Assembly: GCA_027485815.1 (NCBI GenBank)
Contig: JAIXQE010000020.1
Span: 1 to 37,098 of the forward strand
From: Opitutaceae bacterium
Lineage (GTDB): Bacteria > Verrucomicrobiota > Verrucomicrobiia > Opitutales > Opitutaceae
Direction: 5' to 3'
Length of the DNA stretch: 37,098 nucleotides
This document shows, piece by piece, positions 1 to 37,098 of this stretch. Under the pieces are notes generated by a model that had not been told where the DNA came from, did not search any database, and saw nothing but the letters and a program-made list of their open reading frames with translations. A program made the translations under genes and the position numbers. The stretch's first letter is position 1, and each line of letters starts with the position of its first letter.

Positions 1-927
1 GCCGCCTACGCCGGCCTCGCGCCGCTCCAGCCCGAGCTCAACGGGGTCCTCTCCTTCCCGCGCCGCGCCCGCGAGTGGCCCGGGTTCGTGCGCCGGCTCC
101 GCGTGCTCGGCGCCACGCACGCGCTGGACTTCGACAACACGGAGCGCACCGCCCTCGTCACCCGCCTCTCCGGCGCTCCGGTGCGGGCGACCTTCGACCG
201 TGAACTCATCCCGCACCGCTGGCCGCGCCTCTACACCCACGCGGCGAAGGTCACCAACGCGTTCTACGATTCCCACCCCATTATCGACACGTACCTGGCC
301 CTGCCGGCCGCCCTCGGGGTGCCGGTGGTCGAGCGCACCCCGCGCCTGGTCCCGCTGGCCGCCGACCTCGCCGCCGCCGCCCGCCTCACCGGCGGTCCCC
401 GCACCGCGGATCCGCGCCGGCCCCGCCGCGTGCTGGTGCACCCGGGCTCCCGCAGCGCCTTCCGTCTCTGGCCCGCGGAACGCTTCGCCGCGGTTTGCGA
501 CCGCCTCCAAGACGAACTCGGCGTCCAGGTGTTCCTGACCGCGGGCCCCGGGGAGGAACCCTTGGTCGACGCCCTCCGCCGGACCGCGCGCACCCATCTG
601 GTCACCCTGCGCCCGCTGACCACGCCCGGCGCGCTCGCGGCGCTGGCCGCCCAGTGCGACGTGTTCCTCGGCCACGACAGCGGCCCGATGCACGTCGCCG
701 CCGCCACCGGCACTCCGGTGATCGCCCTCTTCGGCGGGCAGAACGCCACCATCTGGCGCCCGCCCGGCGAAGGCCACACGGTGCTGCAGGCCCCCCTGCC
801 CTGCGCCTGCCTCGGAACCGCGGCCCCCGGGCCCTGCGTCCCGGGCGACTCGTATCGCAGTTACTGCGTCCGTCACCTCGAGGTCCCGGCCGTCTTCGCC
901 GCCGTGGCCGCCACCCTCGCCCGATGA
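1..927 (+). CDS. Glycosyltransferase family 9 (heptosyltransferase-like), 5' end outside window
   Basis: The frame is open from base 1, so the gene starts upstream of the window; 308 codons are visible before the TGA at 925-927. The product resembles the GT9 ADP-heptose:LPS heptosyltransferases, which add heptose to the LPS core at the cytoplasmic face of the inner membrane. The second Rossmann half is clear: HPGSRSAFRLWPAERF for the phosphate/nucleotide loop, and GHDSGPMHVAAATGTPVIALFG, whose D-SGPMH core is the family signature. A cysteine-containing tail (CACLGT, then PCVPGDSYRSYC) is also common in the family. The stop overlaps the next gene's ATG by four bases (ATGA), suggesting translational coupling. 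The exact acceptor (waaC, waaF or waaQ type, or another glycan) cannot be told from the sequence. Confidence 0.85.
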   Translation, partial: AAYAGLAPLQPELNGVLSFPRRAREWPGFVRRLRVLGATHALDFDNTERTALVTRLSGAPVRATFDRELIPHRWPRLYTHAAKVTNAFYDSHPIIDTYLALPAALGVPVVERTPRLVPLAADLAAAARLTGGPRTADPRRPRRVLVHPGSRSAFRLWPAERFAAVCDRLQDELGVQVFLTAGPGEEPLVDALRRTARTHLVTLRPLTTPGALAALAAQCDVFLGHDSGPMHVAAATGTPVIALFGGQNATIWRPPGEGHTVLQAPLPCACLGTAAPGPCVPGDSYRSYCVRHLEVPAVFAAVAATLAR

Positions 928-1733
928 AGACTCGCTTTCCCCTCGAAGGCTGCCGCGCGGTGATCACCGGGGCATCCTCCGGCCTCGGCGCCGAGTTCGC
1001 CCGGCAACTCGCGCCCCGCGCCGCCGCCCTCCTCCTCGTGGCTCGCCGCGAGGCCGAGTTGGCAGCGGTCCGGCGGAGCCTTCCCCCCGGATCCGCGGAG
1101 GTCCGGCTCCTCGTCGCGGACCTCGCGACGGACGCCGGCCGCGACGCCCTGCTGGCCGCCCTCGATGCCACCGCCTTCCGGCCGAACCTGCTGGTGAACA
1201 ACGCCGGCCTCGGGGACTACGGCCGGTTCGACGCGGCGCCCGCCGCCCGCTCCCGCGCGGTGCTGGAGCTGAACATCACCGCGCTCACGCTCCTGACTCA
1301 CGCGCTGCTCCCCCGACTCACCCGGCCCGCCGGGATCCTCCAGGTGTCCTCCCTCGGCGCCAGCCTGCCCGTGCCGGAACTGGCGGTCTACGCGGCCTCC
1401 AAGGCCTACGTCAGCAGCTTCGCCGAGGCCCTCGCGGTGGAACTGGCGCCCTGCGGGGTGACCGTCACCTGCCTCTGCCCCGGTCCCACGCCGACGGGAT
1501 TCAGCGGGGCGGCACGCCGCCCGGGTGGGCCGGACACGGACCGCCGCGGCACCGGCCCCCTGCGGATGCCCCCGGAAGCCGTGGTCGCGGCCGGCCTAGC
1601 CGCGCTCGCCGCCGGCCGGCCGAGCGTACACCCGGGCCGGACGGTGGCCTTCGCGGCCTGGCTCTTCCGCGTGCTGCCGCGCCCGCTGCTTTGGTCCCTC
1701 CTGCGGCGCCGGGCCGCGCGCGGCGGCGACTAG
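924..1733 (+). CDS. Short-chain dehydrogenase/reductase (SDR)
   Basis: A 269-residue classical SDR, probably a cytoplasmic NAD(P)H-dependent oxidoreductase. The ATG at 924 overlaps the stop of the GT9 gene and places the cofactor loop TGASSGLG at residues 15-22, the usual distance from the N-terminus. NNAG is at 92-95, a Ser at 142-143, and the catalytic Y156-x-x-x-K160 pair in YAASK. This is a complete catalytic set. Among SDRs it looks most like the DltE/YqjQ-type group; the substrate cannot be predicted. The stop TAG (1731-1733) shares the palindrome CTAG with the stop of the convergent ABC ATPase gene, so no intergenic space remains. Confidence 0.9.
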   Translation: MKTRFPLEGCRAVITGASSGLGAEFARQLAPRAAALLLVARREAELAAVRRSLPPGSAEVRLLVADLATDAGRDALLAALDATAFRPNLLVNNAGLGDYGRFDAAPAARSRAVLELNITALTLLTHALLPRLTRPAGILQVSSLGASLPVPELAVYAASKAYVSSFAEALAVELAPCGVTVTCLCPGPTPTGFSGAARRPGGPDTDRRGTGPLRMPPEAVVAAGLAALAAGRPSVHPGRTVAFAAWLFRVLPRPLLWSLLRRRAARGGD

Positions 1734-2437
1734 ACGAAAAGTCCGTCGCGCATCGGGCGGGTGACGTCGCAGCGCTGCGCGATCTCCGGGTTGTGCGTGA
1801 CCAGCACCACCGCCTGCCCGTTGTCCTTGGCGAGGCGGGTGAGCAGGTCGAAGACCAGGTTGGAATTGCGGACGTCGAGGTTCCCGGTCGGTTCGTCCGC
1901 GAGCAAAATGGCGGGTTGGTTCGCGAGCGCGCGGGCGATCGCGACCCGCTGTTGCTCGCCACCGGAGAGCTGGGTGCCGAGCCGGTGCGTCTTGGCGCCT
2001 AGCCCGACGGAGTCGAGGAGCGCGTGGGCCCGTTCGCGCATCGCCGCGGGCGCGAGCCGGCCCAGCTTGCGCATCGGCATCATCACGTTCTCCAGCGCGG
2101 TGAACTCCAGCATCAGGAAGTGGAACTGGAAGACGAAGCCGATGTGCTCGCCGCGCGCGGCGGTGCGGGCGGCGTCGTCGTGGTTCGACATCCGTCGGCC
2201 GTTGATCTCGATCTCGCCCTCGTCCGGCCGGTCGAGCAGCCCAAGGAGGTAGAGCAACGTGCTCTTGCCGCAGCCGGACGGACCAACGATCGCGTAAACT
2301 TGGCCCCGCTCCGCCTCGAACGACACCCCCTTGAGCACGTGCACGCGGCCCTCGCCCTCGCCGAGGTGGCGGTGGAGGCCGCGGCAGCGGAGGGCCCAGG
2401 CGGGACCGGCGGCGGAGGCGGGGGCGGAAGACGTCAC
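1730..2437 (-). CDS. ABC transporter ATP-binding protein (LolD/MacB type)
   Basis: A 235-residue ATPase of the LolD/MacB/FtsE group, which powers mechanotransmission or export from the inner membrane. Walker A is GPSGCGKST (residues 52-60), the Q-loop lies in FVFQFHFLM, the signature is LSGGEQQRVAIARAL, Walker B is ILLADEPTGNLD, and the H-loop is VLVTHN. The open frame runs far upstream, but the GTG at 2437 overlaps the permease stop (GTGA) and gives a protein of normal family length, so I chose it. It is the last gene of a four-gene minus-strand operon: TolC, adaptor, permease, ATPase. In MacB the ATPase and permease are fused; here they are separate. Confidence 0.92.
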   Translation of the reverse strand: MTSSAPASAAGPAWALRCRGLHRHLGEGEGRVHVLKGVSFEAERGQVYAIVGPSGCGKSTLLYLLGLLDRPDEGEIEINGRRMSNHDDAARTAARGEHIGFVFQFHFLMLEFTALENVMMPMRKLGRLAPAAMRERAHALLDSVGLGAKTHRLGTQLSGGEQQRVAIARALANQPAILLADEPTGNLDVRNSNLVFDLLTRLAKDNGQAVVLVTHNPEIAQRCDVTRPMRDGLFV

Positions 2438-3678
2438 TGGGCGGTGCCGCGGACGATGTCGCCCGGCTCGAGCCGCGCGGCGCGGCGGGCCGGGATGAGG
2501 CTCGCGACCATCACCATCACCACCGCGGTGAGGACGGCGCCCGCGTAGTGGGCCGGGTCCCAGGTGACGATGAAGCGGTCCGTCTTGAAGATGCCGTTGA
2601 TCGGCAGCGGGACCTGCGCCACGAGCCAAGTGACCGCCGCCCCGAGCAGCGCGCCCGCGACGGCGCCCACGGCGAGCACGAGGCCGGCCTGCCAGAGGAA
2701 GATCCGGGTGACGTCGCGGCGCTCGTAGCCCATCGAGCGGAGGATCGCGATGTCCTTGGTCTTCTCGAGGACGATCATCGCGAGCGTGTTGAACATCGCC
2801 AGGCTGGCGATGAGCGTGAACACCGAGACGGTAATCATCGTGGAGATCCGCAAGGCGCGGAAGACGGCGAGCCAAGTTTTCTCGCGCTCCTGCCACGGCT
2901 TCACGCTGTGGCGGAGGACCTGCTCGAGGCGCGCGGCGTCCTGCGGCGCCCGCGCCGGGTCGTGGAGGCTGATCTGGAGGAACGTCGCGCCGCTGGGGCG
3001 CTTGAGGAGCGAGCGCGCCTCGGGCTGGTGGAGGTAGACGTTCGTCTTGTCGACCTCGCGATAGCCCGTCTCGTAAATGGCCGCCACCTGCACCCGGCGC
3101 GACGCGCCCCGGGCGGAGATGACCAGCGAGTCGCCCACCGCCAGCTGCAGGCGATCGGCGAGCACGCGGCCGACCAGCGCACCCGTGGGGGAGTTGCGGA
3201 AATCCTCGAGGCTGCCGTTCGTCACCTGCTCGGCCAGATCGGAGACGCGCACGTGGTCCTCCAGGCGGATCCCGAAGACCTGGGCGTCCTCCAGCTTGAA
3301 CGCGCTCTGGAGCTGCACGTTGCCCCGGACCACCGCGGAAACGCCGCGCACGTTGGGGAACTCCCGCACCGCCGCCATCAGCGCCTGCGGCTCCTCGATC
3401 CCCTCGATGTACTTCACGCCGTCGCGCCGCGCGAAGTGGGAGTCGCCCCCGCCGGCCGCGGCCATGCTGCGCATCGTGTCCTGGATCTTGTCCTCGATGC
3501 GGATGGCCCCGTTGATGCCAAGGATCGTCTTGGTGAAGAAGCGCTCGAAGCCGCTGGTGGTGGCCTGGGTCACGATGAACAGGCCCACGCCGAGGATGGT
3601 GCAGGCCAGGCTCATCACCATCGCCCGCTTCTTCGCGGTGAGGAAGCGGTAGGCGATGCGCAGGTTCGGGGACGTCAC
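2434..3678 (-). CDS. ABC transporter permease (MacB/LolC-E, FtsX domain)
   Basis: A 414-residue inner-membrane permease. It has an N-terminal membrane segment (residues about 20-40, LACTILGVGLFIV), a large MacB-like periplasmic core (about 45-270), then three hydrophobic segments of an FtsX domain (about 285-400). The C-terminus RLEPGDIVRG is typical of MacB/LolC/LolE permeases. The start is GTG (3676-3678, giving MTSPNLRIAYRFL), the usual amphipathic N-terminus of the family. It sits 23 bases after the adaptor gene and overlaps the ATPase gene by four bases. With a periplasmic adaptor and a TolC beside it, a MacAB-TolC-like exporter is more likely than lipoprotein-releasing LolCDE. The substrate (peptide, siderophore, lipid) is unknown. 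Confidence 0.9.
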   Translation of the reverse strand: MTSPNLRIAYRFLTAKKRAMVMSLACTILGVGLFIVTQATTSGFERFFTKTILGINGAIRIEDKIQDTMRSMAAAGGGDSHFARRDGVKYIEGIEEPQALMAAVREFPNVRGVSAVVRGNVQLQSAFKLEDAQVFGIRLEDHVRVSDLAEQVTNGSLEDFRNSPTGALVGRVLADRLQLAVGDSLVISARGASRRVQVAAIYETGYREVDKTNVYLHQPEARSLLKRPSGATFLQISLHDPARAPQDAARLEQVLRHSVKPWQEREKTWLAVFRALRISTMITVSVFTLIASLAMFNTLAMIVLEKTKDIAILRSMGYERRDVTRIFLWQAGLVLAVGAVAGALLGAAVTWLVAQVPLPINGIFKTDRFIVTWDPAHYAGAVLTAVVMVMVASLIPARRAARLEPGDIVRGTAQ

Positions 3679-3701
3679 GGCGGACGGGCGGCGCGGGGCG
3701 C

Positions 3702-4838
3702 TCAGAAGGTGACCTCGACCTTGACCCGCTGGCCCTCGCGGAACTCCTCCAGCTGGTCGACGATGACCAGCTCGCCCACCGCCAGGCCGCGCTTCACCTG
3801 CGCGTTGTTGAGCGAGACGTAACCCACCTCGAGCGTGCGGCGCTCGACCCGGCCGTCGCGCACCACCAGCACCTTGTTGCCGTCAAAGAGGGACCGCCGC
3901 AGGACCATGATCTGGTCCGGCACGGTATCCACGGTGATCGTCACCTCGCCGGTGCTCAGCGGCCGCAGCAGCTCGGGGTCGGCCTTCACGTCGAGGTACA
4001 CGGTGAACCGCTGCGCGTCGTCGGCGGCCGGCAGCAGTTCGGACACCGTGGCGTCGAAGTTCTGGGTGCCATAGGTCAGCAGCCGGATCCGGGCGCCTTG
4101 CCCCAGCTTCACGCGGCCGAAGCTCTCCTCGCTGATCTTCGCGATGACGATGCGCTTGCGGGAGAAGACGAGCGCGACCGGCTGGCCGGCGTTGATCAAC
4201 GCGCCCTCCCACGTCAGCGCACCGGTATTGTGGATCGTGCCGTCAAACGGCGCCGTGACCCGCATCCGCTCCCGTTGCAGCTCGAGCGCCTCCATCGCCA
4301 CCTTGAAGTCGGCATCGCCCTTGCGGTCGTCGAACTCGGTCAGCCGCAGGCGGCGGTCGATCTCGTCCAGCGCGCGCTGGAGCCCCTTCACTTCCTCCTC
4401 CGGCGCATTGCCCAGCTCGAACAGGCGGCGCGCGGTGGCGAGGCGTTCCTCCGCGACCTTGCGCTCCGGGTTGTTCTCGAGGAGCAGGCGGGCGCGGGCC
4501 TTGTCCGCCTCGTACTTCCGGCGGGTCTCGCTGATCTGGCGGTCGAGCTCGGTCGTGTCGAGCTGCACCAGGACGTCGCCCTTCCGGAAATGGGTTCCGG
4601 GCCGGAGGTTGGCGGTCACCACCTTGCCGGCCGACTCGCTCTTCAGCTCCTTGAACCCGCCCTCGGCGTCGACCACGACGCTGCCGGTGACCGCGTCGAT
4701 CGCCGTGTCGCGGTTCGCGGCCTTGACGCGGGCCGTGGCGCGCGCGCCCTGCAGGAAGACGAGGACGCCCCCGGCGGCGAGGGTGACGACGAGCGCCAGG
4801 AGCAGCAGGCGGCGGCCGCGACGGGGAGAGGTGGACAT
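3702..4838 (-). CDS. Periplasmic adaptor (HlyD/MacA/RND membrane-fusion family)
   Basis: A 378-residue membrane-fusion protein linking the inner-membrane permease to TolC. An N-terminal hydrophobic anchor (residues about 10-30, LLLLALVVTLAAGGVLVFL) follows a basic start. Next comes the first half of a lipoyl/barrel-sandwich domain (SAGKVVTANLRPGTHFRKGDVL), a charged alpha-helical hairpin of about residues 95-200, the second lipoyl half (MRVTAPFDGTIHNTG), and beta-barrel and membrane-proximal domains. The ATG at 4838 was chosen because it directly precedes the anchor; the longer open frame upstream is the shadow of the TolC gene. It lies 17 bases after the TolC stop and 23 bases before the permease, consistent with one transcript. 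Confidence 0.9.
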   Translation of the reverse strand: MSTSPRRGRRLLLLALVVTLAAGGVLVFLQGARATARVKAANRDTAIDAVTGSVVVDAEGGFKELKSESAGKVVTANLRPGTHFRKGDVLVQLDTTELDRQISETRRKYEADKARARLLLENNPERKVAEERLATARRLFELGNAPEEEVKGLQRALDEIDRRLRLTEFDDRKGDADFKVAMEALELQRERMRVTAPFDGTIHNTGALTWEGALINAGQPVALVFSRKRIVIAKISEESFGRVKLGQGARIRLLTYGTQNFDATVSELLPAADDAQRFTVYLDVKADPELLRPLSTGEVTITVDTVPDQIMVLRRSLFDGNKVLVVRDGRVERRTLEVGYVSLNNAQVKRGLAVGELVIVDQLEEFREGQRVKVEVTF

Positions 4839-4855
4839 AGGCGGGGGAGAGGCCC

Positions 4856-6223
4856 TCAACGGTTGGGCTCGGCGCCGGCGAGGGCAACCAATTCGGCCCA
4901 ACGGGACAACAGGAGGGCGCGGGATTCCTGGAGGCGGATCTCGGCCTGGAGGATGCCCGCGCGGGAACGCTCCAGGTCGCCGCGCGGAGCGTTGCCGAGC
5001 TCGACCTCGCGGGCGATGACGCGGCTGCCTTCCGTGGCGATGCCGAGCCGGATCTCCGCGAGGGAGACTTGTTCGGCGTCGAGCCGGAGCCCGCGCTCGA
5101 GCAGTTGGATGTTCTGCAGCAGGGCCTCGATCTCCGTCTCGGCGCGCCGTTCCTGGGCGCGGCGGCCGGCGGCCGCCTCGCGGACCGCGGCCCGGGTGGC
5201 GAAGCCGTCGAAGATCGACCATTGGGCGAACACGCTGACCGTGCGCCGCTGCACCCCCTGCTGGTTCACCGTGTTGTCGTTGACGTTGGTGGAGTTCTCG
5301 AGGCTGGCGCCGGCGCTGAGGTAGAACTTGGGGCGCAGCCGGACCTTCTCGATCTCGTGCCGCAGCAGCGCGTCCTTCAGCCGCAGGTCGTGGATCTCGT
5401 ACTCCAGGGTGCTGCGCGCGCCATCACGGAGGGCGGTCGCGGCGACGGCGGCGGCGAGCTCCGCGGAGGGCAGCGTCGCGGGGAGGGCGGCCGGGATGGC
5501 GGCCTCGGGCAACTCGGGCGCGCCCGCCAACCGCGCGAGGCGGGCGCGGTTGGCCTCGAATTCGGCGGCCAGCCGGTCGTGGTCGAGGCGGACTTCGCGG
5601 AGGCGAAGCTTTTCCCCCTCGACGGCTGCGGCCGACGCCACGCCGCGGGACTTCTTCTCCTCGAGCACCGCCACCTCCGCGGCGACCAGCCGGACCGCCT
5701 CCGCGGCCGCAGTGACCCGCGCCTTCTCCGCCACGAGGCCGAGGAAAGCCCGCCGGATGACGACCCGCAGATCCCGGGCGGCCTGGGTGAACGCCTTCTG
5801 CGCGATGAGCGCGTTGATCCGCGCCGAGGCGCTCTGGTTCTGCAGCGCGCCCCAATGGTAGAGCGGCTGCGTGACGCCCAAATTGTAGAAGCCGCCGCTG
5901 TCGCGCGTCTGGGAACTGGTGTTCGAGGAGATCGCCGTCTGGTTGATCGCGTAGCTGAGGCCGCCGCCGACGTTGGGGAGCCGCTGCGCATCCGTACTCT
6001 GGATGCGGATGCCGGCCAGAATGCGCTCGAGGTCCTGGGCCAGCAGCTGGGGGGAGCGCCGCCCGGCCGTCTCCAGCAGTTCCCGCAACGCCGGCAGGTG
6101 GTGCTCAGGCAGGGTTCCGGCCACGTCCGGCCCGGCGGCGCCCCGGACGCCGGCAACGCCCATCCCGACCCACGCCAGCAGCGCGGCGAGGGCCCGGCGG
6201 AAGGACGGGAGACGGGGGAGCAT
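4856..6223 (-). CDS. TolC-family outer-membrane efflux protein
   Basis: A 455-residue outer-membrane channel component. A signal peptide is visible at residues 1-32 (MLPRLPSFRRALAALLAWVG, then Ala/Gly-rich). Two long alpha-helical repeats typical of OEP domains follow, rich in Arg, Ala and Glu, with strand-like segments between them (LSYAINQTAIS in the first, FYLSAGASLENSTNVN in the second). The ATG at 6223 is used because it gives a proper signal peptide. It is the first gene of the exporter operon. Only the divergent aminotransferase gene shares its upstream region (6224-6346), so the operon promoter should be there. It is distinct from the second TolC-family gene at 23118. Confidence 0.88.
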   Translation of the reverse strand: MLPRLPSFRRALAALLAWVGMGVAGVRGAAGPDVAGTLPEHHLPALRELLETAGRRSPQLLAQDLERILAGIRIQSTDAQRLPNVGGGLSYAINQTAISSNTSSQTRDSGGFYNLGVTQPLYHWGALQNQSASARINALIAQKAFTQAARDLRVVIRRAFLGLVAEKARVTAAAEAVRLVAAEVAVLEEKKSRGVASAAAVEGEKLRLREVRLDHDRLAAEFEANRARLARLAGAPELPEAAIPAALPATLPSAELAAAVAATALRDGARSTLEYEIHDLRLKDALLRHEIEKVRLRPKFYLSAGASLENSTNVNDNTVNQQGVQRRTVSVFAQWSIFDGFATRAAVREAAAGRRAQERRAETEIEALLQNIQLLERGLRLDAEQVSLAEIRLGIATEGSRVIAREVELGNAPRGDLERSRAGILQAEIRLQESRALLLSRWAELVALAGAEPNR

Positions 6224-6346
6224 CGGCACGGGAGGAAGCGCGGCCAAAGCGCGGGATTTCAGGGGCCTTTGCAACAGGTTTCTCCCGGCGGCGGCGCGCC
6301 GCGCGTTTCCTCGCCACCGTCGCGGAAACCGCTCCACTCTCCCGCG
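6224..6346. promoter_or_regulatory. Divergent intergenic region with palindromic TTGCAA box
   Basis: These 123 bases separate the divergent exporter operon and the aminotransferase gene, and must hold both promoters. The hexamer TTGCAA at 6269-6274 is its own reverse complement, so it could act as a -35-like box on either strand. It lies 51 bases from the TolC start and 78 from the aminotransferase start. Neither start has a Shine-Dalgarno sequence; both are preceded by pyrimidine-rich DNA. No good -10 is visible. Confidence 0.35.
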
Positions 6347-7453
6347 ATGCAAGTGCCCCTCCTGGACCTCAAGCCGCCCACGGCCGAGCTCCGCGCCGAC
6401 CTAGACGCCGCGTACCGGCGGGTGCTCGACTCCGGCTGGTTCCTGCTGGGCCGCGAACTCGAGGCCTTCGAGGCGGAGTTCGCCGCCAGCGTCGGCACCC
6501 GCCACTGCATCGGCGTCGCCAACGGCCTCGAGGCGCTGCAACTGGTGTTGCTCGCCCGCGGCATCGGGCCCGGGGACGAGGTGATCGTGCCCGCCAACGG
6601 CTACATCGCCACCTGGCTGGCGGTCTCGCAGGTGGGCGCGCGTCCGGTGCCCTGCGAGCCCGATCCCCGCACGTACAACCTCGACCCCGCGCGCGTCGCC
6701 GCCCTCCTGACGCCCCGCACGCGCGCGCTCCTGCCCATCCACCTTTACGGCCTGCCCGCGGACACGGCGGCGCTGCACGCGCTGGCAGCCCCGCGCGGGC
6801 TGTTGGTCCTCGAGGACGCCGCCCAGGCCCACGGCGCCCGGCTCGGCGGCAAGGCGGTGGGCGCCCTCGGCCACGCCGCCGCGTTCAGCTTCTATCCCAG
6901 CAAGAACCTGGGCGCCCTGGCGGATGCTGGCGCGGTCACGACCGACGACGACGCCCTGGCCGAGCGGCTCCGCCACCTGCGCAACTACGGTTCGAAGGTG
7001 CGCTACCAGCACGAGTTCCAGGGGCTCAATTCCCGGCTCAGCGAACTGCAGGCGGCGTTCCTGCGGGTGAAGCTGCCCCACCTCGCCGCGTGGAACGCCC
7101 GCCGCGTCCGCCTGGCCGCCCGCTATCACGCGCAACTCGCCGGGATCCCCGGCCTGACCTTGCCCTCGACTCCGCCCGGCGCGGAACCGGTCTGGCACCT
7201 GTTCGTCGTGCGCACCGCGCGGCGCGACGCCCTGCAGCGCCACCTCACCGCGGCGGGCATCGGCACGCAGATCCACTACCCGGTGCCGCCCCACCTCACG
7301 CCGGCCTACGCCGCCGCGGGCGGGCGGCCCGGGGACTTTCCCCTCGCGGAACAGCTTGCGGCCGAGGTGCTCAGCCTTCCCCTCGGCCCACACCACACGG
7401 ACGCGCAGATCGACTACGTGTGCGCGGCGGTGCGGGAGTTCTTCGCGCGATGA
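6347..7453 (+). CDS. DegT/DnrJ/EryC1/StrS aminotransferase (FdtB/QdtB-like)
   Basis: A 368-residue PLP-dependent sugar aminotransferase. Typical blocks run in order: GWFLLGRELEAFEAEFA, GVANGLEALQL, GDEVIVPANGYIATWLAV, LPIHLYG, EDAAQAHGA, then FSFYPSKNLGAL with the PLP-binding lysine at residue 186. LRNYGS and NSRLSELQAA follow, and IHYPVPPH lies near the C-terminus. This pattern is closest to enzymes such as FdtB/QdtB that aminate dTDP-3-keto-6-deoxy-hexoses at C3, but the substrate is an inference. The ATG at 6347 places the family N-terminus VPLLDLKPP correctly. The stop overlaps the next ATG (ATGA). Neighbours suggest assembly of a surface polysaccharide containing an amino sugar. The sugar-nucleotide ketoisomerase that would supply the substrate is not in the window. 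Confidence 0.88.
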   Translation: MQVPLLDLKPPTAELRADLDAAYRRVLDSGWFLLGRELEAFEAEFAASVGTRHCIGVANGLEALQLVLLARGIGPGDEVIVPANGYIATWLAVSQVGARPVPCEPDPRTYNLDPARVAALLTPRTRALLPIHLYGLPADTAALHALAAPRGLLVLEDAAQAHGARLGGKAVGALGHAAAFSFYPSKNLGALADAGAVTTDDDALAERLRHLRNYGSKVRYQHEFQGLNSRLSELQAAFLRVKLPHLAAWNARRVRLAARYHAQLAGIPGLTLPSTPPGAEPVWHLFVVRTARRDALQRHLTAAGIGTQIHYPVPPHLTPAYAAAGGRPGDFPLAEQLAAEVLSLPLGPHHTDAQIDYVCAAVREFFAR

Positions 7454-8442
7454 CGGGCGCCGCGGAGCACGAGTGCCGGGAGCTGCCCGCGGACCAGCTG
7501 CTGCCCGCCGCGTGGCGCGCCCTGCCCGGGCCCATCCGCGCGTTCAATCCGGGCCTGCTCGCCGACGGCACCGGCTGGATCCTCGCCTACCGGGTGGTGC
7601 TGGGGGACGGCCTGCGCCGGCTCGCGTGTTGCCGGCTCGACGCGGCGTTCGAGGTCATCCCGGGCTCGCCGGTCGCGTTCTCGGACACCGTGGTGTTCCC
7701 GGACGATCCCACGCTTTCGCCCGTGGCGCGGGGCTGGCTGGCGGATCCCCGCCTGCACCGCTGGGGCGGACGCATCTTCGTGTACTGGAACTCGGGCTGG
7801 CACGAACCGCACAACCACCAGTTCCTGCAGGAGGTGGATCCGCGCACCCTGCTCCCGGTGGGCCGCGCGCGGGAACTCCAGCTCGCCGGTCCCCGGCGGC
7901 CGCTGGAGAAGAACTGGTCGGCCTTCGCCACCTCCGAGGGAAACCTTTACGCGGTTTACTCCGTCACCCCGCATCGCGTGCTCCGGCTCTCGCTGGCCGG
8001 TGAGGGTGCGGTGGTCTGCGACGACGCCGCCACCACCACGTGGGAGCTGCCTGGCTATCCCGCGGCGCACGGAGGCCTGCGGGGTGGAGCGCCCCCGGTG
8101 TGGCACGCGGGGCGGTTCTGGTCGTTCTGCCATTCGGTCCACGACGGTGCGGCCGGCTATTGCTACCAGGTCGGCGTCTACTGCTTCCGCACCGGCCCGG
8201 ATTTCGCGCCGCTCGCGGGCCCTGCGGCGCCGCTGGAGCTGGCCCGCGCACGGCGTGGGCGGCGGGAGTATCCGCGGCTGAATCCCGCGGTCGACGAGGT
8301 AATTTATCCCTGCGGTGCGGCGTTCAGCGGGGGGCGCTGGGTGATCAGCCACGGGATCAACGACGAGGCCTGCGCGCTGTCGTTCGTGGCGCCGGAGGCG
8401 GTTGAAAGTTGCCTCCGCGCGCTGCCCGGCCATTCCCGTTGA
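7450..8442 (+). CDS. Beta-propeller protein, GH130/GH43-like fold
   Basis: A 330-residue protein without signal peptide or membrane segment. It shows repeating motifs of a five-bladed propeller of the kind found in GH130-like proteins: FNPGLLADGTGWILAYR near residues 32-48, ADPRLHRWGGRIFVYWNS, then LEKNWSAFA around residues 152-160, YAVYSV, and HGGLRGGAPPVWHAGRFW. The E-K-N-W and G-G-x-P-x-V elements recall GH130 enzymes, which cleave or phosphorolyse mannosides. I cannot see a secure catalytic set and do not assign activity. It is translationally coupled to the aminotransferase (ATGA overlap) and lies just before a polysaccharide-export permease, so it probably modifies or handles a glycan or its precursor. 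Confidence 0.55.
   Translation: MTGAAEHECRELPADQLLPAAWRALPGPIRAFNPGLLADGTGWILAYRVVLGDGLRRLACCRLDAAFEVIPGSPVAFSDTVVFPDDPTLSPVARGWLADPRLHRWGGRIFVYWNSGWHEPHNHQFLQEVDPRTLLPVGRARELQLAGPRRPLEKNWSAFATSEGNLYAVYSVTPHRVLRLSLAGEGAVVCDDAATTTWELPGYPAAHGGLRGGAPPVWHAGRFWSFCHSVHDGAAGYCYQVGVYCFRTGPDFAPLAGPAAPLELARARRGRREYPRLNPAVDEVIYPCGAAFSGGRWVISHGINDEACALSFVAPEAVESCLRALPGHSR
8409..8414 (+). promoter_or_regulatory. TTGCCT box before the ABC-2 permease gene
   Basis: TTGCCT begins 42 bases before the ATG at 8451, inside the 3' end of the propeller gene. The same box-to-start distance recurs across the window. If it is a -35 element, the permease can be transcribed separately from the two coupled genes upstream. 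No convincing -10 is visible. Confidence 0.35.
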
Positions 8443-8450
8443 CCGCGACT

Positions 8451-9284
8451 ATGGCCCGACCCCTGGTGCAGGCACTGATCCTTGAACCCGCGCGGATGGT
8501 CGCGGGGTTGTGGACCCGGCGCGGACTGGTCTGGCAGTTCACCCGCCGCAACATCGAGTTGCGCCACCGGGGCAGCCGCCTCGGACCGATCTGGGCCCTC
8601 CTGACCCCGCTCTCGATGCTGGGGCTGTACTTCGTGGTCTTCGGCCTCATCTACGGCCAACGCTTCGGGGTGGTGCCGGGAGAAACGCACCTCGATTTCT
8701 CCCTCGCGCTCTTCCTGGGGCTGACCCTGTTCCACGCGTTTTCGGAGACCTTGGCGTGGGCGCCGGGCGTGATCGTGGCCAACCCCAACTTCGTCAAGAA
8801 GGTGGTCTTCCCGCTCGAGGCGCTGCCGGTGGCCCACCTCGGCGCCACGATGTTCCACCTCGCGGCCGGGCTCGCGCTGGTGCTGGTCGGCGCGGCTTTC
8901 TCCACGGTCGGACTCTCGGCGGGGGTGCTCTGGTTGCCGGTGCTGGTCCTGCCGCTGCTGCTCCTGGCCCTGGGCGTGGCGTGGGCCTTGGCGGCGATCG
9001 GGGTCTTCGTGCGCGATCTGGGCCAGGTCACGCCCTTTGTTTCGACCGCCCTCCTCTTTGCCTCCGCCGTGATGTATCCGCCGACCAAAATTCCGGCGGA
9101 GCTCGGTTTCCTCTGGCATAACCCCCTGCTGCAGCTCCTGGACCTGAGCCGGCGCGTGGTCCTCTGGCAGGAACCAATGCCGTGGGAACCGCTCCTGCAG
9201 CTCTACGCCGTGGGGCTCGGCGCCTGCGCGGTGGGGGCGGTGCTGTTCTCGCTCCTGCGGCGCTCGTTCGCGGAAGTCCTCTGA
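8451..9284 (+). CDS. ABC-2 polysaccharide/O-antigen export permease (Wzm/TagG type)
   Basis: A 277-residue inner-membrane protein with about six hydrophobic segments. It carries the cytoplasmic N-terminal motif of ABC-2 glycan exporters, FTRRNIELRHRGSRLGPIW, followed by LTPLSMLGLYFVVFGLIYG. Conserved later segments include VIVANPNFVKKVVFPLE and the region TALLFASAVMYPP. Family members pair with a Wzt/KpsT-type ATPase to move undecaprenyl-linked or lipid-linked glycans across the inner membrane. No such ATPase gene lies next to it; the plus strand ends here and the next gene is a convergent protease. The ATG at 8451 is preferred over the upstream in-frame TTG at 8409, which looks like part of a promoter box. 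Confidence 0.9.
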   Translation: MARPLVQALILEPARMVAGLWTRRGLVWQFTRRNIELRHRGSRLGPIWALLTPLSMLGLYFVVFGLIYGQRFGVVPGETHLDFSLALFLGLTLFHAFSETLAWAPGVIVANPNFVKKVVFPLEALPVAHLGATMFHLAAGLALVLVGAAFSTVGLSAGVLWLPVLVLPLLLLALGVAWALAAIGVFVRDLGQVTPFVSTALLFASAVMYPPTKIPAELGFLWHNPLLQLLDLSRRVVLWQEPMPWEPLLQLYAVGLGACAVGAVLFSLLRRSFAEVL

Positions 9285-9308
9285 CTCCCGAGCCAACCAC
9301 GCCGGACA

Positions 9309-9338
9309 CAAAAAAGCCGCCCCGGCGGCAGGGCGGCT
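9309..9338 (-). terminator. Intrinsic terminator of the subtilase gene
   Basis: A perfect 8-bp stem (AGCCGCCC at 9315-9322 and GGGCGGCT at 9331-9338) encloses an 8-base loop. On the minus strand it is followed by a run of six T (9315-9310). It lies 24 bases beyond the protease stop at 9362, so it ends minus-strand transcription. The convergent permease gene on the plus strand has no T-run here. Confidence 0.85.
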
Positions 9339-9361
9339 GAAAGTCGGAACGAAACGACCGC

Positions 9362-10594
9362 TCAGAGATTGGTCGCGTTCAGGACGGGCTCCGGGAAGGC
9401 GTCCTTGTCCGCACCCTTCAACCCGTTGGGGCTGCTCTGCAGGTGGCCAGCGGCGATGATCGCGGCGCGAGCGGCAGCGGCCGCGACAGCCGTCGTCGGC
9501 TTGGCCCGGCCCGCCAGGTAGAGACCAGCCGCACCGGCGACATGGGGAGCGGCCATGCTCGTCCCGCTCATCGTCGCGTACTGGCTACCGATGTAGGTCG
9601 AGAGGATGTTCACGCCAGGAGCAGCCATATCGACCACCGCTCCGTAGTTGCTGAAGGAGGCGAAGGTGTCGTCCGCGCCGTAGGCCGTCGCGAGTCCGAA
9701 CCCGCCGGGGAGGCCGTCGGTGTCGACCGTCGCGCTGACGCAGATCACGTTCGGGCTGTTGGCCGGGGAGGAGTTCGCCGCGTCGATGTTGCTGTTGCCG
9801 GCCGCGACCACGTAGACCACGCCCCGGGCGACCGAGTTGGCGATCGCATTGTTCAGCGTGGCCGAGTTCCCGCCGCCCAGGCTCATGTTGGCGACCTCGA
9901 TGGAGGCAGCATTGGCGGTGACGTAATCGACGCCACGGATGACGTTGGCGATCGTGCCGCTGCCGGTGCGGTCGAGGACCTTTACCGCCCAGAGCCGCGC
10001 GCCGGGCGCCACACCGACGACTCCGACGTTGTTATCCCGCGCGGCGGCGGTGCCGGCGCAGTGCGTGCCGTGGCCGTTGTCGTCGTTGCCGTTACGGGCG
10101 CCGGTGACGAAGCTCACGTTGCGGAAGACATTCAGGTCCGGGTGCGTGAGCTGGATACCCGTGTCGATGATTGCGATGTCGACGTTCACACTCTCCGCAT
10201 TCGAGGTATTGATGAGGGCCTTCGCGTTCAGCGTGGCGCCGACGCGAGCGATGCCCGGAGGCACGGTGTCGTTGCTGATGCGGACCATCTGATCCTCCTC
10301 GATGTAGGCGATCTGCCCATCCAGCGCGAGGGCCAGCAGTTGGCGGAGGGTCAGGCGACCGGAGAAGCCCTGCACGGCAGAGCTGTAGGTATTCTCGGCC
10401 ACGATCCCGTGACGGCTCGCCACAACGGAAGCCTGCGCGCCCGACTTGAGCACGACGATGTACTTGTCCGGGATGCGCAGCTCGGAGCGGACAGCCTGGA
10501 TGAGGGGAGCAAGTTGATTCTGCGCGGACAGCGCGGACGCCGAGGCCAGAACCGCAGCGAGGGACAAAACAGAACGGATCATACGTAGGGACAT
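9362..10594 (-). CDS. Secreted subtilisin-like serine protease (S8, proteinase K-like)
   Basis: A 410-residue preproprotease, predicted to be exported and self-processed. A signal peptide occupies residues 1-24 ([20 protein letters not shown], ending ALSA). An inhibitor I9-type propeptide follows (KYIVVLKSG at about 44-52 to about 100). The catalytic triad is complete: D144 in [16 protein letters not shown]175 in [13 protein letters not shown] and S346 in [14 protein letters not shown]267 in VVAAGNSN is the oxyanion-hole residue. The mature domain has usual S8 length, with only a short C-terminal tail. The ATG at 10594 was preferred to an upstream in-frame TTG at 10636, which belongs to a TTGCCT box; ATG 10582 is an alternative. 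A strong terminator follows. Confidence 0.95.
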
Positions 10595-10711
10595 AAGGCG
10601 GACGGGATGAGGTTTAGTACCTGAAGGTCGAGGCAAAGGGCGACTCCGGGATTGGCAACTCCGGACGTGGTAAAAAAAGCGTAAAGTCCCTCTGACAAAT
10701 GCAAGAATCCT
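10595..10711 (-). promoter_or_regulatory. Upstream region of the subtilase gene
   Basis: This 117-base gap is less GC-rich than its surroundings and includes an A-run at 10672-10678. On the minus strand TTGCCT (10636-10631) begins 42 bases before the protease ATG, and a second box, TTGCCA, lies further upstream (10657-10652). I see no strong -10 and no Shine-Dalgarno sequence. The T-rich minus-strand run might help end transcription from the upstream gene, but no stable hairpin precedes it. Confidence 0.4.
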
Positions 10712-11293
10712 TCAACGCAGCGGCACGGGACGCTCCTCCACGCTCTCGCGCAGCATTGCCCAAGCCGCCCGGTGCGCGGGCGACTCCGCGTCCTGACTGA
10801 ACAGTCGGAAGACAACCATCACCCCGGGCCACGCCTTCACCCCGACCGCAAGGAGGCGATACTCGTGCGGGGGCAAGTCGACGCGGCCGACCAGCGCACG
10901 GTCGGTGAAGAGGCACCACGTGCCGGCGCCGCGGCGCGGCTCGAGTTCCTCGAAGCGCATCGCCTGCTCGACGGAGGCAGCGACGTACTCCTCGAACAGT
11001 TCCACCAGCCGCTCCCGGCGCGCCCGCGGCGTCGCGGCGCGACCCTCGGGATCCGGCAGGAACGCGAGTTCAAGGCTGACCCGGCCCGCGGCATCCTGGA
11101 GCCGCAGCTCCGGCGGGGCGGCGGGTGCCGCCGGACGCTCCACCCCAAATCCGGACGGCACCGCGATCGTGACGCGGCGCCCGGGCGCCAATTCCACGCT
11201 CTCCTCGCGCTGCGCCGCGGCGGACGCCACCGCCGGCCAGGTCAGGAGAAGCGCAAGTCCTCCGAACCAGGCGGGGCGGAGGCGCGCGATCAC
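10712..11293 (-). CDS. Secreted protein of unknown function
   Basis: A 193-residue protein that I do not recognise. It begins with a clear signal peptide (residues 1-28, LRPAWFGGLALLLTWPAVAS, ending ASA). The mature part is a single domain: a beta-rich start (SVELAPGRRVTIAVPSGFGV), a charged helix (RARRERLVELFEEYVAASVE), then WCLFTDRALVG and VMVVFRLFS. The layout resembles small periplasmic proteins that sense or bind something, but no domain name is justified. The start is GTG at 11293, overlapping the stop of the ArsR-methyltransferase gene by four bases (GTGA), so the two are translationally coupled and probably linked in function. The subtilase gene follows 117 bases later. Confidence 0.75.
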   Translation of the reverse strand: MIARLRPAWFGGLALLLTWPAVASAAAQREESVELAPGRRVTIAVPSGFGVERPAAPAAPPELRLQDAAGRVSLELAFLPDPEGRAATPRARRERLVELFEEYVAASVEQAMRFEELEPRRGAGTWCLFTDRALVGRVDLPPHEYRLLAVGVKAWPGVMVVFRLFSQDAESPAHRAAWAMLRESVEERPVPLR

Positions 11294-12237
11294 GACGCGG
11301 CTCCTTCCGGCCGGAGGCCGCTGGCCAGCAGCGTCTCGAAACCGGGCTCGGCCTCCTCGCGTGCGACCACGCTGACCTCCACCTTCTGAAAGCCGGCCTG
11401 CTTCAGGAAACCATGCAGCGTGCCCTCGGCGAACCCGAGCCAGACATCCGCGTAAAGCTCGCGCGCCTGCTCGAACGAATGCGCGTTCAGGTCGAGCACG
11501 AGCACCTGGCCGCCGGGCCGCAGGATGCGGAAAGCCTCGTCCACCGCCCGCTGGGGCTGACGGGCGTGGTGCAGGGCCTGGCTGAGGATGGCGAGGTCGA
11601 CCGACGCGTCCGGCAGCGGCACGCGCTCGATGTCGCCGAGACGGTAGGTGAGGTTCGCCAGCCCGTTCTTCTCGGCCAACGCGGCCCCGACCTCGACCAT
11701 CCGGGGCGAGTTGTCGATGCACCAGACCCGCCTCGCCCGCCGCGCCAGCAGCTGCGACACGAGCCCCTCCCCCGCCCCGAGGTCCGCGATGTCGATCGCG
11801 GGAGTCAGCTGCAGCGCCAGGCGCCCGATCGCCTCCCACGAGCGGCCCGGGCAGTAGTTCCGGCCGAGCCGGCCGGCGATCAGGTTGAAATACTGCTCCT
11901 GCGTCCGCCGCCGGCGCTGCAGGATGCGCTCGAGATTCGCCTGATCCGCCTGCATCGGGGCGGACCCGGCCACCGCCGCCAGCGCCGCCACCACGAGCGC
12001 CTCCGTCGCCGCGGGCACGTCCGCCCGGCGCGAGTAGAACGCGTTCTTCCCCTCCCGCCGGTCGCTCACCAGGTTGGCCGAACGCAGCAGGGCCAGCTGG
12101 GAGGAGATGCGCGACTGGCCCATCGCGAGGATCTCCTGCAGCTCGGCGACCGAGAGCTCCTCCCGCGAGAGCAGCGCGAGCAACCGGACCCGGGTCGGGT
12201 CGGAGAGGGTCTTGAGGATGTCCCAGGGGCCGTTCAC
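11290..12237 (-). CDS. ArsR-family regulator fused to a SAM-dependent methyltransferase
   Basis: A 315-residue fusion. The N-terminal winged helix is ArsR-like (ILKTLSDPTRVRLLALLSRE, then a recognition region around ILAMGQSRISSQLALLRSAN and the wing DRREGKNAFY). I see no CxC metal-binding motif in helix 3, so classical metal sensing is unlikely. After a linker comes a class I methyltransferase: motif I IADLGAGEGLVSQLLARR, acidic residue in CIDNSPRMVE, GDIERVPLPDASVDLAI, and RILRPGGQVLVLDL. Such ArsR-methyltransferase fusions are known; in several bacteria they sit near methionine-cycle genes, which is not the case here. GTG 12237 is chosen because it gives a normal ArsR N-terminus and lies 36 bases after a TTGCCA box; the in-frame TTG at 12273 is that box. 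Confidence 0.88.
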   Translation of the reverse strand: MNGPWDILKTLSDPTRVRLLALLSREELSVAELQEILAMGQSRISSQLALLRSANLVSDRREGKNAFYSRRADVPAATEALVVAALAAVAGSAPMQADQANLERILQRRRRTQEQYFNLIAGRLGRNYCPGRSWEAIGRLALQLTPAIDIADLGAGEGLVSQLLARRARRVWCIDNSPRMVEVGAALAEKNGLANLTYRLGDIERVPLPDASVDLAILSQALHHARQPQRAVDEAFRILRPGGQVLVLDLNAHSFEQARELYADVWLGFAEGTLHGFLKQAGFQKVEVSVVAREEAEPGFETLLASGLRPEGAAS

Positions 12238-12267
12238 GGGGCCAAGGCTGGGCGCCCCCGGCCGGCT

Positions 12268-12273
12268 TGGCAA
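12268..12273 (-). promoter_or_regulatory. TTGCCA box before the ArsR-methyltransferase gene
   Basis: On the minus strand TTGCCA starts 36 bases before the GTG at 12237. The spacing matches other boxes in the window and argues that this TTG is a promoter element and not a start codon. No clear -10 is visible. Confidence 0.4.
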
Positions 12274-12292
12274 CCGGGGACGCGTCGGCGCC

Positions 12293-15200
12293 TCACGGGC
12301 GCGGGGCGGCGGGCGCGGGGGCGGAGGGAGCCGGGCGCGGCGCCAACGGGTGCTCCTTCAAGAGCTCATCCACCATATAGAAGTTCGTCCGGTCGCGCGT
12401 CGCCGCGCGGACCTTCGCCACCTGCTCGGCCGAGATCATCGCGCCATTGTTGCCGAACGAGAGCCGCACGTAACTCAGGACCGCCGCCAGCTCGTTGTCG
12501 TTGAGCAACCCGCCGAAGCCGGTCATCGGCGGCACGCCGTTCGCGGGATCGTACTTGACGCCGTTGACCTCGATCGGACCCCAGAGGCCCTTGAGGGTGA
12601 GCTTGATCAGGCGCTCGTCGTCATCGAGCCAGTTGCTCCGCTCGAGCGGCGGATAGACGCCCGCGAGTCCCTTGCCGTTCGCCTGATGGCAGGTCGCGCA
12701 ATGGGCGTCGCGGAGGTAGACCTCCTTGCCGATGCGGTAGATCCGGTTGTCTTCGCCGGTGAGGGGCCGGCTGGGCCCGAAACTCTGCTCCGCCTCGGTC
12801 TTCGGCGGGGCCGGGAAGTCGTACTGGCCCGCGAAAAACGCCGCGGCCGCCGGGTTCTTCGCCAGGTCCACGCCCCCGGCCGCGCGCAGCGCCTCGGCAT
12901 CGTCCTTCAGGGTGTGCGTCAGGATATGCCGCGTCACCGGGCCCATCCACGCGTCCAGCGGCAGGCGGAGCGCCTCGAGGACGACGCGGGCGCCGTCCGC
13001 GTTATCGAGCCAGGAAGCGGCAACGATGGCCTCAAGACGCACGCGCGGGTGCGGGTCGCGCGCGGCTTGGAGCAGCAGGTCGACCGCGCCGGGAATCTGG
13101 AGGTGGGCGTAGCGGACGACATTCACGGCGGCGGCGCGGGCCTCGTGGCGGGAGGCGGCGAGGACCTGCCGGAGCAGGGCGGCGTCCGGCTGGTTCTGGG
13201 CCCAGGTGGCCCAGAGGGCCTCGCAGAGGTGACGTTCATACAGCGGATCGGCGCGGTCGAGGCGGGCCACCCACGCGCGCACCGCGGGCAGGACCTGCGC
13301 CGTGGGGCGGCCGCGGAGCTCACGGCGCGTCCGGTAGCGGGTCCGGTACTCGGGCAGCTTCAGATTCTCCAGCAGCTCGGGAATCGTGGCCCCGGCCACC
13401 TTCGCCACGGGCACCAGCGGGCGACCGGGATAAGTCACCCGGTAAATCCGGCCATGCTCGTGGTCGCGGTTCGGGTCGCGGGCGTTGTGCTGCATGTGCC
13501 CGATCAGGGCGTTGTGCCAGTCGATGAAGTAAAGGGAGCCATCCGGCGCGAACTCGAGGTCGACCGGGCGGTAGTTCGGGTCGTTGCCGGAAACCAGGTC
13601 GCCGGCCAGCGTGCCGAGGAAACCGGCGCCGTCCTCGCGAATCGCCGACAGGCCGATGCCGAGGAAGCCGATGCTGTTGCAGATCATGAACTGGCCCTGC
13701 AGGTGGTCCGGGAAATGGCGCGAGGAGACGAACTCGGAGCCCGAGGTCGGCCGCGAGCGCTTCGGGGTGAAGGTGCGCGTCTTCGGGATCTCGACGCCGT
13801 AGGGCATCTTGGCGGAGAGCGGCAGGCCCCACCAGTTGAGGCCGTCGGAGGCGTCGGAAATGAAGCACTGCCCCCAGTCGTCAAAGGCCACGCCCCAGGG
13901 GTTGTTGTAATCCGCCTGGCTGTAGCGCTCGAGGCGGAAGTTCTTCGGGTCGAAGCGCCAGACGCCGCCGTCGTTCACCCGCCGCGGGCCATACGGGGTC
14001 TCCACCTGCGAGTGGAGGAAGCGGCCCTCGCAGAGATAGAAGGCGCCCGAGGCGTCGGCGGAAAAGGCGGAGATCGCGTGGTGGGTATCGTGGGTGTCGA
14101 AGCCGTGGAGCAGGATCTCGGTGCGGTCCGCGCGGTCGTCGCCGTCGTCATCCACCAGCAACACGAGGTTCGGCTCCTGCGCCAGGTAGACCCCCTCGGG
14201 CGCGAACTCGAAGCCGATCGGGAGGTGCAGGCCGTCGGCGAAGACCTTCTGGCGGTCCGCGACGCCGTCGCCGTTGGTGTCCTCGAGGATGAGCAGCTTG
14301 TCGTTGGGCTTGGGGTCGCCCGGGCGCCAGTGCGGGTAGCTCGGCATCACCGCGACCCAGAGCCGGCCCCGGTTGTCGAACGACATCTGCACCGGGTTGG
14401 CGAGATCGGGGAACTCCTTCTCCGAGGCGAACAGCTCCAGTTTGAAGCCTTCCATCGGCTTGAGGTCGGGGATCACGTCGCGGCCCGGGCGATACCGGCC
14501 GGTGCCCATCGCGCCGCCCGGCTTGAAATTCGTCGGCACCGGCGGCAGCGCGTGCGTCCGGCTGTCGTCGACCGCGAGGTCCCGCTTCCGGCCGGCGGCC
14601 ACGTCGTGGATCAACTGGTCGCGCAGCGCCATCATCTCGCGCGTCTTGCGCACCTCGTCCGGATAGTTCTGCGGCCCGTACGGCTGGTAGCGTTGGCCGT
14701 GGGTGTGCACGCCGTTGACCAGGTTGTAGTCGTTGTTCCAGAGCCAGTCCTTCTCCTTGACCGCCGCGTGCACGAGCGCCGGATCCGCCTCGCTGCGGGC
14801 CGCGGGGGCCGGGCCGTAGAGGCCGTCGGCCAGCAGGCGGGCGAGCTCCTGGTACCCCGCCTCGGTGGGCGCGAAGCCGTTGAGCGTGAGCGGCGGCCCG
14901 CCCGCGGCATAACGGCGGCGGGTCGGCTCAAAGAGGTCGATGAAGGTCAGGCGGTGGCGCTCCGCGACCCGGCGCATCGCGGCGGCGTAGACGGCGAGGC
15001 TCGCGTTCTCCCGCTGACCGTTGGGCAGGTCCCGCGTCGCGCTCAGGTCCTCGAAGGCGAGGGGGGAGACGAGGACGAGGCGCGGGGCCGCGCGGCCATT
15101 GTAGGCCCGGCTGAGGGTGTGCCGCACGAAGGCGTCGAGCTCGGCCTCGAAGACCGGGGCGCGCTCCGGACCGTCGAAGGACTCGTTGAAGCCGAAGAAC

Positions 15201-15709
15201 GCGACCACGGTGTCCGCCTTGAGGTGAGTCAGCCACTCATCGGGGGTCGGGAAGAACCCCTTGCCGTTGTGGGAGGCGAGTTCGGGGCGGAACTGCTCGG
15301 CGCCGGGGAACGCCCATTGCGAGACGCGCGCGGGGTGGGGCCGGAAGCCCGGGGTGTCACCGGGGCGCCCGAGGTTGCGGACGAACAGGCGCCGGTCCGG
15401 GAAGCGGAGGTGCAGCTCGGTCTCGAGCCGGCTGTAATACACGTCGCGCTCCGCCAGGCCGTTGCCGATGAAGGCGACGCGCTCGCCCTCGGCGGGCGGG
15501 GCGACCTGCTGCGGACGCGCGGCGGTGGCGACCGGCGGTTCGTCCATCTGCGCGTGGGCCCCGCGCGCGGCGCGCACCTCCTCGGGACTGGGCGCGGCCG
15601 GGGCGGCCTTGCGCTTCCCCTGCGCCGGCGGCGCCTTGGCGGCATCCGCGGCGGCGAGGCCGGAAGCGAGGGAGACGAGGGTCAGCAGGAGCGGGGCGAG
15701 GCGGGGCAT
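12293..15709 (-). CDS. SGNH-like domain + PVC-type propeller + HEAT + cytochrome c (CATCH) fusion
   Basis: A 1138-residue exported protein typical of Verrucomicrobiota and Planctomycetota. A signal peptide (residues 1-22) is followed by a low-complexity Ala/Pro/Lys stretch. An SGNH-hydrolase-like domain (about 75-270) follows, starting FIGNGLAERD, with FFGFNESFD and NGFAPTEAGY. The middle (about 410-780) is a PVC-type membrane-bound-dehydrogenase propeller: FKLELFASEKEFPDLANPVQ, EDTNGDGVAD, VDLEFAPDGSLYFIDW. A HEAT-like segment lies near 800-930. The C-terminus is a class I cytochrome c with CATCH at 1004-1008 and a likely Met ligand in PPMTGFGG. The family is thought to oxidise sugars or act in polysaccharide breakdown, passing electrons to the haem; the substrate is unknown. 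The ATG at 15709 gives the signal peptide; an in-frame TTG lies at 15727. Confidence 0.9.
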   Translation of the reverse strand: MPRLAPLLLTLVSLASGLAAADAAKAPPAQGKRKAAPAAPSPEEVRAARGAHAQMDEPPVATAARPQQVAPPAEGERVAFIGNGLAERDVYYSRLETELHLRFPDRRLFVRNLGRPGDTPGFRPHPARVSQWAFPGAEQFRPELASHNGKGFFPTPDEWLTHLKADTVVAFFGFNESFDGPERAPVFEAELDAFVRHTLSRAYNGRAAPRLVLVSPLAFEDLSATRDLPNGQRENASLAVYAAAMRRVAERHRLTFIDLFEPTRRRYAAGGPPLTLNGFAPTEAGYQELARLLADGLYGPAPAARSEADPALVHAAVKEKDWLWNNDYNLVNGVHTHGQRYQPYGPQNYPDEVRKTREMMALRDQLIHDVAAGRKRDLAVDDSRTHALPPVPTNFKPGGAMGTGRYRPGRDVIPDLKPMEGFKLELFASEKEFPDLANPVQMSFDNRGRLWVAVMPSYPHWRPGDPKPNDKLLILEDTNGDGVADRQKVFADGLHLPIGFEFAPEGVYLAQEPNLVLLVDDDGDDRADRTEILLHGFDTHDTHHAISAFSADASGAFYLCEGRFLHSQVETPYGPRRVNDGGVWRFDPKNFRLERYSQADYNNPWGVAFDDWGQCFISDASDGLNWWGLPLSAKMPYGVEIPKTRTFTPKRSRPTSGSEFVSSRHFPDHLQGQFMICNSIGFLGIGLSAIREDGAGFLGTLAGDLVSGNDPNYRPVDLEFAPDGSLYFIDWHNALIGHMQHNARDPNRDHEHGRIYRVTYPGRPLVPVAKVAGATIPELLENLKLPEYRTRYRTRRELRGRPTAQVLPAVRAWVARLDRADPLYERHLCEALWATWAQNQPDAALLRQVLAASRHEARAAAVNVVRYAHLQIPGAVDLLLQAARDPHPRVRLEAIVAASWLDNADGARVVLEALRLPLDAWMGPVTRHILTHTLKDDAEALRAAGGVDLAKNPAAAAFFAGQYDFPAPPKTEAEQSFGPSRPLTGEDNRIYRIGKEVYLRDAHCATCHQANGKGLAGVYPPLERSNWLDDDERLIKLTLKGLWGPIEVNGVKYDPANGVPPMTGFGGLLNDNELAAVLSYVRLSFGNNGAMISAEQVAKVRAATRDRTNFYMVDELLKEHPLAPRPAPSAPAPAAPRP

Positions 15710-15744
15710 CACGGGACCCCGAAGCAACCCACCGGCCGCGCGGC

Positions 15745-15750
15745 CGGCAA
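15745..15750 (-). promoter_or_regulatory. TTGCCG box before the PVC-cytochrome gene
   Basis: In the 75-base gap between the DUF1080 gene and the PVC-cytochrome gene, TTGCCG on the minus strand begins 41 bases before the ATG at 15709. This would give the second gene its own promoter even though the two genes are co-directional. No clear -10 is visible. Confidence 0.38.
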
Positions 15751-15784
15751 GAAGAGACCGCGCCGCCCGGAGCCGCCGCCGGAC

Positions 15785-16810
15785 TCAGCGCTGCACCGGC
15801 CGCAGGACCAAATTGCGGTAGGATACCGGACCGTGGTCGCCCTGCAGCAGGATCGGGCCCGGGCGGAGGGGATCCCAGCCCAAGGCGCCGCCCGTGACGC
15901 CCGCCAGCGGCTGGTTGTCGATGATCACGCGGCCGTTGAGGACCACCGTCGCGTGCTGGTCGACCAGGGTCAGCTCGAGGGACTGCCACTCGCCGGGCGG
16001 CTTCTCCGCGGCGACCGCGGGCGTGAGGCGGCTGTAGATCGCGCCCATGTTGTGGGAATCCAGCGCCTTGCCGTGGGAATCCGCCACCTGCACCTCGTAG
16101 AGTCCCCGGAGGTAGACGCCGCTGTTGCTGCGGGCCGGAACGTTCACCTCGAGCGTGAGGCGGAAGTCGGTGAACTCGGCGCTGGTGCGGAGATTCGCCG
16201 TGCGCGCCGCGGGCTTGCCCGGCTCGCGGGCGGGCGGGCGGTTGACGAGCACGCCCTCGACCGCGGACCACGCGTTGGCCAGCTGCGGCTCCTGCGCCAC
16301 CCAACCGCTCAGGTCGCGGCCGTTGAAGAGCGCGACGGGCGACCCGAAGCGGACCGCGGCCAGGTCGGGGCGCGGCGGCAGCGGGGCAAGGCGCCGGCCG
16401 GTGAACTCGGTGCGGTCGAAGCCCCGGCCGTTGGGGCGCGGCACGACGCGCGTCCCCCGCAACTCGCCGCCCTCGAGGCGCGCGGTCACGGTCTCCGTCA
16501 GCTGTTGCCGGCGAACCACCTTACCCGCGGCGTCCTTGCGCTCCACCTCGCGCACGCGGGTTGCGGTGACCGCGGGTCCGTCGAACGTGACGCTCGCGAG
16601 GGGGAGCACGCTGCCGCCGCCCCAGAGGATGGCGCCGTCGACCCAGCCGTCCTCGGCCTTGAGTTCGAGCCAGCCGGCGGCGCCGTTCGGCAGGGCGAGC
16701 CCCCAGCGGCCGAGCAGCGGGTCGGCGGGAGCGGCGGCGAACAGGGAGGGAACGGCGGCCAGGAGGCCGGCGAGGAACCGGGCGTGGGGGAAGCGGGAAC
16801 GGGGGTGCAT
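15785..16810 (-). CDS. DUF1080 protein (3-keto-disaccharide hydrolase family), secreted
   Basis: A 341-residue exported protein. A signal peptide covers residues 1-27 (ARFLAGLLAAVPSLFAAAPA). Residues about 30-145 form a beta-rich N-terminal region that I do not recognise (WGLALPNGAAGWLELKAEDG). The C-terminal 190 residues are a DUF1080 concanavalin-like domain: PVALFNGRDLSGWVA, DFRLTLEVNVPARSNSGVYL, then WQSLELTLVDQHATVVLNG and the ending GPVSYRNLVLRPV. DUF1080 proteins are common in PVC bacteria, and some hydrolyse 3-keto-glycosides made by a dehydrogenase. Its place just upstream of the PVC-dehydrogenase-like gene fits such an oxidise-then-hydrolyse pathway, but this is inference. A TTGCCC box lies 38 bases before the ATG. 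Confidence 0.88.
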   Translation of the reverse strand: MHPRSRFPHARFLAGLLAAVPSLFAAAPADPLLGRWGLALPNGAAGWLELKAEDGWVDGAILWGGGSVLPLASVTFDGPAVTATRVREVERKDAAGKVVRRQQLTETVTARLEGGELRGTRVVPRPNGRGFDRTEFTGRRLAPLPPRPDLAAVRFGSPVALFNGRDLSGWVAQEPQLANAWSAVEGVLVNRPPAREPGKPAARTANLRTSAEFTDFRLTLEVNVPARSNSGVYLRGLYEVQVADSHGKALDSHNMGAIYSRLTPAVAAEKPPGEWQSLELTLVDQHATVVLNGRVIIDNQPLAGVTGGALGWDPLRPGPILLQGDHGPVSYRNLVLRPVQR

Positions 16811-16892
16811 TGGGGCGACACGTTGGGCGCCGGGGCCGCGGCGGGCAACTCCGCGCTTGCCGGGCCGGCCCGCCTTCCGGTTCGCTGCGGGG
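16811..16892. promoter_or_regulatory. Divergent DUF1080/argS promoter region with back-to-back TTGCC boxes
   Basis: The 82-base region holds TTGCCC on the minus strand (16848-16843, 38 bases before the DUF1080 ATG) and TTGCCG on the plus strand (16857-16862, 36 bases before the argS ATG). Together they form the inverted repeat GGCAA...TTGCC (16844-16861). If both are -35 boxes, they are only eight bases apart and two polymerases could not easily bind at once. No convincing -10 is visible on either side. Confidence 0.45.
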
Positions 16893-18650
16893 ATGCACGT
16901 TGCCTGCCCGCTCGCCGCCGACCTCGATGCCGCCCTCCGCACCGCGGCGGCCGCCGCCGGCTGGGCGGACGCGGCGGACTTCCAGCCCGACGTCCGCGCC
17001 GCCGATCCGCGGCACGCGGACTTCCAGGCCAACGGCGTGCTGCCCCACGCGAAGGCCCGGCGCCTCAACCCGCGCGCCCTCGCCGAGCAGCTGGTCGCCG
17101 CCCTGCCCCCGGAGCTCCGCGCCACCTGCACCGTGACCGTCGCCGGGCCCGGCTTCATCAACTTCACCCTGCAGCCGGAGGCCCTCCTCGCGTGGCTGCG
17201 CGCGCACGCCACCGCGGAACAGCTCCGGGCCGCCTGTGCCGGCGGCGCGGCCGGCACCTGGGTCGTCGACTACTCCTCCCCCAACACCGCCAAGCAGATG
17301 CACGTCGGCCACCTGCGGTCGGCCGTCATCGGCGAGGCCCTCTGCCGCCTGCTCGCGTTCACGGGGGCGACGGTGGTCCGCGACAACCACCTCGGCGACT
17401 GGGGCACGCAGTTCGGCAAGCTCATCTACGGCTACAAGCGCTGGGCCGACCCCGCGGCGCTGGCGGCCGATCCGATCGAGGAACTCGAGCGCCTGTACAA
17501 GCGCGGCCACGAGGCCACGCCCGAGGGTTCGCCCGAGCTTGAGGAGGCCCGGCGCGAGCTGGTGCGCCTCCAGCAGGGCGACCCCGAGAACGTCGCGCTC
17601 TGGCGCAAGTTCTCCGAGGTGAGCCTCGGCGCCTTCCAACGCATCTACGACCGCCTTGGCATCCGCTTCGACCACAACCTCGGGGAGAGCTTCTACAACG
17701 ACCAGGTGGAGCGCGTCTACACGGAGCTCACCGCGGCCGGCATCGCGGAGGTCAGCGAGGGCGCCCTCGTCGTCTTCCACCCCGAGCACCCGCGGTTCAA
17801 GACCCAGCCGTTTTTGGTCCGCAAGGCCGACGGCGCCAGCAACTACGCCTCGACCGACCTCGCCACCGCCCTTTACCGCACCGAGCACTTCGGGGCCGCC
17901 GGCATCGTCATCGTCACCGACTTCCGCCAGTCCGACCACTTCGAGCAGCTCTTCCTGACCGTGCGGAAATGGTTCACGGCGCGCGGCTACCGGCTGCCGG
18001 AACTGCACCACGTGACCTTCGGCGCGGTGACGGGCGAGGACGGCAAGGCGCTCAAGACGCGGAGCGGCGACGTGATCCGGCTGAAGGCGCTGCTGGACGA
18101 GGCGGAGGAGCGGGCGTTCGCGCTGGTGACGACGAAGAGCCCCGAGTTGCCTGAGGCGGAGCGCCACGCGATCGCCGCCGCCGTGGGCGTCGGGGCGGTC
18201 CAGTACGCGGACCTCGCGCAGAACCGGAGCAGCAACTACGTGTTCTCGTGGGACAAGATGCTGTCCCTCGACGGCAACACCGCGCCCTACCTGCTCTACG
18301 CCGGGGCGCGCATCCACTCGATCTTCCGCCGGGCCGGGGTGGCGCCCGAGGACGCCACGGCCCTCGCGGCGGCGGACGCTCCCGCCACGCCGGCGGAACT
18401 CGCCCTCGCGCGCCGGCTGATCCGCTTCCCGGACGCGATCCGCCAGGCCCGCGAGACGCTCCGGCCGCACCTGCTGTGCCTCTACCTGTTCGAGCTGGCG
18501 GGCGACTACAGCTCGTTCAACAACGCGGACAAGGTGCTGGTCGACGAACCGGCGGTGCGCGCCCGCCGGCTGCTGCTCTGCGCGCGGACCCTGCTGGTGC
18601 TCGAGACCGGCCTGCACCTCCTCGGCCTGCGGCCGCTGCGGCGGATGTGA
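16893..18650 (+). CDS. argS: Arginyl-tRNA synthetase
   Basis: A 585-residue class Ia synthetase that charges tRNA-Arg. The N-terminal tRNA-binding domain (about 1-110) contains QANGVLPHAKARRLNPR and VAGPGFINFTL. The HIGH-type signature follows as VVDYSSPNTAKQMHVGHLRS, with HVGH as the nucleotide-binding motif, then DNHLGDWGTQFGKL. The KMSKS equivalent is degenerate, as often in ArgRS (EDGKALKTRSGDVI). The C-terminal DALR anticodon-binding domain has FELAGDYSSFNN and LGLRPLRRM at the end. Length is normal and all expected blocks are present. It is monocistronic or leads a plus-strand run with the GYF_2 gene, which has its own TTGCCG box 66 bases downstream. Confidence 0.97.
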   Translation: MHVACPLAADLDAALRTAAAAAGWADAADFQPDVRAADPRHADFQANGVLPHAKARRLNPRALAEQLVAALPPELRATCTVTVAGPGFINFTLQPEALLAWLRAHATAEQLRAACAGGAAGTWVVDYSSPNTAKQMHVGHLRSAVIGEALCRLLAFTGATVVRDNHLGDWGTQFGKLIYGYKRWADPAALAADPIEELERLYKRGHEATPEGSPELEEARRELVRLQQGDPENVALWRKFSEVSLGAFQRIYDRLGIRFDHNLGESFYNDQVERVYTELTAAGIAEVSEGALVVFHPEHPRFKTQPFLVRKADGASNYASTDLATALYRTEHFGAAGIVIVTDFRQSDHFEQLFLTVRKWFTARGYRLPELHHVTFGAVTGEDGKALKTRSGDVIRLKALLDEAEERAFALVTTKSPELPEAERHAIAAAVGVGAVQYADLAQNRSSNYVFSWDKMLSLDGNTAPYLLYAGARIHSIFRRAGVAPEDATALAAADAPATPAELALARRLIRFPDAIRQARETLRPHLLCLYLFELAGDYSSFNNADKVLVDEPAVRARRLLLCARTLLVLETGLHLLGLRPLRRM

Positions 18651-18681
18651 CCGCGGGGCCGGCGCGGCCCGGAGAACGCTC

Positions 18682-18687
18682 TTGCCG
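18682..18687 (+). promoter_or_regulatory. TTGCCG box before the GYF_2 membrane protein gene
   Basis: TTGCCG starts 35 bases before the ATG at 18717, in the 66-base gap after argS. Both argS and this gene have GGTTCGC a few bases before the start codon (16879-16885 and 18707-18713), a second shared element of unknown meaning. Confidence 0.4.
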
Positions 18688-18716
18688 CTGCCGCGGCCGC
18701 GGCGCAGGTTCGCGGG

Positions 18717-19502
18717 ATGTCTCCGCAGGAGCTCTACCTGCGCCCCGCGAACGCCACCGAGGCACGGGGCCCCTTCCCGCCCGAGCAGCTCGCCGACCTG
18801 GCGCGCGCCGGGGAGGTCACGCCGGAAACGCTCGTGTATGACACGACGCGCGAGGGCTGGGTGGCGCTGACCGAGCGGCCCGACCTGCTCGCGCTGGCCT
18901 TTCCTCCGCGGCAACGGCTGACGCTCAAGCCGCGACCCGCCCCCGCCGCCCCGGCGCCACGGGCGGAGGACGCGACCGCCGCGGCGCCCGGGCCTGCACC
19001 CGCCCCCGCGCCCGCCGCCCCGGCCGCGCCCGAGATCGCGGAAATTCTCGCGGCCTCGAGCCGCGCCGAGGCCGCGGAGTCCGCCCGGTTCGTGCGGGGT
19101 GCGACCCTCGGCCGCCGCGGCGCCCTCGCCGGGCTCTTGCTGGCCGCCGGCGCGGGCCTCGCCCCGCTGGCCGGGGGGCCGCTCCCCGGATCCCCCTTCG
19201 CCGCGCTCCTCGCCCAGCCGGGCCTGCTGCTGGTGCCGGTGGACCTCGTCCTGGCGGCGCTGCTCGCGACCGGCGCGACCGGCCCCTACCCCTTCCTGCG
19301 TTTCCGTGCCGCGTTCGGCCTCGGCTACGCGGGACTGCTGCTCCAGCAGGCCGGGGCCGGCGCGGCGGGCGGGGCGATGGCCGCGGGCGCCGCCGGCCTG
19401 TTCGCGTGCACCCTGTGCTACCGCCCCCTCGCCGCCGGCGCCGCGGCCGCCGCCACCGTCCTCGGCTTCGGCCTCGCCGCCTGGCTGCAATTGCCGGGCT
19501 GA
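18717..19502 (+). CDS. GYF_2 (DUF4339) domain membrane protein
   Basis: A 261-residue protein. Residues about 5-55 match the GYF_2 pattern (LYLRPANATEARGPFPPEQL, then VTPETLVYDTTREGWVALTE), a small domain thought to mediate protein contacts. An Ala/Pro linker of about 30 residues follows. The C-terminal half is strongly hydrophobic with four or five membrane segments rich in Ala, Gly and Leu (ALAGLLLAAGAGLAPLAGG; LLVPVDLVLAALLA; and others). This arrangement, GYF_2 plus membrane segments, is common in Verrucomicrobiota and has no assigned role. The ATG at 18717 gives an N-terminus that fits the domain. Its stop is 13 bases before the proposed GTG of the YihY gene. Confidence 0.75.
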   Translation: MSPQELYLRPANATEARGPFPPEQLADLARAGEVTPETLVYDTTREGWVALTERPDLLALAFPPRQRLTLKPRPAPAAPAPRAEDATAAAPGPAPAPAPAAPAAPEIAEILAASSRAEAAESARFVRGATLGRRGALAGLLLAAGAGLAPLAGGPLPGSPFAALLAQPGLLLVPVDLVLAALLATGATGPYPFLRFRAAFGLGYAGLLLQQAGAGAAGGAMAAGAAGLFACTLCYRPLAAGAAAAATVLGFGLAAWLQLPG

Positions 19503-19515
19503 GCCGATCCCCGCC

Positions 19516-21057
19516 GTGCCGCCGCCCCCGGACGCTCCGCCCACCCCGTCGGCCGACCGCCGGCCCCGCCCCGGCCGGCTCGCGGGCCTCGCCCGCCTCT
19601 GGCACACAGGCATCTGGGAGCCGGCTACCCTCGGCGACCGCTCCCTCCGCGGCCGCGGCTTGGCCGTCCTGCGCGTCATCTCGATCACCCTGACCGTGTT
19701 CCAGGAGACCCGGGTCGTCAGCCGGGCGGCCGCCCTCAGCTTCACCTCCCTGCTCAGCCTCGGACCCCTCGTCGCGATCTCGGTCCTCGCGGGCGGCTTC
19801 GCGCTCGGGCAGCAGGACAACCAGCTGCTGACCCACCACATCAGCACCCTGCTGGCCAACGTGGCGCCGCAGCTGCAGTCCCTGTCCGGCGAGCCCGGGA
19901 CCAGCGCGGCCGCGGGCGACGTCAACCCGGAGCTGCGGCGGATCGTGGACGGGTTCGTGCAGAGCGCTCGCAGCGGCTATGGGGGCGCCTTCGGGGCCCT
20001 CACGCTCATCTTCATCGTCCTGATGATGTTCAAGTCGATCGAGGACGCCTTTAACGACCTCTGGGGCATCAACCAGGGACGTTCGCTGCTGATGCGGGTG
20101 GTGTTCTACTGGACGATCCTGACCCTCGGCGCGGTGCTGTTCTTCGCCGCCGTGGCCCTGCTGGGGGCGGGGGCGGCGGTGAACGTGTTCCACGAGTCCC
20201 TGGCCCGGCTCCCCGGCGGCGAGCGCCTCGTGGCGGCCCTCGGCTGGAGCCTGCCCGTCTTCTCGCTCTGCCTCCTCACCCTGATGCTGACCCTGGTGTA
20301 CCGGGTGGTGCCCAACACGCCCGTGCTTTGGCGGGCCGCCTTCGCGGGGGGCGCGGTGGTCGCCCTGCTCCTGCTGCTGAACAACGTCGTGGCGTTCCTC
20401 TATGTCCGGCGCGTGGTGCTGACCCAGAACCTGTACGGCCAGCTGGCGGTGCCCCTGGTGCTGGTCCTCGGCCTCTACGTGTTCTGGCTCTATGTCCTGA
20501 TCGGGGGCGTCATCAGCTACGCGGTGCAGAACGTCCACTTCCGCAACAGCCAATCCGCCTGGAGCCGGCTGACCGAGGCGATGCGCGAGCGCCTCTCGCT
20601 CGCGGTGCTGCTGACCATCGGCCGCCGCTTCCAGGCCTGCGAGCCGCCGGTCACCGCCGCCGAGCTCGGCCGCCGCCTCCGCGTGCCCAGCCAGATCCTC
20701 AACGAATGCCTGCATCGCCTCGGCGCGATGGGCCTGATCAACCCGCTGCGGGCCGCCGCGGGGCGGCCCGCCACCGAGCTCCGCTTCCAGCCCGCGCGCC
20801 CGCTCGACCGGATCACGCTGCTCGACTTCAAGCGCCTCGACGACCAGCTGGGCGATGATCCGGTGGGCCATTCCCTGGAGTGCGTCGATCCCCTGATGCA
20901 CGCCTACGAGGAGGCGCTCGGGCGCCTCGGCGAACAGCCGTTTTTCCAACGCTCCCTGGACGACCTCCTCGCGGCCCACCCCTTCCCGCCGCCGAACGCG
21001 GCGGAGCCGCGGCCCGCGCCGGAATTACGCCCTTGCCAGCCTCCCCCCCCAACCTAA
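19516..21057 (+). CDS. YihY/BrkB-family inner-membrane protein with C-terminal winged-helix-like region
   Basis: A 513-residue protein of the YihY (formerly RNase BN) family; its role is unsettled and the old RNase assignment is not supported. Membrane segments begin with the family motif ETRVVSRAAALSFTSLLSLGPL, continue through the region near DLWGINQGRSLLMRVVFYWT, and include LYRVVPNTPVLWRAAFAGG-like sequence and LFVYVFWLYVLIGGVISYAV-like sequence near residues 315-340. The last 150 residues are soluble; VTAAELGRRLRVPSQILNE followed by LHRLGAMGLI looks like a winged helix. No ATG precedes the first membrane segment in frame, so the GTG at 19516 is used; it gives a proline-rich N-terminus and is the least certain start here. 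Confidence 0.85.
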   Translation: MPPPPDAPPTPSADRRPRPGRLAGLARLWHTGIWEPATLGDRSLRGRGLAVLRVISITLTVFQETRVVSRAAALSFTSLLSLGPLVAISVLAGGFALGQQDNQLLTHHISTLLANVAPQLQSLSGEPGTSAAAGDVNPELRRIVDGFVQSARSGYGGAFGALTLIFIVLMMFKSIEDAFNDLWGINQGRSLLMRVVFYWTILTLGAVLFFAAVALLGAGAAVNVFHESLARLPGGERLVAALGWSLPVFSLCLLTLMLTLVYRVVPNTPVLWRAAFAGGAVVALLLLLNNVVAFLYVRRVVLTQNLYGQLAVPLVLVLGLYVFWLYVLIGGVISYAVQNVHFRNSQSAWSRLTEAMRERLSLAVLLTIGRRFQACEPPVTAAELGRRLRVPSQILNECLHRLGAMGLINPLRAAAGRPATELRFQPARPLDRITLLDFKRLDDQLGDDPVGHSLECVDPLMHAYEEALGRLGEQPFFQRSLDDLLAAHPFPPPNAAEPRPAPELRPCQPPPPT

Positions 21058-21060
21058 GCC
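21033..21060 (+). promoter_or_regulatory. TTGCCA box with possible -10 before the SurA/PpiD-like gene
   Basis: TTGCCA (21033-21038) begins 44 bases before the ATG at 21077. With a 16-base spacer it is followed by TAAGCC (21055-21060), a weak -10-like hexamer that overlaps the YihY stop codon. Transcription would begin within about ten bases of the start codon. Confidence 0.4.
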
Positions 21061-21076
21061 TGCCCCGCTTCCGCCC

Positions 21077-22765
21077 ATGATTTCCTGGATCCAGAAATAC
21101 TTCCAGCACCACTTCCGCGTGATCTTCGCCGTGCTGCTGGGAGTGGTCATCATCGCCTTCGTGTTCACCATCGGTGCGGCTCCAGGCATCGGCGGCGCCG
21201 AGCGCGGGATGGTCGACCGCCCCTTCTTCGACTACAACCTCAGCCTCCAGTCCGACCAGCAGCGGCTGATGGGCGACGCCAGCCTCAGCGCCAGCCTGCG
21301 CGTCGGGGCCTTCGGCCAGCTCGACGGCGACCAGGTGCAGAACTACGCCTTCCAGCGCGCGGCCGCCCTTCACCTCGCCGCCCTCTGGCACCTGCCGCCC
21401 GCCTCCACCGCCGAGGTGACGGCGCAGCTGAAGACCCTCCGTGCCTTCGCCGGCCCCGACGGCCAGTTTGACCCCAAGTCCTACCAGACCTTCCGCGACA
21501 ACCTGAAGACCAACCCCCGCGGCCTGACCGAGGGCGACATCCTCCGCGTCGTCTCGGACGACGTCCGGGTGGAAAAGGTGCAGAACCTCCTCGCCGGCCC
21601 GGGCTACGTCCTCCCCGGCGACGTCCGCACCCAGCTCCTCCGCACGGACACCAAGTGGACCCTCGCGACCGCCACGGTCGACTACGCCGCCTTCAAGCCG
21701 ACGATCACCCCCGCGGACAGCGAGCTCACCCAGTTCTTCGAGCAGTCGGGCGGCCGCTACGACATCCCGCCGCAGGTCAGCCTCGCGGTGCTCGACTTCC
21801 CCGCCCTCGATTTCCTGACCAAGGTCAACGTGACCGAGGCCGAGGTCCGCGCGTTCTACGACGCGAGCCCGTCCCGCTTCCCCAAGCCCTCGGATCCGGC
21901 CAAGAAGGACGCCGCCAGCCCGAGCGTGACCCCGCCAGCGGATCCCGCGGCAGACTTCGCGGCCGTCCGCCCGCAGGTGGAGTCCACCCTGCGTTTCGAG
22001 CGCGCGGTGAAGCTCGCCCAGAAGGCCGCCAGCGACCTCTCCCTCGCCCTCTTCGAGTCGAAGTCCCGCACGCCGGAGGCCGTCACGGCCTTCCTGACCA
22101 GCCGCCAGCTGAACGCCAAGCCGCTGGCCCCGTTCAGCCGCGACGCCGCCCCTGCTGAGCTCGGCGGCTCCCCGGAGGCCGTCGCGGAGGCCTTCCGCCT
22201 GAGCAAGGACCGGCCCGTCTCCGACGCCCTCTCGACCCGGATGGGTGCCCTGATCCTCGTCTGGAAGGAGTCGCTCCCGACCCGCAAGCCGCTCTTCACC
22301 GAGGTGAAGGCCCAGGTCTCCACCGATTACGTCGAGGGGGAGCGCCGCAAGCGCTTCATCGAGCTGGGCCGCAAGGTGAAGGCCGACCTCGAGACCCGCC
22401 TCAAGGCCGGCGCCAAGCTCGAGGACGCCGCCCCCGCCGCCGGTCAGGCCCACGGCCTTACTCTCACCGCCAAGGCTCTCCCCGCCTTCGATCTGCGCTC
22501 GCGCCCGCAGGACGTGGACTTCGCGGTCCTCGGGACCCTGGAGCGGCTGCAGAAGGGCCAGCTCTCTGAGATGGTCTTCAGCGGCGAGCAGGGACTTTTC
22601 GTGTTCGCGGTCGACCAGCAGGCGCCCGACACCTCCGAAGCCAATCCGCGCTTCGCGGAGACCCGCGCCCAGATCGCCGGCTTCACCGCCCGCATCAGCG
22701 GTTCCTCGGCCCTCAGTGAGCTCGTCGAGAAGGAGCTCAAGCGCGGCGAGCCGAAGGTGCCCTGA
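21077..22765 (+). CDS. Membrane-anchored SurA/PpiD-like periplasmic protein, PPIase domain not evident
   Basis: A 562-residue protein with the layout of PpiD: a short cytoplasmic start (MISWIQKYFQHHFRV), one membrane anchor (VIFAVLLGVVIIAFVFTIG, residues about 16-35), then a SurA_N-like chaperone region (YQTFRDNLKTNPRGLTEGDI) of mainly helices. PpiD-like proteins help newly exported outer-membrane proteins at the periplasmic face of the inner membrane. The second half (LTQFFEQSGGRYDIPPQVSL; FRLSKDRPVSDALSTRMGAL) has the order of a PpiD C-terminal half, but I cannot find parvulin catalytic motifs, so it may act as a chaperone only. It is slightly shorter than E. coli PpiD (623 residues). Its start is preceded by CTTCCGCCC instead of a Shine-Dalgarno sequence. 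Confidence 0.78.
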   Translation: MISWIQKYFQHHFRVIFAVLLGVVIIAFVFTIGAAPGIGGAERGMVDRPFFDYNLSLQSDQQRLMGDASLSASLRVGAFGQLDGDQVQNYAFQRAAALHLAALWHLPPASTAEVTAQLKTLRAFAGPDGQFDPKSYQTFRDNLKTNPRGLTEGDILRVVSDDVRVEKVQNLLAGPGYVLPGDVRTQLLRTDTKWTLATATVDYAAFKPTITPADSELTQFFEQSGGRYDIPPQVSLAVLDFPALDFLTKVNVTEAEVRAFYDASPSRFPKPSDPAKKDAASPSVTPPADPAADFAAVRPQVESTLRFERAVKLAQKAASDLSLALFESKSRTPEAVTAFLTSRQLNAKPLAPFSRDAAPAELGGSPEAVAEAFRLSKDRPVSDALSTRMGALILVWKESLPTRKPLFTEVKAQVSTDYVEGERRKRFIELGRKVKADLETRLKAGAKLEDAAPAAGQAHGLTLTAKALPAFDLRSRPQDVDFAVLGTLERLQKGQLSEMVFSGEQGLFVFAVDQQAPDTSEANPRFAETRAQIAGFTARISGSSALSELVEKELKRGEPKVP

Positions 22766-22818
22766 GCGCCGGCGGGCGTGCCCCGCGCCCACCCCGGGGC
22801 CGCCGGCAACTTCCGCCC

Positions 22819-23067
22819 ATGCCCCTCCGGTCCTACGTCCCCTGCGCCGGCCCCTGCCGCCTCTGCGGCGAGGGCTTCGAGCACCGCCAAGGGCCGGCGG
22901 AACCTGACCTCGCGGCCTGCCCCCGCTGCGGCCAAGCCGTCCGCCGCCGCGCGGTCGATCCGGTGAATTCACCGCAACTTTCCGCCCCACTTTCCGTCTC
23001 GCGCGCGAGACAGGCCGGCTTCACCGTCCTGCGCCGCACCTCCGGGGGCGAATACGAAAAACAGTAA
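22819..23067 (+). CDS. FmdB-type zinc-ribbon protein
   Basis: An 82-residue protein. Two CxxC pairs, CRLCGEGFEHRQ and CPRCGQAVRR, spaced about 25 residues apart, form the zinc ribbon of the FmdB family, whose members are small, mostly uncharacterised and sometimes proposed regulators. The first 45-50 residues make up the whole domain. The last 35 are Ser/Arg-rich and resemble nothing I know; they are encoded by DNA holding two perfect palindromes. The ATG at 22819 follows CTTCCGCCC. It sits 53 bases after the PpiD-like gene and 50 bases before the second TolC gene. Confidence 0.75.
   Translation: MPLRSYVPCAGPCRLCGEGFEHRQGPAEPDLAACPRCGQAVRRRAVDPVNSPQLSAPLSVSRARQAGFTVLRRTSGGEYEKQ
22961..23011. 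repeat. Two perfect palindromes in the 3' half of the FmdB-type gene
   Basis: CGGTGAATTCACCG (22961-22974, 14 bp) and GTCTCGCGCGCGAGAC (22996-23011, 16 bp) are both perfect inverted repeats; their centres are 36 bp apart. They lie 107-157 bases upstream of the TolC start at 23118 and could be operators or RNA hairpins. No T-run follows, so they are not intrinsic terminators. Confidence 0.6.
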
Positions 23068-23117
23068 CTTTCCCTCTTCCCACCGTGTCCTGCGCCCGCC
23101 GCCCCTCCCCTTCCGCC

Positions 23118-24644
23118 ATGCCCCGCCTCCCCGCCCGCCTCCTGCTTGCGCTCCTCGCCAGCGCCCCCCTGATCCGCGCCCAAGCCGCCCCCGCGGCCGG
23201 CACGCCCGGGGCGGTCGTCATCGCGCCGGACAAGCCCTTCGCCCTCGAGGAGGCCATCGCCCTTGCCCTGCAGAAGAGCTTCAACCTGCAGATCCAGGCC
23301 ATCGCCCGCGCCAACGCCAAGGACAACGTCACGATCCAGGAGGCCGGCTTCGACCCGACGCTGACCGCCAACGTCACCCGCTCGCTCAACCAGTCCGCGT
23401 CCACCACCAACCGGCTCGACGGCACCGCCGCCCAGGGTCCGCGCAATGACAACACGGTGATGCGCGCCGGGGTCAGCCTGCCCCGCGTGACGGCCACCAA
23501 CGGTACCCTCAGCCTCTCGACCAACGTCTCCCGCGCCGGCACGAATTCGGTCAACTCCCTGTTCAACCCCGCCTACAGCAACGGCGTCAGCGCCACCCTG
23601 AACCAGCCCCTGCTGCGGGACTTCGGCCGCGAGGCCGCGCTCTCGGCGCTGGAGAACGCCCGGCTCGCCTTCACCATCGCCAGCACGAGCTACCGCAGCG
23701 CGGTCCTCAACACCGTGGCGAACACCGAGAACGCCTACTACAACCTCGTCGCCGCCCGCGAGGCCCTCCGCATCGCCCAGCTGACGCTCGAGGGCAACCA
23801 GCGGCTCCTCGACGAGAACAAGGCCCGCCGCACCACCGGCGTGATGACCGACCTGGACGTGCTCAGCGCCGAGGTCGGCGTCGCCCGCGCCCGCAACACG
23901 GTGGTCCAGCGCGAGCAGGCCGTGCGTGACGCGGAAGAGCGGCTGATGAACCAGATCAACGTGCTCTCGCTCGACACGCGTCCGGGCCCGGTCGACTTCG
24001 CCCCGTACGCCGAGGGCGCCCCGAACTTCGCCGCCTCCTACAAGCTGGCCCGCGAGTTCTACCCGGAAACGCTGTCGCAGGAGCAGACGATCAAGCAGCT
24101 CGAGCTCAACCTCGCCACCGCCCGCCGCAACACGCTGCCCGACCTCGACCTGATCGCCTCCCTCGGCTACACCGCCCGCACGACCAACGCCAACTACGGC
24201 CAGGCGATCGCCAACCTGCCCAACGACCACGGCAACAACTGGTCGCTCGCCCTCAATTACTCGCTGCCGTGGGGTCAGAAGGCCGACAAGGCCCGCCTCC
24301 GCCAGGCCAACGCCAACCTCTCCTCGGGCAAGATCCGCCTCGAGCAGCTTGAGTCCCAGCTGATGCTCGACGTCCGCATCGCCGTCCGCGCGGTCGAGAC
24401 CAACCTGGTGGCGGTCGAGATCGCCCAAAAGGCGACGGAACTCGCGACCCGCCAGTACGAGCAGCAGAAGGCCCGCTTCGACGCGGGGCTCTCCACCAGC
24501 CGCATCGTGCTCCAGTTCCAGGATGACCTCGAGGCCGCCCGCAACAGCGAGCTCTCGGCCAAGCTGAACCTGCGCCGCGCCGTCTCGGAACTGCGCCGCC
24601 TCGAAGGCACCTCGCTCCAGCGCTTCAAGGTGGAGATGCCCTGA
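23118..24644 (+). CDS. TolC-family outer-membrane protein (second copy)
   Basis: A 508-residue OEP-family protein. The signal peptide spans residues 1-24 (MPRLPARLLLALLASAPLIR, ending RAQA). The first helical repeat starts FALEEAIALALQKSFNLQIQ. Strand-like segments include ISTNVSRAGTNS-type sequence and VSATLNQPLLRDFGREAALS; the second repeat ends with a long helix (AQKATELATRQYEQQKARFD) followed by LSTSRIVLQFQDDLEAA. The C-terminal helix LRRLEGTSLQRF is typical. The ATG at 23118 is preferred over a GTG at 23085 because it starts the signal peptide directly and follows CTTCCGCC. No pump genes are adjacent, so it may serve a transporter encoded elsewhere. Confidence 0.88.
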   Translation: MPRLPARLLLALLASAPLIRAQAAPAAGTPGAVVIAPDKPFALEEAIALALQKSFNLQIQAIARANAKDNVTIQEAGFDPTLTANVTRSLNQSASTTNRLDGTAAQGPRNDNTVMRAGVSLPRVTATNGTLSLSTNVSRAGTNSVNSLFNPAYSNGVSATLNQPLLRDFGREAALSALENARLAFTIASTSYRSAVLNTVANTENAYYNLVAAREALRIAQLTLEGNQRLLDENKARRTTGVMTDLDVLSAEVGVARARNTVVQREQAVRDAEERLMNQINVLSLDTRPGPVDFAPYAEGAPNFAASYKLAREFYPETLSQEQTIKQLELNLATARRNTLPDLDLIASLGYTARTTNANYGQAIANLPNDHGNNWSLALNYSLPWGQKADKARLRQANANLSSGKIRLEQLESQLMLDVRIAVRAVETNLVAVEIAQKATELATRQYEQQKARFDAGLSTSRIVLQFQDDLEAARNSELSAKLNLRRAVSELRRLEGTSLQRFKVEMP

Positions 24645-24670
24645 CCGGCCCCGCGGTCCCCGCCGCCGCG

Positions 24671-25237
24671 ATGTCCGCCGCGATCCTCGTCCGCCTGCTC
24701 CTCTGGCTCTGGCTGGGCGGCGCCCTGGCCGCCGGCCACCATGGAACCTGGGCGCAACTGCCGCCCCTCGGCCAGGGCGCGCTCGTCCTGGCCCTCGCCC
24801 TCGGGGCCTTCTCCCTGGCCCACCGCCTGCCCGCCCTCGCCGCGTGGGTTGACGGCCTCGACCTCCGCGCGCTGATCCTGCCGCACGCGTGCCGCCTCGC
24901 CGGCACCTACCTGGTGGTCCGCCACCTGGAGGGCGACCTGCCGCGGGCCTTCATTCTGGCGGCCGGAATTGGCGAAGCCGTGCTGGCCGCGATCGCGCTG
25001 CCGCTGGCGCTGGCGCCGCTGACCGACGCCGCCCGTGCCCGCGCCGCCCGCATCTGGGCGGTGGCGGCACTGCTCAACCTCCTGCTCGTCCTGGCCACGC
25101 TGGTACGCCTGAACCTGCAGGGCCCGCTGCTGCTGCGGGAACTGCAGACCCTGCCGCTCAGCCTGTTCCCGACCTTCCTGTATCCCCTCGCCTTGGCGGG
25201 CTCAGCCCTCGTCCTCCGCCGCGCCGCCGGGCGGTGA
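24671..25237 (+). CDS. Integral membrane protein of unknown function
   Basis: A 188-residue protein with about five or six hydrophobic segments (starting AAILVRLLLWLWLGGALAAG) and short charged loops (RLAGTYLVVRHLEGDLPRAF). I recognise no family. It begins 26 bases after the TolC gene on the same strand, so it may be co-transcribed, and ends 15 bases from the convergent miaA stop. Codon use and GC content resemble its neighbours, and the frame keeps membrane-protein character throughout, which supports a real gene. Confidence 0.65.
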   Translation: MSAAILVRLLLWLWLGGALAAGHHGTWAQLPPLGQGALVLALALGAFSLAHRLPALAAWVDGLDLRALILPHACRLAGTYLVVRHLEGDLPRAFILAAGIGEAVLAAIALPLALAPLTDAARARAARIWAVAALLNLLLVLATLVRLNLQGPLLLRELQTLPLSLFPTFLYPLALAGSALVLRRAAGR

Positions 25238-25252
25238 GGTGGTCGCCGGCCC

Positions 25253-26161
25253 TTACGGAAACAATTCCGCCGGATCCCGCAGCTTGGCCGCGTCCAGCAC
25301 CCGGTGTGGCGGCAATTGGGTGCGGAACCACGTCCGCTGCTTCTTCACCAGCGCCCGGGTGTTACGCGCGATCTCCGCGGCCAAGGCCCCCGGCTCCAAG
25401 CGGCCCGCCAGCATCGCCGCCACCTCCCGGTACCCGATCGCCCCCGCCGCACTCGGGTTGCGCGCCAATCCCGCCGCCAGCAGCGCCCGCACCTCCGCCA
25501 CCAAACCCGCCTCCAGCATCGCCGCCACGCGTCGCTCGATCCGCGCCGGCAACTCCGCCGGATCCCGCTCCAAGCAAGTCAACCGCACCGGATGCCCGGC
25601 AAAGGGCCCCGGCTGCCGCGCGAACTCCGCCCGCAGGACGAGCAGCGTTTTCCCGGACGCCAGGCAGCGCTCCAAGGCCCGCGTGACCCGCCGGGGATTG
25701 GCCTCGTCCAGCCCCGCCAGGCCCTCCGGATTCAACGCCCGCAACCGCGCCCGCGCCCCCGCCGCATCCAGCGCCGCCACCTCCGCCCGCACGGCCGCCG
25801 GCACCTCCACCCCGTCCACGACCGGACCCCAAAAGGCCCGCAGGTAAAACCCGCTGCCGCCGCACACGAGGATCGGTCGCCCCCGCGCGGCCAAGTCCGC
25901 CACGACCGCCCGCGCGAGGTCCACGTACCGGGCGATGTCCATCGGCTCAGCCGGGGCGCAGACATCGATGAGGTGATGCCGCACCCGCGCCCGCTCGGCC
26001 CACGTGGGCTTGGCCGTGCCCACGTCCATCCCGCGGTAAAAGAGCAGCGAGTCGCACGAGACGATCTCCGCTCCGTGCGCCTCCGCCCAGCGCAGCGCCC
26101 ACTCGGTCTTGCCCACCGCGGTGGGCCCGGTGAGGAGATGAAGCACGGGAAGCGCGGTCAC
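25253..26161 (-). CDS. miaA: tRNA dimethylallyltransferase
   Basis: A 302-residue enzyme that transfers a dimethylallyl group to A37 of tRNAs reading codons that begin with U. The P-loop is GPTAVGKT (residues 12-19). The tRNA and substrate motif is CDSLLFYRGMDVGTAKPT, slightly unusual because most MiaA have DS-x-Q-x-Y at this place. HHLIDVCAPAEPMDIARY and ILVCGGSGFYLRAF are the next family blocks. The C-terminus has IGYREV and NTRALVKKQRTWFR, both strongly conserved. The start is GTG at 26161. It is divergent from the lipid-kinase gene; TTGACG begins 41 bases upstream on the minus strand. Confidence 0.95.
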   Translation of the reverse strand: MTALPVLHLLTGPTAVGKTEWALRWAEAHGAEIVSCDSLLFYRGMDVGTAKPTWAERARVRHHLIDVCAPAEPMDIARYVDLARAVVADLAARGRPILVCGGSGFYLRAFWGPVVDGVEVPAAVRAEVAALDAAGARARLRALNPEGLAGLDEANPRRVTRALERCLASGKTLLVLRAEFARQPGPFAGHPVRLTCLERDPAELPARIERRVAAMLEAGLVAEVRALLAAGLARNPSAAGAIGYREVAAMLAGRLEPGALAAEIARNTRALVKKQRTWFRTQLPPHRVLDAAKLRDPAELFP

Positions 26162-26216
26162 GGCAGGCGATTAGCGGTGGCAAGCCGCCCCCTGATCGTC
26201 AAAGGCTAACCCCGCC
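26162..26216. promoter_or_regulatory. Divergent miaA / lipid-kinase start region
   Basis: The 55-base region contains TTGACG on the minus strand (26202-26197), 41 bases before the miaA GTG, and TTGCCA (26183-26178) 22 bases before it. On the plus strand AAAGG (26201-26205) precedes the proposed CTG start by 11 bases. No -10 stands out. Confidence 0.35.
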
Positions 26217-27092
26217 CTGAAGACCTGCTTCATCGCCAACCCCCGCTCCGGCCACCTCGCCCCGCGCCTGCCCGAACTGACCCGCCGCGTCCGCGAAGTC
26301 GGCGCCGAGCTCCGGCTCACCACGCATCCCGGCCACGCCCAGACCCTCGCGGCCGCCGCCGTCGAGGCCGGCTGCACCACCGTGGTCGCGGTGGGCGGCG
26401 ACGGCACCGTGAACGAGGTCGCCCGCGCCCTCGCCGGCACGCCCGCCGCCCTCGGCCTCATCGCGGCCGGCTCCGGCAACGGCCTCGCCCGCCACCTCGG
26501 GCTCCACGGCTCGTGGAACCACGCCTTCGCCGCCCTCCGGACCGGCCGCCCCCGGGCCATCGACGTCGGCTTCGCCCACGAGCACCCGTTTTTCAACGTC
26601 GCCGGCCTCGGCTTCGAAGCCGAGCTGGCGGACCGCTTCAACCGCGCCCGCCGCCGCGGCCTCCTCGCCTACGCCTTCCTCACGCTCCGGGCCCTCCGCG
26701 CCGCCCAACCCCTCGCCTGCCGCATCCAGGCCGGCGACACGACCCACGCGTTCACAACCTCCACCCTCGCGGTCGCCAACGCCTCCCAGTACGGCGGCGG
26801 CATCCGCATCGCGCCGCGCGCCCGCGTCGACGACGGCCGCCTCGACCTCTGCGCCCTGCCTCCGCTCCGCTGGACCAACCTCCTGCCCCTCACGTGGCGC
26901 CTCCGCCGCGGGCGCATCGACGCCGCCCCCGGCGTCCTCCAACTCCAAGCCCCCGCCTTCACCGTGGAACTGCCCGGCCCCGCCCGGCTCCACACCGACG
27001 GCGAAACCCACCTGGTCGGCGCCCGGGTCGAATTCACGCTGAAGCCCGGGCACTTGCGCGTCCTCTGTCCCCCGCTCGCGGAGCCGCGCTAA
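26217..27092 (+). CDS. Diacylglycerol-kinase-domain lipid kinase, apparent CTG start
   Basis: A 291-residue DAGK-catalytic-domain protein (YegS/BmrU type), a probable lipid kinase working at the inner membrane. The frame contains FIANPRSGH (residues 5-13), the nucleotide motif VVAVGGDGTVNEVARAL, IAAGSGNGLARHLG, ASQYGGGIRIAP, DGRLDLC, and LHTDGE near the end, so the domain is complete. The frame is open only from 26196 and contains no ATG, GTG or TTG before the domain; the first GTG (26382) would remove the N-terminal block. CTG at 26217 gives MKTCFIANPRSG, exactly where the family starts. This could be a true CTG start or a sequence error. The gene ends in a convergent gap before trpA. Confidence 0.85.
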   Translation: MKTCFIANPRSGHLAPRLPELTRRVREVGAELRLTTHPGHAQTLAAAAVEAGCTTVVAVGGDGTVNEVARALAGTPAALGLIAAGSGNGLARHLGLHGSWNHAFAALRTGRPRAIDVGFAHEHPFFNVAGLGFEAELADRFNRARRRGLLAYAFLTLRALRAAQPLACRIQAGDTTHAFTTSTLAVANASQYGGGIRIAPRARVDDGRLDLCALPPLRWTNLLPLTWRLRRGRIDAAPGVLQLQAPAFTVELPGPARLHTDGETHLVGARVEFTLKPGHLRVLCPPLAEPR

Positions 27093-27130
27093 GCCCGCCG
27101 CGCCCCTTCCCCCCCCGCCGGCGGCCCGCC

Positions 27131-27148
27131 GGGACGGGCGCGCGTCCC
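27131..27148. repeat. Short hairpin between convergent genes
   Basis: GGGACG (27131-27136) and CGTCCC (27143-27148) form a 6-bp stem with a six-base loop in the 175-base gap between the lipid-kinase gene and trpA. No T-run follows on either strand, so any role in termination is doubtful. Confidence 0.4.
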
Positions 27149-27156
27149 CTGCAGGG

Positions 27157-27201
27157 TGCTTCCAGTCTGCCTCCAATGTGCGTCCAATCCTGCTCCAATC
27201 G
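27157..27201. repeat. Four-copy tandem repeat, about 11 bp per unit
   Basis: Four adjacent imperfect units follow the consensus TGCNTCCAATC: TGCTTCCAGTC (27157-27167), TGCCTCCAATG (27168-27178), TGCGTCCAATCC (27179-27190) and TGCTCCAATCG (27191-27201). The period is about one helical turn. It lies between two convergent genes, and the rest of the 27093-27267 gap has no gene that I can support. Confidence 0.65.
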
Positions 27202-27267
27202 CGGGAGGAGTGCCGCCGCGCCCCTTTCCAGGGCCTTAAGCCAACCGATTGCCAGCCGACCGTGCGC

Positions 27268-28071
27268 TCAGCCGCGGCGAACCCCCGCCGCGAGATCCGC
27301 GACCCGGTCCCCGACCGCCAGCGGCAGCCGCACCCGGTCCCCGAGGTGATCCCGGATGCAGTTCACGAGTGCGCTCCCCACGACCACGCCGTCGGCGTGA
27401 GCAGCCACCTCCGCCACCTGCGCCCGCGTCCCGATGCCAAACCCCACCACGGTGGGCAGATTCGTGCGCGCCCGGATCCGGGCCACCGCCGCCGGGATGT
27501 TGCTCGCGACCTGATCCCGCACCCCGGTCACGCCCTCGCGCGACACGTAGTAGAGGAACCCGGTGGTGACCCCGGCGATCCGCGCGATGCGCTCATCCGG
27601 CGTGGTCGGGGCGATGATGAAGACGGTCTCGACGCCGTGCGCCCGGCCGGCCGCGACCACCTCGCCGGCCTCCTCCGGGGGCAGATCGAGGGTCAGGATC
27701 GCATCGACCCCCGCCGCCCGCGCGGCCTGGAAGTAGGCGTCGACGCCGTTGGCGAAGACGAGATTGTAGTAGGTATAGAAGACGACCGGGGCGTCGCTGA
27801 ACTCCCGGATCCGGCGCACGAGTTCGCAGACCCGGGCGGCGGTCATCCCGCCCTCGAGCGCCCGCTGCGCCGCCAACTGGTTGGTCAGACCGTCGGCCAA
27901 GGGATCGGAAAAGGGCACGCCCAACTCGAGGATATCCACGCCGCGAGTGAGGAGCTGGCGGCAGACCTCCAGCGAGGTGTCGAAGTCCGGATCGCCGGCG
28001 CAGACGTAGGCCACGAAGGCGGCGCGGTTCTCGGCGCGGGCCAGATCGAAGACGGCGTGGAGACGGGACAT
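27268..28071 (-). CDS. trpA: Tryptophan synthase alpha subunit
   Basis: A 267-residue TIM barrel that cleaves indole-3-glycerol phosphate to indole and glyceraldehyde 3-phosphate. The catalytic residues fall at E49 and D60 in ILELGVPFSDPLADG, the same numbering as E. coli TrpA. ILTLDLPPEE, FIIAPTTPDERI, FLYYVSREGVTG and VGFGIGTRAQVAEVAAHADG (phosphate-binding) are all typical. Length is normal. It stands alone: no trpB or other trp gene is adjacent, and the genes on both sides are unrelated. Upstream, TTGTGG lies 42 bases before the ATG, and the short inverted repeat CGAAGT/ACTTCG flanks it. Confidence 0.97.
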   Translation of the reverse strand: MSRLHAVFDLARAENRAAFVAYVCAGDPDFDTSLEVCRQLLTRGVDILELGVPFSDPLADGLTNQLAAQRALEGGMTAARVCELVRRIREFSDAPVVFYTYYNLVFANGVDAYFQAARAAGVDAILTLDLPPEEAGEVVAAGRAHGVETVFIIAPTTPDERIARIAGVTTGFLYYVSREGVTGVRDQVASNIPAAVARIRARTNLPTVVGFGIGTRAQVAEVAAHADGVVVGSALVNCIRDHLGDRVRLPLAVGDRVADLAAGVRRG

Positions 28072-28135
28072 CCCCGCAACGTTGGCGGGAAAGCGCCGCC
28101 GAAGTCACCACAAACTTCGCCGCCGCGGGCGCGGT

Positions 28136-28906
28136 TCAGAAATCGAACTCCACCGCCACCGGCAGATGGTCGGACAACAGGGTCCGCACCACCTCGCAGC
28201 GCGCCCGGACGCAGCCGGACGGGAGGAAGATGAAGTCGAGGGCGCGGCGCGGCAGCGGCGAGGGGAAGGTCTTCCCCTCCAGCGGATGAAGGCTGTAATC
28301 GGAGTAGTCCGAGAGGTGGCTGAGAAGCGAGGCCGTGGCGTCATCGCGGGTGCCCGGATTGTTGAAGTCACCGCAGATGATGGGAGGCACGGACCAGAAG
28401 GACTGCCGGAGACGGTGCTTCTCGCGGAGCCACGAGACGAGCTGGTCGAGCTGGCGCAGGCGTTGGGCGCGGGAACCGTAGTGGAGGTGCAGGTTGACGA
28501 GCGGCAGGCAGCGCCCGCCGACGTCGAGCTCGACGAAGAGGAATCCCTTCTCGCCCAGCCGCCGGCGGCCGAAGACCACCGTCTCCGCGGCCCGGATGGG
28601 CGGCCGCGACAGCAGGGCGTTGCCGTAGCAGAGATTGAGCAGGCCGGTGCGGCGGGTGTTGATGCCGAAGACGGCATGCGGGAACCGGGTGTGCCCGCGG
28701 AGGAAATCCAGGTGGTCGAAGTTGCCCGCCCAACGCGACCGCTCGTCGATCTCCTGCAGGGCCACGACATCCGGGGCCAGGCGCTCCAGCAGGGCGGAGA
28801 TGCGCCCAAGGTTCAGGCGGAGGCGCCGGGCAGAGGTGAGCCCCTGGATGGGGTTCAGGCCCCGCCCGTGCGCGATATTGAAGGTGACCAGGCGCAGGCG
28901 CGGCAT
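28136..28906 (-). CDS. Endonuclease/exonuclease/phosphatase (EEP) family protein
   Basis: A 256-residue metal-dependent phosphodiesterase fold without signal peptide. Conserved blocks run in order: LRLVTFNIAHG with the first Asn, DVVALQEID with the metal-binding Glu, LVNLHLHYG, IICGDFNN with the Asp-Asn pair, and LSDHLPVAVEF with the catalytic Asp-His. The active site is thus complete. The family includes nucleases, sphingomyelinases and inositol phosphatases, and the substrate cannot be inferred here. The start ATG at 28906 puts TFN at residue 9. TTGAGT begins 38 bases upstream. trpA follows after 64 bases and may be partly co-transcribed. Confidence 0.9.
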   Translation of the reverse strand: MPRLRLVTFNIAHGRGLNPIQGLTSARRLRLNLGRISALLERLAPDVVALQEIDERSRWAGNFDHLDFLRGHTRFPHAVFGINTRRTGLLNLCYGNALLSRPPIRAAETVVFGRRRLGEKGFLFVELDVGGRCLPLVNLHLHYGSRAQRLRQLDQLVSWLREKHRLRQSFWSVPPIICGDFNNPGTRDDATASLLSHLSDYSDYSLHPLEGKTFPSPLPRRALDFIFLPSGCVRARCEVVRTLLSDHLPVAVEFDF

Positions 28907-28938
28907 CCGACCCTCAGGACACCGCGCCCGGCGGCCCG

Positions 28939-28944
28939 ACTCAA
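28939..28944 (-). promoter_or_regulatory. TTGAGT box before the EEP gene
   Basis: On the minus strand TTGAGT begins 38 bases before the ATG at 28906, the same distance class as the TTGCC boxes elsewhere. No good -10 and no Shine-Dalgarno sequence are visible. Confidence 0.3.
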
Positions 28945-28978
28945 GTCCCGCCCCGCCGCCCGCGCTGCAAAAATCCCC

Positions 28979-29007
28979 TTGCCTCACCCGGGGCCGGCCC
29001 CTTTCCT
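28979..29007 (+). promoter_or_regulatory. Putative rpmB promoter
   Basis: TTGCCT (28979-28984), a 17-base spacer and TTTCCT (29002-29007) form a promoter-like pair; the -10 is poor. Transcription would begin near 29014, leaving a leader of about 24 bases that holds the AGAGG ribosome-binding site at 29025-29029. Confidence 0.45.
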
Positions 29008-29037
29008 CTGACCCTTTTCCAACCAGAGGTCACCATT

Positions 29038-29268
29038 ATGTCTCGTATCTGTGCAGTCACCGGACGCCGGCCCGTCAAGGGTTCGCGCATCAACCGCAAG
29101 GGTCAGTCCAAGAAGAGCGGCGGCATCGGGACGCACGTCACGAGCATCACCCCGCGCAAGTTCCGGCCCAACCTCCAGCGCATCCGCATCCGCACCGCCA
29201 ACGGCGGCACGAAGCGCGTCTGGGTGTCGGTGAAGGCCATCAAGGCCGGAATGATCGAGAAGGTCTAA
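29038..29268 (+). CDS. rpmB: 50S ribosomal protein L28
   Basis: A 76-residue ribosomal protein of normal length. It starts MSRICAVTGRRPVKGSRI and contains KKSGGIGTHVTSITPRKFRP, NLQRIRIRTANGGTKRVWV and the ending VKAIKAGMIEKV, all typical of bacterial L28. The usual zinc-binding cysteines are reduced to one (C5), as in zinc-independent forms. It has AGAGG eight bases before the ATG, the only clear Shine-Dalgarno-like site I find in the window, as expected for a highly expressed gene. It is monocistronic: rpmG does not follow, and a strong terminator lies 20 bases after the stop. Confidence 0.97.
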   Translation: MSRICAVTGRRPVKGSRINRKGQSKKSGGIGTHVTSITPRKFRPNLQRIRIRTANGGTKRVWVSVKAIKAGMIEKV

Positions 29269-29287
29269 CCCACCCTCCCCCTTTCCC

Positions 29288-29316
29288 ACCGCGGCCTCCC
29301 CGGCCGCGGTTTTTTT
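29288..29316 (+). terminator. Intrinsic terminator of rpmB
   Basis: A perfect 9-bp GC-rich stem (ACCGCGGCC at 29288-29296, GGCCGCGGT at 29302-29310) with a 5-base loop is followed by a run of seven T (29310-29316). It closes the rpmB transcript and separates it from the convergent fabF gene. Confidence 0.92.
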
Positions 29317-29382
29317 GCGTCCACCCGCCGGCGTCCCCGGCCCCCGGCACCGGGCTGAACCCGGCGGAATCGCCGCCCGGGA

Positions 29383-30633
29383 TCAGCCTTCGAGGGCGCG
29401 GAAGACGATGGACGAGTTCTGGCCGCCGAATCCGAGATTATTGCTCAACACCGCCCGCAACCGCAGCTCCCGGGCCTGTCCCGGCACGTAATCCAAGTCA
29501 CAATCGGGATCGGGTTCCTCGAGGTTGATCGTCGGCGGGATCGCCTGCGCCGCCAGGGCACGGACGCAGATCACGGACTCGATGCCGCCCGCCGCGCCCA
29601 AGAGGTGGCCGGTCATCGACTTGGTGGAACTGATCGCGACGCGCCGGGCGTGGTCCCCGAAGACCCGCTTAATGGCGAGGGTCTCGAACTTGTCGTTGTA
29701 GGGGGTGGAGGTGCCGTGGGCGTTGATGTAATCGATCGCGGTGGGCTCCAGGCCCGCCGCCGCCAACGCCCGGCGCATTGCCATCGACAACCCCTTCCCC
29801 TCGGGGTCGGGCTGGGTGATATGGTAGGCGTCGCAGGTCGCCGCGTACCCCGCCAACTCGCAATAGATGCGGGCGCCGCGGGCCCGGGCGTGCTCCAGCG
29901 ACTCCAGGACGAGGACCCCCGCCCCTTCACCCATCACGAAGCCATCGCGGCCGCGGTCGAAGGGCCGGCTGGCGCGCCGCGGCTCGTCGTTGCGCGTGCT
30001 CATCGCCTTCATCGCGCAGAAGCTGGCGTAGGCGAACGGGGTGATCGCGGCCTCACTGCCCCCCGCCACCATCACGTCCACGTCGCCCCGCCGGATCGCG
30101 TGCGCCGCCTCCCCCAAGGCATGGGTGCCCGTCGCGCAGGCGGAAACGACGCCGAAGTTGGGTCCCCGCGCCCCCAGCTCGATCGCGAACAGGCCGGAGC
30201 ACATGTTCCCGATCAGGGAGGGAATGGTGAACGGCGAAACCTTCCGCGGGCCGCGCTCCGCCAGCACCTTCAGCTGCGACTCGTAGGTATACATCCCGCC
30301 GATACCCGAACCGATCATCACCCCGACCCGGTCCGGATCCTCCCGCCCCATCTCCAGCCCGGCATCGCGGCAGGCCTGCTTGGCGGCCACGAACCCGAAG
30401 TGCGTGTAGCGGTCGTTCCGCCGCGCCTCCTTGGGGTCCATATGGTCCGCCGGATCCCAGCCGCGCACCTCCGCCCCCACATGGCTGGCGTAGGGCGTCG
30501 GATCAAAGAGGGAAACCCGATCCACCCCCGAGCGCCCGGCCAGCAACGCGGCCCAGAACGCGTCCACCTCATGCCCAAGCGAGGCAACGGCCCCGAGCCC
30601 GGTGACGACAACGCGGCGGGAGGAAGTGTCCAT
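29383..30633 (-). CDS. fabF: 3-oxoacyl-ACP synthase II (beta-ketoacyl-ACP synthase)
   Basis: A 416-residue condensing enzyme that elongates acyl chains in fatty-acid synthesis. It starts RRVVVTGLGAVASLGHEVDA. The catalytic Cys is in VVSACATGTHALGEAAHAIR, and the two His are in INAHGTSTPYND and STKSMTGHLLGAAGGIE. The Lys of the same loop and the C-terminal SNNLGFGGQNSSIVF are also present, so the enzyme looks fully active and of normal length. It is the last gene of the fabG-acpP-fabF order on the minus strand. The 100-base gap after acpP contains a strong hairpin that probably lowers expression of fabF relative to acpP. Confidence 0.97.
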   Translation of the reverse strand: MDTSSRRVVVTGLGAVASLGHEVDAFWAALLAGRSGVDRVSLFDPTPYASHVGAEVRGWDPADHMDPKEARRNDRYTHFGFVAAKQACRDAGLEMGREDPDRVGVMIGSGIGGMYTYESQLKVLAERGPRKVSPFTIPSLIGNMCSGLFAIELGARGPNFGVVSACATGTHALGEAAHAIRRGDVDVMVAGGSEAAITPFAYASFCAMKAMSTRNDEPRRASRPFDRGRDGFVMGEGAGVLVLESLEHARARGARIYCELAGYAATCDAYHITQPDPEGKGLSMAMRRALAAAGLEPTAIDYINAHGTSTPYNDKFETLAIKRVFGDHARRVAISSTKSMTGHLLGAAGGIESVICVRALAAQAIPPTINLEEPDPDCDLDYVPGQARELRLRAVLSNNLGFGGQNSSIVFRALEG

Positions 30634-30659
30634 CGGCGGGGAAAGGATCGTAACCCGTT

Positions 30660-30714
30660 AAAGAAGAACGGCGTCCGACCTGAATTTCCCGCGGGAAACC
30701 CGGCCGGACGCCGT
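30660..30714 (-). terminator. Hairpin and U-rich tract between acpP and fabF (attenuator-like)
   Basis: The perfect 10-bp arms ACGGCGTCCG (30668-30677) and CGGACGCCGT (30705-30714) enclose a further 14-bp palindrome, TTTCCCGCGGGAAA (30685-30698). On the minus strand the structure is followed by TCTTCTTT (30667-30660). It begins 20 bases after the acpP stop. It probably ends part of the acpP transcripts and protects their 3' ends while letting some transcription continue into fabF. Confidence 0.7.
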
Positions 30715-30733
30715 GGAAAGGGGAAAACGCGGC

Positions 30734-30997
30734 TTAGGCGGCGCCCGCCTTGGCCTTGATGTAGTCGATGACCTGCCCGACCGTCTGCAGCTTCTCGGCG
30801 TCAGACTCGGGGATCTCGCCCTTGATCTCGTCCTTGAACTCCTCCTCGAAGGCCATGATCAGCTCGACGGTGTCGAGGGAATCGGCCCCCAGATCATCCA
30901 AGAAGGAAGCCGTCGGCGTGATCTGCTCCTCGTTGACGTTGAGCTGATTGACGATGATCTCCTTGACGCGCTGTTCGATGGTTTTCTGGTCGGCCAT
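30734..30997 (-). CDS. acpP: Acyl carrier protein
   Basis: An 87-residue acidic helical protein that carries growing acyl chains on 4'-phosphopantetheine. The attachment site is S40 in [19 protein letters not shown], the classic DSL motif. The N-terminus ([20 protein letters not shown]) and the C-terminal helix ([14 protein letters not shown]) are typical; the final AGAA tail makes it slightly longer than the 78-residue E. coli protein. It lies 39 bases after fabG and 100 before fabF. No Shine-Dalgarno sequence precedes the ATG; the leader is T-rich on the coding strand. Confidence 0.97.
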
Positions 30998-31036
30998 TGT
31001 CGAAAAAAGGGTACGGGCGAGGACTGGGCGGAGGCT

Positions 31037-31786
31037 TCACATCGCCATTCCACCGTCAACGTTAAAAACTTGTCCGGTGATGTAGCCGGCCTCCTCGGAG
31101 CAGAGGAACGCGGTCATCGCCGCCACCTCGGCCGATTCCCCGAACCGCTTGAGCGGCACCGCCTCGAGGATCTTCGCGGAGGCCTCCGCGTTGTCGACGA
31201 AGCCGGCCGTCATGTCGGTCTTGATGAAGCCCGGGGCCACCGCGTTGACGGTGACGGACCGGGACGCGAACTCCCGCGCGAGGGTCTTGGTGAGGCCGAT
31301 CATCCCGGCTTTCGCCGCGGAGTAGTTGGCCTGCCCGGCATTGCCCATCACCCCGCTCACGGAGGCGATGTTGACGATCCGGCCCCAGCGCGCCCGGGTC
31401 ATCGGCCGGCCGATCAGCTTGGTCCAATGGAAGCAGCTGGTGAGGTTGGTGGTGAGCACGTCGTTCCAGTCGGCCTCGCTCATCCGGAACAGCAGGCCGT
31501 CGCGGGTGATGCCGGCGTTGTTGATGAGAATGTCGATGGCCGGGAACTCCTTCAGCAGTTCCTCGGATGCCTTGGCGATCGCCGCCCCGTCGGCCACGTC
31601 CACCGCCAGGGCCTTGGCCTTGCCCCCCGCCGCGATGATCGCGGCCGCGGTGGCGCCACAGGAGTCCGCCGACTTGGAGACGCAGATGACGGTCACGCCT
31701 TGGCGGGCAAGGGTCTCGGCAATGGCCCGGCCGATCCCACGGCCGGCGCCGGTGACCAGGGCGGTGCGGTTCTTGAAGGTGAGCAT
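31037..31786 (-). CDS. fabG: 3-oxoacyl-ACP reductase
   Basis: A 249-residue SDR that reduces 3-oxoacyl-ACP with NADPH. The cofactor loop is TGAGRGIG (residues 12-19), and NNAG is at 89-92, in INNAGITRDGLLFRM, a strongly FabG-specific block. The catalytic residues are a Ser in NIASVSGVMGNAGQANYSAAK together with Y155 and K159. The C-terminus EEAGYITGQVFNVDGGMAM is typical. The ATG at 31786 gives a normal N-terminus, with CCTTCCTCCT before it and not a Shine-Dalgarno sequence. It leads the fabG-acpP-fabF group and is divergent from the pseudouridine synthase gene. A TTGCCC box lies 64 bases upstream. Confidence 0.96.
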   Translation of the reverse strand: MLTFKNRTALVTGAGRGIGRAIAETLARQGVTVICVSKSADSCGATAAAIIAAGGKAKALAVDVADGAAIAKASEELLKEFPAIDILINNAGITRDGLLFRMSEADWNDVLTTNLTSCFHWTKLIGRPMTRARWGRIVNIASVSGVMGNAGQANYSAAKAGMIGLTKTLAREFASRSVTVNAVAPGFIKTDMTAGFVDNAEASAKILEAVPLKRFGESAEVAAMTAFLCSEEAGYITGQVFNVDGGMAM

Positions 31787-31923
31787 AGGAGGAAGGGGCC
31801 GCAGGGGCCCGAAAGGCTGATGAAGTGACGGATGCGCCGGCGCGGGGCAACCGCCAAGTGTGCCGCGCACCCGCGGACGCGCGCAGGCTTGCAGCGGTGG
31901 CGGAATTGCCGCCCAGTGGAAAC
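31787..31923. promoter_or_regulatory. Divergent fabG / pseudouridine synthase promoter region
   Basis: On the minus strand TTGCCC (31850-31845) with a 17-base spacer would place a -10 at CACTTC (31827-31822) and leave a fabG leader of about 30 bases. On the plus strand TTGCAG (31889-31894) starts 35 bases before the GTG at 31924, and TTGCCG occurs at 31906-31911. I see no clear repeat for a regulator such as FabT or FapR. Confidence 0.4.
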
Positions 31924-32739
31924 GTGCCCGCCGCCGACGCCATCCGCCTCCAGAAATTCATCGCCGACGCCGGGGTCTGCTCCCGGCGCGCGGCGGAGGC
32001 GCTGATCGCCCGCGGGGAGGTCTGGGTCAACGGCGCCGCCGCCACCCCCGGCACCCACGTCACCCCCGGCATCGACAAGGTCACGGTCTCCGGCAAGCCC
32101 GTCCGCGCCGCCGTCCAGCCGAAGCTCACCGTCGCGGTGCACAAGCCGCGCGGGCTGATCTGTTCCAACGACGACCCGCACCACGCCGACACCCTCTTCA
32201 CCCTGCTCCCGCGCGAACTGGCGCGCCACCGCTTCTTCTGCGCCGGGCGGCTCGACCTCGACAGCGAGGGGCTGGTGATCCTGACGACCGACGGCGACCT
32301 GGCCAACCGCCTGATGCACCCCTCGCAGCTGGTGGTGAAGCGCTACCACGTGGTGCTCAAGACCCCGTTTCCCGCCAGCCGGCTCAACCAGTTGATCCGC
32401 GGCGTGACGGTCGAGGGCGAACGGCTCAAGGTGGAGCGGGCGGCCCTGATCAACGCGGACGCCGGCGGCATCTCGACCGACCTCGACGTCCACCTGCACC
32501 ACGGCAAGAAGCGCGAGATCCGGCTGTTGTTCACGCAACTCGGGTTCGATGTGAAGCGCCTGCGCCGGTACCAGATCGGGGCGCTCCAGTTGAAGGGGAT
32601 CCCGCTCCGCGGCGGCAAGCTGCTCTCCCCCAAGGAGATCAAGTCCCTGTTCCAAAACCCCCGCACCCCGCGGGCCGCCTACGAGGCGGTCGCCAACCCG
32701 CCCGCCACCGGAACCTTCGCCGTCGCGCATGAAGCCTAG
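31924..32739 (+). CDS. RsuA/RluB-family rRNA pseudouridine synthase
   Basis: A 271-residue enzyme that converts a specific rRNA uridine to pseudouridine. An N-terminal S4 RNA-binding domain (RLQKFIADAGVCSRRAAEAL, then VWVNG) is followed by the catalytic domain: VHKPRGLICSNDD, the family signature GRLDLDSEGLVILTTDGDLA with the catalytic Asp at about 111, and YHVVLKTPFP. HHGKKREIRLLFTQLGFDVK and LRRYQIGALQL are characteristic of RluB/RsuA enzymes; RluB (23S rRNA) is the likeliest, but not certain. GTG 31924 is chosen because it lies a few residues before the S4 domain and 35 bases after TTGCAG; GTG 31897 is an alternative. It overlaps the next gene by 11 bases. Confidence 0.88.
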   Translation: MPAADAIRLQKFIADAGVCSRRAAEALIARGEVWVNGAAATPGTHVTPGIDKVTVSGKPVRAAVQPKLTVAVHKPRGLICSNDDPHHADTLFTLLPRELARHRFFCAGRLDLDSEGLVILTTDGDLANRLMHPSQLVVKRYHVVLKTPFPASRLNQLIRGVTVEGERLKVERAALINADAGGISTDLDVHLHHGKKREIRLLFTQLGFDVKRLRRYQIGALQLKGIPLRGGKLLSPKEIKSLFQNPRTPRAAYEAVANPPATGTFAVAHEA

Positions 32740-33535
32740 CCTGCTGGCCCTCGCCACCCTCGCCGCCTCCCTCGCCGCCTCCGCCGGCGGCGCGGGACTC
32801 CCCGCCACCACCGCCGTGCACGTCGAACCCTCCGCGCAGAGCACGGTGGCGACATACCTGAAGGCCGGCGAGGAACCGCGTCCCGCCCCGGCCGCTACCG
32901 CCCCCGCGGGCTGGATGGCCGTGGCGTTGCCCGGACCCTTCGAGGTCTACGTCGAGAACAAGGACCTCACCAAGAGCCTCGACGTCCGCCCCGGCGCCGC
33001 CCTCCGCCAGGCCCCCAAGGCCGATGCCCCCATTCTGGTGACCGCCGGCCCCGCCGAAAAGGCCACCATCACCGGCATCCGCGGCCGCTGGACCCAACTC
33101 AGCCTCGAACGTCCGCTGGTCGGCTTCATCCAGACCGGCGCTACCGCCGCCCCGGTCCCCGCCCCCTCCCGCCCGGAAACACCGGCCACCGCCACTGCCC
33201 CCGCGCCCGTGAACCCCGGCGTCTACGGTACCGCCACCGCCGGCCAGCCTGTCTCGATGGTTAACCTCGGCGACGGCGGCAGCAGCTCCCTGCCCCGGCA
33301 GTACGCCGGACGCTTCGTCTCCACCCGGCGCCCCCTCGCCCCTCGCCGCCCTTACGATTACGCCCTGCTCGATGACTCCGGGCAGCGCTTCGCCTACCTC
33401 GACGTTTCCCGCCTGCTCCAGACCGAACAGGTCGAGAAATACGTCGACCTCCCGGTGAACGTCTACGGCACCGCCCGCCCCGGCCCCGACGGCCGCGAGA
33501 TCATCCTGACCGTCGAGACCCTCCAGCTCCGCTGA
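32729..33535 (+). CDS. Secreted SH3-like domain protein
   Basis: A 268-residue exported protein. The signal peptide covers residues 1-22 ([20 protein letters not shown]). Residues about 60-135 have the pattern of a bacterial SH3-like domain ([20 protein letters not shown], then [11 protein letters not shown] and [15 protein letters not shown]). A Pro/Ala/Thr linker follows, then a C-terminal beta-rich region with [20 protein letters not shown] and [10 protein letters not shown]. Such proteins often bind cell-wall material, but a ligand is not predictable. It overlaps the pseudouridine synthase gene by 11 bases in another frame and is followed four bases later by folD, so the three probably share a transcript. 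Confidence 0.7.
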
Positions 33536-33539
33536 ACCC

Positions 33540-34427
33540 ATGGAATTGATCGACGGCAACCGCATCGCCGCCTCCCTCATCGCCGAGCTCAAGGCCCAGG
33601 TCGCCGCCCTCCCCGGCCGCCCCCCTTGCCTCGCCCTGGTCCGCGTCGGCGACGATCCCGCCTCCGTTTCCTACGTCCGCAAGAAGGAACAGACCGCCGC
33701 CGAAATCGGAGTCACCAGCCGGATTTTGCTCCCCCCCGCCACGATCAGTCAGGCCGACCTTTGCCGCCTCATCGACGACCTCAACGCCGACCCCGGCGTC
33801 GATGGGATTTTGATCCAGTCGCCGCTGCCGAAGGGGTTCGACGAGGTCGCGGTCTTCCGCCGGGTCGCCCCGGAAAAGGACGTCGACGGCTTCCACACGG
33901 TGAACCTCGGTAAGGTGGCGCAGGAGGATGATACCGGGTTCGTCGCCTGCACCCCCGCCGGAATCATGGAACTCCTCGCCCGCAGCGGGGTGGACCTCCG
34001 GGGCAAACACGTCGTGGTCCTGGGTCGCTCCCTCATCGTCGGCAAGCCCGTTGCCCTCCTCGCCCTCCAGAAGCGCGCCGGCGCCAACGGCACGGTCACG
34101 GTCTGCCATTCCGCCACGCCGGACCTCCCCGCCCTGACCCGCCTCGCCGATGTTCTCATCGCCGCCATCGGCCGCCCGGAATTCGTCACCGCCGAGATGG
34201 TGAAACCCGGAGCGGTGGTGATCGACGTCGGCATCAACCGCGTGCCCGATCCGACCCGCAAGACCGGCTACCGCCTCACCGGTGATGTCCACTTCCCGTC
34301 CGTCTCCCCCCGCTGCTCCCTCATCACCCCGGTGCCCGGCGGCGTCGGCCCGATGACCGTCGCGATGCTGATGAAGAACACGGTCAAGGCCCGCCTTCTC
34401 TCCCTCTCCCCAGCCCCGGCCCGATGA
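33540..34427 (+). CDS. folD: Methylenetetrahydrofolate dehydrogenase/cyclohydrolase
   Basis: A 295-residue bifunctional enzyme linking 5,10-methylene-THF and 10-formyl-THF in one-carbon metabolism. The catalytic Tyr and Lys are Y45 and K49 in [33 protein letters not shown] and [14 protein letters not shown] are the substrate-site blocks, [10 protein letters not shown] follows, and the NADP loop is [35 protein letters not shown] near the C-terminus is invariant in the family. Length is normal. The ATG at 33540 is four bases after the previous stop, and the stop overlaps the kinase ATG (ATGA). Confidence 0.96.
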
Positions 34428-35542
34428 GTTCCCCCCGCATCCTCGTCGTCGACGACCAGGCCATCAACGTCCAGCTGCTCCGGCTGAAGCTGGAACGCGA
34501 GGGGATGCAGGTCCTTACCGCGCCCAGCGGCCGCGAGGCGCTCGCGCAGGCCACCACCGCCCGACCGGACCTAATTCTGATGGACCTGCTGATGCCGGAC
34601 ATGGACGGGTTGACCGCCTGCCGGCAATTGAAGGCCGCCCCGGCCACCCGCGACATCCCGCTGATCTTCCTCACCGCCAGCCCCTCCAAGGAACACCGTC
34701 AGGAGGGCCGCGCGGCCGGCGCCGCCGATTACCTGGTCAAACCGATCGACCTCGACGAGACGATGGCCCGGGTCCGCCTGCACCTGCGTCTCGCCCGCTT
34801 GGAACGGGAGACCGCGGAACTCGCCCCGCGCCTCGACGAGACCCGCCGGGGCGCGCTGGTCGGGGCCGCGGCCCAGGGCGTCACCCACCACCTGAACAAC
34901 CTCCTCGGCGTTGTGCTCGGTTACGTGGAGCTCGTGCGCACGGTGAGCGAGGATCCGGAAAAGGTGCGGCGCCACATCCAGAACGTCGACGACTCGCTCC
35001 AGAAGGTGATCCAGCTCGTCCGCCAGCTCTCCACCGTCGCCGCCCGTGCCCGTCCCGGACCCACGCCGGCCACGGTGGGCTGCCTGCTCGCCGGAGCCGT
35101 GGCCCGCTTCCACGCCGACCACCGGCCCGGCGCTCCGGTCACGATCGAGACCGATTGTTCCGACCTCGCGGTGCCGACGCACCGGGAAGCCATCGAGGAC
35201 GCGCTGGCGCGGATCCTCGACAACGGCTGGGAAGCTTATCCGGCGGACGCCACCGAGCGCCCGCTGCGCCTGGAGGCGCGCCGACTCGCCCGCCCGGGCG
35301 GCGCGGACCTGATTGAGCTCCGCGTCCTCGACCGCGGCCGCGGGGTCGACCCGACCATCCAGGACCGGGTGTTCGAGCCGTTCCTCGGCACCAAGGACCA
35401 ACCGGCGTCCGGCCTCGGCCTGACCATCGCCCGCCACGCCGTGCGCGCCCTCGGCGGTGATCTCTCCGTAACCCCGCAGTCGGGCGGCGGCACCACCGCG
35501 GTGCTCACCCACCCGCTCACCTCCCGCCCCCGCCCTTCCTGA
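34424..35542 (+). CDS. Response regulator-histidine kinase hybrid (REC-HisKA-HATPase)
   Basis: A 372-residue soluble signalling protein with reversed hybrid order. A receiver domain (residues 1-125) has D10-D11, the phosphoacceptor D54 in [13 protein letters not shown], and K106 in DYLVKPID. A helical linker follows, then a HisKA-like segment with H155 in [20 protein letters not shown], where the usual acidic residue after the His is another His. The HATPase domain has the N-box ILDNGWEA, the G1 box VLDRGRGVD, and the G2 box [14 protein letters not shown]. There is no sensor or membrane segment, so input probably arrives by phosphotransfer to D54. It overlaps folD by four bases and ends four bases before proC, an odd place for a signalling gene. 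Confidence 0.88.
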
Positions 35543-35546
35543 TCGT

Positions 35547-36353
35547 ATGAGCGACATCGCGTTTCTCGGCGCCGGCCGGATGGCCTCCGCCATCGTCGAC
35601 GGCCTCCTCAGCCGGCACGTGCGGCCCCCCGCCGCCCTCCACTGCATCGACGGCGGCGACGGCACGGCCGCGCTCCTCGCCCAACGCACGGGGGTCCACG
35701 CCGCCGCGGACCTGCCCGCGCTCCTGGGGCCGGCCGACATCGTGGTGCTGGCCTGCAAACCCCAGCAGCTCGCGACCCTCGATCCCCGCCTCGCGGAGCT
35801 CACCGCCGGCCGCCTCGTGATCTCCATCCTCGCCGGGAAACGCCTCGCGCGCCTCGCCGAGGTCCTCCCCCGCGCGCGCAACCTCGTCCGCGCGATGCCC
35901 AACACCCCCGGCCAGATCGGCGCCGGGGTGACCGCCTGGTGCGCCCGCGCCCCCCTTGCTCCCGCGGACCGCGCCGCCGTCGAGGCCATCCTCGGCGCCC
36001 TCGGCACCGTGCTCGAGCTGGCGGAGGAACAGCTGGACGCCGTCACGGGCGTGAGCGGGAGCGGACCGGCCTACGTTTTCGAGTTCGCCGCCGCCCTGCG
36101 CGACGCCGGCGAGTCCGCGGGACTGCCCCGCGAGACGGCCTGGCGCCTCGCGCTCGAGACCCTGCACGGTTCCGCCAAGCTGCTCGCCACCTCCGGCACC
36201 GCCCCCGAGGCCCTGCGCGACCAGGTCACCTCCCCCAACGGCACCACCTACGCCGGCCTGCAGGTCCTCGCCGCCGGCGGCTTCCGCCCCCTGCTCGCGG
36301 CGACCGTCCAGGCCGCCACCGCCCGCTCCCGCGAACTCTCGCGCGACGCCTGA
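35547..36353 (+). CDS. proC: Pyrroline-5-carboxylate reductase
   Basis: A 268-residue enzyme for the last step of proline synthesis, reducing 1-pyrroline-5-carboxylate with NAD(P)H. The Rossmann start is IAFLGAGRMASAIVDGLL. VVLACKPQQL and RAMPNTPGQIGAGVTAW are conserved in the cofactor domain. The C-terminal dimer domain carries the family signature in GVSGSGPAYVFEFAAALRDA, followed by LRDQVTSPNGTTYAGLQVL. Length is normal. The ATG at 35547 lies four bases after the kinase stop, and hldD follows after seven bases, so all belong to one transcription unit. Confidence 0.95.
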   Translation: MSDIAFLGAGRMASAIVDGLLSRHVRPPAALHCIDGGDGTAALLAQRTGVHAAADLPALLGPADIVVLACKPQQLATLDPRLAELTAGRLVISILAGKRLARLAEVLPRARNLVRAMPNTPGQIGAGVTAWCARAPLAPADRAAVEAILGALGTVLELAEEQLDAVTGVSGSGPAYVFEFAAALRDAGESAGLPRETAWRLALETLHGSAKLLATSGTAPEALRDQVTSPNGTTYAGLQVLAAGGFRPLLAATVQAATARSRELSRDA

Positions 36354-36360
36354 TCGCCCG

Positions 36361-37098
36361 ATGAACGCTTTATCCGGACGCATCCTCGTCACCGGCGGAG
36401 CCGGCTTCATCGGCAGCGCCCTGATCTGGGCCCTCAACCAACGCGGCCACTCCGACATCGTCGTCACCGACCTCCTCGGCTCCGACGAGAAGTGGCGCAA
36501 CCTCACGCCGCTGCGCTTTGCCGACTACGTCGAGGCGGACCGCTTCCGCGCCACCGTCGCGCGCGATCCCGACGCCTTCGGCCGCTTCTCGGCCGTGTTC
36601 CACCTCGGGGCCTGCTCCGCCACGACCGAGCGCAACGCCAGCTACCTCGCGGACAATAATTTCACCGTGACCAAGGAGCTGGCGGCCTGGTCCCTCGCCC
36701 GCGGCAGCCGCTTCGTCTACGCCTCCTCCGCCGCGACCTACGGCGACGGCGCTCAGGGGATGGACGACCGCGACCCGAACCTCGCGCGGCTCCGTCCGCT
36801 GAACATGTACGGGTACTCGAAGCACCTCTTCGACCTGCATGCCCAACGCGCCGGCTGGCTGGACCGCATCGTGGGCGTGAAGTATTTCAACGTCTTCGGC
36901 CCGAACGAGGCCCACAAAGCCGACATGCGCTCGCTGGTGCACAAGGCGTGCGGCCAGATCCAGGCCACCGGCCGCGTACAGCTCTTCCAGAGCCATCATC
37001 CCGACTACCGCGACGGCGAGCAGCAGCGGGATTTCCTCTACGTGAAGGACGCGGTCGAGATGACGCTGCACTTCGCGGAACATCCCGCGGGGCAGGCC
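36361..37098 (+). CDS. hldD: ADP-L-glycero-D-manno-heptose 6-epimerase, 3' end outside window
   Basis: The frame runs from ATG 36361 to the window edge (246 codons), so the C-terminus is missing. It is an extended SDR that epimerises ADP-D-glycero-D-manno-heptose to the L form used for LPS core. The NADP loop is ILVTGGAGFIGSALIW (residues 8-23). VTDLLGSDEKWRNL, GACSATTERNASYLADNNF and the catalytic MYGYSKHLFDLHA (Tyr and Lys of YxxxK) follow, with SSAATYG before it. VKYFNVFGPNEAHKADMRSL is diagnostic of HldD. It is linked by function to the GT9 heptosyltransferase-like gene at the other edge. Confidence 0.93.
   Translation, partial: MNALSGRILVTGGAGFIGSALIWALNQRGHSDIVVTDLLGSDEKWRNLTPLRFADYVEADRFRATVARDPDAFGRFSAVFHLGACSATTERNASYLADNNFTVTKELAAWSLARGSRFVYASSAATYGDGAQGMDDRDPNLARLRPLNMYGYSKHLFDLHAQRAGWLDRIVGVKYFNVFGPNEAHKADMRSLVHKACGQIQATGRVQLFQSHHPDYRDGEQQRDFLYVKDAVEMTLHFAEHPAGQA

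Follow-up and report, generated by a model that had tools for sequence, protein, structure and literature searches.

An SGNH-like domain without its catalytic triad is joined to a PVC-type propeller and cytochrome c in an Opitutaceae bacterium

The window analysed here, a whole stretch of 37,098 nucleotides from an Opitutaceae bacterium, encodes a protein (P0001) whose N-terminal domain truly has the SGNH fold but lacks the Ser-Asp-His triad. The explanation that we favor, with confidence a little better than even, is that this domain is a pseudo-esterase and a standing partner of the PVC-type redox propeller in the same chain, its pocket having been reused to bind or position a substrate. In the mechanism that we propose, the domain would have descended from an SGNH esterase, the triad being lost on the way, and the old pocket (E87-R88, R111-N112, D118, and N175-E176) would hold a substrate for the propeller. 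This substrate, in all likelihood a glycoside or an oxidised sugar, would be oxidised by the propeller in the periplasm, and the haem of the C-terminal cytochrome c would receive the electrons.

Domain organization of the protein

The open reading frame of P0001 lies on the minus strand (12293..15709), as do all features described below, and encodes 1138 amino acids from a Met codon at 15709 to a stop codon at 12293-12295, as originally placed. The hydrophobic N-terminus (residues 1-26, 15632..15709) resembles a signal peptide when judged by eye, suggesting that the protein is probably exported. It is followed by the SGNH-like domain (residues 70-305, 14795..15502), a conserved linker that is partly helical in the predicted model (residues 306-410, 14480..14794), the PVC-type beta-propeller (residues 411-770, 13400..14479), HEAT repeats (residues 776-960, 12830..13384), and a cytochrome c domain (residues 990-1100, 12410..12742). 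In Pfam, the SGNH-like domain matched Lipase_GDSL_2 (PF13472) at residues 89-287 with 38.6 bits against a cut-off of 32.9, and the remainder of the chain matched DUF7133, HEAT_2, and Cytochrom_C. P0001 belongs to the PVC-type heme-binding CxxCH proteins, since its score for TIGR02604 in NCBIfam was 225.4 bits against a curated cut-off of 122.2. The structures discussed below were predicted for single domains of P0001, each folded separately.

The SGNH-like domain and its missing triad

An earlier note on this DNA had proposed that the N-terminal domain keeps the SGNH scaffold, and the Pfam match was joined in its support by the predicted model (289 residues, mean pLDDT 86.8), whose best fold match was BT4096 (7br2; Z 18.8), aligned over 248 residues in a range extending to residue 289 of the model. 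The domain has its fold and the order of its blocks in common with the SGNH/GDSL hydrolases, of which BT4096, LAE5 (5jd3), and Axe2 are the nearest solved, and also the Asn of the oxyanion hole and the glycines of block II, but it is unlike them in the absence of the triad, in the presence of Arg at the position Ser+4, and in its association, by fusion or by linkage, with a redox propeller.

The register was set by profile alignment to solved SGNH enzymes, in which GNSITDG of 7br2 lies over GNGLAER and DGLH of 1yzf lies over NGFA. This places Gly84 (15458-15460) at the Ser position of block I (FIGNGLAERD, residues 80-89, 15443..15472), which also contains Arg88 (15446-15448), and Asn277 and Ala280 (14870-14872) at the Asp and His positions of block V (NGFAPTEAGY, residues 277-286, 14852..14881). 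Both the nucleophilic Ser of block I, which is listed among the features of active SGNH hydrolases (PMC9487903), and the Asp-x-x-His of block V are absent, as had been read from the letters. The reading of block III (GFNE, residues 173-176, 15182..15193) as retained was likewise correct, with Asn175 of the oxyanion hole found in 79 of 80 rows of the orthologue alignment. The role of the block II Gly (RNLGRPGDT, residues 111-119, 15353..15379) could be filled either by G114 or by G117, the latter present in 76 of 78 rows. The strongly conserved stretch between blocks II and III (residues 120-165, 15215..15352) contains many near-invariant aromatic and His residues, and the confidence of the model is partly lower there.

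The active site had been described as degraded. However, this is the wrong word, because eight residues of the domain (G82, N83, E87, R88, N112, D118, E176, and S177) never vary wherever the rows cover them. G82-N83 and E87-R88 were present in all 77 rows covering block I, from the window and 76 orthologues, and the loss of the triad is therefore inherited rather than a sign of decay. Simple decay of an unused domain following fusion could be proposed from the loss of Ser, Asp, and His, but the SGNH-like domain is conserved among orthologues nearly as well as the propeller (0.776 against 0.798), and a broken triad is found both in fused and in separate copies, as seen in the sample of 486 genomes and three further genomes described below; we regard decay as barely credible.

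The conservation of S177, H125, and H147 could be taken to mean that the domain works as an esterase through a rearranged catalytic pair, such as S177 with H125 or H147 (80/80, 76/78, and 78/78 covering rows, respectively). However, BT4096 has an equivalent Ser after Asn-Asp while keeping its block I Ser, and thus S177 looks ancestral rather than new. Furthermore, 76 of 81 rows have Ala, Ile, Val, or Leu in place of the block V His. Such a rearrangement is therefore very improbable.

The wider family and its linkage to the propeller

A wider set of 130 distinct SGNH-like relatives was drawn from Verrucomicrobiota and from a sample labelled Planctomycetota, the rows coming from 486 sampled genomes and three further genomes. 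At least one triad residue was missing in 128 of these relatives, all three being missing in P0001. Whether Ser and His are lost family-wide had been raised as a check. The Ser of block I is gone nearly everywhere, and the loss is common to the orthologues, but the His of block V was retained in most of the wider relatives: of the 125 rows with no gap in the triad columns, 99 have it and 26 do not, 15 of the latter belonging to the clade of the window. As for canonical motifs among homologues, the complete triad was found only in two relatives (L206 and L207), neither of which adjoins a PVC propeller. Ser and His, with Asn in place of Asp, occurred together in six rows at four places on the tree, including the orthologues L068 and L084, and some members might therefore still be weak esterases. 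Arg at Ser+4 was found in 112 of the 130 relatives (2 gapped), as against 1 of the 41 controls in which the canonical pattern could be read.

The pairing of an esterase-like fold with a redox enzyme, which had been singled out as worth understanding, is real and conserved. The SGNH-like domain is fused to the propeller in 94 of the 130 relatives, a number to be read in light of the search profile, which was made from fused proteins and is thus biased toward recovering them. Of the separate copies, 29 scored at least 100 bits and were not truncated at the end of a contig; in 23 of these, the next gene downstream on the same strand encodes a propeller, compared with only 1 of 68 control SGNH genes, while the propeller was absent from the fetched flanks of the other 6. 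The single control (L344), which has a GDSITQG motif and falls outside the family, indicates that a working SGNH enzyme can also have such a neighbour. No description of an SGNH-PVC fusion appeared in the titles and abstract openings, mostly of non-subscription literature, among the matches listed.

This close linkage, together with conservation that continues through the linker (0.746), would also be expected if the SGNH-like domain were purely a structural or docking surface for the propeller, the HEAT repeats, and other partners, the pocket being a remnant of the fold. In a pure scaffold, however, there would be no need for the blocks of the former active site, charged residues included, to be among the most constant parts of the domain, and we consider this explanation unlikely.

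Propeller and cytochrome c

The propeller has a fold of the sGDH kind, as determined by fold comparison and hhalign. The best fold match of its model was the AA12 pyranose dehydrogenase 6jt5 (Z 28.5), and 3a9g was also matched (Z 27.8), while the propeller profile aligned with GSDH proteins at an hhalign probability of 98.4. Since a search of this profile against the sequences of solved structures gave teneurins and weak matches, the kinship to GSDH is based on the fold and on profile-profile comparison; P0001 had no match to PF07995 in Pfam up to E 10, a search whose filters drop most matches above 0.1. His543 and Asn603, present in 82 of 82 rows, and Arg714, present in 79 of 82, correspond in the alignment to the catalytic His, to Asn, and to one of the Arg residues of the GSDH enzymes, and the Arg preceding Asn603 in those enzymes is not conserved in the P0001 family. 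The propeller is distant kin of PQQ sugar dehydrogenases, and PQQ is its putative cofactor. Neither pqqE above the cut-off nor pqqC was matched in the 19 genomes searched, a result to be read beside the 14 control genomes, none of which passed for either gene.

The haem motif CATCH (residues 1004-1008, 12686-12700) is intact, as first reported. C1004, C1007, and H1008 are conserved, as is Met1062 (12524-12526), which may be the axial ligand of the haem. Besides that of the window, 18 open reading frames in the same genome score at least 63 bits against the propeller profile. Among the paralogues, tails with cytochrome c and, in two of them, with a cupredoxin are found.

Association with 3-keto-disaccharide hydrolases

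The upstream neighbour of P0001, on the same strand, encodes a 3-keto-disaccharide hydrolase (PF06439; 15785..16816). A close homologue of this neighbour lies in the corresponding position, adjoining the orthologue, at 4 of the 80 orthologue loci (L021, L022, L023, and L030), all from near relatives, and two more (L066 and L082) have weak matches. An iterated profile, applied to the 80 orthologue loci, to 122 loci of the wide set, and to the PVC loci of the same genome, detected 21 ORFs, with a match at 10 of the 80 orthologue loci, many of which have short flanks. An operon argument from this adjacency was rejected due to its patchiness over the 80 loci, and the adjacency was kept only as a hint.

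Alternatively, the pocket could itself be catalytic with a new chemistry, cleaving a keto-glycoside made by the propeller through elimination or hydration by means of E87, R88, D118, or E176. These charged residues are near-invariant, and a 3-keto-disaccharide hydrolase domain is found within the same chain in four relatives (L196, L198, L210, and L280), a finding that speaks for the favored explanation as well, and on another PVC core in the same genome (L284). On the other hand, where the hydrolase shares the chain, there would be no need for another domain that cleaves, and we know of no SGNH enzyme with such chemistry. A PVC-HEAT-cytochrome c protein from Verrucomicrobia has been reported to hydrolyse lactose (PMC5342196), which would fit cleavage by the pocket as well as the explanation that we favor, and we rate this explanation as unlikely, slightly more so than that of a scaffold. 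A broader version, in which the proteins form a widespread oxidative glycoside-cleaving machine of the periplasm in Verrucomicrobiota and Planctomycetota, the propeller making a keto-glycoside and an Arg-based SGNH pocket holding and cleaving the keto-sugar, is speculative and less probable again. In such a machine, either cytochrome c or a cupredoxin would carry the electrons away, and the pocket would act alone or with the in-chain 3-keto-disaccharide hydrolase.

Comparison with known systems and significance

The OSK domain of Oskar has an RNA-binding role. It is likewise an SGNH-like domain recruited for another task (PMC7250577), but it belongs to an animal germ-line protein and has no redox partner. 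The CtCE2 domain of CtCel5C-CE2 also uses an esterase pocket in carbohydrate binding beside another enzyme, but differs in retaining a Ser-His dyad and esterase activity (PMC2661963). Lac161_ORF7, a PVC-type protein (TIGR02604/DUF7133), has the propeller, HEAT repeats, and cytochrome c of P0001, but the relevant passage describes it as having three domains and mentions no SGNH-like domain (PMC5342196). In CcPDH, a PQQ propeller is reported to be coupled to a cytochrome on the one hand and to a module for binding on the other (PMC6881789; PMC4332668). This AA12 enzyme, with its AA8 cytochrome b and CBM1, resembles P0001 in its propeller fold, built-in cytochrome, and additional module; however, its cytochrome is of type b rather than c, its CBM1 is unrelated to the SGNH-like module, and its PQQ site is only partly conserved in P0001.

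Annotation of such proteins as "GDSL lipase" can mislead. The PVC-type propeller proteins are numerous in the genome of this bacterium, and the association of one subgroup of them with a pseudo-esterase provides a concrete handle on their role, while the link to 3-keto-disaccharide hydrolases points to a candidate pathway.

Architecture and fold of P0001

P0001, a protein of 1138 residues encoded at 12293-15709 on the reverse strand, begins with a hydrophobic stretch, after which Pfam and NCBIfam matches place, in this order, the SGNH-like domain, the PVC-type propeller, HEAT repeats and cytochrome c. The protein clearly belongs to the PVC-type CxxCH family. Its closest full-length named relatives, one of them from an Opitutia MAG (L021), are about 94% identical to it, and the window therefore probably belongs to that verrucomicrobial group. 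An open frame of 1822 codons (12074-17542, forward strand) runs antisense to the P0001 gene and appears to be a side effect of high-GC codon usage.

The AlphaFold2 model of the SGNH-like domain (residues 62-350, 56 sequences; mean pLDDT 86.8, pTM 0.88) matched SGNH enzymes with both Foldseek and VIA-align, the latter placing BT4096 first (7br2_B, Z 18.8, 248 aligned, 3.3 A), followed by 4q9a (Z 18.7), 3rjt (18.0), LAE5 (17.8) and Axe2 (17.2-17.8). In the profile alignment GNGLAER lies under GNSITDG of 7br2 and NGFA under DGLH of 1yzf, and therefore the catalytic Ser, Asp and His correspond to Gly84, Asn277 and Ala280; Asn175 of block III is retained. The fold match and this register bear out the earlier note, which described an SGNH scaffold without the block I Ser and the D-x-x-H motif.

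Loss of the catalytic triad

P0001 was aligned with 80 orthologues (57-95% identical), the top-ranking ones among 200 relatives retrieved with peptide patterns. In all 77 rows that cover block I, the query included, G82, N83, E87 and R88 are present. Position 84 holds Gly in 74 of these rows, with Ser in two and Met in one. His occupies its block V position in three of 81 rows (L068, L071 and L084). Mean conservation is 0.776 for the SGNH-like domain compared with 0.798 for the propeller; judged from this alignment, the loss of the triad is inherited and decay is rejected, so that calling the active site degraded was right as to the missing triad and wrong as to decay. Between blocks II and III, residues 120-165 (15215-15352) hold many residues near-invariant in the orthologues (R128, Q131, W132, F134, P135, H147, G149, G151 and W159).

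The profile of the domain family (A1) was run on 240 genomes of the same phylum as P0001, of which 75 gave a match at E 0.001, though often a weak one. It was also run on 246 genomes from the phylum of the L084 genome, which is labelled Planctomycetota (70 with a match), and on the genomes behind L084, L068 and L071. The better matches, a subset of the total, were fetched and gave 132 rows above 50 bits, or 130 once the duplicates L258 and L259 were removed. Where all three triad columns were filled (125 rows), Ser was kept in eight, Asp in 19 and His in 99; of the two residues that the earlier note proposed to check for family-wide loss, Ser is missing nearly everywhere and His is kept by most rows. 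Two of these rows, L206 (1821-3182) and L207 (1824-3182), of about 454 aa, have the complete triad (GDSIT...D..H), and each of the five gapped rows is without a triad residue in some filled column. Among the 132 rows, Thr occupies the Ser position in 57, Gly in 34, Ala in 23, Ser itself in eight and another residue in seven, with a gap in three. When 131 rows were placed on a tree with L206/L207 as the root, by a quick method that left 47 of 126 inner branches open, P0001 fell in a starred clade of 22 (16 without His, five with His, one gapped), and 6 changes were needed for Ser/non-Ser, 11 for His/non-His and 33 for all letters at the Ser position. Such drift seems at odds with a nucleophile under selection. 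Of the 130 relatives, 112 have Arg at Ser+4 (two are gapped), versus one of 41 control enzymes, namely those whose canonical motifs were picked up by a script pattern (Fisher p 1e-24, relatedness ignored).

Linkage to the propeller

The domain is fused to a propeller in 94 of 130 distinct rows (96 of 132 with duplicates), a share to be read knowing that the profile was derived from fused proteins and is biased toward them. Of the remaining 36 rows, all of them separate copies, 25 adjoin a propeller ORF, always downstream on the same strand, as in the fusions (24 without L248, whose propeller was seen in the longer fetch L372). No propeller was present within the fetched flanks of six copies (L191, L192, L195, L256, L257 and L261) or beside the intact-triad L206 and L207, and L209, L262 and L281 are cut by contig ends. 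For separate copies at 100 bits or more, a propeller lies downstream in 23 of 29, versus one of 68 control loci (Fisher p 9e-16, relatedness ignored). These controls were strong PF13472 matches outside the A1 family from 15 genomes also holding a separate copy (29 tool-chosen, flanks up to 1.5 kb; 39 in E-value order, flanks up to 2.5 kb). The pairing with a redox enzyme, to which the earlier note had drawn attention, is conserved by both counts, fused and separate. The one control gene with such a neighbour, L344, has a GDSITQG motif and is followed directly by a PVC propeller ORF in the same orientation, and thus propeller company is not wholly limited to triad-less forms.

Associated modules and neighbouring genes

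The genome encodes four SGNH-PVC proteins, of which P0001 and L212 carry cytochrome c, and L211 (1412-4930) and L213 (1620-5312) carry a copper-binding cupredoxin in its place. The N-terminus of L213 has a weak ThuA match below the Pfam cut-off. Among 11 other PVC proteins scanned in this genome, 3keto-disac_hyd (L284), DUF6807 (L286), ThuA (L290) and Laminin_G_3 (L297) were found, and the remaining seven had none of these four modules. In other genomes, L196, L198, L210 and L280 (the last with its SGNH-like domain slightly below the Pfam cut-off) join a 3-keto-disaccharide hydrolase, the SGNH-like domain, propeller, HEAT repeats and cytochrome c in one chain. The contig-cut ORF of L281 (3-2657) combines this hydrolase with a GH2-like sugar-binding domain and the SGNH-like domain.

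A 3-keto-disaccharide hydrolase gene (PF06439; 15785-16816, reverse strand) lies directly upstream of the P0001 gene on the same strand, with a close homologue at the same place in L021, L022, L023 and L030. Directly downstream, an ArsR-type HTH is fused to a methyltransferase (11290-12273, reverse strand); in L021-L024 and L030 it likewise adjoins the P0001 counterpart, and L088 has a homologue. In one published proposal, the action of a DUF1080 protein follows that of a periplasmic lactose 3-dehydrogenase (PMC9007349). Lactose hydrolysis with a Km of 1.8 mM was reported for Lac161_ORF7, a PVC-HEAT-cytochrome c protein from Verrucomicrobia (PMC5342196).

Proposed role

The AlphaFold2 model of the propeller (residues 398-775, 82 sequences; pLDDT 90.6) is closest among solved folds to the AA12 pyranose dehydrogenase 6jt5 (Z 28.5), T. 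reesei AA12 (28.2) and the PQQ sugar dehydrogenase 3a9g (27.8), with other propellers, including lactonases, from Z of about 24 down. A profile of 15 of the PQQ sugar dehydrogenase-type (GSDH) proteins found in ten of the surveyed genomes matched the propeller profile (probability 98.4, E 5e-15). The His, Asn and an Arg of these proteins, residues whose roles in PQQ enzymes have been described (PMC6881789), align with His543 (82 of 82 rows), Asn603 (82 of 82) and Arg714 (79 of 82); the Arg preceding the Asn is not kept.

With the role proposed here, P0001 would share the layout of CcPDH (cytochrome, PQQ propeller and binding module), built from different parts. CtCE2 (PMC2661963) and the OSK domain of Oskar (PMC7250577) are precedents for such a pocket or fold serving another task. 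Judged by its defining residues, the domain of P0001 is no SGNH hydrolase; it is a genuine pseudo-SGNH domain whose partnership with PVC redox propellers is conserved. In the best reading, the former esterase pocket would bind or position a putative glycoside for the propeller, which is predicted to oxidize it, and the electrons may then pass to haem or copper.
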